DNA of 64,000 nt from an uncultured Alistipes sp. (GTDB taxonomy: Bacteria; Bacteroidota; Bacteroidia; Bacteroidales; Rikenellaceae). This document shows positions 1 to 64,000 of the stretch, piece by piece (the first letter of the stretch is position 1; every line of letters starts with the position of its first letter). The stretch covers positions 40,719-104,718 of the forward strand of contig CALUJN010000079.1 in the NCBI GenBank assembly GCA_944320985.1, read 5' to 3'. The notes below the pieces were generated by a model. That model had not been told where the DNA came from. It saw nothing but the letters and a program-made list of their open reading frames with translations, and did no database searches. The translations under genes and the position numbers were made by a program.

Positions 1-1074
1 GGAGATCGGTTCGAGGCCGCCGGAAAGCACGTAATCGATGCGCAGCGTATTGAAAAAGCCGCGGAACGTATGCGAATAGCCCGAGCCACAGGTCCGGAAA
101 GCATCGCGAAGCCCGCGGGCCATCGTTCGATAGACGTACGAGACAGGCGTATCGTTGAAGTCGCCGCAGACGATGCGCCGCGTAGGGGTGGCGTCGATCA
201 CCCGGGCGATGCTGTCGACCTGGGCGGCCCGCAGCACGCTGTTTTCACGCAGTCGTTCGACAATGCTGCGGATCTTCGTCTCGCGGGCCGTATCCGACAG
301 GAAACGGTGTTCGGTGATGTAGTCGTTATCGGCGGCATTGATGGCCGTCGAGCGCAGGTGGTTGTTGAAAACCCGCACCGTATCGTCGCCCACCATCAGA
401 TCGACCCACACAGCCGAGGAGCGTGTCAGTACCGTTCCCGAGCGCAGAATCCGGAATTTGCTCAACACGGCCAGCGGCGCCTCATAGACCGAATCGGGAG
501 CCGCCGTACGTCCGAATCCCGCACTTTCGTAGCGCTCCTCGAGCAGCGAGAACTCCTCGGAACGGGCCGCCAGACGGGCGTTGAACTCCTGCAGGCAGAT
601 GATGTCGGGATCCTGCTCATCGATCAGCCGCAGGACATCCTCGACGCTGCTGTGGCCGTTCTCGCCGTAGAAACTGCGCACATTATAGGTCATCACCTTG
701 AAGGCTCCGCGGTCAGGGCTCTGTGCTTCGTCATAGGCCCGGCGGATTTCGGGGCGCCAGAAGAGCGAGACCTTGAAACATCCGATTACAACGATGAAGA
801 TCATCACCCCGGCACGCAACCATCTCCAGCGGATGATCCAATAGAGCATCAGCAGAAACCCGGCCACATAGGTGATCGGCGCAGCGAGCCCCAGCACGGG
901 AAAAAACCACACGCGGGAGGGGTTGACATAGGGAACGAGATAGGTCAGCAGCAACGTGACGGCGACCAGCAGCGTCAACAGCGTCAACACGCCGTCGAGC
1001 AGCCACATTACCCAACTGCGCCGGCGTTTGCCCGCGGGCCGCTCCCCGTATTCGCTATAGTAGTCGGAAGCCAT
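1..1074 (-). CDS. Endonuclease/exonuclease/phosphatase (EEP) family membrane protein, 3' end outside window
   Basis: The protein starts at ATG 1074 and runs off the left edge, so its C-terminus is missing. The N-terminal ~120 residues carry a basic stretch and three or so hydrophobic segments. A soluble EEP domain follows, with the family signatures KVMTYNVRSF, CLQEF and GDFND, which supply the metal and phosphoryl-transfer residues. Bacteroidales proteins of this kind are membrane-anchored with the EEP domain outside or in the periplasm; the true substrate (nucleic acid, phospholipid or sugar phosphate) cannot be read from sequence. It begins only 3 bp after the rhomboid stop codon, so the two are very likely co-transcribed. 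Confidence 0.85.
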   Translation of the reverse strand, partial: MASDYYSEYGERPAGKRRRSWVMWLLDGVLTLLTLLVAVTLLLTYLVPYVNPSRVWFFPVLGLAAPITYVAGFLLMLYWIIRWRWLRAGVMIFIVVIGCFKVSLFWRPEIRRAYDEAQSPDRGAFKVMTYNVRSFYGENGHSSVEDVLRLIDEQDPDIICLQEFNARLAARSEEFSLLEERYESAGFGRTAAPDSVYEAPLAVLSKFRILRSGTVLTRSSAVWVDLMVGDDTVRVFNNHLRSTAINAADNDYITEHRFLSDTARETKIRSIVERLRENSVLRAAQVDSIARVIDATPTRRIVCGDFNDTPVSYVYRTMARGLRDAFRTCGSGYSHTFRGFFNTLRIDYVLSGGLEPIS

Positions 1075-1077
1075 CGC

Positions 1078-1692
1078 CTAAAAACGGATCATGCCGCGGC
1101 GTTTCCACCACTGCAGCAGCAGATATCCCCAGAGCATGCCGCCGACGTGGGCGAAATGGGCGACGTTGCCCACACCGCGCCATCCGAGGAAGAGTTCGAT
1201 GACAGCATAGATGATGACGAACCATTTGGCCTTCATCGGAATGGGAGGAATCAGCAGCATGATCGTGGCATTGGGATACATCACGCCGAAGGCCAGCAAC
1301 AGTCCCATTATGGCTCCGGAGGCTCCGACCAGGGCCATGGGCTGCCCCATGCCCCAGGCTATGGCAGACTGAATCAAGGCGGCACCCACCCCGCAGGCCA
1401 TGTAGTAGATCAGAAAGCGCCGCGAGCCCAGATCGTATTCCAACGTGCGTCCGAACATCCACAGGGCGAACATGTTGAAGAAGATATGCTCGAAATTGGC
1501 ATGCAGGAACATGTAGGTGACGAACTGGTAGGTGTGGAACTCGTAGCCCAACATCCGGGGTCCGATCTGAAGGGCACCGAAATGGTTCAGGAAGCGGTAA
1601 GCCTCGGGAATCAGAGCCATCGCCAGATAGACGAGCAGATTAATGATTATCAGATTCTTGACAACCGGAGGCGTCTGAAAATAACGATTCAT
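1078..1692 (-). CDS. Rhomboid family intramembrane serine protease
   Basis: The protein has 204 residues and about six membrane segments, the size of a minimal bacterial rhomboid. The catalytic serine is in GASG (Ser125) and the partner histidine in the AHVGG motif of the last segment (His182). The HxxxxHxxxN block around residues 64-73 of transmembrane segment 2 is also present. It would cut other membrane proteins inside the bilayer; the substrate is unknown. It lies 41 bp downstream of mutL and 3 bp upstream of the EEP gene, in the same direction. Confidence 0.92.
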   Translation of the reverse strand: MNRYFQTPPVVKNLIIINLLVYLAMALIPEAYRFLNHFGALQIGPRMLGYEFHTYQFVTYMFLHANFEHIFFNMFALWMFGRTLEYDLGSRRFLIYYMACGVGAALIQSAIAWGMGQPMALVGASGAIMGLLLAFGVMYPNATIMLLIPPIPMKAKWFVIIYAVIELFLGWRGVGNVAHFAHVGGMLWGYLLLQWWKRRGMIRF

Positions 1693-1733
1693 GCAGATTC
1701 AAATTTTTACAAAAGTAACTTTTTTCTGCCGGA

Positions 1734-3755
1734 TTATCCCAACCGGGACCTTAAATCTTCCGGAGTGATCTCGGCAAGGATGGTTTTGCCCGAAGGCGAG
1801 AAACTCACGTGTCCGGTTTCGGCCAGTCGTTCGAGCAACGCCGCGGCCTCCTCGCGGGAAAGGTTCCGCACGGGACACCGCGATCCCGAGAGCGCCATCA
1901 CCGCAGCGATCTTCTCGCGCCGCACGTCGGCCAGCGACACGGGGGTTGTAAAGGCCTGCAGCAGATCGAACAACAGTTGATCCACCGAGTCGGCGGGCAA
2001 ATCGGCCGGCGTACCCTTCACCTCCACGGCTCCGGCACCGCAAAACTCGATATCGAAACCCAGGGCAGCGAACTCCACGGCATTCTCCTCCAGGAGGTTG
2101 TACTCGTCCTGCGAGAGGATCAGCCGCTCGGGGAAGAGCAGCTGCTGGCTCACGGCCGACCCGTGTCCCAATATCCGCAGATACTCTTCGTAAAGGATCC
2201 GCTCCCGGGCCCGGCGTACATCAACCACGACGAAACGTCCACCCAGAAGCGCCGCCACGTAACCGCCCGGCAACGGCAACGAATCGCTGAACTTCAACTG
2301 TCCGGGCATGTCAAGTTGCTGTTGTTCGGGCTCCACGGACGAAGGAATGAACTCCAGCGAGCTGTCGTCAAAGGTCTCCGCACCGTTCTGCGAAGCCACG
2401 ATCTCAAACTCTTCGCCCGAAGAGAGATCCCCTGCCAGGTCACTGCCCGACGCGAAATCCTCGAACTCGTCGGATTGGGACGAAGCCAGGGTTCCGGGAC
2501 GCAGAAACGACGCTCCCCGGCTGCCTCGACTCGGGGCTCCGGAGGATCCGGACGACACGCTCCCCACAGCATCCGCATCGCTGTAGGGCACATCAAACCC
2601 CGTAAAATCGACCGTCGGTTCCGGAGCCGACGGATCAATGTACTCCTCACGGAACGGGTTGTAGTCCCGGTTCGACATGGCGGCCGGTTCGGTATAAACC
2701 GCCCCCTTCTGCAACACGGGAATCTCCATGGTGCCCTCGCGGTCAAAATCCATCAGCGGAACGGCTCCCGTTTTGGCCAAGGTCTCACGCACGGCAGCAT
2801 GAACGATCTGCCACACGGCATCCTCATCCGCAAAACGCACCTCGGTTTTCTGGGGATGCACGTTCACGTCGATGCGCGCGGGATCAATCGTCAGATAGAG
2901 GAAATAAGAGGGTTGGCAGTTCTCCGGAATGAGTTTCTCGTACGCCTTCAAAATAGCGCTCGTCAGATAGGTGCTCTTGAAAAAGCGGCCGTTGACAAAG
3001 AGATACTGTTCCGTATTGCGTTTCTTGGCGGCGGCAGGACGTCCGATGAATCCCTCGAGTCGGGCGATTGTCGTGTCGGCCTCGACATCCAGCAGATTCT
3101 GCTTGATGTGGCGTCCCACCACATCGACAATTCGCCCGGCCAGCGAAGTCGGTTGCAGGTTGTAAAGCGGGGCATCGTTGGCATAGAGTTCGAAGCTCAC
3201 CTGCGGATAGCAGAGCGCAATACGCTGGAATTCGCTTCGGATCTGCGACGCCGACGTGGTACTCTTTTCCAGGAAGCGGCGACGGGCCGGGACATTGTAG
3301 AAAAGATTGCGCACGAAAAACTGCGTCCCCACGGGACACATCACCGGCGTCTGCGCAACAAACTGCCCGCCGTTGATCTCGGTCTGCGTACCCATCTCGT
3401 CGCCCTCCTGACGCGTACGGAGTTCGACCTGGGCCACCGCAGCAATCGATGCCAGAGCCTCACCCCGGAAGCCGAAGGTATGCAGATCGTAAATATCCTC
3501 CACGGCACCGATCTTGCTCGTGGCGTGCCGGTCGAAGGCCAAGCGGGCATCGATGGGCGACATGCCGCATCCGTCGTCGACAATCTGTATGAGCTCCTTG
3601 CCTCCGTCGCGGAAGTTGACCTTCACGGACCGGGCCCCCGCATCGAGCGAGTTCTCCATCATCTCCTTCACCACCGAAGCCGGCCGGTTGACCACCTCGC
3701 CCGCCGCAATCTGATTGGCGACGACTTCGGGCAACAATCTGATTCTGTCTGCCAC
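1734..3755 (-). CDS. mutL: DNA mismatch repair protein MutL
   Basis: This 673-residue protein links MutS recognition to downstream repair. The N-terminal GHKL ATPase is complete: KEMMENSLDAG near residues 30-40, VDDGCGM near 60 and GFRGEALASI near 100. A long acidic and serine-rich linker (about 345-470) leads to the C-terminal dimerisation domain. There the usual endonuclease motif DQHA(x)2E(x)4E appears as DVRRARERILYE starting at Asp512, and the CPHGRP-like metal site near the C-terminus is replaced by FSPSGKT. The start is a GTG (3753-3755) directly abutting the stop of the upstream gene, with an AGGAG-type site in that gene's end. Confidence 0.95.
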   Translation of the reverse strand: MADRIRLLPEVVANQIAAGEVVNRPASVVKEMMENSLDAGARSVKVNFRDGGKELIQIVDDGCGMSPIDARLAFDRHATSKIGAVEDIYDLHTFGFRGEALASIAAVAQVELRTRQEGDEMGTQTEINGGQFVAQTPVMCPVGTQFFVRNLFYNVPARRRFLEKSTTSASQIRSEFQRIALCYPQVSFELYANDAPLYNLQPTSLAGRIVDVVGRHIKQNLLDVEADTTIARLEGFIGRPAAAKKRNTEQYLFVNGRFFKSTYLTSAILKAYEKLIPENCQPSYFLYLTIDPARIDVNVHPQKTEVRFADEDAVWQIVHAAVRETLAKTGAVPLMDFDREGTMEIPVLQKGAVYTEPAAMSNRDYNPFREEYIDPSAPEPTVDFTGFDVPYSDADAVGSVSSGSSGAPSRGSRGASFLRPGTLASSQSDEFEDFASGSDLAGDLSSGEEFEIVASQNGAETFDDSSLEFIPSSVEPEQQQLDMPGQLKFSDSLPLPGGYVAALLGGRFVVVDVRRARERILYEEYLRILGHGSAVSQQLLFPERLILSQDEYNLLEENAVEFAALGFDIEFCGAGAVEVKGTPADLPADSVDQLLFDLLQAFTTPVSLADVRREKIAAVMALSGSRCPVRNLSREEAAALLERLAETGHVSFSPSGKTILAEITPEDLRSRLG

Positions 3756-4166
3756 CTACTCCTCCTGGTAATCATTCGGGACCACAACGATCGGAGCATA
3801 GGGATTGAACTCCCCTTCGGCCTGCGCCGCCGGGACCGGCCGCTGCACGGGCTGCCGCAACTGCAGCACCCAGTTGGCCAGCCGCGGATAGAGCAGATAG
3901 ATGAAGAGCATCATCAGAACCGCCGCTCCGGCGATCTTGAACACCCGCATCCGTCCCCGTTCCTCCGTTCCGGCACGTCGGGCCGCCCGCGCATCGCGCT
4001 GAGTGCGGATATATTGTCCGGGGACGTATTCGCGCCCGGCATCCTCGGCACGTTCACCGCGCAGCTCCGCACGGCGCTGTTCCCGAGCCTCCTTTTCGGG
4101 GTCGTAATAGCGCGGAATATAGTTGAACTTGTTCGCGTGTCTCTTGAACGGGGTAAAGCCTAACAT
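3756..4166 (-). CDS. Small single-pass membrane protein upstream of mutL
   Basis: This is a 136-residue protein of unknown function. Its N-terminus contains FNYIPRYYDPEKE followed by a strongly charged Arg/Glu/Ala-rich stretch (about 24-75). One hydrophobic segment lies near residues 76-95, with a Pro-rich tail after it. Its stop codon abuts the mutL start, so translation is probably coupled. I recall similar small proteins beside mutL in other Bacteroidetes, but I cannot confirm that here and assign no function. Confidence 0.8.
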   Translation of the reverse strand: MLGFTPFKRHANKFNYIPRYYDPEKEAREQRRAELRGERAEDAGREYVPGQYIRTQRDARAARRAGTEERGRMRVFKIAGAAVLMMLFIYLLYPRLANWVLQLRQPVQRPVPAAQAEGEFNPYAPIVVVPNDYQEE

Positions 4167-4184
4167 GGTCGTTCTCTTTTTCGG

Positions 4185-4192
4185 TAAAGATA
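4185..4192 (-). promoter_or_regulatory. Possible -7 element for the small membrane protein/mutL unit
   Basis: On the minus strand the sequence reads TATCTTTA, one base off the Bacteroidetes -7 consensus TAnnTTTG, about 20 bp before the start codon. I see no convincing -33 TTTG at the right distance, so this is weak. Confidence 0.3.
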
Positions 4193-4296
4193 CGAATATT
4201 TTTGCAATTTATTGCATGGTTTCACGCATTTCGGCCGCGGACAACCGATTCGCGCAGGTGTTGCTCCGGGTTTCTGCGCCCCCATCATGCGAAAGC

Positions 4297-4312
4297 CCCT
4301 CCCGAAGGAGGG
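4297..4312 (-). terminator. Hairpin downstream of dnaJ
   Basis: A perfect 6-bp stem (CCCTCC/GGAGGG) closes a UUCG tetraloop on the minus strand, 15 bp after the dnaJ stop codon. The following T-tract is poor (GGCTTTCG), so it may be an incomplete terminator or a 3'-end stabilising hairpin. Confidence 0.5.
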
Positions 4313-4327
4313 ATTTTCGTGGCATGG

Positions 4328-5494
4328 CTACCGGAAGAAGCTCTTCATGCGTTCGAAGATATTCTGATTCTTGGTCGATTCGGCCCGCTGGAACGACGGC
4401 TGCGCCGCCAACTGCTCGACCAGCCGTTTCTCCTCGGAGGTCAGCTTCGAGGGGATCGTGATGTCGACAACGATCAACTCATCGCCACGGCCGTAGCCGT
4501 TCACCTCGGGAAGCCCCTTGCCGCCCAGCCGCAACACCTTGCCGGCATGCGTTCCCGGCGCGATCTTGATCTTGGCCCGTCCGTCGACCGTCGGAACCTC
4601 CACCGTACCGCCCAGCAGCGCCGTCGTCACCGTGATGTTCAGGTTATGGATCAGGTCGTTTCCGTCACGGATCAGGTCGGGATTGGGCTCCTCCTCGATG
4701 ACAACCTGCAGGTCGCCGTTCACGCCGCCCTGCCGGGCCGCATTTCCCTTGCCCGTAACCGTGAGGACCATTCCTTCGCCTACGCCGGCCGGGATCTGGA
4801 TCTCGACGACCTCCTGTCCGCGCAACGTCCCTTCGCCCTTGCACTTGTCGCAGGGCGAGGTGATCACCTTGCCCGTTCCGCCGCACGTCGGGCAGACGCA
4901 CTGCGTCTGCATCCTCCCGAAGAAGGTATTCTCCACGCGGGTGACATATCCCGTTCCGTTGCAGGTCGAGCAGGTCGAGTAGGCATTGGCATCCCGGGCA
5001 CCCGTTCCGCCGCACTTGTCGCAGGCTACGGTCTTGTTGATCTTGAGTTTCTTCGTCACGCCCGAGGCGATCTCGGCCAGGGTCAGCCGGACCCGAACGC
5101 GAATATCCGAACCGCGGTTGACGCGCCGTCCGCCGCCCGTTGACGAGCGGAACCCGCCGCCGAAATGGCCTCCGAAGATGTCACCGAACTGCGAGAAGAT
5201 ATCCTCCATGGAGAATCCTCCGCCGCCGAAACCGCCGAAACCGCCGGCTCCGCCACCCGCCGCACCGCTCATTCCGGCATGTCCGAACTGGTCGTAACGG
5301 GCCCGTTTGTCGGGATTCGACAGCACGTCATAGGCTTCGGCCGCCTCCTTGAACTTCTCCTCGGCCTCCTTGTCCCCGGGGTTCTTGTCCGGGTGGTATT
5401 TGATGGCCGCCTTGCGGTAGGCCTTCTTTATCTCGTCGGCGTTGGCATTGCGCTCGACGCCGAGCACCTCGTAATAATCTCTTTTCTCTGCCAT
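4328..5494 (-). CDS. dnaJ: Chaperone protein DnaJ (Hsp40)
   Basis: This is a type I DnaJ of 388 residues, the normal length. It has an N-terminal J domain with HPD at 34-36, which stimulates DnaK ATPase activity, and a long Gly/Phe-rich linker (about 75-120). A zinc domain follows with four CxxCxGxG repeats ([32 protein letters not shown]), then the two C-terminal substrate-binding domains. It starts 4 bp after grpE, forming a grpE-dnaJ unit; dnaK is not in this window. No CIRCE-like operator was seen near the genes. Confidence 0.98.
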
Positions 5495-5498
5495 GGCA

Positions 5499-6143
5499 TT
5501 ACTCTCCTACGACAACTTTGGCAAAGCGCAGCACCTTGTCGCCCAGCATATAACCCGTCTGCACGATATCGATGACCTTGCCCTTCATCTCTTCGCCGGC
5601 CGCGAATATGGCCACCGCCTCCTCCACGTCGGCATCAAACTCCTTCTCCTTGAGCTCCATCTCCGTAACCCCCTTCTGGCGCAGCGCCTCGGTGAACTTC
5701 TGCGAGATGAGCCGCACACCCTGTCGCAGCGCCTCCACGTCGTCGCTCTTCTCCATGGCTCCCATGGCGCGCTGCACGTCGTCACGAACCGGAAGCATGG
5801 CCAGCAGCACGTCGCGGCCGCCCGTCTGGACAAGATCCATCTTCTCCTTGAGCGTGCGTTTGCGGTAGTTGTCGAACTCGGCCTGCAGACGCAGGAACTT
5901 ATCCTTCCATTCGGCCACCGCAGCCTCCACGGCCTGAGCCGTCTGCTCCGAAAGAGCACCCTCTTCAAGGGCGCCGTCGTCGACGGGACCCTCGGTCTCA
6001 TTTTCTGCCATTTTGGCAGTCGCCGATGCGGCATCATCTGCCATCTTGGCATCCGCAGCCTCTTCACGCGAAGGATTTCCGTCGCCGGAGTCGACCGTCT
6101 TACGGTCCTTAACCTCCTCGTTATAAGCCTTTTTCTCTTTCAT
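5499..6143 (-). CDS. grpE: Nucleotide exchange factor GrpE
   Basis: GrpE drives ADP release from DnaK. The N-terminal ~75 residues are charged and low in complexity. They are followed by the long helix ([26 protein letters not shown]) and the beta domain ending in [16 protein letters not shown], both typical of the family. I chose the ATG at 6143 ([10 protein letters not shown]); an upstream in-frame ATG at 6191 would add 16 residues of unlike character. It follows the rsmI-like gene and precedes dnaJ by 4 bp. Confidence 0.96.
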
Positions 6144-6197
6144 ATCTGGTATATTTTTCAGTTTCCGAAGAATCTTTCGCACAAATTGCATACCATG

Positions 6198-6911
6198 CTA
6201 TCCGATGATGAAAATAGCCGGGCGTTTGTTCAGTTCGGGTCGCGGGCTCCGGCGCCACTCCCCCACCGTACGGGTTGCGATGTTCTCCCCGGGCGCCGTC
6301 AGATCCACGGCAACGGTCAATCGCGTCTCGGGCGCCAGCGTCTGCAAGAGCTGTTCGACGAGCTTTCCGTTGCGGTACGGCGCCTCGATAAAGAGTTGCG
6401 ACTGCCCCTCGCTGCGGGCTCTCCGCTCGAAAAAACGGATCGCCCGGCTCCGTTCGGGCTCCTTGACGGGCAGGTAGCCGTTGAAGGCGAACGACTGTCC
6501 GTTGAGTCCCGACGCCATCATGGCGAGAATGATCGACGAAGGGCCCACGAGCGGCACCACGCGGATGCCCCGCCTGTGGCAGGCCTCGACGACCAACGCC
6601 CCGGGATCGGCCACCCCCGGCACACCGGCTTCGGAAATCACCCCGGCCGAACGCCCCGCAACGACCGGCGCCACGAGCTCCTCGACCTCGCGCCCCGCCA
6701 CCGTATGTTCGTTCAGCTCGCGGAATTCCAACTCCTCGATGGGGCGTGCCACCCCGGCCCGCGAGAGGAAACGCCGGGCCGAACGGGTGTTTTCGACGAT
6801 GAAATAGTCCAGAGCGTCCATCACCGCACGGTTGGCGGCGGGCAGGACCTCCCAGGGTGCCGTTTCGTCCGAGATCGGACACGGGATCAGATAAAGGGTT
6901 CCGGCATTCAT
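6198..6911 (-). CDS. RsmI-like SAM-dependent methyltransferase (tetrapyrrole methylase fold)
   Basis: This 237-residue protein has the tetrapyrrole methylase fold used by RsmI, which 2'-O-methylates C1402 of 16S rRNA. Visible motifs are the N-terminal LYLIPCPIS strand, VISEAGVPGVADPG (SAM site), VPLVGPSSIILAMMASG and FNGYLPVK. It lacks the C-terminal extension of classical RsmI and belongs to the shorter group common in Bacteroidetes, so the exact rRNA target is inferred. It lies 17 bp after murF-alr and 54 bp before the chosen grpE start. Confidence 0.85.
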   Translation of the reverse strand: MNAGTLYLIPCPISDETAPWEVLPAANRAVMDALDYFIVENTRSARRFLSRAGVARPIEELEFRELNEHTVAGREVEELVAPVVAGRSAGVISEAGVPGVADPGALVVEACHRRGIRVVPLVGPSSIILAMMASGLNGQSFAFNGYLPVKEPERSRAIRFFERRARSEGQSQLFIEAPYRNGKLVEQLLQTLAPETRLTVAVDLTAPGENIATRTVGEWRRSPRPELNKRPAIFIIG

Positions 6912-6928
6912 GCGTTCCGAGAAAAAGG

Positions 6929-9298
6929 TTACTCCTTGAGGTAAATGCGTTTGACACGGTTCGAAACCGAAGTCATGATCTCATAGGGGATCGTATCCAG
7001 CACGCGGGCCATCGTTTCGAGGTCATTGCCCTCGGCAGCCGAGAAGACAACGGCCTCGTCGCCCTCCTCGACACCCGGAATGTCCGTGATGTCGATCATG
7101 CAGCTGTCCATGCAGACCCTCCCGACGATCGGAGCAGGCCGTCCGGCCACAAGCATCGACCAGCGGCCGCAACCGAGGTGGCGGTCCAGCCCGTCGGCAT
7201 AGCCGATGGGCATCGTCGCCGTAACGGTCGGACGCGTCAACCGCCCGGCCCGTCCGTAGCCGACCGCATCGCCGGCCTCGAGGTGTTTGATCTGCACGAT
7301 GCGGGTCTTCAGCGCCGAGACAGGGCGCAGCGACGGATTGTGCTGCCAGCCGAAGCCGTAGAGCCCCAGTCCGAGGCGGCACATGTCGAACTGCGCCTCG
7401 GGGAAGCGCTCGATGGCCGCCGAATTGGCCGTATGGCGGATCACGGGATAGGACAACGCCTCAACGAGCGCCGTACTCATGCGGTCGAAGCGTTCGATCT
7501 GCGCCCGGGTGTAGGTATCCTCCTCGGGCATGTCGGCACAGTTCAGATGCGAGAAGATCGTGGCAACCTTCACGGCCGGCAACTCTTTCAGCCGCTCGCA
7601 CAACGCCGCAATCTCCCCCTCCATGAATCCCAGCCGGTGCATCCCGGTATCGAGTTTCAGATGGATCGGATAGCGGATCTCACCGGCGTGGGTCACGGCA
7701 TCGGCGAAATCCTTCAGCGAATGGAAGCTGTAGATTTCGGGTTCGAGGCGGTTGGCAATCATCAGGTCGAAGCTGTCGGCATCGGCATTCAGCACCACGA
7801 TCGGCATCGTGATACCCCGTTCCCGGAGCAGGACCCCCTCGTCGGCAAAGGCCACGGCCAGGTAGTCGACCCCCTGATGCTGAAGCATCTGCGCCACCTC
7901 GAAATCCCCGGCTCCGTACGATCCGGCCTTGACCATGGCGACGAGTTTCGTGCGGAAATCCAGTTTCGAACGGAAATAATTGAGGTTGTGAATCATGGCG
8001 TCGAGATCCACCTCAAGCACCGTCGTATGGCTCTTGCGCGAGAGGGCGTGGGCCAGCTTCTCGAAACGGAAATCCCGGGCGCCCTTGAGCAGGACGGCCC
8101 GTCCGGCCACAGCCCGGCGTCCGAGCCGCGCGATGCACTCGTCGGTCGACGGATAGAACTCCCGGGCGCAGTCGAAGAGCGCGGCGTAACGTTTCAGCTT
8201 CGGACCGATGCCGACGAGCGTATCCACCCCGGCCCGCGAGACCATGCCGGCCACCCGGCTGTAGAGTTCGTCGTCCGAGAGGCCGCTCTGGGCGATATCC
8301 GACAGTATGAGGGTCTTGCGGCGCGTCAGAGCCACGCTGTGCAGGTAGTCCAGAGCCAGGGCCAGCGAATTGAGATCGAGGTTGTAGGCGTCGTTGATCA
8401 GCACCGAGTCGTTGATCCCGTCCTTGACCTCGAGGCGCATGGCCACCTCCGGAGCCCCGGAAAACGACGGAGCCGGAAAGCCCATCGCCGTACAGAAGGC
8501 CTCGACAAGCTGCGCATTGCGCCGCGAGGCTTCGTTGCCGATCACCGTCTCGGGGACTTGCGGCGCCGCGGCCGCATCGTAGAGTTTGCGTTCGGCCAGG
8601 CGCGTGGCGATGAGATGTCCCAGCGGTTCGTAATAACTGTGGTAGATGATCGTGCGGGCCCGGTGAGCCAGCACCATCTTCTCGAGACACTTCTGCTCGA
8701 GATTGAGAAAGTTCTCCTGATGGGCGTCACCGATCGAGGTGAAGACCACCACATCGGGACGGATGATGCGCTCCAGACGCTCCATTTCACCGGGCTGCGA
8801 GATCCCCGCCTCGATCAGCGCCAGCTGTTCGTCCCCTTCGATCATCAATACCGACAGGGGTACGCCCAACTGCGAGTTGTAACTCTTGGGCGAGCGGTAG
8901 CACTTCATGCCGGCGGGCAGCTCCTCGGCGATCCACTCCTTGATGACGGTCTTTCCGTTCGAGCCGGTGATCCCGACGACCGTGCCCTTGAAATGGGCGC
9001 GATGGTATGCCGCCAGGCTCTGCAAGGCGGCGATGGCGCTCTTCACGACCACATAGCCGCTCCCGGGCAGCTCCTCGACCGGATGCTCGACCAGAAAGGC
9101 CCGCACCCCGCGGCCGTACATCTGTGCAATGAAATCGTGCGAGTCGTGATTGGCCCCGCACATGGCAACGAACATCGGATTGCATCCCAATTCGCACGTA
9201 AGCGACCGGCTGTCCGTAACGACAGCCTGCACCTCGTGATCCGAGCCCGAAAAACGGCCGCCGACAACGGCCGCGATCTGCGAAAGTTTGTAATTCAT
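6929..9298 (-). CDS. Bifunctional MurF ligase / alanine racemase
   Basis: This 789-residue fusion joins two steps of peptidoglycan precursor synthesis. The N-terminal half is MurF, the UDP-MurNAc-tripeptide:D-Ala-D-Ala ligase, with the ATP loop GSNGKT at 112-117. The C-terminal half (from about residue 425) is a PLP-dependent alanine racemase with the Schiff-base lysine in MVKAGSYG (Lys457) and the VCMDSCMIDIT block. Such fusions are known in Bacteroidetes. The start is ATG 9298 (MNYKLSQIAAVVGG); a longer reading frame upstream crosses the promoter and is not used. It is the first gene of a run to rsmI-like, grpE and dnaJ. Confidence 0.96.
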   Translation of the reverse strand: MNYKLSQIAAVVGGRFSGSDHEVQAVVTDSRSLTCELGCNPMFVAMCGANHDSHDFIAQMYGRGVRAFLVEHPVEELPGSGYVVVKSAIAALQSLAAYHRAHFKGTVVGITGSNGKTVIKEWIAEELPAGMKCYRSPKSYNSQLGVPLSVLMIEGDEQLALIEAGISQPGEMERLERIIRPDVVVFTSIGDAHQENFLNLEQKCLEKMVLAHRARTIIYHSYYEPLGHLIATRLAERKLYDAAAAPQVPETVIGNEASRRNAQLVEAFCTAMGFPAPSFSGAPEVAMRLEVKDGINDSVLINDAYNLDLNSLALALDYLHSVALTRRKTLILSDIAQSGLSDDELYSRVAGMVSRAGVDTLVGIGPKLKRYAALFDCAREFYPSTDECIARLGRRAVAGRAVLLKGARDFRFEKLAHALSRKSHTTVLEVDLDAMIHNLNYFRSKLDFRTKLVAMVKAGSYGAGDFEVAQMLQHQGVDYLAVAFADEGVLLRERGITMPIVVLNADADSFDLMIANRLEPEIYSFHSLKDFADAVTHAGEIRYPIHLKLDTGMHRLGFMEGEIAALCERLKELPAVKVATIFSHLNCADMPEEDTYTRAQIERFDRMSTALVEALSYPVIRHTANSAAIERFPEAQFDMCRLGLGLYGFGWQHNPSLRPVSALKTRIVQIKHLEAGDAVGYGRAGRLTRPTVTATMPIGYADGLDRHLGCGRWSMLVAGRPAPIVGRVCMDSCMIDITDIPGVEEGDEAVVFSAAEGNDLETMARVLDTIPYEIMTSVSNRVKRIYLKE

Positions 9299-9420
9299 GA
9301 CATACCGATTGTTAACGGCATCGGCCATTCCGGTGCTGTATGTCCGGATCCGGGAGCGGCGAGGCGTAGGGTCTCTCCGGCTGCGGGGATGCGGATTCGG
9401 GGCCCAAGGTCCCGAAGGTG

Positions 9421-9451
9421 CAAAGGTAGCCAAATTTGTCGGAAATACAAA
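9421..9451 (-). promoter_or_regulatory. Bacteroidetes-type promoter of murF-alr
   Basis: On the minus strand, TTTG (9448-9451), a 19-bp spacer and TACCTTTG (9421-9428) match the -33/-7 consensus exactly. Transcription would start near 9414, giving a leader of about 115 nt before murF-alr. It may serve the whole murF-alr/rsmI/grpE/dnaJ run. Confidence 0.8.
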
Positions 9452-9481
9452 GTCGCGGAGGGGCTTCTCCCCCTGCAACAA

Positions 9482-9513
9482 GACGGGCCGCGGAGAACTT
9501 TCCGCAGCCCGTC
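9482..9513 (-). terminator. Terminator after the organophosphate transporter
   Basis: A stem of GACGGGC/GCCCGTC extended by a further near-perfect 6 bp (one mismatch) lies 20 bp after the stop of the MFS gene. The T-tract (TTGTTG) is weak. It separates the phosphodiester locus from the murF-alr promoter. Confidence 0.6.
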
Positions 9514-9532
9514 CGCAGGGTCATTGTCCGGT

Positions 9533-10906
9533 TCAGCGACGGGATCCCCGGGCAACGAACAGGGCAAGGATGAACGACAGTGCCGACGCCGTGATCCAGA
9601 AGATGATGGCGGTGCCGAAATCGTAACGGGTGATCCCGTCGACGACCGTCTTGCCCGAATCAATGAGCCAACCGCTGACGATGTCCTGCAACCCGGCGCC
9701 CACGTAGCTGGCCATACCGACGATGCCGAGTGCGGCGCCCGTGGCTTCGCGCGGCACGATATCGATGGCCATCAGCCCTCCGAGGAAGCAGATCAGCACG
9801 CCGATGGCCATGCCGAACAGCACCATCGAGAGCAGGTTGACGAACATGCCGTTGCCCGAATAGAGGAAGAGGGCCAGGGCCAGGGTGTTCAGCACGCCGA
9901 ATCCAAAAGCCAGGACGTTGCGCCGTCCGTGGAAGAGACGGTCCGAGAGCCATCCCGAGAAGACCGTTCCGACAATTCCCAGCAGGGCATTCACCGAGAT
10001 GACCTGCGTGGCCGTCGCCAGCGAGTACCCCTTGACCTCCTGGAGGAAGAGCACGCCCCAGCCGTTGATCGCATAGCGGCTCACATACATGAAGGCGCTC
10101 GACAGGGCCAGGATCCACACGAACGGATTCCGGATCACGGAGCGTTGCAGTTCGGAGGTGGTGCCGTGTTTACGGCTCTGCTCCTCGGACTCCTCGCCGG
10201 TCAGCACCCCGATCGGAGGCAGCCCCTTCGATTCGGGGGTGTCGTGTAACAGAAAGAGGATAATCACTACGCCAACAGCCCCGGCTACCGAGGAGCCGAC
10301 GAATCCCCACTGCCAGCCGAAGATTCCCACAACGGCGCCCACGAAGAGAAACGAGAGGAATTCGCCGAGGTTGTGGCTGGCGCTGAAAAAGCCGTAATAG
10401 GTGCCGCGGATGCTCAACGGATACCAACGCGAGAGGGCGATGATGGCCGGAGGTGCGCCCATCGACTGCGCCCAGCCGTTGATCCCCCACATCACGGCAA
10501 AGGCCACGAAGAGGGTCATGTTACCCACGAACCCGCCGCCGTTGGCAAAGCCCAGCAGTCCGACCAGCAGGTTCGCCACCGTCGAGACGCAGAGTCCCGC
10601 GGCCATGAAGCGTTTGATGTTGCTGTGGTCGGCGAGGAAGCCGTTAACGAACTTTCCGATGGCATAGGCGAAGAGCAGGGCCGAGCCGATCAGACCGAGT
10701 TGCGAGGCATCGAGCGCCCCGCTTTCGAGGATGGGCTTCTTCACCACGTTGAGACTCGTACGACAGACGTAGTAGAGGCTGTATCCGACGGTTCCGGCCA
10801 CAAAGCTCTGGAAACGAAGCCTGCGATAGAGTTTCATGCGGGCCTCGTCGTCACCCGTGAACGGAGCCGAGGGTTCGCTTTTACGAAAAAAGGATATGAC
10901 AGACAT
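9533..10906 (-). CDS. MFS organophosphate:phosphate antiporter (GlpT/UhpC type)
   Basis: This 457-residue protein has about 12 membrane helices. Family features include the early YYVCRTSLNVVKKP segment, the LADHSNIKRFMAAGL loop and the WGINGWAQSMGAPP helix of the organophosphate antiporters. These exchange glycerol-3-phosphate or hexose phosphate for phosphate across the inner membrane. It is the last gene of a run with two phosphodiesterases and two EEP enzymes, and starts 2 bp after an EEP stop codon. That context favours glycerol-3-phosphate or a similar product as substrate; this is inference. Confidence 0.88.
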   Translation of the reverse strand: MSVISFFRKSEPSAPFTGDDEARMKLYRRLRFQSFVAGTVGYSLYYVCRTSLNVVKKPILESGALDASQLGLIGSALLFAYAIGKFVNGFLADHSNIKRFMAAGLCVSTVANLLVGLLGFANGGGFVGNMTLFVAFAVMWGINGWAQSMGAPPAIIALSRWYPLSIRGTYYGFFSASHNLGEFLSFLFVGAVVGIFGWQWGFVGSSVAGAVGVVIILFLLHDTPESKGLPPIGVLTGEESEEQSRKHGTTSELQRSVIRNPFVWILALSSAFMYVSRYAINGWGVLFLQEVKGYSLATATQVISVNALLGIVGTVFSGWLSDRLFHGRRNVLAFGFGVLNTLALALFLYSGNGMFVNLLSMVLFGMAIGVLICFLGGLMAIDIVPREATGAALGIVGMASYVGAGLQDIVSGWLIDSGKTVVDGITRYDFGTAIIFWITASALSFILALFVARGSRR

Positions 10907-10908
10907 GA

Positions 10909-11796
10909 TTATTCCACAAATTCAAGTTGAACCAATACCGGGAAATGATCCGACGGCGTACGGGCCCGATAACGGAGTTCGCCGTCGGAGGACTCTTCCG
11001 AGCGGTAGGTGTCGGTCAGAATGCCGTAGCGCAGGACACGGAATCCCGGGCTCACGAAGAGGTGGTCGATCCGCCGGAAGTTCCGAATATCGGGATCAAA
11101 CCAGTTCTCCGTGCCGGTCATGGCATAACGAATCCCGGCCTGTTCGAAAGCATCCGCAAGGAATCCCGAGTCGTGCAGGATGGCGTAACTCTCGCTCGTC
11201 TCCCCGACATTGAAGTCGCCGGTCAGGATCACATGTTCCGAGCCGCACATTTCGCGGATCTTCGCCAGCACCAACCGACAGCTTTCGATCTGCGCCTGCG
11301 TTCCCTTGTGATCCATATGCAGGTTGAAAAACCAGAAGCGGTGCTGCGTCTGCCGGTCGAGGAAACGACCCCAGCAACAGATCCGGACATACCTGGCATC
11401 CCAGCCCAGGGCCGGCCGCGCAGGGTCCTCGGCGAGCCAGAAATGGCCCTCGTCAAGCAGTTCGAAACGGTCACGTTTGTAGAAGACGACGCAATATTCA
11501 CCCGCTTGGGCGCCATCGTCACGCCCCACGCCCGTCCAGCCGTACCCGGGCAGTGCTGCCGCGAGATCCTCCAACTGACTGTGGAACACCTCCTGGGCGC
11601 CGAAGATCTCAAAGTCGTGGAAGCGCACGAGCTGGGCAATCACGGGACACCGAACCGCCCAGCCGTCGCCTCGGGCATCATCCTCGGCGTTCAGCTGGCG
11701 GATATTGTAGGTGCCAGTCCGGAGCGTCTGTCCGTGCACGGTCCCTGCTCCCGCAACCGCGGTGAGCCAGAGGCCAATCAACAAAAGCCTTCTCAT
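10909..11796 (-). CDS. Secreted endonuclease/exonuclease/phosphatase family protein
   Basis: The 295-residue protein has a signal peptide ending near GTVHGQ and a complete EEP domain: GTYNIRQLN, FGAQEVFHSQ, NLHMDHKG, TGDFNVGE and a final SDHFPV. The family covers DNases, sphingomyelinases and phosphoinositide phosphatases. The wide active site and the GDPD gene 13 bp upstream suggest a phosphodiesterase or phosphatase acting in the periplasm on head-group phosphates, but the substrate is not proven. It overlaps functionally with the larger EEP protein at 12790-14805. Confidence 0.87.
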   Translation of the reverse strand: MRRLLLIGLWLTAVAGAGTVHGQTLRTGTYNIRQLNAEDDARGDGWAVRCPVIAQLVRFHDFEIFGAQEVFHSQLEDLAAALPGYGWTGVGRDDGAQAGEYCVVFYKRDRFELLDEGHFWLAEDPARPALGWDARYVRICCWGRFLDRQTQHRFWFFNLHMDHKGTQAQIESCRLVLAKIREMCGSEHVILTGDFNVGETSESYAILHDSGFLADAFEQAGIRYAMTGTENWFDPDIRNFRRIDHLFVSPGFRVLRYGILTDTYRSEESSDGELRYRARTPSDHFPVLVQLEFVE

Positions 11797-11809
11797 CGTT
11801 GCAGACCTG

Positions 11810-12721
11810 TTACGGACGACGTCCTTTGGATTCGAGATAGCGGATCAGAAACTCCGGACGGTCGGTCTGGATGATCGTCGCCCCCAGGTCGAGCAAACGC
11901 CCGTAGACGGCCTCCGTCTCACCGCGGAAGGCCCGGTCATCGTCCAGTCCGCCACAGAGCGACGGCCAGAGCGAGTTGACCCAAAGCTTCGAACCTCCGT
12001 CGACGACCTGCCGCATGCACGCCTCCACCTCGGGGGTCAGCGTATCCCAGCAAATCTCGTAGGCCAGCGGCTGCTCCTCGCAGGCGCGGTAAGCCTCGAA
12101 GAGCTCGCGCCCCTGGGGTTTAAGGATGTCGCTGATCGGCATGTACATCATGTTGTGGGGATACTCGGCGAACTTCGCGGCCACGACTTCGGCGGGACGC
12201 TTGCCCTTGATGAGGACCTGATCGGTCATGCCGAGCTCCTCGGTAACGGCCAGCGCCAGGTCATAGTATTCGTACCCCTGGTCGATGTTGACCACGATGC
12301 GGTCCTTGCAGACTTCGAGCGCCTCGCGGAGCGTGGGCATGCGCAGCGCGGTCTTCACGCCGTGGCCGGTCCGCAGCACGCACCGGCAGATCGAATCATA
12401 GGTGATGTCGCACACCTGTCCGTGACCGTTGGTCGTGCGGTCGATCGTCTTGTCGTGACAGAGCACCAGCACGCTGTCGCTCGTCAGTTTGAGGTCAAGC
12501 TCCATGATATCGACCCCCATGTCAATCACCGACTCGATGGCGTCGATCGAGTTTTCGGGCCAGTTCCGCCAGTCGCCGCGGTGCGAGACGACCAGCACGT
12601 TCCTCGACGTCGGGTTACGAAGTTCGGCGAGGATCCGGTCGGTTGTACGGAGCGCGGCCGGATCGGATTGCGCGGTGCACGAGCAGAGCGCCGCCGCAAA
12701 CAGAAATAAAATACGGTTCAT
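11810..12721 (-). CDS. Glycerophosphodiester phosphodiesterase lipoprotein
   Basis: This 303-residue protein has a short signal with a lipobox-like LCSC (Cys15) and one GDPD TIM-barrel domain. The active-site motifs are all there: HRGDWRNWPENS (catalytic His and metal Glu), MELDLKLT and LCHDKTIDRTT. It should hydrolyse glycerophosphodiesters to glycerol-3-phosphate and an alcohol in the periplasm or at the membrane. The downstream EEP and MFS genes follow with gaps of 13 and 2 bp, so the three probably form one unit. Confidence 0.92.
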   Translation of the reverse strand: MNRILFLFAAALCSCTAQSDPAALRTTDRILAELRNPTSRNVLVVSHRGDWRNWPENSIDAIESVIDMGVDIMELDLKLTSDSVLVLCHDKTIDRTTNGHGQVCDITYDSICRCVLRTGHGVKTALRMPTLREALEVCKDRIVVNIDQGYEYYDLALAVTEELGMTDQVLIKGKRPAEVVAAKFAEYPHNMMYMPISDILKPQGRELFEAYRACEEQPLAYEICWDTLTPEVEACMRQVVDGGSKLWVNSLWPSLCGGLDDDRAFRGETEAVYGRLLDLGATIIQTDRPEFLIRYLESKGRRP

Positions 12722-12742
12722 TTTTCAAAAAAGGTTAAAAGC

Positions 12743-12779
12743 CGGCGGGAAGCACACCTTGCGGAGCGGCTTCCCGCCG
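12743..12779 (-). terminator. Hairpin inside the phosphodiester operon
   Basis: An 11-bp perfect stem (CGGCGGGAAGC/GCTTCCCGCCG) with a 15-nt loop sits 10 bp after the stop of the EEP-GLUG gene and 21 bp before the GDPD start. It is followed by GCTTTTAACCTTTTTTG. It could stop or attenuate transcription, splitting the locus into a SusCD part and a GDPD-EEP-MFS part. Confidence 0.55.
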
Positions 12780-12789
12780 AAGCCACGGT

Positions 12790-14805
12790 TTATTCCAGGA
12801 CCGGATAGCTTTCCGACGCCACCCAGCGGCGGACGGCCGTTTCGGGTTTGGTCGGGAGCGTTTCGCCGGTCAGCTCCGTATAGAGTTCGGCACCGGCATT
12901 CAGCGCCTCGACGAACGACGCACACTCCTCCTGGGACGAAGGAACCGTCACGGCGCCCGTCTTCATCACGTCAAGGCTCAACAGCGCCCCGGCACTCTTT
13001 TTCCAGACCGTACCGGCTTCCTTGTCGTTGCCGACGATCCAGTTGGTATTGTTCGTTCCCGACGGGCAGGCCACGTTGCCGTAGACGTTCCAGATGTTGC
13101 CCACCTTGCTGTAACCCACGGCCGAGGCGAACGAGCCGTTCTGCGAGACATCGGCCAACGTCGCGTAGCAGTTGATGACAAAGCTGTCGGAGCTGACGAT
13201 TCCGACAATGCCACCGATGTTGTTGTTGCTCGAAACGATGCGCTCGAGCCAACTGTAACAGTTGATAATGTAGGCTCCGTCGGAGACCTGACCGACAATT
13301 CCGCCGAGGTTCTCACTCTTGGTGGCCTCGCCGGCCTCGATCACCCCGCCGCGGTTGCCGCAGTTGATCACCACGCCGGTGCTCTGGTTCTGGCCTGCGA
13401 TGCAGCCCAGCACGGAGGCCGCACCCGATCCCGTGATCGTTCCCTGGAAGGTCACGCCGTCGATTACGCCGAGGTTCGTCCCGACGACACCGCCGGCGGT
13501 TTTGTAGGCGGTCGAGAGCGAGAGGTTCTCCACGACCAGATCGCGGATCGTGCCCTCATTGCCGCCGAAGAGGCCGAAGGAGGATCCCGAAGCGGAGGTC
13601 TTCACGTTGCGAATCGCATGGCCGCGGCCGTCGAACTGACCTTGGAAATAGACCAGGCTCTCGGTATTGAACGAGATGGGTACGGCAGCCTGATTCTTGA
13701 AGTCGATGTCGGCCGTCAGGACATAGTAGTGCTCCGAGAGATAGCGGGCATCGTCCGCAGCGCCGTTGATCGACTCGGCGACGGCATTCCAGTCGGCCGA
13801 GGAGTTGATCTGCCAGGGATCGGCCTCGGTGCCGGCGCCCTCGATCTGGGGAGCCTCCGGCGCATCGTAGTTGAAATCGGCCTGAATGGTCACCGGGCAG
13901 TGGTCCGAAGGATAGATATTCCCGAAGACCGAATTGTCAACCTTGTAGGATTTCAATGCGAGTGCCCCGCGCGTATGGATGTAGTCGATGCGTGCGGTCT
14001 CCACCGAGAGGTCTGCCGTGATCTTGTGCCCGTTGAAGGTTCCGACGGGTCCGCTGACAAAGCGCGCATCCACGGCCTCGCGAGCATCCTCCCAATAGGA
14101 GCGGAACGAGCTCGACGCAGCGTCGTCGGGCGTGGCGTTCATGTCGCCGACCAGCACCGAAGGCATCCCCTTCGTATTGTACATCTGCTCGCGTTCGATG
14201 ATCAGTTTGGCAGCCTCCGAGCGGGCCATGTCGGCCTTCGGCATATGAGTCACCGTCAGGAAGAATTGCTTGCCGTGGAGTTTGTCGGTCACAACGGCGC
14301 AGCAGGCGATGCGGTGATACCCCACCTCGTCCCATCCGTAGCTCACCTCGTCGGGGGTTGCGGAGAGCCAGTAGAAATGCTGCTCGCTCAGTTCGAAGCG
14401 ATCCGGATTGTAGGCGATGCCGATGGCTTCGCCGCTCCTGCCATCCTGCGAATCACGCCCGACGAACCACCACTTGTAATTGCCGCCCTTGTCGGCCACG
14501 AGTGTCGGGAGTTCGGACTGAATCGTGGTGTTGGCCTCCTGAAACCCGAAGATATCCCAGCCGTTGTTGACGATCGACTGTGCAAGCACATTGCGACGAT
14601 TCGTCCAGTCGTAGTCCCCGGTACCCTTGTTCGAGATCCAGAGGTTGTAGGTTCCGAGGCTGACGGTCTGCTCCGTGATGTCGGGCTCGGCCGGGGGCGT
14701 ATCGTCCCCGTAATAGTGATGGTTCAGTTGGGTCGGGAAATCCTCGGCGCAGCCCGCCAGAAGAGTGGCGGCCACGCACAAGGAAAAAAACAGAGATCGT
14801 TTCAT
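12790..14805 (-). CDS. Surface lipoprotein with EEP domain and GLUG-like repeats
   Basis: The 671-residue protein has a lipobox LLAGC (Cys19). An EEP domain spans about 45-312 (SLGTYNLWISNKG, FGFQEANTT, VTHMPKAD, VGDMNATPDD, SDHCPVTIQ). The C-terminal ~330 residues form a Gly/Asn-rich repeat region of the GLUG type (GLFGGNEGTIRDL, GGVVGTNLGVIDG, GGIVGQVSDGAYIINCYS), a beta-solenoid often found on the surface of Bacteroidetes. The enzyme could be displayed on the outer face and bind substrate through the repeats. It is 24 bp after the PKD-propeller gene. Confidence 0.85.
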   Translation of the reverse strand: MKRSLFFSLCVAATLLAGCAEDFPTQLNHHYYGDDTPPAEPDITEQTVSLGTYNLWISNKGTGDYDWTNRRNVLAQSIVNNGWDIFGFQEANTTIQSELPTLVADKGGNYKWWFVGRDSQDGRSGEAIGIAYNPDRFELSEQHFYWLSATPDEVSYGWDEVGYHRIACCAVVTDKLHGKQFFLTVTHMPKADMARSEAAKLIIEREQMYNTKGMPSVLVGDMNATPDDAASSSFRSYWEDAREAVDARFVSGPVGTFNGHKITADLSVETARIDYIHTRGALALKSYKVDNSVFGNIYPSDHCPVTIQADFNYDAPEAPQIEGAGTEADPWQINSSADWNAVAESINGAADDARYLSEHYYVLTADIDFKNQAAVPISFNTESLVYFQGQFDGRGHAIRNVKTSASGSSFGLFGGNEGTIRDLVVENLSLSTAYKTAGGVVGTNLGVIDGVTFQGTITGSGAASVLGCIAGQNQSTGVVINCGNRGGVIEAGEATKSENLGGIVGQVSDGAYIINCYSWLERIVSSNNNIGGIVGIVSSDSFVINCYATLADVSQNGSFASAVGYSKVGNIWNVYGNVACPSGTNNTNWIVGNDKEAGTVWKKSAGALLSLDVMKTGAVTVPSSQEECASFVEALNAGAELYTELTGETLPTKPETAVRRWVASESYPVLE

Positions 14806-14829
14806 TTCAGTGTCGGTATTTTTCGGTTG

Positions 14830-16429
14830 TTACTTCTGGTAGTTGATGTGTCGGGCACTGCCGCCGTACTGCGACCAGGAGGAATCCGCAGCGGATGTCA
14901 CACCCGGCAGAGCCACGGCGTAGACCACCGACGGCGTCACGGCATCGGCCACGATGTAGAGGGTCTGGCCGCCGGCGCTCAACGAGGCTCCGGTCTGTTT
15001 GAAGCCGCCGTCGAGAGCAACGCTCCACTTGGGCGTCTTCGACGAAGAGGCGGTCAGGTTCGTACAGTCGAAAGCGGCGAGGTTCCACGTGCCGCTGCCA
15101 TTGATCGTACCGGCCAGATAGAGGACATTGTCAGAACCGACACACGGCTGGCACTGGTTCGACGAGAGGTTGTCTCCCGGCGTGAAACCGTTGTCTTTGG
15201 AGACAGCCGCCCAGCCGGACAGGTTGTCGGGCACCATCAGACCATATCCGTGCGTTCCCGATGCGGTATAGATGGCAGCTCCGCTTTTGAGGACGATTGT
15301 TCCGGCACTGATACCGCCGTTCGCGGGTTTCACCGTCGCAGTATTGCGCCCCGAAGCCTTGTCGAAGCGGCGCAGCATACCCGACGTACCGCGGTTTCCA
15401 ACCACCAGCATCTCCGGCGTGATACACGGCGTGGAGTAAGCGATCCGGTCTTCGCTGACATAGGCGGTCTGGTTCTTCCAGAGTACCGAACCCATGGAGC
15501 CATCGAAGGCGTAGACGGTCGGTGCGGCCGATTTATCGCCGTAGGCATGGGCAGCCCAATAGACCGTACCGTCGGCATCCACCGAGGTATAGGCGATCTC
15601 CTTTGTCAGCAGCACCTTGTCCTGCGCGGTGGCATCGTACTCCCAGGCCACCTCACCGGCAGCATCCAGCGCTACGAGCTTGCCTTCGCCCGTCACGGCG
15701 TAGATGTATCCCAGATCGCTCACCGTAACGACATTGCCCGCACAGAGTGCCTCGGCCGCCGCAACCTCCTTGCTCCACAGCACGGTGAACTCCTCGACGT
15801 CACCCTCGCGAACGTTGACCGACTTGGTTACGCTGTTTTCACCGCCGCGGTCGTCGGTAACAGAGAGCGTCACGCGGAACATGCCCTGGGCGGAAAAGGT
15901 ATAGGTGGGGCTTTCGTCCGTGGAGGTCGAGCCGTCGGGGAAGGTCCACTTGCGCGAGACGATCTCACCGTCGGAATCGGACGACTTGTCGGTAAAGGTC
16001 ACCTCGTCGCCGACGTTGACCATCATCGGGGCATAGGAGAAGTCGGCCGTCGGCAGCACGTTGTCGGCCAGGACGGTCACGATCTTCTTCACCGTGGCGC
16101 GGTTGCCGTCGGCCCCCCCAGGCCGTCAGAGTCACCGTGTACTCCCCGGCCTGGGCGTAGACCACCGGATCGGGCTGCGCCTCTTCCGACCAGTTGCCTT
16201 CGCCCGAGAATCCGAAGTGCCAGAAGTAGTCCGCAATGGTCGTACCTTCGACGGTCGTGAGATTGGTAAAGGTCACCGGCGTGGTGCCGGCCACGATCTC
16301 GCCCTCGGAGATGGAGAAATCGGGCGTGATGACCGAATCATATACGTTGTTCATGTCGTCGTTGCCGTCCGTACAGGCACCCAGCGCGAGGAGCGACACG
16401 ACGCTCAATAAGGAAATGAATCGTTTCAT
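14830..16429 (-). pseudogene. PKD/beta-propeller lipoprotein interrupted by a one-base frameshift
   Basis: The two reading frames 15965-16429 and 14830-16092 belong to one gene of about 532 codons. The N-terminal part has a lipobox ALGAC and a first PKD domain running to YTVTLTAWG. The frame is then lost in a run of seven G (minus strand; 16113-16119). Removing one G restores AWGADGNRATVKKIVTV and the rest: a second PKD domain (KWTFPDGS, GMFRVTLSVTDD) and a PQQ-like beta-propeller of about 300 residues. In the present frame the product stops early. It may be a sequencing error, a true null or a phase-variable gene. Neighbours are 24-26 bp away on each side. Confidence 0.8.
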
Positions 16430-16455
16430 GGTGTTCGTTTAGTCGTTTTAAGGTT

Positions 16456-17880
16456 TTAGCGTTTTCCTTTGCCGCGGAGGTATTCGTCCATTTCGGCGGG
16501 ATAATCGCACTGGATCATGCGCACGCCGGCCGCGACGAAGGAGTCCATCAGCGCCGTATTGCCGTTGTAGAAGTTCTGTCCGTTGTCATCGAGCAGGTTT
16601 GAAACCGCGAGGGCCCGGGCATTGATGGCGGCGATCCAGGACGAGGTGACATACTCCGTGGAGGTTTGCACCATGTATACCGGTTCGTAGGCCGTCATCA
16701 GGGTCAGCGCCGACTCCTTGTTGGCGTGCGGTGCGAGGATTCCGGGAATCTCCTGGCTGGAGAGCCAGTCGGCACGGTCGGTGTTGTCGGAGATGTAGAA
16801 CTGCACGCGGTCGAGACATCCGCAGCGTTTGACCACGTCGTAGACCTTCTCGATGTTGACATCGCTCTCCATGCACTTGTCGAGGTTGAACCACACCTTC
16901 CCGCGGAACTCCGTGAGGACCTCCTCCAGCGTGGGGATCTTCTCCTCGGAGACCTTCCCGTCGGAGGTCTTCAGCCGGAACTGGCCCAGCTCCTCGAACG
17001 TAAAGTCGGCGACCATACCCTTTCCCGCATAGTAGTTGTTGTAGTCGGTAAAGCGGCTCAGATAGTTGTCGTGCAGACAGATGACCACTCCGTCACGGGT
17101 AATCTGCACGTCGGTTTCGATGAAATCCACGCATCCCAGTTCGACGCATCGGCGGAAGGCCGCCATCGAGTTCGGGGGCAGTTCATATCCGTTCTTCGTA
17201 TTGCCGCGATGGGCCATGATCCACATCTTCGAGCGGTCGAAATTGCGGCAGGCCCAGCTCAACGAGAGCCCCTCCACCTCGACCGTGCGTTGCAGCGTCT
17301 GGGTCTCGCCGCCGGCAAAGGCGACATCGGCCCGCACCGTATAGGATCCCTCCCCGGCAAAGCTGTGCGTCAGCTGCTGCGTCGCGGAAGAGGTGGTTTC
17401 GGGCTCGCTTCCGTCGCCGAAGTCCCAGGTCACGCCCGTAACATCGGAGAGGCGGTTGAGCGAGAAGCGAACCTCCTCCATCCGGGCGGGGAAGTCGTTG
17501 CTGACGACCATGCCGGCCTGCGTGTCGTTCACGGAGATCGTGCACGACAACTCGCTCATCGCCCCGGAGAGCGGCGTGAGGACCGCCTTGACGAAATACT
17601 CTCCGGCTGCAGCATAGGCGTGCTCCACGGATTCCGAGGGCTGTGCCGAGGCGGTTTTGCCGTCGCCGAACATCCACAGCACGCTGCGGAGCGCCGAGAC
17701 GTCACCGTCGAGCGAGAAGCTCACGAGCTGATCCACCGTCGGGGAGGCGGGCTCCCAGCGGATCGCCGTCTCCGAACCCGTTTCCGGTCCCGAGGCCTCC
17801 CCATCCTCCTTCGAGCAGGCGGCAAGGAGAAGCGCCCCGACCAGACCGAAAAACGCAAATATTCGTTTCAAACGTTCCAT
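16456..17880 (-). CDS. PKD-domain glycerophosphodiester phosphodiesterase lipoprotein
   Basis: Starting at ATG 17880, this 474-residue protein has a lipobox LLAAC (Cys22). Two PKD-like domains follow (about 35-115 and 118-200; LWMFGDGKT and TWDFGDGSE), then a GDPD barrel with MAHRGNTKNGYELPPNS, IETDVQIT and CLHDNYLS. The GDPD catalytic residues are intact. PKD domains usually help binding or spacing at the cell surface. It begins 10 bp after susD, so it is the first enzyme of the locus. An upstream start at 17901 would overlap susD and is less likely. Confidence 0.9.
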   Translation of the reverse strand: MERLKRIFAFFGLVGALLLAACSKEDGEASGPETGSETAIRWEPASPTVDQLVSFSLDGDVSALRSVLWMFGDGKTASAQPSESVEHAYAAAGEYFVKAVLTPLSGAMSELSCTISVNDTQAGMVVSNDFPARMEEVRFSLNRLSDVTGVTWDFGDGSEPETTSSATQQLTHSFAGEGSYTVRADVAFAGGETQTLQRTVEVEGLSLSWACRNFDRSKMWIMAHRGNTKNGYELPPNSMAAFRRCVELGCVDFIETDVQITRDGVVICLHDNYLSRFTDYNNYYAGKGMVADFTFEELGQFRLKTSDGKVSEEKIPTLEEVLTEFRGKVWFNLDKCMESDVNIEKVYDVVKRCGCLDRVQFYISDNTDRADWLSSQEIPGILAPHANKESALTLMTAYEPVYMVQTSTEYVTSSWIAAINARALAVSNLLDDNGQNFYNGNTALMDSFVAAGVRMIQCDYPAEMDEYLRGKGKR

Positions 17881-17890
17881 GTTCCGCAGA

Positions 17891-19357
17891 TCAATCAACA
17901 TTGTAACCCGGGTTCTGATAGAGTCCGCTCGGATTAAGGATCCGCTCGTTGTAGGGGATCGGCAGGAGCAGGTCCTTGACCGAGAAGTTGGAATTCAGTG
18001 CGTTATAGTGCTCGATCATCTCCTGGTTCGAGTACATGCGGCGCACGTCCTGCCAGCGCAGCCCCTCCTGCATGAACTCGAAGAGGCGCTCGTCGTAGAT
18101 TCCCTGCCGCAGGTCGCTGCCCGACCAGTCGGCCAGCCCGGCCCGCTTGCGGACCATGTTCAGGTAGTTCTTCGCGGTGGCTTCGGTGCCCTGCCAATAG
18201 TAGGCCTCGGCCAGCATCAGCGCCACATCGGCATAACGCAGCACGATCCAGTTGTTGCCACCGTAGCCGTTGGCGCCGCATTCCAGATCGGCATACTTCA
18301 TCGTGTGGTAATAGGTCACACCGGCCACGGTCGTCTCCCGCAGATAGTTCCGGCGCACGTCGCTCGGGTCGAACGAAGCGTACACTTCCGGGGTAGTCAT
18401 ATTATGCATCTGACCAATCTTGTAGGAGGTGATTCCCGTCGTGCTGGGTCCGAACTGAAAGTTCCAGATCGACCCCAGATCGGCATTCCCCTGCACGTAG
18501 TTGATCTGGAAAATACTCTCGGGGCAGGACTTCTGCGTGGAGAGGTCCCAGAGCTGGTTGTAGGGAATGTCGGCAAGCTCGCCGAAGGGACGCATGTCCC
18601 ATACCTGGGTCAACTTCTCGATAGCCGTTGTCAGATAGGTGCTCTTGTCGGCCGCAAAGTCCTCGTCACAGGCACATTGCAGGGCCACCTTGCCATAGAG
18701 GGCGATGGCCGCAGCCTTGCTGGCGCGTCCGCACTCGGAGGCCGGCTGGAAATCGGCCAGCGGACTGCCGAGAACGAAATCCAGATCGTCGAAGATCGCC
18801 TTGTAAACCTCCTTTTTGGGGCGTCGGTAGTTGTTGGCCTCAACCTCATCCTTGGTCTCCAGGCGCTTGAGCACCAGCGGCACGTCGCCCCACTCGGTCA
18901 CCAGATGGAAGTAGGTCAGCGCACGGATGAAACGCGCCTCGGCCTCGTAGGTGTTCCGGGAATCGGGATTGGCATAGCTCACGTCGTCGAGGTGCGCCAG
19001 CAGCGTATTGGCCCGCGAGATGCTCTTGAAGAGCTGCGTGTAACGGTTGTAGACATACTGGTTCTCCTCGGTGAGCGTATAGTTGTAGAACTGGTAGGGA
19101 ATACCGCTGCTGGCACCGCTGTCGGTCACCACGGTAACATGTGCCCGCACATCGGTGAAGTAGTAGTTGTACTGATAGTAGTAATCCTGTGTCAGCGACT
19201 GGTAGACGCCGTTGAGCGAAGTTACGATGTCGGCCTCCGACGTATAGAAGTTCCCGGCCGTGGTGGCGTTGGGGTCGTATTCATCGAGGAAGTTGCACGA
19301 CATCAACGCCGCAGAGGCGGTCAAAGCTGCAAATATCTGTTTGATTTTCATATTCAT
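17891..19357 (-). CDS. SusD/RagB-family nutrient-binding outer membrane lipoprotein
   Basis: This 488-residue protein has a lipobox LMSC (Cys21) and the SusD N-terminal pattern FLDEYDPNATTAGNFYTSEADIV, with TPR-like helices and the C-terminal block LMLAEAYYWQG...YLNMVRKRAGL. SusD proteins lid the SusC barrel and bind the ligand. The gene is intact and starts 6 bp after the broken susC. Given the neighbours the ligand is more likely a phosphodiester-bearing molecule than a plain glycan; this is inference from context only. Confidence 0.94.
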   Translation of the reverse strand: MNMKIKQIFAALTASAALMSCNFLDEYDPNATTAGNFYTSEADIVTSLNGVYQSLTQDYYYQYNYYFTDVRAHVTVVTDSGASSGIPYQFYNYTLTEENQYVYNRYTQLFKSISRANTLLAHLDDVSYANPDSRNTYEAEARFIRALTYFHLVTEWGDVPLVLKRLETKDEVEANNYRRPKKEVYKAIFDDLDFVLGSPLADFQPASECGRASKAAAIALYGKVALQCACDEDFAADKSTYLTTAIEKLTQVWDMRPFGELADIPYNQLWDLSTQKSCPESIFQINYVQGNADLGSIWNFQFGPSTTGITSYKIGQMHNMTTPEVYASFDPSDVRRNYLRETTVAGVTYYHTMKYADLECGANGYGGNNWIVLRYADVALMLAEAYYWQGTEATAKNYLNMVRKRAGLADWSGSDLRQGIYDERLFEFMQEGLRWQDVRRMYSNQEMIEHYNALNSNFSVKDLLLPIPYNERILNPSGLYQNPGYNVD

Positions 19358-19363
19358 CCGAGT

Positions 19364-22300
19364 TTAGAAGGTAAGATTCAGTCCGACCGAATAGATCCGT
19401 GAGAGCGGGTAGCAACCCCAGTCGAATCCGGGCATCAGGTTGCTGCTCTTGTAGGATACCTCCGGGTTGTAGCCGCGGTACGGGGTGATGGTGAAGAGGT
19501 TGTCACCACTGAAATAGACGCGGCACGAGGCGATATGGAGCTTGTTCATCCAGCGCTGGGGCAGCGTATAGCCCAGGGTGATGTTCGCACAGCGGAAGAA
19601 CGAGGCATCCTCGACATAGTAGGACGAGAGTTTGAGCGACGTATTGGGCGTCGAGATACGCGAAGCGATGGGGACGTTGTTGCGTCCGGGCTGCTCGTCG
19701 GAGATGTAACGGTCGGCGACGATGGCGTACTGGTTGCCCGAGCCCTCCATGTTGTAGAGATAGTAGTCCTGGAAGTTGATGACCTCGCCGCCATAGGAGT
19801 AGGCGAAGCTGGCGCTGAAATCAATGCCTTTCCACGAAAGACTGGTCGAGAACCCGCCCGTGAAATCGGGATAGGCGTCACCGATGATGGTCTTGTCGTC
19901 GGTGGTGATCAGACCGTCACCGTTGACATCCTCCCAGATGACGTTTCCGTAGGAGAGCGCGTCGAGCGAATAGGACGACACGGCCGGACCTTTCAGCTCG
20001 TAGCCTTCGGGGAACTTGTTGCCGTTTTGGAGATAGATTTCACGGTCGAGGAGCGCATTGGCGTAGTCGGCCTTCGACATGATGCCGATGGCGTTGTATC
20101 CGTAGAACGACCCGATCGGATAGCCCTCCTTGGTGATGTGCGAACCCACGGAGCGCTCCGACGTGGAGATGATGTCGTCGAGTCCGCCCATGCTGACCAC
20201 CTTGTTGCGGTTGACCGAGATGTTGGTGCTGAAATTCCAGTTGACCTTTCCGGTGAGCAGGCGGGCATCGAGCTGGAGGTCGAAACCGCGGTTGCGGATC
20301 TTCGCGGCGCTGAGGTTCGTCTTGGTGGAGGTGGCGCCGGAGATCGAGGAGATGGGATAGTCGTAGAGAATATCCGAAGAGATCGAGTTGTAGTAGTTTC
20401 CGATGATGTTCAACCGGCCGTTGAAGAATCCGAGGTCGATACCGAGGGGAAGTATCCCCAGCGGCTGTCGACGCCGAAGCGCGAGGAGCCATCGGCGCGG
20501 AACGATGCGGTGAACGTATACCGGTCGTCGAAGGAATAGTTCAGACGGGTGAGGAACGACATCATCGACCAGGCGGCCTTCCGCGTATCGTAGAGTTTGA
20601 TATCCGTGGCCTCGGAGCCGTGAGCCGTGACCTCATGGATGCGGTCATCGGCAAAGCCCGTAGCCTCGACACCCAACCGGTCGTAGGTCTTCTTTTGGAG
20701 CGTATATCCGGCCAGGGCGTCGAAATGGTGGCGTCCGAAATCCTTCTTGTAGCTGAGCGTGAACTCACCCAGGCGGTCAACATCGTAGGTCGAGGTCGTG
20801 CGGGCGATGTTGTAGGGCTTCAGGGCGTCGCTGTACGCCACGGCGGAATCGCGTCCGAGGCTCATCGGACGGTAGTAGAAATAGCGATAGTTGTACCACT
20901 GCTGTCCGAGCCGTGCCGAAAGTTTCAGATCGGGAATGATCTCGTAAACCAGATTGGCATTGAGGTTGTGCCGCGACATTTTCTCCTGAATGTCGAGTTC
21001 ATGGGCGATGGCCAGCGGGTTTTCAGGGAAGTTGATGCCCCAGTCATTCTTCATGGCGATCATGGCACTGCGGGCATAGTCACCGTTCTCATCATAGGCG
21101 GGGAAGTTCGGCAGATACATCAGGGCACTCTGGATCACGCCATCGTTGATCATGCGGCCTTCGGCCTGTACGACGCGGTTCTTGGCATCATACATCGAGT
21201 AGCTCAGGCTCACCGAGAAACGTTTCGTGATCTGGGCATCGAGGTTCAGCCGGGCATTGATCCGGTTGTGGTTCGACGGCGAGATGATACCGTCCTGATC
21301 CATGTAGCCGACGCTGGCCATGTAGCGGATGGCTTTCGTACCGCCCGTGACGGAGATGTTGTGGCGCATGATGCCGGCATTGGAGAAGAGTTCATCCTGC
21401 CAGTCGGTATCGTATTGCGGAGTGACGGGCGTCCGGGTCGTGAAGTCGTAGAACATCTCGGGGATTCCGACTTCAGCCAGGGAGAAACCTTTGGCGGCAC
21501 GTACCGAATTGTCGTCATAAGGGCTCCACGACACGCCGGCAGCCGTGGCACGCAGCCGGTAGGAGTTGTTGCGGGCGTCGATTAACAGATCGCGAAACTG
21601 CGTGGCGTTCAACAGATCAACCTTGTGATCGAGCTGCTGGATACCATACGAGAAGTCATATTGGTGGTGATCAGCACGACACCCGAGACACCACGCGAGC
21701 CGTAGATTGCGGCCGAAGCGGCGTCTTTGAGGATGTCGATCGACTCAATGTCGTTCGGGTTGATGTAGACATCCTCCGAAGCGGGATAACCGTCGATCAC
21801 ATAGAGCGGGTCGCTGCTGGCCGAGAGGGAGTTGACACCGCGGACGCGGATCGTCACCCCATCACCGGGGGCACCGCTGGTCTGATGCACCTCGACACCG
21901 GCGACCTTTCCGACGAGCGACTGTCCGACGGTGGGCGCCGTCACGGAGAGTTCACTGGCCTTGACGCTGGCGATCGAGCCCGTAAAGTCGCTCTTACGCA
22001 TGGGCGTGTAACCGACGACCACCACTTCGGAGATCTGCTTGTTGTCCTCTTCGAGGGTGATGTCGATGACCGCCCGGGTTCCGACCTTCACCTCGCGGGT
22101 ATTGTAGCCGAGGAAGGCGAACGATAGGGTCTGCCCGGGCTCTGCAGCGATCGAATAGTCGCCGTCGAGACCGGTGACATTACCGCTGCCGGTCTCCTTG
22201 ACGATCACGCTGGCTCCGACAACGGGGTCGCCGGCCGCAGTGGTCACCCGACCGGTGATCATGCCCTTCTGCGACTTTTCGGCACGGGCGGCTGCGGTCC

Positions 22301-22643
22301 CGTTGCTGACGGCGGGAGCAAGGATCACGCGGTTGCCCTCGATCCGGGCTTTGAGATGCTGGGGTCCGAGCACCCGGTCGACAATCGAGACGATATCCTC
22401 GGATTCGGCCTTGATGCTCACGATCGCCATAAGGTCGATCTCGGCATTGTTATAAGCAAAGGTGTAGTTGCTGCGGGACTCCACTTCGGCGAGGAAGGTC
22501 TTCACCGAAACATTCCGCAAATCAATTGAAATTGTCCGGGTCTGTGCGACGGCGATCACCACGCTCAACGACAAGACCAACGAGACAAGGATTTTCGGGA
22601 CAAGGGACTTGCGCCCAAACTGATTGGGTCCTTCATGTTTCAT
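19364..22643 (-). pseudogene. SusC/RagA TonB-dependent receptor broken by two internal deletions
   Basis: Three reading frames (21609-22643, 20410-21612, 19364-20413) together make one SusC with an STN domain (residues about 35-105), a CarboxypepD-like domain, the plug and the barrel. At about 21660 the plug ends in VVLITTN and jumps by one base to YDFSYGIQQL, lacking roughly ten residues expected there. At about 20435-20445 PSVS joins directly to the out-of-frame GIDLGFFNGRLN, lacking a barrel stretch that in other SusC proteins is of the order of 100 residues. Both joins shift the frame, so no full protein is made unless this is an assembly fault. The STN domain fits FecR signalling. Confidence 0.85.
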
Positions 22644-22740
22644 AGGTAAATAAGGTTTAAATTCAGACAGTAGTTTTTTCGAAAATCGTTTTCCGGCGAG
22701 GCCGGAGATCAGGCGGATGATTCCATAGATTGGTTCATGT

Positions 22741-23724
22741 TTATTTGTGAATGATTATGTGATGTCGGTCGATTTGCCGGCAATGGTAACGGGTGAGGTT
22801 TTCGATGATGCGGAGTGTTTCATCGAGGGTTTCGGGGCGCAGGGTGAAGGAGAGGCGCACCGAGGCATCAACGTCGGGAGCAATCTGAATCCGGATATTG
22901 TACCAGTGCTCCAGATTAACGGCAATCTCTTCAAGGGTTTTGTTCTCGAAGACGATCGAATCGCCGGTCCAACTGCAATAGTTGTCGGCAGCGACATTGC
23001 GGACGGTCATGCGACCGGTCGCGGCATCGAACGAGCAGTTTTGATCGGGACGGAGTCTCACGCTTTTTTCCAGCCGGGTATGTTCGACCTCGACGGACCC
23101 TGACTGAAGAGTCACCTCTTCCACCCCGAGTTTGACGATATGGCTGGCATTGAAGCGGGTTCCGAGGACCCGGACGCGGAGATCGCCCATCTCGACTTCG
23201 AAGGGAGCCAGCGTGTCGCGCTTCACGTCGAAGAAGGCTTCGCCCTCGAGCCGGACGTGGCGGACGCCGCCGTCGGCGAAGGCGTCGGAATAGGCCAATC
23301 GGGAGTCGGCATTGAGCCACACGACCGAACCGTCGGGCAACAGGAAGCGGCCCTTGCTGTTTTCGGCCGTCACGAGCCAGGTGGTCGTATCGGCGGCAAA
23401 GCGGCTGACGACAAAATACTCGACCGTCATGACGAGGAGGATCACGGCGGCAGCCACGGCAGCGGCCTTCCGGGAAAGGGTCAACAGACGCCCCTTGGGC
23501 GCCACCTGCATCTCCCGATGCAGAAGGTTGAGTTTCCGGCGATACTCCTTTTCGTCAATCGGGAAGACGCCGGCGGGATCGAGCTGCTGCCACTCTTGCC
23601 AGAGGGCGTCGTTCTTCGCTTCGGCCTGTTCCTTCTCCAGGATCCAGGAACGGAAATGCTGCTGCACCCGTTCGGGCATGGGGTTGTTCAGGAACGTGTG
23701 GATGATTTTTCTTACGAGATTCAT
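22741..23724 (-). CDS. FecR-family anti-sigma factor
   Basis: The 327-residue protein has a cytoplasmic N-terminal part (about 1-85), one membrane segment near 90-108 (AAAVAAAVILLVMTVEYFVV) and a periplasmic FecR domain with FLLPDGSVVWLNADSRLAYSD and the later VRVLGTRFNAS. It should hold or activate the ECF sigma factor encoded just upstream in answer to signals from the STN domain of the SusC receptor. It lies 97 bp upstream of susC and on the same strand. Confidence 0.92.
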   Translation of the reverse strand: MNLVRKIIHTFLNNPMPERVQQHFRSWILEKEQAEAKNDALWQEWQQLDPAGVFPIDEKEYRRKLNLLHREMQVAPKGRLLTLSRKAAAVAAAVILLVMTVEYFVVSRFAADTTTWLVTAENSKGRFLLPDGSVVWLNADSRLAYSDAFADGGVRHVRLEGEAFFDVKRDTLAPFEVEMGDLRVRVLGTRFNASHIVKLGVEEVTLQSGSVEVEHTRLEKSVRLRPDQNCSFDAATGRMTVRNVAADNYCSWTGDSIVFENKTLEEIAVNLEHWYNIRIQIAPDVDASVRLSFTLRPETLDETLRIIENLTRYHCRQIDRHHIIIHK

Positions 23725-23815
23725 TTTCCGCGGTGTTTACATGAATAAGACGGGAAGAGGAAGCTCTTCCCCAGTCGGGAAATCATTTTTTCACAAATTT
23801 TTTTCGGGAAGACAG

Positions 23816-23847
23816 AAAAAGCCCCGGTATTCAGAGCAGAGCGGGGC
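23816..23847 (-). terminator. Terminator between the sigma factor and fecR
   Basis: On the minus strand a GCCCCG/CGGGGC stem (23842-23847 with 23821-23826, 15-nt loop) is followed by TTTTTC. It lies about 90 bp after the sigma stop codon and suggests that fecR has its own transcript or depends on read-through. The ~210 bp between the genes shows no other feature. Confidence 0.6.
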
Positions 23848-23935
23848 AAAAGCAAGGGCTTTTCCGGGTATACAGCCCCGGTCCGGGAACTTTAACGGAC
23901 TTGTAATACGTCGGCAGAGGATTCCGGACGCAGAC

Positions 23936-24472
23936 TTAACAGAAGAAAGCGATGACGCCGATTATTTTCCGGGGTTCGGCGAGAGCCGTCCGGATGTGAT
24001 ACTCGACGGTTTTGGTCGAGATATTCAGTTCGGAAGCGATCTCCTGATAGGAGCGGTTTTCGCAACGACTCATGCGGAAGACCTTCCGGCGCTGTTCGGG
24101 CATCTGCTCCAAGGCCATTTCGATGATCATCATCAGCTCTTCGGAAGCGACCTTTGCGGCGACATCCTCCGACACGAAGTCTCCGACCCGGAGATATTGG
24201 CGTTCATAACGAATCCGGACATTCTTGTGCTCGAAGATGTCGAACACGGCATTGCGGGTCATCCGGAAAAGGTAGTTCCGGAACGACCGGACATGACCGA
24301 TCGACTCTCTGTTTTCCCAGATTTTGAGGAAGATGTCGTGAGCGAGGTCTTCGGCTTCGGAGCGGTTTTTCAGCAGGCAGAACGCAAAGGCCTCCACATG
24401 CGGAGCGTAACGCATGTACAGTTCGTCAAAAGCCCTGCAATCTCTGCAAGAGACCTTGCAGGATTTGTTCAT
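23936..24472 (-). CDS. RNA polymerase ECF-type sigma factor
   Basis: With ATG 24472 as start the protein has 178 residues, normal for an ECF sigma. Region 2 is FDELYMRYAPHVEAFAF...EAEDLAHDIFLKIWENR and region 4 is MPEQRRKVFRMSRCENRSYQEIASELNISTKTVEYHI, the usual -10 and -35 binding parts. A cysteine-rich start (CKVSCRDC) is unusual. A longer frame begins at 24559 but its first 29 residues do not look like the family. It is paired with the FecR gene and probably controls the SusCD locus. Confidence 0.93.
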   Translation of the reverse strand: MNKSCKVSCRDCRAFDELYMRYAPHVEAFAFCLLKNRSEAEDLAHDIFLKIWENRESIGHVRSFRNYLFRMTRNAVFDIFEHKNVRIRYERQYLRVGDFVSEDVAAKVASEELMMIIEMALEQMPEQRRKVFRMSRCENRSYQEIASELNISTKTVEYHIRTALAEPRKIIGVIAFFC

Positions 24473-24581
24473 CCGCCTGCCTGTCCATTGAATATGAATA
24501 CAAATCAGCGTTGATTCCGCAAAAACAGGAACCAACTTACACAATTTTTCGCAACCCACGAAACCGTCACAGGTGAAAATC

Positions 24582-27074
24582 CTATGACAAATCGAACGTC
24601 ACGATCGTGATACCGGCACCGCCGCGGTCGGCATGCTCATCGACCGCCGAGACCACCTCGGGCACCGTTCTGAGATAGCGGCGAATCTCCTCCTTCAACG
24701 CCCCGGTCCCCTTGCCGTGGAGGATCGTCACCGACCCTACGCCCACCATCAGCGCATCATCGACCAGATCCTGCACCGCCTCCAGCGCTTCGGCGGCCCG
24801 CATACCGCGCACGTCGATGTGATCCTTGAAATTGAGCTTGCGGGCCGAAATATCGACCGACACGACGGTCCGGGCCGTTGTCGGGCGCGTGGCTTCGCGG
24901 TATTCGTTGTTCGAGACCACGGTGAGCGAAGCCTTGTCGACCGTCGTAAGGATCTGCCCGAAGGCCACCTGCACCCGCTTGCCCTTCACCGACTGCACCA
25001 CGCCGACCATCGACTGCCCCGCCATGCGGACCTTCGATCCGACCTCCACCTCCCGGGGTTTTGCCGGCTCCGGCGTCGGTTGCTCCGGGGATGCCTCTCC
25101 CTGACGGGCACGCCGCTCGGCACGCCGCTGGCGACGCCGTTCGATCCGCTCGATCTCCCGGGCCACCGAAGCATCCCGCTCGGCCGTATCCTCCTTCTCC
25201 ACCGTATCCCGGAAGTCGTCCAGCTCCCGACGGGCCAGCCGCGTGAGCTCCTTCTCGGCCTGCGCCTCGCGGATCGTGCGGATCGTGTTCTCGATCTGCC
25301 GGTTGGCATCCGCAATGAGCTGCTGCGCCTCCTGCTTGGCCCGTTTGAGAATCTCCTGACGCTCGGCGCGGATCTTCGACAGCTGCTCCGTGTAGGTCTG
25401 CTCCAGCTCCTCGACCTTGCGGTCCGTCAAGCGGATGCGGTCGCGTTTCTGCTCCCAGTAGTGCTTGTCACGGGCGATCTCGCGCAACTGCTTCTCGATG
25501 TTGATATGGTCCGATCCGGCCTTCTCGCTCGCCGCACGGATAATCTCCTCCGGAAGCCCGATCTTGCGGGCAATCTCCACGGCAAACGAACTGCCCGGCT
25601 TGCCCATCTCCAGCCGGAAGAGCGGCCGGATCTGCTGCACGTCGAACATCATCGCGCCGTTGGCGATTCCTTCGGTGTTCGATGCATAGTATTTGATATT
25701 GGCATAGTGGGTCGTGATGACGCCGTAGCAGCCCCGGGCCAGCAGCCGCTCGAGAATCGCCTCGGCGATGGCGCCGCCGATGACCGGCTCGGTGCCCGAT
25801 CCGAACTCGTCGATGAGCACCAGCGTCCGCTCCGACGCCCCGGCCAGCATGTGCTTCATGTTCAGCAGGTGGGACGAATAGGTCGACAGGTCGTCGTCGA
25901 TCGACTGTTCGTCGCCGATGTCGATGTAGATGCTCTCGAAGACGGGCAGCTCGGAGATCTCCGACGCCGGAACCGGGAATCCGCACTGGAACATGTACTG
26001 CACGAGTCCCGTGGTCTTCAGACATACGGACTTGCCGCCGGCATTCGGCCCCGAAATGACGAGGATGTGCTTGCGGCGGTCGAGCTGCAGATCCAGCGGC
26101 ACGATCTCGCGTCCGGCGGCGCGCAGCGTCTGCTGCAGCAACGGATGGCGGGCATTCTTCAGCACCAGCCGGTCGTCCGTCGAGACGATCGGCCGCACAC
26201 AGCCGTTCTCCGAGGCCCAGCGCCCCTTGGCCCGCAACATGTCGATCTCGGCCAGGTAGTCGCCCGACGCGGCGATCAGCTCCGCATCGGGACGGATCCC
26301 CTCGGTGAACTCCGTAAGGATGCGCACGATTTCACGCCGTTCGGCATATTCGAGTTCGCGCAGTTCGTTATTGATCTCCACCACCTCGACCGGTTCGACG
26401 TAAAAGGTCTTTCCCGTAGCCGATTCATCGTGGATAAAGCCGTTGAGTTTGCGTTTGTTCGAGGCCGAGACGGGGATCACGGCCCGACCGTCGCGGATCG
26501 AGATCTGCGCATCGCTCTCGACGATTCCGGCCCCCTTTGCCGCAGCCAGCACGGCCTGCAGACGCTTGGCAGCCTGTCCCTCCCGTTCGCGGATCGCGCG
26601 GCGGATCTCCAGCAGCGCCGGCGAGGCGTTGTCGCGGACATTGCCGAAGCGGTCGATGATCGCCTCGATGCGCTGCACGATCTCGGGGAAGGCCTCCACA
26701 CCCCGCGTATGGGCATGGAGCGTCGGATAGCGCTCGCCGCGCGGAAGGATGAACGAGACGATGCCGCCGAGGGTCCGCAGGGCATGTCCGAGAGTCACGA
26801 CCTCCTCCACGTCGAGAAACGAACCCTCAACGCGCAGTTTGGCGACAATCTCCTCCACGTCGGGATACTCCCCGCCCGGGAAGTCATGCTCCATCTCGAG
26901 CAGCAGACGCATCTCGTCGGCCAAAGCCAGACGCCGTTCGATCTCGCGCCGCGAGGTCGAGAAGCCCTCCGCAGCGATGCGTTCCCGTGCGGCGTGCATC
27001 GTGCAACGGTCGGCGACCTGTTCCCGCAGGCGGTCGAATCCTATTTTTTGTTCGAAAGTGGCTGGATAGATCAT
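24582..27074 (-). CDS. mutS2: Endonuclease MutS2
   Basis: The 830-residue protein has the MutS core ATPase (Walker A GPNAGGKS at 342-349; signature and Walker B around TLVLIDEFGSGTEP), a long coiled-coil region (about 510-670, Glu/Arg-rich) and a C-terminal Smr nuclease domain (IDVRGMRAAEALEAV, ILHGKGTGALKEEI). MutS2 lacks the mismatch-binding domain; in other bacteria it acts on recombination intermediates or on collided ribosomes. The start is ATG 27074 (MIYPATFEQKIGFD). It follows the MCE gene by 79 bp and precedes the sigma gene by about 110 bp. Confidence 0.96.
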   Translation of the reverse strand: MIYPATFEQKIGFDRLREQVADRCTMHAARERIAAEGFSTSRREIERRLALADEMRLLLEMEHDFPGGEYPDVEEIVAKLRVEGSFLDVEEVVTLGHALRTLGGIVSFILPRGERYPTLHAHTRGVEAFPEIVQRIEAIIDRFGNVRDNASPALLEIRRAIREREGQAAKRLQAVLAAAKGAGIVESDAQISIRDGRAVIPVSASNKRKLNGFIHDESATGKTFYVEPVEVVEINNELRELEYAERREIVRILTEFTEGIRPDAELIAASGDYLAEIDMLRAKGRWASENGCVRPIVSTDDRLVLKNARHPLLQQTLRAAGREIVPLDLQLDRRKHILVISGPNAGGKSVCLKTTGLVQYMFQCGFPVPASEISELPVFESIYIDIGDEQSIDDDLSTYSSHLLNMKHMLAGASERTLVLIDEFGSGTEPVIGGAIAEAILERLLARGCYGVITTHYANIKYYASNTEGIANGAMMFDVQQIRPLFRLEMGKPGSSFAVEIARKIGLPEEIIRAASEKAGSDHINIEKQLREIARDKHYWEQKRDRIRLTDRKVEELEQTYTEQLSKIRAERQEILKRAKQEAQQLIADANRQIENTIRTIREAQAEKELTRLARRELDDFRDTVEKEDTAERDASVAREIERIERRRQRRAERRARQGEASPEQPTPEPAKPREVEVGSKVRMAGQSMVGVVQSVKGKRVQVAFGQILTTVDKASLTVVSNNEYREATRPTTARTVVSVDISARKLNFKDHIDVRGMRAAEALEAVQDLVDDALMVGVGSVTILHGKGTGALKEEIRRYLRTVPEVVSAVDEHADRGGAGITIVTFDLS

Positions 27075-27153
27075 GCGACAAACATATCGAATAAAAATCG
27101 GCCCCACGATTCGCCCGGGGCCGACAGAGGTTTCCTGCTTCGGATCGTCACGT

Positions 27154-28155
27154 TCAACGGAGTTTTTTCAACGAATCCTGTTCGGCACGGGCAGCCTCTT
27201 TGGCCGCCTGACGCTCGGCCTTGGCCTGCATCTTCTCGGGACTGCGGCCGAAGAGCGAGAAATGGACATAGCGTCCGGGATACTGTTCCAGATCGGCAAG
27301 CAGCGAAGCCAGGTTGTCGCTGGCCCGATTCAACGACTCGTAAAGGGACGGATCGCTCATCAACCGCCCGACGGTGCCTTCCCCCTCCCGGATCTGCTCC
27401 AGAAGTGCATTCACCTCGCCAACCGCCGTGGAGAGTTCCCCGGCGAAATCCGCATCGGCCAGTTCCGTGGTGATGCGGTTCAGATTGCCCATCATGCTGT
27501 CAACGCGCGGGGCATTCTCGCCCAGCGTCTGCGAAAAGGCCGAAAGGCTCTCCACGGCCTTTTCGAGATTCCGTTTCTGCGAATCGAGCACTTCGGCCAA
27601 ATCCCCCGACATCTGATCAAGATGCTGCAGCGTACCGTTGACATGCTCGGCATTGGACTCCAGAAGCAGATTCACATTGTGGAGCGTACGCGAAAGATCC
27701 TCGGTCAGCACCGAGATCTTCTGTTTGAAGAACTCCAGCTCCGAACCGGCCATATCCATCAGATCGCGTCCGCGGACCGAACGCAGCGTATCCCCATTTT
27801 CGAGGTACTGCGTCGATTTTCCATAGAGGATCTCGATGGCCTTGCCGCCCATCAGACCGTCGCTGTAGATCTTGGCCTCGGAATCCACCGGAATGCGGTA
27901 CTGCCGTCGGATGGTGAACTGCAGCACGACGTTTTCGCTGCGCTGCGGATCGAAGGAGATCTCCGTAACCGTACCGATCTTCACCCCTTTCATCGTGATG
28001 GGCGACGCAGCCTGGATCCCGCTGACCTGGTCATACGAGGCATAATAGACAGCATTGCGGCTGAAGATGTCCAGTCCCTGCAGGAAGCGGATTCCGGCCC
28101 AGGCGGCGACGATCATCGTCACGGCGAATATTCCGATTTTTACTTCTCTTTTCAT
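27154..28155 (-). CDS. MCE/MlaD-family lipid transport protein
   Basis: The 333-residue protein has one N-terminal membrane anchor (VKIGIFAVTMIVAAWAGIRFL) and an MCE domain (about 35-120, ASPITMKGVKIGTVTEISF). A long helical region predicted to form coiled coil follows (about 130-300). MlaD proteins form hexameric rings that hand phospholipids between the membranes with an MlaE/F ABC transporter; no permease or ATPase is adjacent here. It starts 6 bp after the amidase, so the two are likely co-transcribed. Confidence 0.9.
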   Translation of the reverse strand: MKREVKIGIFAVTMIVAAWAGIRFLQGLDIFSRNAVYYASYDQVSGIQAASPITMKGVKIGTVTEISFDPQRSENVVLQFTIRRQYRIPVDSEAKIYSDGLMGGKAIEILYGKSTQYLENGDTLRSVRGRDLMDMAGSELEFFKQKISVLTEDLSRTLHNVNLLLESNAEHVNGTLQHLDQMSGDLAEVLDSQKRNLEKAVESLSAFSQTLGENAPRVDSMMGNLNRITTELADADFAGELSTAVGEVNALLEQIREGEGTVGRLMSDPSLYESLNRASDNLASLLADLEQYPGRYVHFSLFGRSPEKMQAKAERQAAKEAARAEQDSLKKLR

Positions 28156-28161
28156 CTCATT

Positions 28162-29454
28162 CTACCTGTTTACAATTTGCGTACCCCGGCAGCATACCAC
28201 GAAGGCATCGGGGAAAGTTTTGCGCACTTCGGCGGCCTTGCGCTGGGCCTCGGCACGACTTTCGAACTCTCCCACACAATATTTGTAGGGGAAACGCCCC
28301 TGTGAAGCATACTGCTTGACCCGACCGCGGTAGGCGCGGAACTGCGTGGAGTTGACCGAAACGGCTTTTGCCGAGGCCATCACCTGTACCGTATAGCGCA
28401 ACGGTTCCGAGCCGGCGGAATCCGCAGCGGATTTCGATCCGGACTTTTCCTCCTTTGCCGCCGTCGAACCTCCCTTCGAGGCCTCCTTCCCGGCAGATGC
28501 CGCTGCAGTGCCCGTTGCGGATGTCGGATTTTTCCCGGCGGAATCCGTCGTTTTGGTCTGCGCCCCGGACTTTGCGCCATCCGGAGTCCCGGCCGTCGTG
28601 GAGGCATCCTTGGTCGCCGTCTGTCCCGCCGGAGCGCTCCCCTCCTCGGCCCGCCGCGTTTCAAGCACGTAGGACGAATACTCCTTCACGCCCCGATAAA
28701 TCGACGCGGCGATCTCGTTCTGCCCCTTCTCGGATTTCATGTAGGCCAACTCCTGGGAGTTGGTCATGAAGCCGATCTCGGTCAGCGCGCTGGGCATGTC
28801 CGTGGCATAGAGCACGCGCAGCAGTTGCCGCTTCACCCCGCGGGAGTTGCGTCCGGCCTTGGCATAGCTGGTCTGGATGCAGCGGGCAATGGCCATGCTG
28901 TACTCACCATAGGTGAACTGCAGATTCTGGATGTAGGCCCGCACGATCGCCGCGGTACGTTCGTCCGACATGTCGATCAGATCCTCGCGGTTGCTCTCGT
29001 AGAGGGCATTCTCATTGTAGCGCTGCTCCTTGGGCGTCTCACCCATGATGAACGTCTCGACACCCTTCACGGCCGTTGCCTGCGGAGCCGCATTGGCATG
29101 GATCGAAATAAAAAGGTCTCCGCCGGCCTTGTTGGCGATGTCGGCCCGGGCCTGGAGATCCGCGGCCAGATCGGCGCCCAGGGTCTTGTCCGTCGTACGC
29201 GTATAGACGACCTTCACGCCGGGCATTCCCTCTTCGATGAGTTTTCCGAGTTTCAGGGCCACCTTCAGCGTGAGATCCTTTTCGTAGACTCCGCCATAGT
29301 GGGCTCCGGGGAATTTTCCGCCATGCCCGGCATCGATCACCACGACGCTGACCCCGTGCGCAATATTCCCCGCGGAAACCGCGTTTACAAGGACGACGGC
29401 CACCGCAAGGGCGAGGAGCTGCAAAAGACGCGTGCGCATATTTAATGGTGCCAA
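28162..29454 (-). CDS. N-acetylmuramoyl-L-alanine amidase with C-terminal SPOR-like domain
   Basis: This 430-residue secreted enzyme has a signal peptide (NMRTRLLQLLALAVAVVLV) and an Amidase_3 zinc domain (about 33-250). The metal and catalytic residues are seen in DAGHGG, GVYEKDLTLKVA, ISIHANAAP and ALTEIGFMT. A long Ser/Ala/Thr/Lys-rich linker (about 265-350) leads to a SPOR-like domain (RYTVQVMASAKAV...YKYCVGEFESRAEAQRKAAEVR) that would bind denuded peptidoglycan at division sites. An alternative ATG is 15 bp downstream. It is divergent from lptD. Confidence 0.92.
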   Translation of the reverse strand: MAPLNMRTRLLQLLALAVAVVLVNAVSAGNIAHGVSVVVIDAGHGGKFPGAHYGGVYEKDLTLKVALKLGKLIEEGMPGVKVVYTRTTDKTLGADLAADLQARADIANKAGGDLFISIHANAAPQATAVKGVETFIMGETPKEQRYNENALYESNREDLIDMSDERTAAIVRAYIQNLQFTYGEYSMAIARCIQTSYAKAGRNSRGVKRQLLRVLYATDMPSALTEIGFMTNSQELAYMKSEKGQNEIAASIYRGVKEYSSYVLETRRAEEGSAPAGQTATKDASTTAGTPDGAKSGAQTKTTDSAGKNPTSATGTAAASAGKEASKGGSTAAKEEKSGSKSAADSAGSEPLRYTVQVMASAKAVSVNSTQFRAYRGRVKQYASQGRFPYKYCVGEFESRAEAQRKAAEVRKTFPDAFVVCCRGTQIVNR

Positions 29455-29480
29455 GTGAGCGCTTTCTGTAATTTTTTACC

Positions 29481-29488
29481 TATCTTTG
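29481..29488 (+). promoter_or_regulatory. Possible -7 element for lptD
   Basis: TATCTTTG matches the -7 consensus in the 92-bp gap between the divergent amidase and lptD. No clear -33 TTTG lies at the expected distance. Confidence 0.35.
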
Positions 29489-29501
29489 TCGGGCCGGAAA
29501 C

Positions 29502-29557
29502 GCCTCCGGAGGGCTTTCGGAGGCCGATCCAGGCGTTTTTGCCGACTTGTCGGCAAA
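29502..29557. repeat. Two adjacent inverted repeats in the amidase/lptD divergent region
   Basis: The first is GCCTCCG/CGGAGGC (29502-29508 and 29518-29524, 9-nt loop). The second is a 9-bp perfect palindrome TTTGCCGAC/GTCGGCAAA (29538-29546 and 29549-29557) with a 2-nt centre. They lie downstream of the -7 element and so would be in the lptD leader; they could be operator sites or leader hairpins. Confidence 0.5.
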
Positions 29558-29579
29558 GATACGGAAAATTTTTGGAATT

Positions 29580-32480
29580 TTGGATAGATCGAGGGTAAAA
29601 TATATCGTGTCGGCGGGCATGCTCATGCTGTTCGCCCAAGTCGTATTGGGCGGCATGCTGCCCCGGGCGACCCTCCATCCGCTCTGTGAAGAGACGCTTC
29701 GCAGCGCCGATTCCACCGTTTCGGCCCCCCTCGTCGCCCCCGCCGCCGATTCCACAGCCGAAGAGTCCCCGGCTACGCTCTCGCGCCGCGACATCCGCCG
29801 CGAAGCCCGTGCCGCCCGCGAGCGGGCCCGGCGCAACGCCGCATTCAATGCCCTGAGCCAGCAGGAGCGCGACTCGCTCTTCTCGGCACAGGTCGACTCG
29901 CTCATCGCCCAGAAGGCCGATTCGCTGCAGATGCGAGCCGATTCGCTCGCCGCGGACTCGCTCGCCGTCGACACGCTGCAGCGCGACACGACGAAGAAGC
30001 CCCGCCCTGCGGGCGCATTCCTCGACGACCCGATCTCGGGCAAAAACACCGACTCGCTGGTCTACGACGTGCGCAACAAGCTGGTCTACATCTACAACCA
30101 AGGCGACGTCACCTACCAGAACAGCAACCTCAAGGCGGACTACATGCGCATCGACATGAATTCGAAGCTGGTCCATGCCTACGGAAAGCCCGACTCGCTC
30201 GAGGGCAAACCGATCATCACCAAGCCGGAATTCTCGGACGGTTCGGCCTCCTATCAGATGGATACGATCACCTACAACCTCGACTCGAAGAAGGCCAAAA
30301 TCAAGGGAGTGGCCACGCAGCAGGGCGACGGCTGGCTGGTGGGCGGCAGCGTGAAGAAGATGCCCGACAACACGATCAACATCGAGCACGGCAAATACAC
30401 CACGTGCGAGGAGACCGACCACCCGCACTTCTACCTGGCGATGACCAAGGCCAAGGTGATCCCCGGCAAGAAGGTCATTACGGGACCGGCCTATCTGGTC
30501 ATGGAGGATGTTCCGATCTACTTCCTGGGAATTCCCGAGGGATTTTTCCCGATCAGTTCGGGCCCCAAGTCGGGACTGTTGATGCCGACCTACGGCGAGG
30601 AGTACTCGAAGGGTTTCTTCCTGCGCGACCTGGGCTACTACTTCACGCTGGGCGAGTATGCCGATCTGGCCGTGCGCGGCGGTATCTACACCCTGGGATC
30701 GTGGGAGGCGTCGGCTGCCTCGCGCTACATCAAGCGCTACAAGTACAGCGGCAGCTTCAACATGGAGTTCTCGAACGTCAAGACCGGCGAAAAGGGCGAA
30801 CCCGACTACATCAAGCAGAACAACTTCCGTATCCAGTGGACCCACTCGCAGGATGCCAAGGCCAATCCGGGTTCAACCTTCTCGGCCTCGGTGAACTTCG
30901 CCACGAGCGGTTACAGCAAGTATTCGGCCACGACGCTCAACGACATTCTGGCCACGCAGACCAACTCGTCGATCTCCTACTCGAAGAGCTGGACCGGAAC
31001 GCCCTTCTCCCTGTCGGCCAACATGGCCATTTCGCAAAACTCCCAGAACCAGTCGCTCTCGGTAACACTCCCGACGGTGGTCTTCAACGTCTCACGCTTC
31101 TACCCCTTCAAACGCAAGGAGAAGGTCGGCAAGGACCGCTGGTATGAAAAGATCTCGATGCAATATACGGGCAAGATGACCAACTCGGTGACGACCACCG
31201 AATCGGAGATCTTCACGAAAAAGACGCTCGACAACATGAAAAACGGCATCGAACACTCGATTCCGGTCTCGGCGTCGTTCAACCTCTTCAACTACATCAA
31301 CATCACGCCATCGGCCAACTACACCGAGAAGTGGTACTTCAAGAAGGTGGAGTACGAGTGGAATCCCGTGACGAACCAGACCGACACGCTGCCGACGAAC
31401 TATGGCTTCTACCGCCTCTACAACTACAACTTCAGCGTCTCGTCGTCAACGACCATCTACGGTATGTTCGACTTCACGAAGAAGCGCCGCGACCGCAAGA
31501 TCCAGGCCATCCGCCACACGCTGACGCCATCGATCGGCTTCTCCTATGCCCCGGACTTCAGCGATCCGAAATACGGCTACTACCTGACGCGCCAGACCGA
31601 CTCCACGGGTCGTTTCACGACCTATTCACCCTATGCGGTGAATGCCTACGGCGTGCCGTCGTCGGGGCGTTCGATGTCGATGAACTTCTCGCTGTCGCAG
31701 AACCTCGAGATGAAGGTACTCTCGAAACGCGACACCTCGGGCGTGAAGAAGATCAAGCTCATCGACGAACTCCGGGCCAGCGGTTCATACAACTTCCTGG
31801 CCGATTCGATGCGTCTGTCGACCATTTCGGTATCGTTCCGCACGACCCTCTTCAAGAACTTCGGCATCAACCTCTCGGCGACACTCGACCCCTACCGCGT
31901 CACGCCACAGGGTGTCCGCTACGACAAGCTCTTCTTCCCGGGACGTATCACCTCGACGGGATGGTCGTTCGGTTACACATTCAAGTCGCGCGAAGACAAG
32001 AGCACACCGGCCGTCAACGACATCACGTCGATACCTCCGGAGTATCAGAATCCCTTCTACGACCCCTACGGACAGATGGATCCCGTGTTGCGAAGGCAAT
32101 ACATGGCCCAGAGTTACTATGACTTCTCGCTGCCGTGGAATTTCGGATTCAACTACGCGGTAAACTACTCGGTGTCGTACGTCAACAACGGCACGACGGG
32201 CTACCGCAAGAACGTCACCCAGACGCTCGGATTCAACGGTTCGGTGAACCTCACGCCCAAGACGGGTATCACGTTCCAGGGCGGCTACGACCTGAAAACC
32301 CGGAAGCTGACCACCTCATCGGTTTCGATCACCCGCGACCTGCACTGCTGGCAGATGTCCTTCTCGTGGATTCCCTTCGGCTACCACAAGAGCTGGAGTT
32401 TCAACATCGGCGTGAAGGCGGCATCGCTTTCGGATCTGAAGTACGACAAGTCGCAGTCGATGTACGACAACCTCTATTAA
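29580..32480 (+). CDS. LPS assembly protein LptD-like outer membrane beta-barrel
   Basis: The protein of about 966 residues has a signal sequence, an Ala/Arg/Ser/Asp-rich linker, an OstA-type domain (about 110-250; KLVYIYNQGDVTYQNSNLKADYMRID) and a long C-terminal barrel rich in aromatic beta strands. It would insert lipopolysaccharide into the outer leaflet. No good ATG lies before the signal sequence: I propose TTG 29580 (LDRSRVKYIVSAGMLMLF), with ATG 29619 or TTG 29547 as alternatives. It is followed by a strong terminator. Confidence 0.85.
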   Translation: MDRSRVKYIVSAGMLMLFAQVVLGGMLPRATLHPLCEETLRSADSTVSAPLVAPAADSTAEESPATLSRRDIRREARAARERARRNAAFNALSQQERDSLFSAQVDSLIAQKADSLQMRADSLAADSLAVDTLQRDTTKKPRPAGAFLDDPISGKNTDSLVYDVRNKLVYIYNQGDVTYQNSNLKADYMRIDMNSKLVHAYGKPDSLEGKPIITKPEFSDGSASYQMDTITYNLDSKKAKIKGVATQQGDGWLVGGSVKKMPDNTINIEHGKYTTCEETDHPHFYLAMTKAKVIPGKKVITGPAYLVMEDVPIYFLGIPEGFFPISSGPKSGLLMPTYGEEYSKGFFLRDLGYYFTLGEYADLAVRGGIYTLGSWEASAASRYIKRYKYSGSFNMEFSNVKTGEKGEPDYIKQNNFRIQWTHSQDAKANPGSTFSASVNFATSGYSKYSATTLNDILATQTNSSISYSKSWTGTPFSLSANMAISQNSQNQSLSVTLPTVVFNVSRFYPFKRKEKVGKDRWYEKISMQYTGKMTNSVTTTESEIFTKKTLDNMKNGIEHSIPVSASFNLFNYINITPSANYTEKWYFKKVEYEWNPVTNQTDTLPTNYGFYRLYNYNFSVSSSTTIYGMFDFTKKRRDRKIQAIRHTLTPSIGFSYAPDFSDPKYGYYLTRQTDSTGRFTTYSPYAVNAYGVPSSGRSMSMNFSLSQNLEMKVLSKRDTSGVKKIKLIDELRASGSYNFLADSMRLSTISVSFRTTLFKNFGINLSATLDPYRVTPQGVRYDKLFFPGRITSTGWSFGYTFKSREDKSTPAVNDITSIPPEYQNPFYDPYGQMDPVLRRQYMAQSYYDFSLPWNFGFNYAVNYSVSYVNNGTTGYRKNVTQTLGFNGSVNLTPKTGITFQGGYDLKTRKLTTSSVSITRDLHCWQMSFSWIPFGYHKSWSFNIGVKAASLSDLKYDKSQSMYDNLY

Positions 32481-32535
32481 GAAAGGGGGAGGGGCCGGAA
32501 ACAGCCGGACACACCGAAAAGTGAACGTTATAGAG

Positions 32536-32568
32536 AAAGGGGACGGTTTACAAACCGTCCCCTTTTTT
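32536..32568 (+). terminator. Strong rho-independent terminator after lptD
   Basis: A 14-bp perfect stem (32536-32549 with 32552-32565) with a 2-nt gap runs into six T (32563-32568). It lies 55 bp after the lptD stop codon and is the clearest terminator in the window. Confidence 0.92.
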
Positions 32569-32606
32569 CACCACTGCGGCGGCAATCCGTACTGCACCGC
32601 AACGCC

Positions 32607-32856
32607 CGTCCATACCGATACCCATGTCGTACCACACAACATCCATCCGCGCCGCCCGTCTGCACCGACGCCCATGCCGTACCGCACAACATCCACTCAC
32701 GCCACCCGTCCGCACCGACGCCTATGCCGTACCGCATAACATCCACTCACGCCACTCGTCTGCACCGCCGCCCATGCCGTACCGCACAACGTCCATCCGC
32801 GCCGTCCGTCCATACTGCCGCCCATGCCGTATCGCACAACGTCCATCCGCACCGCC
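32607..32856. repeat. Five tandem copies of a 50-bp imperfect repeat
   Basis: Units start at 32607, 32657, 32707, 32757 and 32807, each exactly 50 bp, with differences of a few bases between copies. Common core: CATGCCGTACCGCACAAC. The array fills the gap between the convergent lptD and nitroreductase genes. Because 50 is not a multiple of three, a repeated peptide is not encoded in one frame, and short frames through it are not credible genes. Function is unknown. Confidence 0.93.
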
Positions 32857-32868
32857 CCCTGCGGGCTG

Positions 32869-33744
32869 TCAGATCCGATGCACTTCGGCCGGTTCGCGGT
32901 CTATGCAGTTGGGATAGTGGAACTCGGGCATTCCGAGGGCCAGAATGGCCGCAATGCGACGCCCTTCGAGTCCCAACATCCGGTTCAGATGCTTGTGACG
33001 ATCCTGCCGGATGGCCGTCAACACAAATCCCATGTAAATCTGACTCACCCCCAGCGCTTCGGCCATCAGCGAAGCGTTCTGACAGGCCAGATTGGCATCT
33101 TCTGCGGCGAAACGGTTCTTCTCAGGCGCATGGATGAAGAGCAGGGCCGTGGCGCCGCGCAGAATGCGGTCGCGCCCCTCGGCATAATCGCGCCGCAGAC
33201 GGGCGAAGACCGGCACATAGCGATAAACGCCCGGCAAGAGCGGTTTCAGCCAAAGGCGGACAAGCGGATTCGAAAGGAATCGTTCCAACCTCCGGAAAAC
33301 ACCCAACGTATATTCGGCGATCTGCTTCAAACGTGCGGGCTCCGTCACCAGCGTATAACCCAACTCCCGGGCATTGCTGGCCGTCGGGGCCCGATCAGCC
33401 GCTGCCAGGATGCGGTCCAGCCACTCCTGCGGTACGGGACGCTGCGACAGGGCGCGATTCGAACGCCGCACGGCCAGCAGCAGCTCCACCGCCTCGGGCG
33501 AAGGCAGCGCCTTCCGGTCTACGGCATGCACCCGTTCCGCCGGAAAAGCCTCATGATCGACCGCCCCCACGGGACAGGCCGCCACACAATGACCGCAACA
33601 GATACACCCCTGCGGTTCGCGGAGTACGATCGTCCCTCCAGGTTCGCCCTGCGCGAAGATCTGCGAAGGACAAACCCTTACGCAGCGTCCGCAACGGATA
33701 CAAATGTCGCGGAGCGTGATTTTCCATCCGTCAGTGGTTGACAT
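32869..33744 (-). CDS. Nitroreductase-family protein with N-terminal 2[4Fe-4S] ferredoxin domain
   Basis: Starting at ATG 33744 the protein has 291 residues. The first ~60 form a bacterial ferredoxin with two full cluster motifs (CIRCGRCVRVCP and CICCGHCVAACP). The rest is a nitroreductase fold: SNRALSQRPVP, APTASNARELGYTLV and a Cys/Asn region NLACQNASLMAEALG. Such proteins move electrons from the clusters to FMN and reduce unknown substrates. The start overlaps the 3' end of the upstream nucleoside transporter by 14 bp, so the two are translationally linked. Confidence 0.9.
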   Translation of the reverse strand: MSTTDGWKITLRDICIRCGRCVRVCPSQIFAQGEPGGTIVLREPQGCICCGHCVAACPVGAVDHEAFPAERVHAVDRKALPSPEAVELLLAVRRSNRALSQRPVPQEWLDRILAAADRAPTASNARELGYTLVTEPARLKQIAEYTLGVFRRLERFLSNPLVRLWLKPLLPGVYRYVPVFARLRRDYAEGRDRILRGATALLFIHAPEKNRFAAEDANLACQNASLMAEALGVSQIYMGFVLTAIRQDRHKHLNRMLGLEGRRIAAILALGMPEFHYPNCIDREPAEVHRI

Positions 33745-35011
33745 CTTCGATCGCATTGGGGTCATGCCGATAGCGGAAGACCAGGGCGAAGACTATGGCC
33801 ACAACAAGGGCATATCCGGCAAAGACGAGCCACGACTGCGACCATCCGGCCACCATCTCCGTCGGGGTCTGTTTCGAATAGACGAAATGGTTGACAACGG
33901 CCTGGGCGCCGAGCGTTCCGATCGTGGCACCGATGCCGTTGGTCATGATCATGAAGAGTCCCTGGGCGCTGGAGCGGATCGTAACGTCGGTCTCCTTGTT
34001 GACGAAGAGCGAGCCGGAGATATTGAAGAAGTCAAAGGCTACACCGTAGACAATCATCGAGAGGATGAACATCCAGACCCCACTGCCAGGGTTTCCGATT
34101 CCGAACAGGCCGAAGCGCAGCACCCACGCGAACATGGCCATCAGCATGACATTCTTGATACCGAAACGTTTCAGACAGAAGGGAATGAGCAGGATACAAA
34201 GCGTTTCGGAGACTTGCGAGAGGGAGATCAGCGCATTGGCATGGTTGGCTCCGAAGGTCGAGGCATACTCGGGAATGTCGCGGAACGAGGTGATGAAGGG
34301 ATTGGCAAATCCGTTTGTAATCTGCAGCGAAACGCCCAACAGCATCGAGAAGATGAAGAACAGCGCCATTTTCTTCTGCTTGAAGAGCGTGAAGGCCCGC
34401 AGTCCGAGGGCTTCGACCAGGGATTTGCGCTCGGCAGAGCGGCTCACGGGACACGACGGGAGCGTCATGGCATAGAATCCGAGGATCAGACCCAGCACGG
34501 CGCACTGCATGAACTGCATGTAGGTGGTCTGAAATCCGGCGACGTCGCAGAGGAGCATCGAGCAGATAAAGCCCACGGTACCCCAGACACGGATCGGCGG
34601 GAAGGCCTTGACGGTATCGAAGCCGGCGCCTTCGAGCACGCAATAGGCCACGGAGTTCGAGAGTGCGATCGTCGGCATGTAGAAGGCCACGCTCAGGGCA
34701 TAGAGCGTAAAGAGGATGCCGAACTGCACGCCCTCACCGGAGGTCATGGCATAGCCGCCGGCCGCGGCCATGAAGAGCGCGGCGAGCAGATGACACACGC
34801 CCAGAAGACGTTGGGCGGGAACCCAACGGTCGGCAATGATTCCCACGATGGCAGGCATGAAGAGTGAAACGATTCCCTGCATGGCATAGAAAATGCCGAT
34901 ATGCGACGCCAGGCCGACCCCGACCAGATAGGATCCCATAGAGGTAAGATAGGCTCCCCAGATTGCATACTGGAGAAAATTCATGACGACAAGTCGCAGC
35001 TTAATTCCCAT
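33731..35011 (-). CDS. Nucleoside permease of the NupG-type MFS family
   Basis: The 426-residue protein (ATG 35011, MGIKLRLVVMNFLQYAIWG) has about 12 membrane helices and the NHS-family pattern WGAYLTSMGSYLV, GIFYAMQGIVSLFMPAIVGIIADRW and FPPIRVWGTVGFI. These transporters bring nucleosides into the cell with protons. A longer frame begins at 35038 but adds residues unlike the family. The gene precedes the nitroreductase with overlap and starts 138 bp from tRNA-Gln on the other strand. Confidence 0.9.
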   Translation of the reverse strand: MGIKLRLVVMNFLQYAIWGAYLTSMGSYLVGVGLASHIGIFYAMQGIVSLFMPAIVGIIADRWVPAQRLLGVCHLLAALFMAAAGGYAMTSGEGVQFGILFTLYALSVAFYMPTIALSNSVAYCVLEGAGFDTVKAFPPIRVWGTVGFICSMLLCDVAGFQTTYMQFMQCAVLGLILGFYAMTLPSCPVSRSAERKSLVEALGLRAFTLFKQKKMALFFIFSMLLGVSLQITNGFANPFITSFRDIPEYASTFGANHANALISLSQVSETLCILLIPFCLKRFGIKNVMLMAMFAWVLRFGLFGIGNPGSGVWMFILSMIVYGVAFDFFNISGSLFVNKETDVTIRSSAQGLFMIMTNGIGATIGTLGAQAVVNHFVYSKQTPTEMVAGWSQSWLVFAGYALVVAIVFALVFRYRHDPNAIEDVNH

Positions 35012-35072
35012 AATTAAGTGATTTACAGAATATTTCAAGTTTCATTCGGTTTGTCTCCGAAGAGATTAAAAC

Positions 35073-35080
35073 AAATATAT
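35073..35080 (-). promoter_or_regulatory. Possible -7 element for the nucleoside permease
   Basis: On the minus strand TATATTTG matches the -7 consensus about 62 bp before the start codon. The -33 position is not TTTG. It lies next to the divergent tRNA promoter in an AT-rich stretch. Confidence 0.35.
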
Positions 35081-35101
35081 AAAATTTTTTTCTGATTTTT
35101 C

Positions 35102-35132
35102 TTTGCAATTGAAAAATAAAGTTCTACTTTTG
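35102..35132 (+). promoter_or_regulatory. Bacteroidetes-type promoter of tRNA-Gln
   Basis: TTTG (35102-35105), 19 bp, then TACTTTTG (35125-35132): an exact fit. Transcription would begin near 35139, about 11 bp before the mature tRNA. Confidence 0.85.
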
Positions 35133-35149
35133 CATCACCAAAACGTCAT

Positions 35150-35220
35150 TGAGCTATGGTGTAATGGTAACACAACAGATTCTGGTCCTGTTATTCTTGG
35201 TTCGAATCCAGGTAGCTCAA
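35150..35220 (+). tRNA. tRNA-Gln (anticodon CUG)
   Basis: The 71-nt sequence folds as a cloverleaf: acceptor TGAGCTA/TAGCTCA, D arm GTG...CAC, anticodon loop TTCTGGT with CTG at 34-36, four-base variable region and T arm CTTGG/CCAGG with loop TTCGAAT. The U1-A72 pair is typical of tRNA-Gln. CCA is not encoded. The first base could be off by one. Confidence 0.95.
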
Positions 35221-35225
35221 CGAGG

Positions 35226-35253
35226 CCGCTCCGAATTTCGGGGCGGTTTTTTT
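35226..35253 (+). terminator. Terminator of tRNA-Gln
   Basis: A stem CCGCTCCG/CGGGGCGG (one G-T wobble; 35226-35233 with 35239-35246) is followed by seven T (35247-35253), 6 bp after the tRNA end. Confidence 0.85.
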
Positions 35254-35339
35254 GTTGGCGGGGTTTCTGAAAGGTTTCCACAGAGACACTACTCCCGCGC
35301 ACACAACCATTCCGGATTCCGGGGCGGTTTTTTTGTTGG
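35239..35339 (+). repeat. Direct repeat of the terminator 3' half
   Basis: The 20-bp sequence CGGGGCGGTTTTTTTGTTGG occurs exactly at 35239-35258 and again at 35320-35339. The second copy has a poorer hairpin (CCGG/CCGG core) but still ends in a T run. This suggests a duplication of the tRNA 3' flank or a lost second tRNA or inserted element; no tRNA fold is seen between the copies. Confidence 0.7.
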
Positions 35340-35524
35340 TTTTTGAGAGGAGATCGACAAAACCGAAAGGTTCGATGCCCCCTCCGGGCCAAATCTCCGG
35401 ACAACCCTCTCCCCTACATTCCAGCCCCCGCCGTTTCCGCCCCCCCTAACAACCACGCCGCACCCGCACCTTCCCTCCAAAAAACGCCCGCCTCTTCCAA
35501 GAACACCCGCCCCCAAAAAGCGAC
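35340..35524. other. C-rich non-coding stretch, nothing recognised
   Basis: Between the second repeat copy and the peptidase terminator the plus strand is rich in C and A. No start codon with family-like protein, RNA fold or repeat was found. Reading frames crossing this region and the tRNA on the minus strand are not credible. Confidence 0.5.
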
Positions 35525-35559
35525 AAAAAACGGCTCCGCCCGAAGGCAGGAGCCGTTTT
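35525..35559 (-). terminator. Terminator after the M3 peptidase pair
   Basis: A stem CGGCTCC/GGAGCCG with inner GCC/GGC, one bulged A and loop CGAA is flanked by A6 on the left and T4 on the right, so it may work in both directions. It lies about 55 bp after the stop codon at 35614. Confidence 0.85.
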
Positions 35560-35613
35560 CACGTTATGGAAGCCCGATTCTGTTGCGGGATAGGGCTGTC
35601 TGAGATTCGGGAG

Positions 35614-37731
35614 CTATTTTCCGAGCCCCATGCGCTCGATCAGTGCCCGGGTTTCGGGCTTGTGCCCGCGGAAACGCACGTAGAGCTCCATGGGATGCTC
35701 CGAACCGCCCTTCTCGAGAATGTTCTCCCGGAACGACCGGGCCACCTCCTCGTTGAAGATTCCCTTCTCCTTGAAGAGCGAGAAGGCGTCGGCATCCAGT
35801 ACCTCGGCCCACTTGTAGCCGTAGTATCCGGCTGCATAGCCTCCCGAGAAGATGTGTCCGAAGGCGGGCGACATTGCCGTACCGGCCACCACGGGCAGCA
35901 CCTGCGTGGGAGCCATCGCCTCAACCTCGAACTGCTCGACATTCCCCTCGAACGGTTTGGTCAGCGTATGCCAGGCCATGTCGGTCATGCCGAACGACAG
36001 CTGCCGCACGTTGGCATAGGCCGCCAGATAGTTCTGCGCCGCCACGATGCGGTCGACGATCTCGGCGGGAATCTTCTCCCCGGTCTGGTAGTGCACGGCC
36101 CACAGGTCAAGATACTCCTTGCGGGAGGCCCAGTTCTCCATGATCTGCGAAGGAAGCTCCACGAAGTCGCGGTAGACGTTCGTGCCGGTCATCGACTCAT
36201 ACTTTCCCCGTCCGAGCATGCCGTGCAGCGCGTGTCCGAACTCGTGGAGGAAGGTCTCCACCTCGCGGAAGGTCAGCAGCGAGGGGGTCGAGGCCGTCGG
36301 CTTGGTGAAATTCATCACCAGGGACACCAGCGGGCGGGTCTCCTCACCGTCAACGCACTTTGCACCGCGGAATTCGGTCATCCAGGCTCCCGACTGCTTC
36401 GAGGCCCGAGGGAAGAAATCGAGGTAGAGCACGGCCAGGAAACTCCCGTCACGGTCCGTGACGTCATAGGCCGTCACGTCGGGATGGTAGACATCAATCT
36501 CCTTGTTGGGGGTGAAGTTCAGCCCGTAGAGCTTGTTGGCCAGCAGGAAGACCCCCTTCTTGACATGCTCGAGTTCGAAATAGGGCTTCACCAACTCGTC
36601 GTTCAGCGCATATTTCTCGTTCTTGTACTTGTCGCTGTAATAGGACCAGTCCCAGGGCATCAACTCGCCCTGAAAGCCCTGTGAAGCGGCATATTCACCG
36701 ACCGTGCGATAGTCGGCATCGGCCCACGATTTGGTGGCCTCGAGCAACTCGTCGAGGAAGGCCATCACCGTCGGGGTGTCCCCGGCCATGCGATCTTCCA
36801 GCACATAGTCGGCATAGCACTTGTATCCCAGCAGGTTGGCGATCTTCAGACGCGTGTTTACAATCTTCTTCACGATCTCCGTATTGTCGAACTTGCCGCC
36901 CATCGCACACGAAGCGTTGGCACGCCAGAGCTGCTCCTTGAGATCGCGGTTCGTCGAATAGGTCATAAAGGGAAGGTAGCTCGGATACTGCAGCGTCACC
37001 GTCCACCCCTTCTCGCCGCGTGCGGCGGCTTCGGAGGCCATTCCCTCACGCACGAAGGCAGGCAGTTCGGCCACCACCTTCGGATCCGTGATACGGAGCG
37101 TGAAGGCGTTGGTAGCCGCCAGGGCGTTCTGTCCGAACTGCAGCGTCAGGGCCGAGAGTTCGGTCGTATACTTCCGGTAGAGCTCCTTGTCGGCATCGGA
37201 GAGTGCGGCACCGTTGCGGGCAAAGCGCCTGTAGGTCTTCTCGAGCAGCATGCGGTCTTCCTGCGAGAGGCGTCCAGGATGCTCGTAGACGGCCTTCACC
37301 CGGGCGAAGAGCTCCTCGTTGAGCGAGATATCGTTCTCCAGCTCGGTCAGTTTGGGCTGTACGCGCTGGGCGATCTCCTGCATCTCGTCCGACGAGTCGG
37401 CCTCGAGCAGGTTGAAGAAGAGCCCCTCGATGCGTCCGAGCAGCGAACCGCTGCGCTCGAGGGCGACGACCGTATTGACGAAGGTCGGTTTCCGGGGATT
37501 CTCGACGATGGCCGCCACTTCGGCCCGCGTACAGGCGATGGCGGCATCGAAGGCCGGTTCATAATGCTTGAGTTCGATCTTCGAGAAGGGCGGCGTAGCG
37601 TACGGGGTCTCCCAGGCAGCCAGCAGCGGATTCGTAAGATCCAGTTCGGGCAGCTGCGCCCGGGGGATTGAATTGTCGGCACAACCTGCCGCCAGAGCGG
37701 AAATTGCCATGATGAGAATTGCTTTTTTCAT
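35614..37731 (-). CDS. M3-family metallopeptidase lipoprotein (Dcp/oligopeptidase A type)
   Basis: From ATG 37731 the protein has 705 residues with lipobox LAAGC (Cys17). The M3 zinc site HEFGH is at 496-500, followed about 25 residues later by the FVELPSQIMENW motif with the third ligand Glu. The C-terminal GHIFSGGYAAGYYGYKWAEVLDADAF block is typical of Dcp. It would cut short peptides in the periplasm. A longer frame to 37863 lacks a signal peptide at its start and is not used. It is a paralogue of the gene 44 bp upstream and shares its operon. Confidence 0.94.
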   Translation of the reverse strand: MKKAILIMAISALAAGCADNSIPRAQLPELDLTNPLLAAWETPYATPPFSKIELKHYEPAFDAAIACTRAEVAAIVENPRKPTFVNTVVALERSGSLLGRIEGLFFNLLEADSSDEMQEIAQRVQPKLTELENDISLNEELFARVKAVYEHPGRLSQEDRMLLEKTYRRFARNGAALSDADKELYRKYTTELSALTLQFGQNALAATNAFTLRITDPKVVAELPAFVREGMASEAAARGEKGWTVTLQYPSYLPFMTYSTNRDLKEQLWRANASCAMGGKFDNTEIVKKIVNTRLKIANLLGYKCYADYVLEDRMAGDTPTVMAFLDELLEATKSWADADYRTVGEYAASQGFQGELMPWDWSYYSDKYKNEKYALNDELVKPYFELEHVKKGVFLLANKLYGLNFTPNKEIDVYHPDVTAYDVTDRDGSFLAVLYLDFFPRASKQSGAWMTEFRGAKCVDGEETRPLVSLVMNFTKPTASTPSLLTFREVETFLHEFGHALHGMLGRGKYESMTGTNVYRDFVELPSQIMENWASRKEYLDLWAVHYQTGEKIPAEIVDRIVAAQNYLAAYANVRQLSFGMTDMAWHTLTKPFEGNVEQFEVEAMAPTQVLPVVAGTAMSPAFGHIFSGGYAAGYYGYKWAEVLDADAFSLFKEKGIFNEEVARSFRENILEKGGSEHPMELYVRFRGHKPETRALIERMGLGK

Positions 37732-37775
37732 AAACAATGTCGAGGTTTTCGGTTTCTTCCTGTCGAATGGGCCTG

Positions 37776-39962
37776 TCAACGCTCCGGAGCGCTCTTCGCA
37801 CGCACGCCTTCGGCAGCGCCGGGCTTCCCGGCCAGCGAATCGGCCGGCGCGGGATCGGTCCACAGGCCGCGGCTGCGCAGCATGGGAATCTTGTCGGGAT
37901 CCTTGCCGCGGAAATCACGGTAGAGGGTCATGCCGTCGGCCGAGCCGCCCCGTTCGAGAATCTTGCGGCGGAAATCGTCGGCGATCCGTTTGTTGTAGAG
38001 GTCGCCGCTCTCGCGGAAGGCCTCAAAGACATCCTTGTCCAACACCGCGGCCCACGTATAGAAATAGTATCCGGCCGAGTAGCCGCCGTCGAAGATATGC
38101 GAGAAGTAGGGATAGTGGTAACGGGGTTCAATCTGCGGGATCAGGCCGCGCTTTTCGGTCAGCGCCTCCCGTTCGAAGGCCATCGGATCGAAGGGTGCGT
38201 ACTCGCTCATCGAGTGGATGTCCATATCGGAGAGAGAGGCGGCGATGAGCTCCGTAGTCAGGAAGCCCTGGTTGAAGAGGCGGCTGTTACGGAGTTTGTC
38301 AACCAGGTATTTGGGGATCACCTCGTTCGAACGGTAGTGCACGGCGTACTGCTTGAGCACTTCGGGTTCGAAGGCCCAGTTCTCCATGAGCTGCGAGGGA
38401 AGTTCGACGAAATCGCCCTCGACCTCCGAGAGGCCGCGATAGCGGACGTCATGGAAGAGGAAGTGCAGGGCATGCCCGAACTCATGGAAGAGCGTCTCGG
38501 TCTCGTCGAGGGTCAGCAGCGCCGGGGTGTTGGCCGTCGGGCGGGTGAAGTTGCAGACGATCGAGACCACGGGAGCCACCCGTTCTCCGTTCTCGTCGTA
38601 GGTCTGTTCGACATAATTGCCGCACCAGGCACCCTGGCTCTTTCCCTCACGCGGGAAAAAGTCGAAATAGAGAATGCCGAGATGCGACTCGTCGGCATCG
38701 AGCACCTCGTAGGCCATGGCCTCGGAGTGATACAACGGCACGGCTACGGGACGGAACGTAATGCCGTAGAGGCGGTTTGCGAGGAAGAAGATGCCCGTCT
38801 GCACGTTCTCCAGCGAGAAATAGGGGCGCAGCATCTCCTCGTCGAATGCATACTTCTGCTTGCGCAGCTTCTCGGCGTAGTACCACCAGTCCCACGAGGC
38901 GAACTCGCCCTCGGGCACATCCTTGCGGAAGAGCTCCTCCATCTCGGACAGCTCGCCCTTGGCGCGTTCGAGCGCCGGCGTCCAGATCTCCTCGAGCAGA
39001 CCGTAGACGGCATCGGTCGTACGGGCCATCTCGTCATCGACGACATAGGCGGCATAGGAGGGATACCCGAGCAGATGGGCCTTCTCCGTCCGCAGGCGGA
39101 TGAAATCGTTGATCAACTGTTTGTTGTCGTATGCGTCGTCATTGTTGCAGCGGTTCAGATAGGCCTTGTAGATCTCTTCGCGCCGTTCGCGTTTGGCGGA
39201 GTAGGTCAGGAAGGGAATCAGGCTCGATTTCTGGAGCGTGAAGGCATATTTGTCCTTTTTGCCCAGCTGTGCGGCTTTTTCACGGGCCATATCGCGGACA
39301 TTGGACGGGAGGCCCTCCAGTTCGTCCGAGGCGAGCAGCATCACGTAGTTGTTGTTTTCGGCGCGGATGTTGTTTGCGAACTTCACGGCAGCGAGCGACA
39401 GCTCCTCGTTGATCTCCTTCAGACGGGCCTTCTGTTCGTCGTCGAGCAGCGCCCCGGCCCGCACGAAACTGCGGTAGGTCTTCTCCAGCAGACGCGCCTG
39501 TTCGGAATCGAGTTCCAGCGTCGCGCGACGGTCGTAAAGCTGTTTCACGCGCTCGAAGAGTTTCTCGTTGAGCCGTATCTTGTCGGCATGGGCCGCCAGC
39601 AGCGGGGCGACTTCGACCTGGAGTTTCTCCAGTTCGGGGGTGTTCTCCGCGGCACAGAGCATCTCGAAGATCAGACCCACCTGGGCGAGCATCTGTCCGG
39701 AGTTGTCGTAGGCGAGGATGACGTTTTCGAACGTCGCCTCGTCGTTGTTCGAGGTGATGGCGTCGATTTCGGCATCGTGGAGCGACATGCCGCGCTCCAG
39801 CGCCGGAAGGAAGTGTTCGGGAGCGATCCGGTCAAAAGGCGGCACACCGTAGGGGGTGTTCCACTCCGTGAAGAAGGGATTTTCGCTCACGCGCTTCTCG
39901 GATTTGCAGCAAACGAGTGTCATGGCCAGAAAAAGCGTCGATAAACCGATGATACGTTTCAT
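37776..39962 (-). CDS. M3-family metallopeptidase lipoprotein, paralogue of the downstream gene
   Basis: From ATG 39962 the protein has 728 residues, with signal MKRIIGLSTLFLAMTLVCC and a cysteine at 18/19 for lipid attachment. HEFGH lies at 493-497 and the second motif is FVELPSQLMENWAFEP. The C-terminal block SHIFDGGYSAGYYFYTWAAVLDKDVF matches the neighbour closely. The two share architecture but differ enough through the helical lid to suggest different peptide preferences. It is the first gene of a two-gene operon with a promoter at 40079-40108. Confidence 0.94.
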   Translation of the reverse strand: MKRIIGLSTLFLAMTLVCCKSEKRVSENPFFTEWNTPYGVPPFDRIAPEHFLPALERGMSLHDAEIDAITSNNDEATFENVILAYDNSGQMLAQVGLIFEMLCAAENTPELEKLQVEVAPLLAAHADKIRLNEKLFERVKQLYDRRATLELDSEQARLLEKTYRSFVRAGALLDDEQKARLKEINEELSLAAVKFANNIRAENNNYVMLLASDELEGLPSNVRDMAREKAAQLGKKDKYAFTLQKSSLIPFLTYSAKRERREEIYKAYLNRCNNDDAYDNKQLINDFIRLRTEKAHLLGYPSYAAYVVDDEMARTTDAVYGLLEEIWTPALERAKGELSEMEELFRKDVPEGEFASWDWWYYAEKLRKQKYAFDEEMLRPYFSLENVQTGIFFLANRLYGITFRPVAVPLYHSEAMAYEVLDADESHLGILYFDFFPREGKSQGAWCGNYVEQTYDENGERVAPVVSIVCNFTRPTANTPALLTLDETETLFHEFGHALHFLFHDVRYRGLSEVEGDFVELPSQLMENWAFEPEVLKQYAVHYRSNEVIPKYLVDKLRNSRLFNQGFLTTELIAASLSDMDIHSMSEYAPFDPMAFEREALTEKRGLIPQIEPRYHYPYFSHIFDGGYSAGYYFYTWAAVLDKDVFEAFRESGDLYNKRIADDFRRKILERGGSADGMTLYRDFRGKDPDKIPMLRSRGLWTDPAPADSLAGKPGAAEGVRAKSAPER

Positions 39963-39988
39963 GAATCGTGTTATTTTGTGTACATTTG
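39957..39988 (+). promoter_or_regulatory. Candidate promoter of rsmE
   Basis: TTTC (39957-39960; one base off TTTG), 20 bp, then TACATTTG (39981-39988). A start near 39995 gives a ~127-nt leader for rsmE that is antisense to the leader of the peptidase operon. Confidence 0.45.
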
Positions 39989-40078
39989 CGGGCCGAAGTC
40001 CGACTCCGGAGCGTCGTGATCGGGAAAGGGCAATCCAGAAAACGCCCTGCACCGTTCCGAAAGCCGGTTCAGGCCAGA

Positions 40079-40108
40079 CAAAGATACAATAAAAATCCGT
40101 AAATCAAA
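40079..40108 (-). promoter_or_regulatory. Candidate promoter of the M3 peptidase operon
   Basis: On the minus strand, TTTG (40105-40108), an 18-bp spacer and TATCTTTG (40079-40086). The spacer is one shorter than usual but both boxes are exact. Transcription would start near 40072. Confidence 0.65.
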
Positions 40109-40121
40109 CACGAGCGTCTCC

Positions 40122-40850
40122 ATGCAACTCTTCTATGCTCCGGATCTCGAACCGCCCCTCCACACGCTCGGCGAGGAGGAGTCCAGGCACTGCATCCGCG
40201 TGTTGCGGCTGGGCCGCGGCGCGGCGCTGCACCTGACCGACGGCCGGGGGAATCTCTACCGTGCGGAGATCACCGATGCCGACCCGCGGCATTGTACGGT
40301 GCGGATCGTCGAGACATACCCCGAATTCGAGAAGATGCCCTATGAACTGACCATGGCCGTGGCCCCGACCAAAAATCCCGACCGCTACGAATGGTTCCTG
40401 GAGAAGGCCACCGAGGTGGGTGTCACACGGATCATCCCCCTCGAAACGGCCCACAGCGAACGCCGGAGCTTCAAACCCCAGCGGGGCGAAAAGGTGATCA
40501 CGGCGGCAATGAAACAGTCGCTGAAGGCCTACCGCCCGGAGCTGGCCGAACTGACGCCGTTCCGCGAGGCCGTATCGGCTCCCTTTGCGGGGCGCAGCCT
40601 GATCGCCCATTGCGAGGCGCCGCACACGGAAAACGGAAAGGCGCTCCTGGCCGCGACCCTGCGCCCGGGCGAGGCGGCGAGGATCTTCATCGGGCCCGAA
40701 GGGGACTTCTCACCCGAGGAGATCGACTTCGCGCTGTCGCACGGTTTCGAGGAGATCACGCTCGGCCCCCAGCGTCTGCGCACGGAGACGGCCGCCGTAG
40801 TGGCCACGGTCATGACCGCCACAACGAACCTGCTGTCCCGCAACGATTGA
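40122..40850 (+). CDS. rsmE: 16S rRNA (uracil-1498-N3)-methyltransferase RsmE
   Basis: The 242-residue protein shows the RsmE order: an N-terminal PUA-like part (LGEEESRHCIRVLRLGRG), then the SPOUT knot with MAVAPTKNPDRYEWFLEKATEVGV, ETAHSER, FIGPEGDFSPEEID and ITLGPQRLRTETAAV. It methylates U1498 of 16S rRNA with SAM. It ends 50 bp before the hydrogenase-related operon, with no clear promoter between them. Confidence 0.96.
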   Translation: MQLFYAPDLEPPLHTLGEEESRHCIRVLRLGRGAALHLTDGRGNLYRAEITDADPRHCTVRIVETYPEFEKMPYELTMAVAPTKNPDRYEWFLEKATEVGVTRIIPLETAHSERRSFKPQRGEKVITAAMKQSLKAYRPELAELTPFREAVSAPFAGRSLIAHCEAPHTENGKALLAATLRPGEAARIFIGPEGDFSPEEIDFALSHGFEEITLGPQRLRTETAAVVATVMTATTNLLSRND

Positions 40851-40900
40851 TAACCGCATAACAACTCCCCTATCGAAACAACATTTACTCCCGGAAAAAT

Positions 40901-42889
40901 ATGCTTTTTCTCTACACGCTACTGTTCCTCGTGCTCGTCGTCGCGGCGGTCTTCGCGACACCGCTGCGGAGCAAGATCTGGACGGCCCTCGCCCTGACGG
41001 GAGCCGGAGCGCTGTGGGCCTCGATCCACGCCGTGAGGGTGCTGGCCGGCGGCACCGTCGAGGCATTGTGGACGATTCCCGACACCCTCTTCGGAGGGGA
41101 TTCGGGGTCGCTGGACCCGCTCTCGGCGCTCTTCGTCCTTCTGATCTCGATCGGAGGCGTCGCCTCGGTACTCTATTCGCGGGGCTACCTGGCCCACACG
41201 CTGGCGGAAAAATCCCCGGCCCACGTCTCGCTCCACTACACCTCCCTCACGGTGATGTTCTACGCCATGCTGGGCGTCGTCTGCTCCGACGGAGGCCTTT
41301 CGTTCCTCTTCTTCTGGGAGTTGATGACCGTGGCGTCGTTCCTGCTGATCCTCTACGACGCCCAGCGCCGTGAGGTAAGCCGCGCGGCACTGGCCTATCT
41401 GATCATGATGCATATCGGCTTCGTGCTGCTGGTCGTGGGCTTCGTACGGCTCGACGCCGTCTGCGGTACGGCCACGTTCGAGGCCTTGGGGCAATACTTC
41501 CGCACGCAATCCCCCCTGCCGCTCTTTCTGGTCTTCCTGGCAGGCTTCGGCATGAAGGCCGGAGTGTTTCCGATGCATGTCTGGCTTCCGGAGGCCCATC
41601 CGGCCGCTCCGTCGCACGTCTCGGCGCTGATGTCGGGCGTAATGATCAAAACGGGCGTCTACGGCATCCTGCGCACGGTGGCGGCCCTCGGAGAGCTTCC
41701 CGTGCTGCATACCGCCGGCGTAATTCTTCTCGTGCTGGGGATCGTCACCGGACTCTGGGGCGTGATGCTGGCCGCCACGCAAAACGACGTAAAACGCCTG
41801 CTGGCCTACTCCTCGATCGAAAATATCGGCATCATCCTCCTCGCGCTGGGCATCGCGGCCCTGGGCAAGGCCTCGGGGAATCACTTCGTGGCGCTGTGCG
41901 GCATCGCCGGAGCCCTGCTCCACACGCTCAACCACTCGTTCTTCAAGTCGCTGCTCTTCTTCGGCGCCGGAAACCTCCTCTCACAGACGCACACCACGTC
42001 GCTCGATGCGCTGGGAGGCGTCTCGAAACACATGCCCCTGACGTCGCTGCTCTTTCTCGTCGGAACGGCCGCCATCTGCGCCCTGCCGCCGCTCAACGGC
42101 TTCATCTCGGAGCTCATGATCTACCTCGGGCTGCTGGACGGCATCGCCTCGGGGAGCGACATCCTCGCCTCGGCGGCAGGTCTGGCCTCGCTGGCGCTGA
42201 TCGGAGGGGTCGTGGTGCTGGCCTTCACCAAACTCTACGGTACGGTCTTCCTCGGTTCGCCGCGCTCGCATGAGGTGGCCGAAGCAACCGAAGTCGACAA
42301 CCTGCGCATCGCCGCCATGGCCCTGCCGCTGGCCGGAATCCTCTTCGTGGGTCTCTTTCCGCAGGCGGCCGTGGCCTGCGTGACGCGCGCCGCAGGCTTC
42401 TTCCTGCGCACTCCGGCCGATGCCGCCGACTGGCTGCTCTCGCCGACGCTCGTAGCGGCCGGACGCATCGCCTGGCTGCTGATCGCCGTCACGGGCGTGC
42501 TGCTCTGGCTCCGCCGCCGCACGCTGCGCGGCCGCCGCATCGCCGAAGGCCCCACCTGGGGTTGCGGCTTCACGTCCCCGAACACCCGGATGCAATACAC
42601 CGGTGAATCCTTCTCCGAGGGGCTGCAGGCCATCGCCACCTCGCTCACACAGAACAGCGGCGAGGGATCTCCCGTGGGCAAGGGCGAAATCTTCCCCGAC
42701 GCCCACCGCTTCGACATCGGCCACCGCGACCGTATCGGACGCCTCTTCTCGGCCTGGTGGGTCGAACTGCTGCGCGTGATCAACCAGCGCGTCATGCGGC
42801 TGCGCACGGGAAAGATCAACCACTACGTGCTGTTCGCCCTGGCCTTCCTCGTGCTGGTCTTCCTGTTGTCCATTCTCAACGTAATCTGA
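40901..42889 (+). CDS. HyfB/NuoL-like proton-channel subunit of a hydrogenase-4-related complex
   Basis: The 662-residue protein has about 14-16 membrane helices and a proton-pumping antiporter domain. Motifs are FFWELMTVASFLLILYD, MKAGVFPMHVWLPEAHPAAPSHVSALMSGVMIK, NDVKRLLAYSSIENIG and HTLNHSFFKSLLFFGAGN. The key channel charges (Glu in helix 5, Lys in helix 7, Lys and His in later helices) are present. The tail block TWGCGFTSPNTRMQYTGESF is typical of HyfB/HycC. It opens a tight run of six complex-I-like genes (gap 4 bp to the next). Confidence 0.93.
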   Translation: MLFLYTLLFLVLVVAAVFATPLRSKIWTALALTGAGALWASIHAVRVLAGGTVEALWTIPDTLFGGDSGSLDPLSALFVLLISIGGVASVLYSRGYLAHTLAEKSPAHVSLHYTSLTVMFYAMLGVVCSDGGLSFLFFWELMTVASFLLILYDAQRREVSRAALAYLIMMHIGFVLLVVGFVRLDAVCGTATFEALGQYFRTQSPLPLFLVFLAGFGMKAGVFPMHVWLPEAHPAAPSHVSALMSGVMIKTGVYGILRTVAALGELPVLHTAGVILLVLGIVTGLWGVMLAATQNDVKRLLAYSSIENIGIILLALGIAALGKASGNHFVALCGIAGALLHTLNHSFFKSLLFFGAGNLLSQTHTTSLDALGGVSKHMPLTSLLFLVGTAAICALPPLNGFISELMIYLGLLDGIASGSDILASAAGLASLALIGGVVVLAFTKLYGTVFLGSPRSHEVAEATEVDNLRIAAMALPLAGILFVGLFPQAAVACVTRAAGFFLRTPADAADWLLSPTLVAAGRIAWLLIAVTGVLLWLRRRTLRGRRIAEGPTWGCGFTSPNTRMQYTGESFSEGLQAIATSLTQNSGEGSPVGKGEIFPDAHRFDIGHRDRIGRLFSAWWVELLRVINQRVMRLRTGKINHYVLFALAFLVLVFLLSILNVI

Positions 42890-42893
42890 CGCC

Positions 42894-43808
42894 ATGGCAC
42901 TGCTCAATACCCTTCTGATCCTGTTGGCGGCCCTCTGCATCCCGGGGCTGATCAACCGCACGCGGGCCCGGCTGGCGGGCCGCAAGGGCATCCGTTTCGC
43001 ACAACACCTCTATGACGTACATCTGTTGCTGCGCAAGGGGGCCGTCTATTCGACCACAACCACCGCGCTCTTCCGCACGGCACCGTCGGTCATGCTGGCC
43101 ACCTCGCTGCTGGCCATCCTCTTCATTCCGGTGGGCGACCTGCGGCCGCTCGTCTCGTTCGACGGCGACGTGGTGGCCTTCGCCTACCTGCTGGCGCTGG
43201 GACGCGGGGCGCTGATCCTGGCGGCCATGGACACCGGAAGCTCCTTCGAGGGGATGGGCGCCAGCCGCGAGGCGCTCTACGGCGCACTGGTCGAACCGGC
43301 GCTGATGCTTACCTTCGGAACACTGGCCCTGCTCTCGGGCCACACCTCCTTTGCCATGCTCTTCGAGGCCGGGGCCGCCGACGATACGAAACTCATCATC
43401 GTCCTGCTGCTGGCAGCCTACGTGCTGACGAAAATCGTCTTCACCGAGAGCGGCCGCGTGCCGGTCGACGATCCCCGCACGCACCTTGAACTGACGATGA
43501 TCCACGAGGTGATGTGCCTGGACTACTGCGGCGTCGATCTGGCCTACATCAAGATGTCGACCTGGCTCAAGAGCGCCGCGCTGTCGATGCTCGCGGCCGA
43601 TGCCGTGGCTGCGGCCGTCTGTCCGCGCTGGTGGTTCGCGGCGCCGCTGGCCGTCGTGCTGACGGGGCTCTCGGTGGGCATCGTCGAGTCGACCCAGGCC
43701 CGCAACAAACTCGTCCGCAACACCACCTTCATCCTTACCATCACGGCACTGGCCGCCCTGGTCTTCTTCACGGGCTACCTGCTGCAACTTAACATCGCGA
43801 TCCAATGA
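42894..43808 (+). CDS. HyfC/NuoH-like membrane subunit
   Basis: The 304-residue, ~8-helix protein is the homologue of complex I subunit NuoH, linking the membrane arm to the hydrophilic arm. The family segment TESGRVPVDDPRTHLELTMIHEVM holds the conserved acidic loop, and GSSFEGMGASREALYGALVEPALML matches the quinone-chamber helices. The stop overlaps the next gene by 4 bp. It keeps all features needed for structure, although the peripheral subunits have lost metal ligands. Confidence 0.93.
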   Translation: MALLNTLLILLAALCIPGLINRTRARLAGRKGIRFAQHLYDVHLLLRKGAVYSTTTTALFRTAPSVMLATSLLAILFIPVGDLRPLVSFDGDVVAFAYLLALGRGALILAAMDTGSSFEGMGASREALYGALVEPALMLTFGTLALLSGHTSFAMLFEAGAADDTKLIIVLLLAAYVLTKIVFTESGRVPVDDPRTHLELTMIHEVMCLDYCGVDLAYIKMSTWLKSAALSMLAADAVAAAVCPRWWFAAPLAVVLTGLSVGIVESTQARNKLVRNTTFILTITALAALVFFTGYLLQLNIAIQ

Positions 43809-44434
43809 TTCTGCCGCTGATTCTCCTCTATGTCGTGACGCTCGTCTACCTCTCGATCACGGAGCGTTTCCGCAACTTCGCCTCGCTGATCGGCCTGCAG
43901 GGATGGCTGCTCTTCGGCATCGCCCTCGTGCGGCTGCATGCCGCCAACCCCGCCGAGCTGGCCTTCGTGGCTCTCGAAACGCTGTTGTTCAAGGGAATTC
44001 TGGTTCCGTGGCTGCTCTTCGCCGTGATCCGCCGCACGCGCATCAACCGCGTGAAGCGCTCGGGATCCTCGCAGGCGGGATCGCTGCTGCTCTCGCTCGT
44101 GGCGCTGGCCGTAAGCGCTTCGCTCACCTACTACATCGCCGATTCGACGGTCGACCTGGTCTTCTTCGGCGTGGCGCTCTACTCGCTGCTGAGCGGACTA
44201 ATCCTCATCGTCCTGCGCCGTCGGATCTTCTCGCACATGGTCGGCTTTCTGGTCATCGAGAACGGTGTTTTCCTCTTCTCGACAGCCATCGGCGTGGAGA
44301 TGCCCCTGCTGATCAACTTCACCATTCTGCTCGACATCCTCATCTCAGTGCTGATGCTGGGCATCTTCTTCACCAAGATCGACGACAAGCTCCACGCCGA
44401 CGACGCCGATTCACTGACCAACGTAAAGGACTGA
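43805..44434 (+). CDS. HyfE-like membrane subunit
   Basis: The 209-residue protein has about six helices and matches hydrogenase-4 component E, a fusion-like relative of NuoK: HMVGFLVIENGVFLFSTAIGVEMPLLINFTILLDILISVLMLG carries the conserved glutamate that lies in the E-channel of complex I. It starts four bases inside the hyfC-like gene and ends 4 bp before the hyfF-like gene. Confidence 0.9.
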   Translation: MILPLILLYVVTLVYLSITERFRNFASLIGLQGWLLFGIALVRLHAANPAELAFVALETLLFKGILVPWLLFAVIRRTRINRVKRSGSSQAGSLLLSLVALAVSASLTYYIADSTVDLVFFGVALYSLLSGLILIVLRRRIFSHMVGFLVIENGVFLFSTAIGVEMPLLINFTILLDILISVLMLGIFFTKIDDKLHADDADSLTNVKD

Positions 44435-44438
44435 CGCC

Positions 44439-45839
44439 ATGATCGCCTACCTCATTGCAAGCATCCTGATCGCCTCGGCGGCCTTTCTGACCCGCCGCGA
44501 ACGGCAACTCTTCCTTACGGGCGTGCTCTTCTACGCCGTACAGGCAGCCTTCGCCTGCGCGATTCTCTTCGGCAGCCTCTACGGCGAAGAGTCGGCCGCG
44601 TGGTTCCGCTTCGACGCCGCGGGGACCCTTTTCTATGTGCTGCTGTGCCTCGTCTCGGCCTTCGCCTACTTCCACTCCGAAGCCTACCTGCGCGACAACG
44701 ACCCGGTGCAGACCCGCGCCTATTCGGCGCTGGTGATGCTCCTCACGACGGCCATCACCGGGGCCTACTTCGCCTCGAACCTGGCCGTGACGTGGATCTT
44801 CCTCGAAGCCACGACGCTCTGCTCGGCGGGAATCATCTACCACCGGCGGACGGCCCAGACGCTCGAGGCGGCGTGGAAGTATGTCTTCGTCTGCTCGACG
44901 GGCATCGCCATGGCCTACCTGGGCATCCTGCTGCTGGCCGCCGCCACCGACTGCGAATCGCTCGACTATGCCGCCCTCACGGCCTCGGCACCCCACGGCA
45001 ACGCCCTCTATCTGAAGATCGCCTTCCTGCTGATCGTCTGCGGCTACAGTTGCAAGATGGAGCTCTTCCCGCTCTACACCGTGGGCATCGACGCCAACTT
45101 CGCGGCGCCGTCGCCGGCCTCGGCGCTGATCTCCACGGGACTGGTCAACGCCGGATTCCTGGCCATCTACCGCGTCTACCGGCTGCTCTCCGCGACGGAG
45201 GTCTTCCCGTGGGTACGCTCCGTGCTGCTGATCGTCGGCGTGCTGTCGCTCGTCATCGGGGCGCTGTTCCTGCGCCGCACGAACAACTACAAGCGCTTCC
45301 TCTCCTATTCGACCGTCGAGAACATGGGCATCGCCGCCATCGGCCTCGGAGTCGGCGGCATCGGCGTCTGGGCCGCGGTGTTCCACGTCGTCTGCCACAC
45401 CTTCATCAAAAGCAGCCTCTTCCTGCAGATGGCCGTCGTCCGGCAGGTCTACAACGGCTACCGCATCAACCGCATCGGCGACTATATCCACATCAACCGC
45501 GTCGGCGCCGTGGGGCTTCTGACGGGTATGGTCGTACTGGTGGCCTTCCCGCCCTCGCCGCTCTTTCTCTCGGAGCTGATGATCCTGCGCGAAACGATTG
45601 CCGGGGGCCGCTGGTGGCTCGTGGCGGGGTTGCTGCTGCTGTTGTGCATCGTCATCTACTCGTTCTGTTCGCGCATGATCCGTCTCTGCTACCAGCCCAA
45701 TCAGGATGAACTGCACCCCTCGAAGGTCGACCGGGCCCTCTCGTGGTCGGCCCTCTCGCTGCTGGTCGCAGCCATGGTGCTGGGGCTCTGGCAACCGGAA
45801 ATCCTGCGTGAAGTGATCGATCAAATCGCCCTGTTATGA
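44439..45839 (+). CDS. HyfF/NuoN-like proton-channel subunit
   Basis: The 466-residue protein has about 14 helices and a second antiporter-type channel: WIFLEATTLCSAGIIYHRRT, CGYSCKMELFPLYTVGIDANFAAPSPASALISTG and NNYKRFLSYSTVENMGIAAIG. HVVCHTFIKSSLFL is the usual lysine helix. It overlaps the large-subunit gene by 4 bp. With the HyfB-like protein the complex has two full antiporter-type subunits. Confidence 0.92.
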   Translation: MIAYLIASILIASAAFLTRRERQLFLTGVLFYAVQAAFACAILFGSLYGEESAAWFRFDAAGTLFYVLLCLVSAFAYFHSEAYLRDNDPVQTRAYSALVMLLTTAITGAYFASNLAVTWIFLEATTLCSAGIIYHRRTAQTLEAAWKYVFVCSTGIAMAYLGILLLAAATDCESLDYAALTASAPHGNALYLKIAFLLIVCGYSCKMELFPLYTVGIDANFAAPSPASALISTGLVNAGFLAIYRVYRLLSATEVFPWVRSVLLIVGVLSLVIGALFLRRTNNYKRFLSYSTVENMGIAAIGLGVGGIGVWAAVFHVVCHTFIKSSLFLQMAVVRQVYNGYRINRIGDYIHINRVGAVGLLTGMVVLVAFPPSPLFLSELMILRETIAGGRWWLVAGLLLLLCIVIYSFCSRMIRLCYQPNQDELHPSKVDRALSWSALSLLVAAMVLGLWQPEILREVIDQIALL

Positions 45840-47365
45840 ACTACCTTGTAACCGACAATACCTCGGGGGCCCTGCGTCTGGAGGAGATTCCCGAGATCCC
45901 GTACGCCACGTTCTACGAACTGATGCACACGTGGCTCGCCGATGAACGCCACCACGTGGCCCACTACTTCGCCCTGCCCTCCGACGACCGGATGCGCTTC
46001 TACTGCCTGGTGCTGGACGATGCGGAAGGAAAGATCCTCGTCACCTCCCATGCCATGGGCTACTACGACGAGACGCACCTGCCGTCGCTCACGGCCCTGC
46101 ACCCGCAGATGCACCCCTTCGAGCGGGAGATCGCCGAGCGCTACGGCATCCGCTTCGACGGACAGCCGTGGCCCAAACCGCTGCGCTTCCCCTTCGACCG
46201 CTACGACCGCCAAAGTTCGATCGACAACTACCCCTTCTACACGATGGCCGGAAAGACGCTGCACGAGGTCAACGTGGGTCCGATCCATGCGGGGATCATC
46301 GAACCGGGCGCCTTCCGTTTCATCTGCAACGGCGAACAGGTTCTCCACCTCGAAATCGCACTGGGATACCAGCACCGGGGCGTGGAGGCGGCCTTCACCG
46401 CGACGGAGAACCGCCTGCGTCAGATGTGCCTGGCCGAGGCCATCGCCGGAGACAGCGCCGTGGCGCATGCTACGGCCTTTGCCGAGGCGATCGAGAAGCT
46501 CACCGGACGCGAACGCCCCGCACAGCTCGACCGGGAGCGGGCCGTGGCCCTCGAACTCGAGCGCATGGCCATGCAGATCGCCGACACGGGAGCCCTCTCG
46601 ATGGATACGGGCTACCAGTTGGGACAGGTGGCCTGCGAGGCGCTGCGCACGATGACGATCAATACCACACAGGCGTGGTGCGGAAACCGCTTCGGCAAGG
46701 GGCTGATCCGTCCGCACGGCACGGACCACCCGCTCACACCGGCCAAATCGGCCATGATCCGGCAGAACGTGCGCGAAATCGCCCGCCGTTACGACGAGGT
46801 GCGCCGCGACATCGAATCGTCGCCCACGCTGCTGGCGCGTTTCGAACAGTGCGGCGTGGTGCCGCGCGAGGAGATGCGCCGCATCGGGGGCGTAGGCCAG
46901 GCGGCACGCGCCAGCGGGCTGGCCCGCGACATCCGTGCAACGCACCCCTGGGGCTCCTACGGCAAATGCCTCCATCACGAGAGCGTCGTCGAGACTTCGG
47001 GCGACGTAATGGCACGTCTCGAGGTGCGCAGCCGCGAGGTCGCACAGTCGGCCCGTTACATCGACCGTCTGCTGGAGATCTACGAACGGAAATACGGCAA
47101 GCTGGAAAATCCCTGCGGAACGCCCGACTACACCACCTCGCTGACCCCTTCATCGCTCGCGTTCGGCATGGTCGAGGGGTGGCGGGGCGAGACGTGCCAC
47201 GTCGTCTTGACCGATGCCGAAGGGCGTCTTGCAGCCTGCCGCATCAAGGATCCGAGCCTGCACAACTGGATGGCTCTGGCCCTGGCCGTGCGCGGCGAGG
47301 GTATCTCGGACTTCCCGATCTGCAACAAGAGTTTCAACCTCTCCTACTGCGGCCACGATCTTTGA
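45836..47365 (+). CDS. HyfG-like large subunit (NuoC+NuoD fusion) lacking NiFe ligands
   Basis: The 509-residue protein joins a NuoC-like domain (LHPQMHPFEREIAERYGIRF, 89-107) to a NuoD/NiFe-large-subunit domain (GPIHAGIIEPG at 148-158, LEIALGYQHRGVE at 172-184). In true group 4 hydrogenases the next helix has RICGIC; here it is AIAGDS, so Ala204 and Ser207 stand at the two cysteine places. The C-terminal DPCxxC is NLSYCG, with Ser503 and Gly506. NiFe cannot be bound in the usual way. The tail NKSFNLSYCGHDL recalls Ehr-type complexes. What it binds is unknown. Confidence 0.92.
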   Translation: MNYLVTDNTSGALRLEEIPEIPYATFYELMHTWLADERHHVAHYFALPSDDRMRFYCLVLDDAEGKILVTSHAMGYYDETHLPSLTALHPQMHPFEREIAERYGIRFDGQPWPKPLRFPFDRYDRQSSIDNYPFYTMAGKTLHEVNVGPIHAGIIEPGAFRFICNGEQVLHLEIALGYQHRGVEAAFTATENRLRQMCLAEAIAGDSAVAHATAFAEAIEKLTGRERPAQLDRERAVALELERMAMQIADTGALSMDTGYQLGQVACEALRTMTINTTQAWCGNRFGKGLIRPHGTDHPLTPAKSAMIRQNVREIARRYDEVRRDIESSPTLLARFEQCGVVPREEMRRIGGVGQAARASGLARDIRATHPWGSYGKCLHHESVVETSGDVMARLEVRSREVAQSARYIDRLLEIYERKYGKLENPCGTPDYTTSLTPSSLAFGMVEGWRGETCHVVLTDAEGRLAACRIKDPSLHNWMALALAVRGEGISDFPICNKSFNLSYCGHDL

Positions 47366-47428
47366 TCCGGCCATCCGGCCGGCAACCGCCCCCCCCCGAT
47401 CCGCATCCATGCGATTCGCGGAAAGGGG

Positions 47429-47459
47429 TTGTAGGTTCCACGGCTTTTCACTATTTTTA
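47429..47459 (+). promoter_or_regulatory. Possible internal promoter before the small-subunit gene
   Basis: TTG (47429-47431), 20 bp, then TATTTTTA (47452-47459), one base off the -7 consensus. It lies in the only long gap (114 bp) of the operon, downstream of a run of nine C (47389-47397). Confidence 0.3.
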
Positions 47460-47479
47460 CGGGCATAAAAATTGCAACG

Positions 47480-48244
47480 ATGATTCTACCGAAAATACGG
47501 GTTTTGCGCAGCCACGGACGTCAGGCTATCGAGGATCTCGACGCCGTAACACTGACTGAAGAGTTCCGGGGGCGTCCCGAACTGACCTTCACCGAGGAGA
47601 CCGACGACGCGGAACGCGCCGCGGCGATCTGCCCCACGGGAGCCTTCACGGCCGACCCGTTGACGCTCGATCTGGGCCGTTGTCTCTTCTGCGGGGAGTG
47701 CGCCCGGGTGGCGCCGCGCAACGTGCGCTTCACGAACGACTACCGCATCGGCTCCCCCACACGCGAAGGACTGGTGCTCCATGCCGGAGACACCTGCGTG
47801 GCATTCGATCCGCAGAGCGTCCGGCCCGAAATCCGCCGCTGCTTCCGTCAGGCCCTGCAGCTGCGTGAGGTCTCGGCCGGCGGCGATGCCTCGGTCGAGA
47901 TGGAGCTCAACGCCACGGGAAATGGCAATTTCGACCTCGGGCGCTTCGGAATCGGCTTCACGGCCTCACCGCGCCATGCCGACGGCGTGGTGGTCTCGGG
48001 CCCGATCTCGGCCAACATGGCCGAGGCGCTGGAGATCTGCTACGACGCCGTTGCCGAGCCGAAGATCCTGGTGATGTGCGGTACCGAGGCCTGCTCCGGA
48101 GGGCTCTTCGCCGAGAGCCGGGCCGTCGACCGGCGCTTCCTCGAAACCCACACCCCGGACCTCTGGCTGCCCGGAGCTCCGACCCACCCGATGACCTACA
48201 TCGACGGATTGCTGACGCTTCTGGGCCGCAAAAAACGCAACTGA
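47480..48244 (+). CDS. Ferredoxin-NuoB fusion subunit lacking the proximal cluster ligands
   Basis: The 254-residue protein has an N-terminal ferredoxin-like part with one usable [4Fe-4S] site (Cys51 of CPTGA with Cys68, Cys71, Cys74; Ala78 replaces the last Cys of the second motif). The rest is a NuoB/HyfI small subunit: RFGIGFTASPRHADGVVVSGPIS and PGAP...YIDGLLTLLG. The four cysteines of the proximal cluster are replaced: GGCxxC by GGDASV (Asp136, Val139), the third by Glu203 and PGCP by PGAP (Ala233). Two other cysteines (200, 205) lie near the third site. It ends 10 bp before a chromate transporter gene. Confidence 0.88.
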   Translation: MILPKIRVLRSHGRQAIEDLDAVTLTEEFRGRPELTFTEETDDAERAAAICPTGAFTADPLTLDLGRCLFCGECARVAPRNVRFTNDYRIGSPTREGLVLHAGDTCVAFDPQSVRPEIRRCFRQALQLREVSAGGDASVEMELNATGNGNFDLGRFGIGFTASPRHADGVVVSGPISANMAEALEICYDAVAEPKILVMCGTEACSGGLFAESRAVDRRFLETHTPDLWLPGAPTHPMTYIDGLLTLLGRKKRN

Positions 48245-48254
48245 AAAGAGAGAG

Positions 48255-48818
48255 ATGGAACGTCTGTTCACGATATTCGGTTCGTTCTTCAAGATCGGGC
48301 TCTTCACCTTCGGCGGGGGCTACGCCATGATCCCCCTGATCGAACGCGAGGTGATCGACAACCGCAAATGGATCGAACGCCGGGAGTTTCTCGACCTGTT
48401 GACCCTGGCCCAGTCGGTTCCGGGCCCCATCTCGCTCAACACGTCAGTCTTCGTGGGGTACAAACTCCGGGGGTTGCGGGGTGCGGCCGCCGCGCTGCTG
48501 GGTGTCGTCGTGCCGTCGTTCGTCATCATCCTCTTCATCGCCCTCTTCTTCGCCGACATCCGCCACAATCCGGTTGTCGACGCCGCCTTCAAGGGAATGC
48601 GCCCGGCGGTCGTGGCCCTGATCATCGGCCCGGTAATCTCGCTGGCCCGCGGCATGCACGGGTCGATGTTCCTCGTCATCGCGGCCGCCGCGCTGGCCGT
48701 CTGGGGGTTGGGCTGGTCGCCGATCTGGGTGCTGGTGCTCGGCGCTGCCGGAGGCATCGCCTGGGAACTGGCCGTGGCCCCGAAGATCGCCCGACACAAA
48801 AACAAACCCGAAGCATGA
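48255..48818 (+). CDS. Chromate transporter, N-type half
   Basis: The 187-residue protein is one half of a ChrA (CHR family) transporter: FFKIGLFTFGGGYAMIPLIEREVI, LTLAQSVPGPISLNTSVFVGYKL and FKGMRPAVVALIIGPV. Short CHR proteins work as pairs; the partner half is at 49305-49886. Chromate or sulfate-like anions are the known substrates of the family, but many gut members are uncharacterised. Its stop overlaps the next start (ATGA). Confidence 0.93.
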   Translation: MERLFTIFGSFFKIGLFTFGGGYAMIPLIEREVIDNRKWIERREFLDLLTLAQSVPGPISLNTSVFVGYKLRGLRGAAAALLGVVVPSFVIILFIALFFADIRHNPVVDAAFKGMRPAVVALIIGPVISLARGMHGSMFLVIAAAALAVWGLGWSPIWVLVLGAAGGIAWELAVAPKIARHKNKPEA

Positions 48819-49291
48819 ATCCGATACAAGCCATGAAACACAGCCTGCCGCTGGTTCTGCTGCTCCTTGCAGCGACATCCGCCGGCACGTCCACGGCACA
48901 TTGCGCCACCGTCGGCAATACGGAGGAATCCACCCTGTCCTCCACCCCCGCCACGGAAGAGGTTCGGAAGGCGCTGGAACAGTTTTACCGGGAATACGCC
49001 GGCTGGATCGCGGGCCGTTTCGACGAGCGGCCTGCGAAACCCGACTCGCCTCTGACCGATTCCGCCCGCCGGAAGGTGGAAAAAGCAGCGGTCGAAACGG
49101 GTGGGGATCCGCTCATCCGGGCCCAGGATTTCAACAAGGAGTCGCTGCCGACGATCACGGTCGAACATGTCGTGGGCCCGTGGTATGCCATCGCCTATCT
49201 GTCCACGTACGAAAACCGCTGCGTCGTCATTCCGGTCCGCGCCACCGTGCGCAAGGGAAGACTGGAGATTTCCGACATCACCCTACTCTGA
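48815..49291 (+). CDS. Small secreted protein, possible DUF3828 type
   Basis: The protein of 158 residues (or 152 from ATG 48833) has a signal peptide (MKHSLPLVLLLLAATSAGTSTAHC). The mature domain contains VRKALEQFYREYAG, DPLIRAQDF and a C-terminal VVIPVRATVRKGRLEISDI. The layout is that of the NTF2-like DUF3828 group, but I hold this loosely. It sits between the two halves of the chromate transporter, with ATGA overlap on one side and 13 bp on the other, so it may be a partner of that transporter. Confidence 0.75.
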   Translation: MNPIQAMKHSLPLVLLLLAATSAGTSTAHCATVGNTEESTLSSTPATEEVRKALEQFYREYAGWIAGRFDERPAKPDSPLTDSARRKVEKAAVETGGDPLIRAQDFNKESLPTITVEHVVGPWYAIAYLSTYENRCVVIPVRATVRKGRLEISDITLL

Positions 49292-49304
49292 CACCCTCCA
49301 CGAC

Positions 49305-49886
49305 ATGATCCTTCTCTGGCAACTCTTCGTATCGTATCTCAAGATCGGATTCTTCGGATTCGGCGGCGGCTACGCCATGCTGTCACTCATCCAGAACGAG
49401 GTGGTCGTACAACACCAATGGCTTACCAATGCGCAGTTCGCCGACATCGTGGCCATCTCGCAGATCACACCCGGACCCATCGCCATCAACTCGGCAACCT
49501 ACGTAGGCTATACCGTGGGGCTGGAGACCGGCTATGCCTGGTGCGGCGTGCTGGGATCGGCCATCGCGACCTTCGCGGTCTGTCTGCCATCGCTCACACT
49601 CATGATTCTGGTGGCACGTTTCTTTCTCAAGCTGAAGGATAACCGACTGGTCGAAGGGGCCATGCGGGGAATGCGGCCCGTGGTGATCGGCATGATCGCC
49701 GCCGCGGCGCTACTGCTGATCTTTCCCCACAGCACGGAACCCGACGAGCAGAACTTCATCGATGCCTGGAGCTGGGTCCTTTTCGGCGGGGTCTTCCTCG
49801 GTTCGTGGCGCAAGGTGAACCCCATCCTGCTGATCATCCTCTCGGCCGTGGCCGGAATTCTGATCTATTACGTATTCGGACACTGA
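49305..49886 (+). CDS. Chromate transporter, C-type half
   Basis: The 193-residue protein is the second CHR half: YLKIGFFGFGGGYAMLSLIQNEV, ISQITPGPIAINSATYVGYTVG and EGAMRGMRPVVIGMIAAAALL. With the gene at 48255 it should form a heterodimer of opposite topology. The start ATG 49305 follows the small secreted protein by 13 bp. It ends the long plus-strand run that begins at 40901. Confidence 0.93.
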   Translation: MILLWQLFVSYLKIGFFGFGGGYAMLSLIQNEVVVQHQWLTNAQFADIVAISQITPGPIAINSATYVGYTVGLETGYAWCGVLGSAIATFAVCLPSLTLMILVARFFLKLKDNRLVEGAMRGMRPVVIGMIAAAALLLIFPHSTEPDEQNFIDAWSWVLFGGVFLGSWRKVNPILLIILSAVAGILIYYVFGH

Positions 49887-49920
49887 CCCACGGGCGGCAT
49901 AGCGGGCAGGCAGGGGGGGG

Positions 49921-50208
49921 TCAGAGAGCTACCAGAAAAGTGCCTCCGGTGACGAGCAACAGCAGAAAAACAACCAGACAGAAAATACCCAACAGCGCCA
50001 CGCCGAATCCGATACAGCCCCAACGCTGTTCATACCCGGGGAGCGGATCGGTCAACAACGCGACAATCAACCCCACCAAAGGGGTGAAGAGCAGGCTCAC
50101 AAGAAAAGCCCAACCAAAACCGATGCGTCGCCGGCTGCCGATAATGCCGACCAATACGGAGAGCAGCGAGCCGCTCAGAAGTCCGAAAATTACAGCAAGA
50201 AGAGTCAT
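49921..50208 (-). CDS. Small membrane protein of unknown function
   Basis: The 95-residue protein has two or three hydrophobic segments (MTLLAVIFGLLSGSLLSVLVGIIG, WAFLVSLLFTPLVGLIVALL and VALLGIFCLVVFLLLLVTGG) joined by basic and Pro/Gly loops. The GFGWAFLVSLLFTPLVGLIVALL core resembles small uncharacterised membrane proteins of Bacteroidetes. It is 18 bp downstream of the lipoprotein gene on the same strand. A run of eight G lies just beyond its stop. Confidence 0.7.
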   Translation of the reverse strand: MTLLAVIFGLLSGSLLSVLVGIIGSRRRIGFGWAFLVSLLFTPLVGLIVALLTDPLPGYEQRWGCIGFGVALLGIFCLVVFLLLLVTGGTFLVAL

Positions 50209-50226
50209 ATCTGCGAATTTTTGAAG

Positions 50227-50691
50227 TCATTCGACCGGTTGGAGCTCGTCGGCCGCCACATCGAATACCCATACCAGCTTCCGAGATTTGCTTTTGCCGA
50301 TCGGTTCCGAGCGAAAACACCAGTCAGCCTCGCGGAAGAACTGTTTGCCATCGGCCTCATGCTCGATAAACCGCCACTGCCGGATCCGGAGACTGTCCTC
50401 GGAAAGCAGTTCGATAGACCACTCGTCGCCGGGCGCGCCCGAACGATAGAGATAGAAGGCCTCGAATTCGACCGTCTCGGGACAAAAGTAAAACAGACAG
50501 ACCGAATCCCCGGCTTCGATCCGCTCGCGGGACTCCAGAAACCCCACGGACTTGACGATCAGCGGTTCGTCGGAGCAGTTCCGCACATACCACGAGGCTT
50601 CGTGCGTCACCTCGCCCAATTCCCAGCCGAGAAGCCACTCGCACGAAGTTGCCGTCAGCGCAACGAGGCAGCCCAGAAGAAGACGTTTCAT
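50227..50691 (-). CDS. Hypothetical lipoprotein
   Basis: From ATG 50691 the protein has 154 residues with a lipobox TATSC (Cys17). The mature part contains HEASWYVRNCSDEPLIVKS and a later beta-rich stretch with SGAPGDEWSIELLSEDSLRIRQW; five further cysteines are present. I do not recognise a family. The start lies 7 bp after the stop of the RlmI-like gene, so they are likely co-transcribed; the longer frame to 50748 would overlap that gene and lacks a signal at its start. Confidence 0.75.
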   Translation of the reverse strand: MKRLLLGCLVALTATSCEWLLGWELGEVTHEASWYVRNCSDEPLIVKSVGFLESRERIEAGDSVCLFYFCPETVEFEAFYLYRSGAPGDEWSIELLSEDSLRIRQWRFIEHEADGKQFFREADWCFRSEPIGKSKSRKLVWVFDVAADELQPVE

Positions 50692-50698
50692 GGCCCGA

Positions 50699-51691
50699 TC
50701 AGCGGACAAAGCGGTAATAGGTTCCCAAGGGCAGCTCCTTGCCGGCACGGTCCGTAAAACAGAGTTCGCCCCACTGCTCCTCGGCGGGGACGCCGAAGGC
50801 CTGCCGCACGGCCGTACGGGCCAATGTCGACGACAGCCCCATCGAGTAGAGATTCAGCACCAGAAACGCCCCTTTCGGTTCGAGCAGCTGCGCACAGCAG
50901 TCAAGCATTTCGCCGATATTCTCCTCAAGGACCCACTTTTCGCCGTTGGCTCCGCGTCCGTAGGCCGGGGGGTCGAGGATAATTCCGGCGTAACGATTCC
51001 CGCGGCGCACCTCGCGGCGCACGAACTTCAGGGCATCCTCGACGATCCAGCGTACCCCCTCCAACCCGCTCAGCTCCATGTTCTCCCGGGCCCACGTCAC
51101 GACGGGCCGTACCGAATCGACGTGTGTCACCTCGGCGCCGGCGGCCCGTGCCGCAAGCGTCGCTCCGCCCGTATAGGCGAACAGATTCAGCACCCGGGGT
51201 GAGGCGAAGAGGCGACCGTCCGCTGCGGGAGATCCGTTCCCGACGGCCTCCGCCCCTTCTAACGCGGCACGGGAACGGCCGAGGCCCCTTTGCGACTCTC
51301 CGTCGGCCGCACCGCCGAGCCGCCGTACATTGTCATAGATGAAATTCCAGTTGGCGGCCTGTTCGGGGAAAATCCCGACGTGTTTGAACGACGTCAGGGC
51401 CAGCCGCATGCGCAGCTTCATTCCGCCGTAGGCATACGCGACGGTCCAGCGATCGGGCATCTTCGGAGCCAGCTGCCACACACCGCGCTCGTCGCTGCGG
51501 GTGTCGCGCAGAAACGACGCGTCGGCGAGCCGCTGCCACTCCGCCTCGGGAAGCGACCGCCGCCAGATGGCCTGCGGCTCGGGACGCCGCGTCACGAAGC
51601 GTCCGAAACGTTCGAGTTTCTCGAAATCGCCCGTGTCGATGAGTTCGTAATCCGGAAAATCGGGGGTCAGTTGCTGCTGCATATCGTTCAT
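50699..51691 (-). CDS. RlmI/RlmK-like class I SAM-dependent RNA methyltransferase
   Basis: From ATG 51691 the protein has 330 residues. The Rossmann core has the SAM motif VLNLFAYTGGATLAARAAGAEVTHVDS and catalytic DPPAYGRG, as in the 23S rRNA m5C methyltransferases of COG1092. The usual PUA domain is absent; the N-terminal ~100 residues (YELIDTGDFEKLERFG, RRPEPQAIW) are typical of the shorter Bacteroidetes group. A ~34-residue Ala/Gly/Glu-rich insert separates NVRRL from the SAM motif. The start overlaps the U32 stop (ATGA). Confidence 0.86.
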   Translation of the reverse strand: MNDMQQQLTPDFPDYELIDTGDFEKLERFGRFVTRRPEPQAIWRRSLPEAEWQRLADASFLRDTRSDERGVWQLAPKMPDRWTVAYAYGGMKLRMRLALTSFKHVGIFPEQAANWNFIYDNVRRLGGAADGESQRGLGRSRAALEGAEAVGNGSPAADGRLFASPRVLNLFAYTGGATLAARAAGAEVTHVDSVRPVVTWARENMELSGLEGVRWIVEDALKFVRREVRRGNRYAGIILDPPAYGRGANGEKWVLEENIGEMLDCCAQLLEPKGAFLVLNLYSMGLSSTLARTAVRQAFGVPAEEQWGELCFTDRAGKELPLGTYYRFVR

Positions 51692-53544
51692 GGATTGTTT
51701 TTCTGTCGGTCGGTGCGACGACGCGGGCACTCCACAAGCGCCATTTCACACGCCGCACAGTCGAAATCGAGCCGGAAGCGCTCTGCTCCGTGTTCCAGAT
51801 AGAGGTCGCCACGCAGCGTAGAGCCCTCGCGCAGGCACTCGCCTATTTCACGGCGGATGCAGTAGGCCGAGCGCATGACGGTGCACCCCTCCAGCGAGGC
51901 GGCACGTTCCAGCGGCGGTTCGATCTCCCGCACCCCGTGGTCGCGGTAAAAGGCCGCGGCCAGGCGGTTGGTGACATTCTCTTCACCCCCGAGCCGCTCC
52001 GACGGATAACGGGCCGCGGGATCTTCGGGCAGAATCCGGTGCGACAGCGGACGTTCCATCCGCCGCCGCAACAATTCGTCCAGCGCCTCGCGCCGCACCT
52101 CGGCGGCCAGCGACGCCGGCACAAACCACTCCGCACCCTGCACCTCAACCTCCCGCACGGCAAAAATCGTATCGCCCGACTTCATCGCCTGCATGCGCAG
52201 CGAGGCGGCATTGGCCACAGGGTTCTTCGCCCGGTCGAGCGGCAAGGCACGCGATGCCGAAGACTCCACCCCCTCACAATCGACACAGGTGATCGAAAGT
52301 CCCCCGGCCGAAGCCGTCACCACGGCCCGAGCAGGAATCACACGCCGCATGCGGCTGCGTTCGAGCGCCAGATTGAACCGTCGGTCGTAATTCCGATAAA
52401 CCTCTGCCCCGGGTACGATGCCCTCCATGCGGTTCGGGGTGATGCGGCGCCCCTCAACGGCGTTGACGTTACTCCCCAACACGCCGCACGGGGAGATGAA
52501 ACAAATGCCGTCACCCGGGGCAAGATCCGCCTCGGCGTCGAGCAGGAAACTCCCGCCTGAGACCTTCGCCACACGGCCGATCCGCTCACCGACCGCCTTC
52601 GGCGTATCGAAGGAGGCCACACCGGGTCGTTTTCCCGCGAAGAAATATTCGGAGTCCCCGCGTGTAAAACTCTTTGCGGGATCGGGTGTAAAGTCCGGAA
52701 TGCTCTCACCCACCGACGCCCGGCACCATCCCGGACGTGCCGCCAACACCTCATCCAACGCCCGGCGGTAGTAAGCCACCACGTTGCGGATGTAACCTGC
52801 ATCCTTCAAACGTCCCTCGATCTTGAACGACGTGACGCCGGCATCAACCAGTTCGCCGAGGCGGTGCGAGAGGTTCAGGTCGCGCACCGACAACAGGTGT
52901 TTTCCGGCGATGATCTTACGTCCGCGGCCATCCACCAGATCCCACGGCAGGCGACAGGGCTGGCTGCAGGCTCCGCGGTTGCCGCTGCGGCCCGACAGGG
53001 CGCGCGAAAGGAAACAGCGCCCGCTGTATCCCACGCAGATTGCCCCGTGTACGAAAACCTCGACCTCGGCCGGCGTGGCGGCACAGATGGCGCGGATCTC
53101 CTCCAACGAGAGCGCTCGTTCGAGAATCACGCGCGCAAACCCCGCCTCGGCAAGGAACCGCGCCCCCTGGGGCGTACGGTTCGAGACCTGCGTCGAGGCG
53201 TGCAGCTCCACGGGAAGGTTCATCCGCCGCAGGGCCATATCCTGCACGATGAGGGCATCGACCCCGGCATCGATCAGTTCACGGGCCTGCCGTTCGGCAT
53301 CGGGGAGTTCGTCATCCCACAACAGCGTATTGAGCGTGGCGTGAACCCGCACACCGAAACGGTGGGCATACTCCACGACACGGACGATCTCCTGCGTGGC
53401 GTTTCCGGCAGCCTGTCGCGCCCCGAAACGGGCGCCGCCGATGTAGACGGCATCGGCGCCGGCATCTACGGCCACGACGGCCGAGGCATAATCTTTGGCC
53501 GGAGCCAGCAGTTCGACGGTTTTCACAGCAGTGGAATTTTGCAC
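51688..53544 (-). CDS. U32-family protein, RlhA-like (DUF3656-containing)
   Basis: The 618-residue protein begins VELLAPAKDYASAVVAVDAGADAVYIGG and has the U32 signature EVFVHGAICVGYSGRCFLS...GACSQPCRLPW, with cysteines that bind an Fe-S cluster, then LSVRDLNL and SFKIEGRLK. The C-terminal half matches the DUF3656 part of RlhA, which hydroxylates C2501 of 23S rRNA in E. coli. The old label 'collagenase-like' is probably wrong. The start is GTG 53544 (or GTG 53526); a stop codon lies close upstream. It overlaps the methyltransferase by 4 bp, fitting a shared role in rRNA modification. Confidence 0.87.
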   Translation of the reverse strand: MQNSTAVKTVELLAPAKDYASAVVAVDAGADAVYIGGARFGARQAAGNATQEIVRVVEYAHRFGVRVHATLNTLLWDDELPDAERQARELIDAGVDALIVQDMALRRMNLPVELHASTQVSNRTPQGARFLAEAGFARVILERALSLEEIRAICAATPAEVEVFVHGAICVGYSGRCFLSRALSGRSGNRGACSQPCRLPWDLVDGRGRKIIAGKHLLSVRDLNLSHRLGELVDAGVTSFKIEGRLKDAGYIRNVVAYYRRALDEVLAARPGWCRASVGESIPDFTPDPAKSFTRGDSEYFFAGKRPGVASFDTPKAVGERIGRVAKVSGGSFLLDAEADLAPGDGICFISPCGVLGSNVNAVEGRRITPNRMEGIVPGAEVYRNYDRRFNLALERSRMRRVIPARAVVTASAGGLSITCVDCEGVESSASRALPLDRAKNPVANAASLRMQAMKSGDTIFAVREVEVQGAEWFVPASLAAEVRREALDELLRRRMERPLSHRILPEDPAARYPSERLGGEENVTNRLAAAFYRDHGVREIEPPLERAASLEGCTVMRSAYCIRREIGECLREGSTLRGDLYLEHGAERFRLDFDCAACEMALVECPRRRTDRQKNNP

Positions 53545-53551
53545 AAAAATA
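53544..53551 (-). promoter_or_regulatory. Possible -7 element near the U32 gene start
   Basis: On the minus strand TATTTTTG matches the -7 consensus but overlaps the first possible GTG start. If used, translation would have to begin at GTG 53526. No -33 TTTG is seen. Confidence 0.3.
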
Positions 53552-53615
53552 CGAAACTATCCGCAATAAACGCCCTCAACCACAAAAAACCGTCGACAAC
53601 ATCCTCGGTAAAAGT

Positions 53616-54335
53616 CTACGATCGTCTTTTTGCCCTATATTGCAAAACCTTGTCTTCCAGATCCCGGAATTTCGCGGCCAATTCTTTAAGACTATCTTGA
53701 ACTTCATAAGTTTTACCTATCTGTGCTGTTTTTTCCGGCGTCATCGGTTCACTGTAAACCATATTAATCAATTTCTGCATCGACCACACAAACTTGTCGT
53801 ACGCATCCTGCATTTCATCCATTAAAGAACTTAATTTGCTATTATCCAGCGTATTTATACTAATTATCTCATGAATATTTCTTTCAATATTTTCTCTGCA
53901 CTGATTGAATAGCTCATTCCAACTATAATCCTGTTTCGAATATGCAAACATCGCCGACGGAGGAACCAATAAATTCATTTTACTACAAACTTCATCGATT
54001 TCCTTATCGTCAGGAATTCCTTGTTTATCGGCAGAAATTTCCTTCATGGGAATCTCTGACACGAGGTGTGCTCTTTGAATATTTGTATAAAGATATTGCC
54101 AACATACTAACAACCTCTCCATCCGCTTCAATAAAAGTCTATTTATATATTCCATGTTACGATACCGCGGTAGAATCACCGTCGCAACATATACAATTGC
54201 GGCTGAAATAACGGACCAGCAAAGCGAAGGCAACCAATCCGGAATACACCAAAACGGCAATACAATGACTGTTATCACACATAATCCGAGCAAAAACAAA
54301 CTATCCCACCCGAACAAAAATAAAAACTTCCTCAT
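53616..54335 (-). CDS. AT-rich membrane/coiled-coil protein of unknown function
   Basis: The 239-residue protein has two hydrophobic segments at the N-terminus (FLFLFGWDSLFLLGLCVITVIVLPFW and WSVISAAIVYVATVI) and a long helical cytoplasmic part rich in Lys, Glu, Asn and Met, ending with LKELAAKFRDLEDKVLQYRAKRR. Base and codon use are clearly more AT-rich than all surrounding genes, suggesting recent transfer. Its start overlaps the stop of the lipoprotein gene (ATGA), so they act as a pair. No family recognised. Confidence 0.75.
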   Translation of the reverse strand: MRKFLFLFGWDSLFLLGLCVITVIVLPFWCIPDWLPSLCWSVISAAIVYVATVILPRYRNMEYINRLLLKRMERLLVCWQYLYTNIQRAHLVSEIPMKEISADKQGIPDDKEIDEVCSKMNLLVPPSAMFAYSKQDYSWNELFNQCRENIERNIHEIISINTLDNSKLSSLMDEMQDAYDKFVWSMQKLINMVYSEPMTPEKTAQIGKTYEVQDSLKELAAKFRDLEDKVLQYRAKRRS

Positions 54336-54769
54336 TGTTTATAAAGAATTGCTTTATCTGTTGATTTTCCTTGACTAGTAATTGCTCCATTTTCATCATA
54401 AGATACAGACGTTGTTGTTCCATACCGAATATTATCTGAATCTGCATAGGTATAATCAACTTTTTGTTCATGAAGCAAATATCTCTTTCCGGAGGCACTT
54501 GTTGTATAGTTCAAAGTCTTATAACCAATTAAACAGCCAAAATCATCGTACTCATAATCAACACGATAATATTCCTGTCCAGCCTCATCATAAGAGATAT
54601 AACTGGCATATTTCGGATTGTCCCATACATTGTTACATGATGCACCCGAATCGTTTCCCGAAGAAGAGCGTCCGGTGTCAACCTTATCGTTTCCACAGGC
54701 CTGGATGGCAAGGCTGATAACGGCGCCCAAAACAAAGGCAGCAAACAACAAACTCAATTTTTTCAACAT
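54332..54769 (-). CDS. AT-rich lipoprotein with YD-like repeats
   Basis: From ATG 54769 the protein has 145 residues and a lipobox LAIQAC (Cys25). The mature part is rich in Tyr, Asp, Ser and Thr with short repeats of the kind YEYDDFGCLIGYKT, VDYTYADSDN and VSYDENGAITSQGK, which recall YD/RHS-type beta repeats or DUF4595-like surface proteins. It is the first gene of the AT-rich pair and lies downstream of a candidate structured RNA. A longer frame to 54892 runs into that RNA and is not used. Confidence 0.75.
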   Translation of the reverse strand: MLKKLSLLFAAFVLGAVISLAIQACGNDKVDTGRSSSGNDSGASCNNVWDNPKYASYISYDEAGQEYYRVDYEYDDFGCLIGYKTLNYTTSASGKRYLLHEQKVDYTYADSDNIRYGTTTSVSYDENGAITSQGKSTDKAILYKQ

Positions 54770-54825
54770 AACGCTACATTTATTTAAGTTAAACAATCTT
54801 TCCGTAAAATGGATCGTATGAATGC

Positions 54826-55035
54826 AAAAAGCGTGGGACAACGTCTGATTTGTTTCTGAGGTATCGCCAAACACCCTTACCCAAATAGACAAAGCCCACG
54901 CCGTCAGACGCGAGCATTAACCTATTCCCGGGTATTCTTCAATTTGGCGATTTTCAGAAACGAGAATAAAAGCCAACGCTTTTCATATGTCAATCAAACA
55001 CCGATTCCTTATACCATAGGCATGAATACGTTTCC
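54826..55035 (-). ncRNA. Candidate structured non-coding RNA or long leader
   Basis: On the minus strand, downstream of a good promoter, the sequence can fold into a long nested structure. The outer stem pairs GCGTTGG (54973-54979) with CCCACGC (54831-54837, one mismatch). The inner helix pairs GTTTCTGA and ATCGCCAAA (54943-54961) with TTTGGCGAT and TCAGAAAC (54852-54871). The 3' end runs into five T (54826-54830). CGTCTGA inside the loop can also pair with TCAGACG downstream. This is like a free small RNA of about 210 nt (6S-like in general shape), or a regulatory leader of the lipoprotein gene. Confidence 0.55.
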
Positions 55036-55041
55036 TTTTTA

Positions 55042-55072
55042 CAAAGATAGCGAAATTCATCGGACCGACAAC
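55042..55072 (-). promoter_or_regulatory. Promoter of the candidate RNA
   Basis: On the minus strand, GTTG (55069-55072; one base off TTTG), 19 bp, then TATCTTTG (55042-55049). Transcription would start near 55035. Confidence 0.65.
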
Positions 55073-55123
55073 CGCCGGGGAGTTTTTCCCCGATGAAAAA
55101 GATACACTTTCACGCATTTTTTG

Positions 55124-55131
55124 TAATTTTG
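55124..55131 (+). promoter_or_regulatory. Possible -7 element for serS
   Basis: TAATTTTG matches the -7 consensus 39 bp before the serS start codon. No clear -33 element lies upstream, so confidence is limited. Confidence 0.4.
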
Positions 55132-55169
55132 CCCTTCGTAACGCGAAAACACAAAAAACTTCCGATACC

Positions 55170-56441
55170 ATGCTTACGATCAAGCAAATCCGCGACGACC
55201 GCGAGGCCGCCATCCGCAAACTCGCCAAGAAGGGCGTCGACGCCGCCCCGGCCATCGACCGAATTTTCGCGCTCGACGACCGCCGCAAGGCCCTGCAGGT
55301 CGAACTCGACAACACATTGGCCACCCAGAACAAGGCTGCCAAGGAGATCGGTGCCCTGATGGGTCAGGGACGCCGTGACGAAGCCGAGGAACGCAAACAC
55401 TTCGTGGCGGACCTCAAGGAGAAGTCGGCCCGTCTGCAGGCCGAATCGAACGACGTGCAGCAGGAGCTGCAGGCCACGCTCGTCACGTTGCCGAACTTCC
55501 CGGCCGACATCGTTCCCGAGGGCAAGACCGCGGCCGACAACCTCGTCGTGAAACTCGTCGAAAGCTACACCTCGCTGCCCGAAAACCCGCTGCCGCACTG
55601 GGAGCTGGCCAAGAAGTACGACATCATCGACTTCGACCTGGGCGTGAAGCTCACCGGAGCCGGATTCCCCGTCTACAAGGGCAAGGGTGCCCGGCTGCAG
55701 CGGGCGCTGATCAACTACTTCCTCGACTGCAACACCCGCGCCGGATACCTTGAGGTCGAACCCCCGGTGATGGTCAACGAGGCTTCGGGATTCGGCACCG
55801 GACAGCTCCCCGACAAGGAGGGCCAGATGTACCACGCCACAGTCGACAACTTCTACCTCGTTCCGACGGCCGAGGTCCCCGTAACGAACATCTACCGCGA
55901 CGTGATCCTCGACGAAAAGGATTTCCCCGTCAAGATGACCGCCTATACGCCCTGCTTCCGCCGCGAGGCCGGCTCCTACGGCAAGGATGTGCGCGGACTG
56001 AACCGTCTGCACCAGTTCGACAAGGTGGAGATCGTCCAGCTGTCCCTGCCCGAGGTATCGTACGAGGCGCTGGACGGCATGGTGGCCCATGTCGAGACGC
56101 TCGTCAAGTCGTTGGGTCTTCCGTACCGCATTCTGCGGCTCTGCGGCGGCGACATGTCCTTCACCTCGGCCCTCACGTACGATTTCGAGGTCTATTCCGA
56201 GGCGCAGAAGCGCTGGCTTGAGGTCTCGTCGGTCTCGAACTTCGAGTCGTTCCAGGCCAACCGGCTGAAACTCCGCTACCGCGATGCCGACAAGAAGATC
56301 CGGCTGGCTCATACACTCAACGGCTCGTCGCTTGCCCTGCCGCGCATCGTGGCCGCCCTGCTGGAGAATTTCCAGACCCCGGAAGGCATCCGCATTCCGG
56401 AGGTGCTGATTCCCTACACGGGTTTTGATATTATCAAATAA
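55170..56441 (+). CDS. serS: Seryl-tRNA synthetase
   Basis: The 423-residue class II synthetase charges tRNA-Ser. The N-terminal long coiled-coil arm (about 1-105) is rich in Lys/Arg/Glu; the catalytic domain follows with motif 2 TPCFRREAGSYGKDVRGLNRLHQFDKVE and motif 3 TLNGSSLALPRIVAALLENFQ. NFESFQANRLKLRYR and FGTGQLP fit the SerRS family. The 3' end of the gene holds the promoter of the following ferredoxin gene. Confidence 0.98.
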   Translation: MLTIKQIRDDREAAIRKLAKKGVDAAPAIDRIFALDDRRKALQVELDNTLATQNKAAKEIGALMGQGRRDEAEERKHFVADLKEKSARLQAESNDVQQELQATLVTLPNFPADIVPEGKTAADNLVVKLVESYTSLPENPLPHWELAKKYDIIDFDLGVKLTGAGFPVYKGKGARLQRALINYFLDCNTRAGYLEVEPPVMVNEASGFGTGQLPDKEGQMYHATVDNFYLVPTAEVPVTNIYRDVILDEKDFPVKMTAYTPCFRREAGSYGKDVRGLNRLHQFDKVEIVQLSLPEVSYEALDGMVAHVETLVKSLGLPYRILRLCGGDMSFTSALTYDFEVYSEAQKRWLEVSSVSNFESFQANRLKLRYRDADKKIRLAHTLNGSSLALPRIVAALLENFQTPEGIRIPEVLIPYTGFDIIK

Positions 56442-56454
56442 GTTTCTATATTTG
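56424..56454 (+). promoter_or_regulatory. Bacteroidetes-type promoter of the ferredoxin gene
   Basis: TTTG (56424-56427), 19 bp, then TATATTTG (56447-56454): an exact fit that begins inside the serS coding end. Transcription would start near 56461, 27 bp before the ferredoxin ATG. Confidence 0.85.
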
Positions 56455-56487
56455 CACTGCACACATTAACCATAAACACGCAAAAAA

Positions 56488-56655
56488 ATGGCTTACAAAA
56501 TCACTGATTCCTGCGTAGCATGCGGGACCTGCATCGGCGAATGCCCGGTAGAGGCCATCTCGGCCGGCGACATCTATGTCATCGATCCCGACAAGTGCAT
56601 CGACTGCGGCACCTGCGCAGGCGTTTGCCCGAGCGAGGCTATCGTTTCGGAGTAA
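56488..56655 (+). CDS. 2[4Fe-4S] ferredoxin
   Basis: The 55-residue protein MAYKITDSC... has two complete cluster motifs: Cys9, 12, 15, 19 (CVACGTCIGECP) and Cys37, 40, 43, 47 (CIDCGTCAGVCP), each [4Fe-4S] sharing ligands between motifs as in clostridial ferredoxins. It is a low-potential electron carrier for anaerobic metabolism (for example pyruvate:ferredoxin oxidoreductase). It has its own strong promoter and a terminator, so it is probably a highly expressed single-gene unit. Confidence 0.97.
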   Translation: MAYKITDSCVACGTCIGECPVEAISAGDIYVIDPDKCIDCGTCAGVCPSEAIVSE

Positions 56656-56678
56656 CCCGCAGATACGAAAACCGCAAG

Positions 56679-56725
56679 ATACGCCCCGGGATCCGCGATT
56701 CCGGGGCGTATTCTCTCTCTTTTTG
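56679..56725 (+). terminator. Terminator after the ferredoxin gene
   Basis: An 11-bp perfect stem (56679-56689 with 56701-56711) with an 11-nt loop is followed by a pyrimidine run ending in five T. It ends only a few bases before the beta-lactamase start codon. Confidence 0.88.
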
Positions 56726-56728
56726 CCC

Positions 56729-57616
56729 ATGAAGCGACTGCTTTTCGGTGCGGGAATCCTGCTTCTGACCGCCTGCGGACCCCGGCACCAAACCCTCGAA
56801 CAGCATCTGGAAGACCTTGCGGCGACACTTCCCGCAGCACGGATCGGCATCGCCGTCCGTACCCCCGACGGGGAGATCATCTCCCGACAGGACACATTGC
56901 TGCCGCTGCTGAGCGTCTTTAAATTTCCGTTGGCACTGGCCGTGCTGGAGAAGGCCGCAGCCGAGGATACCCCCCTTTCAACCCCCGTTACAGTGGGTCC
57001 CGAATGGCTCGACGCCGACACCTACAGCCCGTTGCGCGACTCGCTGCCGGCATCGGGCGGAAGTGTGACGCTCGATGATCTGCTCCGTTACAGCACGTCG
57101 CTGAGCGACAACATCGCCTGCGACCGTCTGCTGGCCTACGTCGGAGGCCCCGAAGCCGTGGAGCGTTACGTACGCGAGAAGGCGGGGATCGAAGGTTTCC
57201 GGATCGCCGCCTCGGAGCGCACGATGCACCTTACCCCCGACAACCAGCGGATCAATGTCGGCCGTCCCTCGGCCGTCTGTGCGCTTTTTGCCCGTTTCCT
57301 GCAGGGAGAGCTGCTGTCTCCCGAACATCAAAGGCGATTGCGGCAACTGCTGGAGCGTGCAACGACCGGAGCGAACAAACTCCGCGCGGGACTTCCCGAA
57401 GGAGTTGTCCTCGGACACAAGACCGGATCGTCGGACCGCACCCCCGCAGGGATCCGCATCGCGGACAACGACGCCGGATACGTCGTGCTGCCCGACGGCC
57501 GCAGCTACTGTGTGACGGTGCTGGTCATTGACTCCCCGGCCGACGACGCGGCGAATGCGGCCGCGATTGCCGCCATTCCAAAAACCATCTATGACTATTT
57601 CACCGAAAACCGATAA
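56729..57616 (+). CDS. Class A beta-lactamase, lipoprotein
   Basis: The 295-residue protein has a lipobox LLTAC (Cys16) and the class A motifs: SVFK at 62-65 (catalytic Ser62), SDN at 126-128, ERTM with the likely general base Glu163, and KTG at 231-233. The ExxM form and overall layout are like the Bacteroidetes A2 group (CepA/CblA/CfxA), so it is probably a cephalosporinase. The real start is ATG 56729; a longer frame overlaps the ferredoxin gene. It follows the ferredoxin terminator closely and precedes the acetyltransferase by 1 bp. Confidence 0.92.
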   Translation: MKRLLFGAGILLLTACGPRHQTLEQHLEDLAATLPAARIGIAVRTPDGEIISRQDTLLPLLSVFKFPLALAVLEKAAAEDTPLSTPVTVGPEWLDADTYSPLRDSLPASGGSVTLDDLLRYSTSLSDNIACDRLLAYVGGPEAVERYVREKAGIEGFRIAASERTMHLTPDNQRINVGRPSAVCALFARFLQGELLSPEHQRRLRQLLERATTGANKLRAGLPEGVVLGHKTGSSDRTPAGIRIADNDAGYVVLPDGRSYCVTVLVIDSPADDAANAAAIAAIPKTIYDYFTENR

Positions 57617-57617
57617 G

Positions 57618-58205
57618 ATGAACGATCTCGAAAAGATGCGATCGGGGCGCTGGCTTCACGCCGTGACGCCCGAAATCGGCGCCGCGCTGCTCCGTGCCGA
57701 GGAGCTCTGCTTCCGCCTCAACCAGCTGCCGCCCTCCCATCGCGAGGAGCGCGAGGCGATCATCCGGCAGCTCTTCGGCCATGTCGGCGAGGCTCCCTGC
57801 CTCCACAGCCCGTTCCACTGCGACTTCGGGGAACAGATCTCCGTGGGCGACCACTTCGTCGGGAACTTCCACCTCACGATCCTCGACGAGGCACCCGTTC
57901 GCATCGGCAACCACGTCTACATCGGCCCCAACGTGGGAATCTATACCGTACACCACGCGCTGCTGCCCGACCAACGCAACGAGGGAATCATGCAGTCGCT
58001 GCCCGTCGAGATCCACGACAACGTCTGGATCGGCGGCAACTCCGTCATCCTGCGCGGGGTGACGATCGGCGAGGGTACCGTGATCGGCGCCGGAAGCGTC
58101 GTAACGCGCGATATTCCTCCGAGAGTGATCGCCGCAGGCAATCCCTGCCGTGTGCTGCGACCCCTGACCGAAGCCGATCGGATTCCGGAGCCGGAGATCG
58201 ATTGA
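57618..58205 (+). CDS. Maltose/galactoside O-acetyltransferase family protein
   Basis: The 195-residue protein starts with the Maa domain (EKMRSGRWLHAVTPEIGAALLRAEELCFRLN) and continues with left-handed beta-helix hexapeptide repeats (HCDFGEQISVGDHFVGNFHLTILD, IGNHVYIGPNVGIYTVHHAL, VTIGEGTVIGAGSVVTRDIP). His in the VHHAL turn is the catalytic residue. It transfers acetyl from acetyl-CoA to a sugar hydroxyl. It starts 1 bp after the beta-lactamase stop and shares its transcript. Confidence 0.92.
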   Translation: MNDLEKMRSGRWLHAVTPEIGAALLRAEELCFRLNQLPPSHREEREAIIRQLFGHVGEAPCLHSPFHCDFGEQISVGDHFVGNFHLTILDEAPVRIGNHVYIGPNVGIYTVHHALLPDQRNEGIMQSLPVEIHDNVWIGGNSVILRGVTIGEGTVIGAGSVVTRDIPPRVIAAGNPCRVLRPLTEADRIPEPEID

Positions 58206-58228
58206 TCCTCCGGGGAGGGGCTAAGGGG

Positions 58229-59572
58229 CTACTCGTAGAGCAGGTATTTTGCCCGAATCCGCCGGAAGGCCTCGGCTTCGGGTTCCCAACGGGCCCGGAT
58301 CTCCTCGTCCGTGGCCCCATTGAGGATCATCTCCCGGATCCACCCCACACCGACCAGCTTTTCGAACATCGGCGTAAAGAAGGCCTCACCCAAACCGAGG
58401 TCGGCATAAGCGTCAATCACATATCGCAACGAAAAGCCCGTTGCACGGGCTTCGTCGAGCGGCAGGCGGCTCAGATCCTCGCCCCAGCACAGACGGCCTT
58501 CGAGCGGCGGGTGCTTGGCTCCGGGCGTGGGACGGGGCGTGAAGGTGAAGGCACGGCCCTCAAGATCGGGATGTCCGTAGATCTCGAACGGTTTGTCCGT
58601 ACCGCGTCCGAGGCTCACGACCGTTCCCTCGAAGGGACACAACGCCGCATAAAGATAGATCGCACGCTGTGTCGGAAGGTTTGGCGACGGCGCCACAGGA
58701 AGCACATACTCCGTGGCATGGGTGTAGTTGCGGCACGGAACGGCAGTCAGGTCGCACCGTCGGGCCCACCCCTCGCCGATGGCCATGCGGGCAATCTCGC
58801 CCATCGTCAGGCCGTGCAGCACCGGGATCGGCAGCGCCCCGACCCCCGACTTGTACCGCATGTCGAGCAGCGGACCCTCAACCTTGTCGCCGTTGGGATT
58901 CGGGCGATCGAGAACGACGACCGGCCGGCCGAATTCGGCCGAGGCGTCCATCATCCGCAGCATCGAAATATAGTAGGTATAGAAACGCAATCCAACATCC
59001 TGCATATCCACGACCAGGATGTCGAACGAACGCATCACCTCGTCCGAAGGACGCAGCGTGCGGCCATCGTAGAGCGAGCGGATCGGAATGCCCGTGCGTG
59101 CATCGACCGACCCGGCGACCTTCTCTCCGGCATCGGCCGTGCCGCGGAATCCGTGTTCGGGCGAAAAGATCGCCACGACATCGAAGTCGCTTTCGTGCAG
59201 CAGGTCGACCAGATGGACCCTTCCGGCGGCATCGACCGTCACGGCCCGGCCCGAAACGCCTCTCGCCCCGGGCATCTCGGCCACCGAAGTTTGGTTGGCC
59301 AGCACGGCGACGCGACGTCCGCGCAACAGCGGAAAGTAGGCGGCCGTATCGGTCATACCGACCCGCACACCAACCTCCTCCGACGGCTCCCGAACCGCCC
59401 CGGCATTCACAACTTCGTCAACCGTCAGCGAACGGTCCGACATTCCGAATTTCTCCGACCCGTTCCCGGCCGCAGCGGGCATTGGAGCCACGGCCGCCCA
59501 ACCGAAGACGACCGCCGCAAGGCCTGCTACCGTTGCGGATCCGATTGAAGAAAAGCGCTTTATCATTTGCAT
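58229..59572 (-). CDS. Exo-beta-N-acetylmuramidase NamZ family (DUF1343)
   Basis: The protein of about 447 residues has a signal peptide (IKRFSSIGSATVAGLAAVVFGWAAVAPMPAAA) and the DUF1343 core: VAVLANQTSV, FSPEHGFRGTADAGEKV, LVVDMQDVGLRFYTYYISM, VVLDRPNPNGDKVEG and LSLGRGTDKPFE-like SLGRGTDKPFEIYG. NamZ removes terminal MurNAc from peptidoglycan fragments in the periplasm, for cell-wall recycling. The start is ATG 59572 or 59566; the region is divergent from the hypothetical gene at 59623. Confidence 0.9.
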   Translation of the reverse strand: MQMIKRFSSIGSATVAGLAAVVFGWAAVAPMPAAAGNGSEKFGMSDRSLTVDEVVNAGAVREPSEEVGVRVGMTDTAAYFPLLRGRRVAVLANQTSVAEMPGARGVSGRAVTVDAAGRVHLVDLLHESDFDVVAIFSPEHGFRGTADAGEKVAGSVDARTGIPIRSLYDGRTLRPSDEVMRSFDILVVDMQDVGLRFYTYYISMLRMMDASAEFGRPVVVLDRPNPNGDKVEGPLLDMRYKSGVGALPIPVLHGLTMGEIARMAIGEGWARRCDLTAVPCRNYTHATEYVLPVAPSPNLPTQRAIYLYAALCPFEGTVVSLGRGTDKPFEIYGHPDLEGRAFTFTPRPTPGAKHPPLEGRLCWGEDLSRLPLDEARATGFSLRYVIDAYADLGLGEAFFTPMFEKLVGVGWIREMILNGATDEEIRARWEPEAEAFRRIRAKYLLYE

Positions 59573-59597
59573 CACCGTTGATTTTTGACTATTTTTG
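59566..59597 (+). promoter_or_regulatory. Bacteroidetes-type promoter of the 59623 gene
   Basis: TTTG (59566-59569), 20 bp, then TATTTTTG (59590-59597). Transcription would start near 59604, about 19 bp before the ATG. The -33 box overlaps the NamZ start. Confidence 0.75.
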
Positions 59598-59622
59598 AGA
59601 GGTACAATCGAAATCCTTCGTT

Positions 59623-60624
59623 ATGAGAACGTTCTGGTTGCTACTTCTGCTGGGATCGCTCCTCCCGGTCCGGGCCACCGAACTCACCGATCCGGCCCGT
59701 TTCACCCAAGACACCCTTCCCGCCCCGGCCGCCCCGCAGGATTCGCTGCGCCAGTTGGAGGCTGAATACTTCGCTTTCGAAGAGCAGTTGGTCCGCGAAG
59801 GGAGGGAGCATACCAGCAACGTCCCCGCACAACCCGGTCCCGAACGATGCGTCTACGAGATCTACCGCTCGCTGACGACCCCGGAGGTGTGCGAGACCTA
59901 CTTCCGCAACCGGATACTGCGCCGCCGATACGGAGACAGGATGTTCACGGAACCCTACGGCTTCTCGGCCGAACCCCGAGGTTGTTACTTCATTCCCCAG
60001 GACAGTATCGTCTATGCCCTGCTGCCGTCCGACCAGACACTGACGGAAGCGGTACGCCTGATACACCGCTACGAGGAACTCTATCTCGATCCGGACGATG
60101 CCCGCGACAGCGTAAAGCGTCAGGAATGTCGGGCTTTGCGCGACAGTCTGCCCCTCTATGTCCAGTATTGCGGCGACGAACAATATCTGCCGACCATGCA
60201 GTCCATCGCGCCGTTCCGCCCCGAAACAGGGCTCCCGGCCGAACGGATCCTCTACCTCCCGGACCATCGGAAACAAGGAATCCAAACATTCAGCGATGCG
60301 TTCTTCCGGAAATACGGCACGCTGACAGGTCAGAAAAACGAACCGCTCCCGGAATCCGCCACCGAACGCCGCAGCCGCGAACTGCTGAGCCGGCTCGGAG
60401 TCGAGTGCGAGCACACATACGAATCAGGTTGGGGAGAGCTCCTCGAAACCTTCTATAACCCCGGGGTGAGGATCGACTATGTTCTGCTCGAAAGCGGGAT
60501 GAAACGGGCCTGCGTCCAACTCGACGACAAAAAAGGAGTCTGGGCGGTGATTCTGGTCCGCGAAACGGATACGTGGCGGATCGCTGCCGCCTACTGCGTC
60601 GCAGAATGGGTTTTGTTCCGCTGA
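59623..60624 (+). CDS. Secreted protein of unknown function
   Basis: The 333-residue protein has a signal peptide (MRTFWLLLLLGSLLPVRA) and no other membrane segment. The mature part is rich in Glu, Arg, Tyr and Pro, with blocks such as QLEAEYFAFEEQLVREGREHT, YGFSAEPRGCYFIPQDSIVYALLP and WGELLETFYNPGVRIDYVLLESG. Six cysteines could form disulfides. I do not recognise a family. It has its own promoter and stands alone between NamZ and prfB. Confidence 0.75.
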   Translation: MRTFWLLLLLGSLLPVRATELTDPARFTQDTLPAPAAPQDSLRQLEAEYFAFEEQLVREGREHTSNVPAQPGPERCVYEIYRSLTTPEVCETYFRNRILRRRYGDRMFTEPYGFSAEPRGCYFIPQDSIVYALLPSDQTLTEAVRLIHRYEELYLDPDDARDSVKRQECRALRDSLPLYVQYCGDEQYLPTMQSIAPFRPETGLPAERILYLPDHRKQGIQTFSDAFFRKYGTLTGQKNEPLPESATERRSRELLSRLGVECEHTYESGWGELLETFYNPGVRIDYVLLESGMKRACVQLDDKKGVWAVILVRETDTWRIAAAYCVAEWVLFR

Positions 60625-60849
60625 AAACAACGCGGCTCAACACTTCCAAGCTCCCCGGTGCCCCGATTCTCCGGTCCACGGCACCCTCCGTCCCCGGCCA
60701 GCGATCTCCGGCGATACCTGCAGCAACCTTCCGCCCCACGCATCACACCCGGCACCCGTCCGGCTCCGGCGCCCCAGTTTCTTGTTACACGGCACCCATC
60801 CGCGACCCCCGGTTATGCCCATTCCCGGCCCCAACTCGCCGGCCGCCGG
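60625..60849. other. C-rich gap between convergent genes
   Basis: This gap holds a plus-strand C-rich, G-poor stretch with no clear hairpin plus T-run. Such sequence could favour Rho-dependent termination of the plus-strand gene; no gene or repeat was recognised. Confidence 0.4.
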
Positions 60850-61962
<1,113 letters not shown>

Positions 61963-61978
61963 ATCTCTTTACGTGTCT

Positions 61979-62614
61979 CTAAAATCTTTCGTGCAGTTTG
62001 CGCTCCGCAAAGTCGAGGATGAAATCCGCCGTACCCTCCTCTCCCAGCGTCGAGCTGTTCACACACAGATGGTACGTCGCAGCGACTCCCCAGGTCCGCA
62101 GACTGTAATAATTGTAGTAGGAGGCGCGCTGTTCGTCGATCCGTTCCATCATCGAACGGGCCTCGTCCTCGGTACACCCCAGACGTTCGCACAGGCGCGC
62201 GCGGCGATCGGCCTCGTCGGCCGTGATGAAGACATTCACACAGCGCGGATGGTCGCGCAGGATGTAGTCGGCACAACGCCCCACGAAGATGGCCGATTCG
62301 CGCGAGGCGATCTCGCGGATCACGTCACTCTGGATCCGGAACAGCGATTCGTTGGCCAGGATGTTGTTCGTGTTGCCGCCCTCGTATCCGGTGAAGGGAG
62401 CCCGAAGATAGCCCACCAACGTGGACAACACCCCCTTGCGGCCGCATTCGTCAGCCTGTTCGAAACACTCGGGGCACAGTCCGCTCTCGCGGGCTGCCAG
62501 ATTGATGAGCTCCTTGTCGCAGAGCTTGATACCCAGACGTCGGGCAATGATCTCCCCGACAATCTTGCCGCCGCTGCCCAGCTGACGGCCGATATTGATT
62601 ACGAATTTGTCCAT
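61979..62614 (-). CDS. Cytidylate kinase-like family protein
   Basis: From ATG 62614 the protein has 211 residues. The P-loop GRQLGSGGKIVGEIIARRLG at the N-terminus, FVGRCADYILRDHP and the Arg-rich lid (DEADRRARLCERLG, RSMMERIDEQRASYYNYY) match the Cmk-like group (PF13189) found in anaerobes and different from the housekeeping CMP kinase. The substrate is not known. It starts 7 bp after the MATE gene and is followed by prfB. Confidence 0.88.
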   Translation of the reverse strand: MDKFVINIGRQLGSGGKIVGEIIARRLGIKLCDKELINLAARESGLCPECFEQADECGRKGVLSTLVGYLRAPFTGYEGGNTNNILANESLFRIQSDVIREIASRESAIFVGRCADYILRDHPRCVNVFITADEADRRARLCERLGCTEDEARSMMERIDEQRASYYNYYSLRTWGVAATYHLCVNSSTLGEEGTADFILDFAERKLHERF

Positions 62615-62621
62615 AACAGGG

Positions 62622-64000
62622 TCATTTTTTGTCCGGTTCGGGGGTCGGCACGGCACGGAATTTCCGCAGCTGCCAGGTCAACATGAAGAAGGCCACAATC
62701 GAAGCCAGCAGGTCCGACAACGGCATCGAACACCAGACGCCCCAGCTGCCGTCCCACGGCGTATGGGCATCGAAGAAGTGCGGCAGGAGGATCAGGAACG
62801 GCATGAGGAACAACAACTGCCGCGACAGCGACAGGAAGATGGCCTTCGAAGCCATGCCGATGCTCATGAAGAAGTTCGTGGCAACCATCTGGAAACCGAT
62901 GATCGGATAGCAGATGAAGACGATGCGCATGCCCTCGATCGCCAGACGGATCAACTCCTCGTCCGTGGTGAAAAGGCCCACGGCAAGGCGTGGAGCCAGC
63001 TCGCCGATCAGGAACCCCGTCGTGGTGACGCACGTGGCGCCAATCATCGTCAGCTTCAGGACCCGCAGCACCCGGTCGTACTGCCGTGCACCGTAGTTGT
63101 AACCGGCGATGGGCTGCATGCCCTGGTTGATACCCATGACGATCATCACGAAGAAGAAGCCGAGGCGGTTAACAATGCCGTAGGCGCCGATCATCAGGTC
63201 GCCGCCGAACTCCTTGAGCCCCTTGTTGATGAGGATCACAATGAAGCAGGCCGCAAGATTCATCAGAAAGGGCGACATGCCGATCGAGAGGATGTCGCGG
63301 ACGATCTTGCGCCGCAGGCGGTAGATGCCGCGCCGGAAGTGGAGCAGCTCCTCGCGGTTCGAGAGGATCCGGAACTGCCACATCAAGGAGATGATCTGCG
63401 CCAGCACCGTGGCGATGGCCGCACCGCGGATGCCCCAGTCGAACCAGAAGATGAAGATCGGGTCGAGGATGGCATTGATGATCACCGTGTTGATCGTGGC
63501 GTACATCGACTTGCGGGGGTGTCCCGCAGCGCGCAGGATGGCGTTCAGGCCCAGGTAGAGGTGCGTGACGACGTTGCCCAGCAGGATGATGATCATGTAT
63601 TCGCGGGCGTAGCCGATCGTGGCCTCGCTGGCCCCGAAGAAGTAGAGGATCGGATCGAGAAACAGCAGCGCAAGGAGGCCGAATCCGATGCCGATGATGC
63701 AGTTGAGCACCACGACGTTGCCCAGCACCCGCTGGGCCGTTTCATAGTCCCGCTGTCCGAGGCGCATCGACACCAGGGTCGCGGCGCCCACGCCGACCAG
63801 CGAACCGAACGCTGCGGCGAGGTTCATCAGCGGGAAGGTCAGCGCCAGGCCCGAGATGGCCAGGGGTCCGACGCCATGGCCGATGAAGATACTGTCGACC
63901 ATGTTGTAAAGCGACGATGCCGTCATGGCGATGATCGCCGGCACGGCATACTGGATCAGCAGCTTGCGGATTCGTTCGGTCCCGAGTTCCAAAGCCGCCA
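62622..64000 (-). CDS. MATE-family efflux transporter, start codon at window edge
   Basis: At least 459 residues are present with 12 membrane helices. MATE features are the two-fold repeat with VPAIIAMTASSLYNMVDSIFIGHGVG, GVGAATLVSMRLGQRD, LNAILRAAGHPRKSM and MGINQGMQPIAGYNYGARQYDRV. It would export drugs or metabolites with Na+ or H+. The frame continues upstream of the first TTG as Ala-Ala, and the codon before ends in TG at 63999-64000, so the true ATG very likely spans 63999-64001. It leads the MATE-kinase-prfB run. Confidence 0.93.
   Translation of the reverse strand, partial: AALELGTERIRKLLIQYAVPAIIAMTASSLYNMVDSIFIGHGVGPLAISGLALTFPLMNLAAAFGSLVGVGAATLVSMRLGQRDYETAQRVLGNVVVLNCIIGIGFGLLALLFLDPILYFFGASEATIGYAREYMIIILLGNVVTHLYLGLNAILRAAGHPRKSMYATINTVIINAILDPIFIFWFDWGIRGAAIATVLAQIISLMWQFRILSNREELLHFRRGIYRLRRKIVRDILSIGMSPFLMNLAACFIVILINKGLKEFGGDLMIGAYGIVNRLGFFFVMIVMGINQGMQPIAGYNYGARQYDRVLRVLKLTMIGATCVTTTGFLIGELAPRLAVGLFTTDEELIRLAIEGMRIVFICYPIIGFQMVATNFFMSIGMASKAIFLSLSRQLLFLMPFLILLPHFFDAHTPWDGSWGVWCSMPLSDLLASIVAFFMLTWQLRKFRAVPTPEPDKK

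Follow-up and report, generated by a model that had tools for sequence, protein, structure and literature searches.

The central problem in complex I research is how ion channels far from the N2 cluster are coupled to electron transfer at that cluster. A locus of an uncultured Alistipes sp. raises a related question: what might a complex I-type assembly do when the ligands of both its NiFe site and its N2-type cluster have been replaced? We analyzed one operon in a stretch of 64,000 nucleotides, which is called the window here.

A hydrogenase-related operon of six genes

The operon was located at 40901-48244 on the + strand and consisted of six tightly spaced genes in the order B-H-E-F-L-S.

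40901-42889, + strand: B, HyfB/NuoL-M-like antiporter subunit, 662 aa (PF00361, E 1.9e-55)
42894-43808, + strand: H, NuoH/HyfC-like membrane subunit, 304 aa (PF00146, E 1.8e-24)
43805-44434, + strand: E, HyfE-like membrane subunit, 209 aa (NCBIfam hydrogenase 4 membrane subunit, E 1.9e-13, below the model cut-off)
44439-45839, + strand: F, HyfF/NuoN-like antiporter subunit, 466 aa (PF00361, E 5.3e-38)
45836-47365, + strand: L, fused NuoC-NuoD-like large subunit without NiFe ligands, 509 aa (PF00346, E 5.1e-31)
47480-48244, + strand: S, ferredoxin-like domain fused to a NuoB-like domain, 254 aa (PF01058, E 6.3e-16)

The top NCBIfam model for B was hydrogenase 4 subunit B, with a score under the model cut-off, and E gave no match in the Pfam search of the six operon proteins. 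L showed clear homology to NuoC/NuoD/HycE, and S to a ferredoxin/NuoI-like domain followed by NuoB. Both reading frames were intact. The nearest matches of the predicted structures were FHL (7z0s_E) for L and MbhJ (6cfw_J) for S. The models were unreliable at the L/S interface. B, H, E, and F were predicted to be membrane subunits, and L-S was predicted to lie on the cytoplasmic side.

Two features of energy-converting hydrogenase-related (Ehr) complexes were present: a group-4-type membrane module (homologues of HyfB, NuoH, HyfE, and HyfF) and a large subunit missing both NiFe CxxC motifs. The NuoB-type subunit was also there, but its [4Fe-4S] ligands were absent. Homology and alignment upheld the assignment made in an earlier note on this DNA, and we identified the product from its sequence as an Ehr complex of the complex I type. 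Ehr was reportedly defined in a 2013 paper. In the parts of the literature available to us, the definition rests on missing NiFe ligands, and for this reason the operon was filed as an Ehr variant.

Ligand places in the large and small subunits

L and S were aligned with E. coli Hyf, the Nuo proteins of the same genome, and other Ehr. The following places were read.

46301-46303, + strand: codon of L Glu156, aligned with Glu21 of MbhL (6cfw_L)
46445-46456, + strand: L Ala204-Ser207, first NiFe CxxC place, without cysteines
47342-47353, + strand: L Ser503-Gly506, second NiFe CxxC place, both ligand places without cysteine
47630-47701, + strand: S Cys51, Cys68, Cys71, and Cys74, ligands of the sole remaining [4Fe-4S] cluster
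47885-47896, + strand: S Asp136-Val139, first two proximal-cluster places
48086-48088, + strand: S Glu203, third proximal-cluster place
48176-48178, + strand: S Ala233, fourth proximal-cluster place

As the earlier note had read, the NiFe ligands were gone from L (A204, S207, S503, and G506 at the four places), and all four proximal ligands were replaced in S (D136, V139, E203, and A233). The NiFe loss alone is a known hallmark of Ehr and nothing new; S503 and G506 were kept in 80/80 clusterless and 14/14 cluster-bearing Ehr rows. The proximal cluster set this clade apart. Other Ehr are alike in their Hyf-like membrane subunits, NuoD-like subunit without NiFe ligands, and NuoB-like subunit. 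However, 22 of their 26 rows retained all four proximal cysteines, whereas in this clade these were replaced and the outer ferredoxin cluster was gone too.

The replacements followed a pattern. Among 93 distinct Bacteroidota rows, place 136 was Asp in 91 and Glu in 2, place 203 was Asp in 84, Glu in 8, and Ala in 1, and place 233 was Asn in 85 and Ala in 8. Place 139 drifted over eight different residues. The set Asp136/Asp203/Asn233 was conserved across these rows, with acids rather than random residues, and 84 of them had oxygen donors at three or more of the four places. Within Alistipes, the Asn233 place was mostly Ala or Thr, and exactly two carboxylates stood at the four former ligand places in 97/97 readable rows, corresponding to 81/81 distinct sequences. 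Columns of clusterless and cluster-bearing rows were also compared; because the two groups were themselves defined by the ligand pattern, their perfect separation at the ligand columns is no independent test. Metal or substrate binding by the conserved carboxylates is also conceivable.

We looked at other cysteines in both subunits. The earlier note had allowed that Cys200 and Cys205 of S might take over as ligands. A role as full substitutes was not supported, since C200 occurred in 94/97 readable Alistipes rows and C205 in just 58/97. In an 86-row Bacteroidales set, C205 was found only in the window and C200 in 14/86, both being mostly lost outside Alistipes. A cluster relocated within S was rejected as well: besides the four ferredoxin ligands, only C187 (63/80) and C139 (54/80) were common. 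In the case of L, the common cysteines in the 80 clusterless rows were C164 (79/80), C454 (75/80), and C505 (70/80); C164 and C282 were also frequent in cluster-bearing Ehr (12/14 each). Cys was commoner in clusterless than in cluster-bearing rows at places 41, 57, 58, 255, 454, and 456 (75/80 against 4/14 at place 454), so a relocated site within L is possible. Among these six places, L of the window had Cys at 57 and 454 only.

In the alignment with Nqo4 (2fug_4), Ile155 and Gly205 of L stood at the places of its His and Tyr, which we take to be the quinone-binding residues. The quinone-site His and Tyr of NuoD, a complex I feature, were thus absent from L. Glu156 was invariant (102/102 rows), and its counterpart Glu21 of MbhL is described as a proton-shuttling residue in the available part of PMC11228991.

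The remaining cluster and the membrane arm

The Cys51/68/71/74 site reported earlier was still there, with Cys in 80/80 clusterless rows. By the ferredoxin rule, it was assigned to what is presumably the second NuoI-type cluster. The invariance of this cluster suits a redox role equally as well as a structural one. The outer ferredoxin motif was found in 0/93 clusterless Bacteroidota rows by a motif pattern scan; its eight matches hit the inner motif together with a Cys78 and were not counted. It was present in 13/16 cluster-bearing ferredoxin-fused rows. The other three (L150, L151, and L152) kept the proximal cluster without the outer motif, which indicated that the two losses were not tightly linked. 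The outer cluster loss and the acidic nature of the replacements are points beyond the earlier note. Its expectation that no normal electron path would be left agreed with the absence of the NiFe and proximal ligands.

The earlier note had also considered the membrane subunits able to move protons, and the conserved residues suggested that this machinery is largely intact. Of 57 positions with a charged residue or His conserved in the membrane subunits of cluster-bearing rows, 51 were also kept in the clusterless ones. In B, K250, K298, H341, H345, K349, and E404 were found in 68/68 rows. In H, E126, E134, E185, E199, E205, and E265 were found in 71/71 clusterless rows. In F, E123, K206, K285, and K324 were found in 72/72 rows and E379 in 71/72. 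The Tyr213 place of F, one of the six not kept, was His in 19/20 cluster-bearing rows compared to 21/72 clusterless rows.

Distribution, selection, and apparent repeated loss

The loss had been described for the window. It was present there, but it proved to be widespread in Bacteroidota, where the replacement set is conserved. The clusterless S also occurred in cultured Alistipes strains (L102, L039, and L291). Pairwise dN/dS against six loci was 0.04-0.40 over the six genes and 0.09-0.24 for S, indicating purifying selection. A decaying relic, pseudogene, or assembly error might be suspected from the patchy presence in the genus (matches in 22/37 genomes, one a fragment) and from the in-frame stops counted in G036, G054, and 5/91 matches of another search, which may be the genes' own stops. 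However, dN/dS was low in all six genes and the 81/81 distinct Alistipes sequences, cultured strains included, carried the same residues. Because of this agreement and the selection, error and decay were practically ruled out and are highly improbable. An apparent loss of S in L038/L040 was rejected, S being found elsewhere in the same genomes.

Ten window neighbours were surveyed across 80 loci of Alistipes, 50 of which had full flanks. In most loci, only the upstream M3 peptidase (71/80) and RsmE (69/80) recurred, and their adjacency looks like ordinary synteny. The downstream chromate-transporter genes were rejected as partners, lying within 3.5 kb in just 25/80 loci. The genome contained five PF00361 antiporter-type genes. 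Since three fell on the Nuo contig and two in the operon, no Mrp antiporter was seen in this draft genome (87% complete).

Similar clusterless states were found in Allomeiothermus (T/D/E/S at the four places) and Mycobacterium branderi (N/D/D/A, with one NiFe-place cysteine kept). They apparently arose by separate losses. G048 had the pattern D/C/D/D, but its locus was fragmentary and its L was not seen, so that it is not a firm independent loss. The L tree needed five changes of cluster state (110 rows, 109 with state), and the S tree, built from a random 18 clusterless rows and others, also needed five, this tree being weakly supported. The concatenated L+S tree with ligand columns removed needed three (95 rows). 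In the best L+S tree, cluster-bearing rows L283-L286 were placed amid clusterless ones; a single Bacteroidota loss was not rejected by the AU test (p 0.44).

Possible functions of the complex

Our preferred reading, to which we give slightly less than an even chance, is that the complex is an ion translocator of the complex I type in which a switch based on protonation or charge has taken over from the redox trigger. In this reading, the electron wire is dismantled at both ends, with NiFe absent and the outer ferredoxin cluster gone, and the N2-type proximal cluster has given way to two carboxylates, with an Asn in most relatives. The earlier note had suggested an unusual coupling, perhaps a conformational one, which stays a hypothesis. 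We infer that the L/S core may conduct electrons no more. The redox step would instead be replaced by protonation or a changed charge of the two acids in the emptied cluster pocket, and Glu156 of the beta1-beta2 loop might be a second place of such changes. These would shift loops of L, S, and H, and the shifted loops would gate the passage of H+, and perhaps of Na+ or K+ as well, through the antiporter-like B and F. The whole complex might then exchange ions as a secondary transporter or work as a regulated ion channel; the [4Fe-4S] cluster still present may be structural or a redox sensor.

It is unlikely, in our judgment, that the complex is still an oxidoreductase, in which a soluble donor such as ferredoxin would reduce the remaining cluster and pass electrons to a substrate in the vacated pocket, with Asp/Asp/Asn as catalytic acids. 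The high conservation of this set and the four cysteines of the remaining cluster (80/80) would suit such an enzyme. In the cluster order of complex I, the proximal pocket adjoins the second NuoI-type cluster, and the distance could therefore permit electron transfer. However, the outer motif on the donor side was missing in 93/93 clusterless rows, the Asn place was mostly Ala or Thr in Alistipes, and the recurrent M3 peptidase and RsmE hinted at no redox partner. A single metal ion (e.g. Fe, Mn, Mg, or Ca) on oxygen ligands could have taken the place of the cluster and kept the fold or a redox function. The three or four donors in 84/93 rows and the donors in other lineages (T/D/E/S, N/D/D/A, and D/C/D/D) were consistent with this, but Alistipes, including the window, mostly had two (D136 and E203), few for a metal site, and we regard a metal ion as quite unlikely.

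We hold it similarly improbable that polar residues and water passively pack the emptied cavity, with L/S a mere scaffold. An oxidised cluster with its four cysteines has a net charge of -2, which two carboxylates would equal. There is also a precedent: at the N7 site, the four cysteines found in E. coli complex I are Asp, Asp, Ser, and Ser in the ovine enzyme, where waters replace the cluster, according to the available part of PMC8357420. However, Asp136/Asp203/Asn233 were held across many genera while place 139 drifted, which seemed beyond the need of packing, though this is not decisive.

Relation to known complexes and implications

The gene order HyfB, C, E, F, G, I was shared with the E. 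coli operon for hydrogenase-4, and most conserved charged membrane-arm residues were shared with Hyf/Hyc (hydrogenase-4/formate hydrogenlyase). The Alistipes complex differed in having no NiFe ligands, no proximal cluster, and no HyfA or HyfD in the operon, and its HyfH-like domain was fused to the small subunit and down to one cluster. The four NiFe cysteines and proximal cluster typical of group 4 [NiFe] hydrogenases (Hyf, FHL, and Mbh) were thus lacking. With complex I it shared the L and S fold, the invariant NuoH-like acids, and the antiporter-like subunits. In contrast to complex I, S had no N2 cluster ligands, N6a-type ligands were absent, and the operon was without NuoE/F/G. Mrp Na+/H+ antiporters share the NuoL/M/N-type subunits, and by analogy redox-free transport would be possible. 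They are not known to have a NuoB/NuoD/NuoH-like part, and no Mrp-specific subunit was found in the Pfam matches of the six operon proteins, among which E had none.

An Ehr complex lacking the proximal cluster was not reported in the available parts of PMC6349859, PMC10284858, PMC7304191, PMC10432482, PMC6688271, PMC4378227, PMC8357420, and PMC11228991; an earlier mention in the 2013 Ehr-defining study is possible, and the novelty is provisional.

A broader proposal is offered with more reserve, as a possible but somewhat doubtful one: a branch of the complex I superfamily that works without redox chemistry, in which L/S would switch the antiporter-like arm in response to protonation or a ligand, N2 being replaced by an Asp/Asp(Glu)/Asn site. 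The conversion would have occurred three or more times, and in every case two carboxylates would have come to former Cys places while one isolated [4Fe-4S] cluster was kept. Because the complex occurs in cultured gut Alistipes strains, these ideas are testable. In a relative that has nearly all conserved membrane-arm charges but lacks NiFe, N2, and the outer cluster, the ion machine would be detached from the electron wire. An active complex would reveal which part of the coupling works without electrons; if it is still redox, a new site in the place of N2 would emerge.

Gene organization of the operon

The energy-converting hydrogenase-related (Ehr) operon consists of six + strand genes. Adjacent genes overlap or lie ≤5 bases apart, save for a 114-base gap before S. 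All six proteins showed kinship to hydrogenase-4/complex I subunits by Pfam and NCBIfam, with the NCBIfam matches all under the cut-offs shown.

Genes of the operon (Pfam, NCBIfam)
40901-42889, + strand: B, HyfB-like
42894-43808, + strand: H, NuoH-like
43805-44434, + strand: E, HyfE-like
44439-45839, + strand: F, HyfF-like
45836-47365, + strand: L, fused NuoC-NuoD (large subunit)
47480-48244, + strand: S, ferredoxin-NuoB fusion (small subunit)

The six genes were present as separate frames in 72 of 80 related loci, and gene order was identical in 72/72. In the remaining eight, genes were missing near a contig end (five loci) or S was missing (three). S was absent from loci L038 and L040 but located elsewhere in both genomes, and it was not found at locus L050 or in the rest of that small assembly. 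In a wider Bacteroidales set, in which many pieces end at contig ends, the operon was complete in 66 of 85 pieces, and the order was kept in every one of the 66. In L102, from a close relative within Alistipes, L and S were separated by a gene (10715-11815) that by eye resembled a pectinesterase-type secreted protein, and five more loci (L031-L034, L064) had a similar 1.2-1.5 kb gap at this point. Directly downstream of the operon in the window were two short chromate-transporter-family-like half genes (48255-48818 and 49101-49886); such a pair occurred within 3.5 kb of the operon in only 25/80 loci.

Metal ligand places in L and S

The alignments set L and S against E. coli Hyf, other Ehr sequences and the Nuo proteins of the same genome. 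The NiFe cysteine places of L were A204, S207, S503 and G506, and the proximal (N2-type) cluster places of S were D136, V139, E203 and A233. These matched the positions and residues in the earlier note. Its claim that one ferredoxin-type site was left also held, as C51, C68, C71 and C74 were all present in S. By the ferredoxin rule, we take them to be ligands of the second cluster in a NuoI-type domain. The outer-cluster motif was found in 13 of 16 cluster-bearing ferredoxin-fused small subunits (rows L150, L151 and L152 were without it) and in 0/93 clusterless rows, meaning those that have lost the proximal cluster. Eight pattern matches among these 93 were rejected, being the inner motif plus a Cys at place 78. 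Of 80 clusterless rows, 50 had four N-terminal Cys, 22 had five and 8 had six, compared with eight Cys in 11 of the 14 cluster-bearing rows. The missing motif and these counts meant that S of the clusterless clade has one cluster, compared with three in most cluster-bearing fused relatives. Loss of the NiFe site, N2 and the outer cluster leaves the complex without a conventional route for electrons.

Conservation of the replaced places

With S as query, relatives turned up in 22 of the 37 genus genomes, one of them a fragment; among 393 sampled Bacteroidales genomes, 89 gave strong matches, spread over 62 of 207 genera. This survey of related genomes, proposed in the earlier note, revealed cluster loss in 81 of 86 Bacteroidales rows, window included; four others had all four Cys and one had three Cys and Trp. 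In the 93 distinct Bacteroidota rows without the cluster, D stood at place 136 in 91 and E in 2, place 203 was D in 84, E in 8 and A in 1, and place 233 was N in 85 and A in 8. At place 139, 63 rows had C and the others A, V, G, N, T, S or I. A new Asp/Asp/Asn set is thus maintained at three of the old ligand places while the fourth varies, an argument that the vacated site has a function.

Sequencing error or gene decay was countered by conservation in Alistipes, by cultured strains and by low dN/dS. Of 99 Alistipes S rows, 97 were readable at all four places, and all 97 had exactly two carboxylates there, most commonly as D/V/E/A (49 rows) or D/I/E/A (24 rows). Collapsed to 81 distinct sequences, the result was 81/81. 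Cultured strains had the same state: Alistipes sp. An66 (L102), A. montrealensis (L039) and L291 from an A. muris genome. Pairwise dN/dS of the operon against six other loci was 0.04-0.40 over the six genes and 0.09-0.24 for S. Speaking the other way, in-frame stops, which may be the genes' own terminal stops, were counted in two matches of the genus search (G036, G054) and 5/91 of the Bacteroidales search.

Other lineages

The aligned Ehr large subunits had no NiFe Cys, except Mycobacterium branderi with one at place 503; one Variovorax row ended ahead of the second motif. Outside the clusterless clade, the four proximal Cys were kept in 22 of 26 Ehr small-subunit rows, G048 and L288 being counted from the small subunit alone. 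The 22 came from Rhizobium, Bradyrhizobium, Azospirillum, Cupriavidus, Paraburkholderia, Caballeronia, Burkholderia, Variovorax and Bacteroidota. One other row had three Cys, and three had lost them.

Small subunits outside the clade with the proximal cluster lost
Allomeiothermus silvanus: T/D/E/S
Mycobacterium branderi: N/D/D/A
G048 (L158), Bacteroidales, fragmentary, short contig: D/C/D/D

The outer ferredoxin motif was absent and the inner motif present in A. silvanus and M. branderi; no ferredoxin domain was seen in the G048 small subunit. Both trees placed M. branderi with Cys-bearing Caballeronia and Burkholderia, the S tree with a support of 92 and the L tree as printed without support values. 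The pattern suggests at least three losses, in Bacteroidota, Allomeiothermus and Mycobacterium, with two carboxylates each time, in a sampling that was unbalanced across taxa and drew the lineages outside Bacteroidota from a plasmid collection. A single Bacteroidota loss was compatible with the data in the AU test (p 0.44), though not thereby established. One Variovorax plasmid (L164) carried two neighbouring Ehr-type operons, one having a ferredoxin-fused small subunit, and the A. silvanus plasmid carried two copies of the clusterless gene cluster in very similar surroundings (L165, L171).

Structure models and genome setting

AlphaFold2 gave mean pLDDT values of 81.5 for S and 73.0 for L, and the nearest solved folds were MbhJ and the FHL large subunit, respectively. 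Pocket geometry was not readable from the models, because S 134-151 (around D136) and L 113-119, 122-177, 255-284 and 488-509 were under pLDDT 50. The draft genome (87% completeness) had three PF00361 genes at the complex I locus and two in this operon with no further match, and an RnfC match; searches for FeFe and NiFe hydrogenases found none. No second, canonical NuoB was found at E 0.001 in 18 of 21 draft genus genomes with a long S match.

Possible function of the clusterless complex

The polar residues in S resemble the N7 site of ovine complex I, where Asp, Asp, Ser, Ser and waters replace a lost cluster (PMC8357420). This precedent also supports a duller reading, in which polar residues may merely occupy the emptied site. 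Alternatively, a substrate bound in the emptied pocket may take up electrons, or the former cluster places may form a new metal site. Published descriptions characterize Ehr by the NiFe ligands it lacks and either give its function as unknown or unproven or do not settle it. Small-subunit cluster loss was not mentioned in the parts of these descriptions consulted, the original definition not among them; provisionally, it is new within Ehr, and the missing NiFe ligands were already known.

Cluster-bearing membrane subunits shared 57 conserved charged or His places, of which the clusterless ones also kept 51; the other six were in B (one), E (three) and F (two). K298 and E404 of B were present in 68/68 clusterless rows, K206, K285 and K324 of F in 72/72, and E126, E134, E185, E199 and E205 of H in 71/71. 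One of the six places not kept, that of F Tyr213, was His in 19/20 cluster-bearing rows but in 21/72 clusterless rows. Glu156 of L was invariant (102/102 rows) and aligned with MbhL Glu21, which is described, with the beta1-beta2 loop, as the link between active site and ion transport in Mbh (PMC11228991). The conserved N2-place carboxylates, the invariant loop Glu156 and the largely intact membrane arm suggested that the redox step was replaced, with a change of charge or protonation at the former N2 site substituting for it. The proton-handling loop residue and the membrane arm would then serve redox-free ion movement, and the invariant remaining cluster of S may be a structural part or a sensor. 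These sequence patterns suggested that the complex might act as a redox-free ion translocator or gated antiporter.
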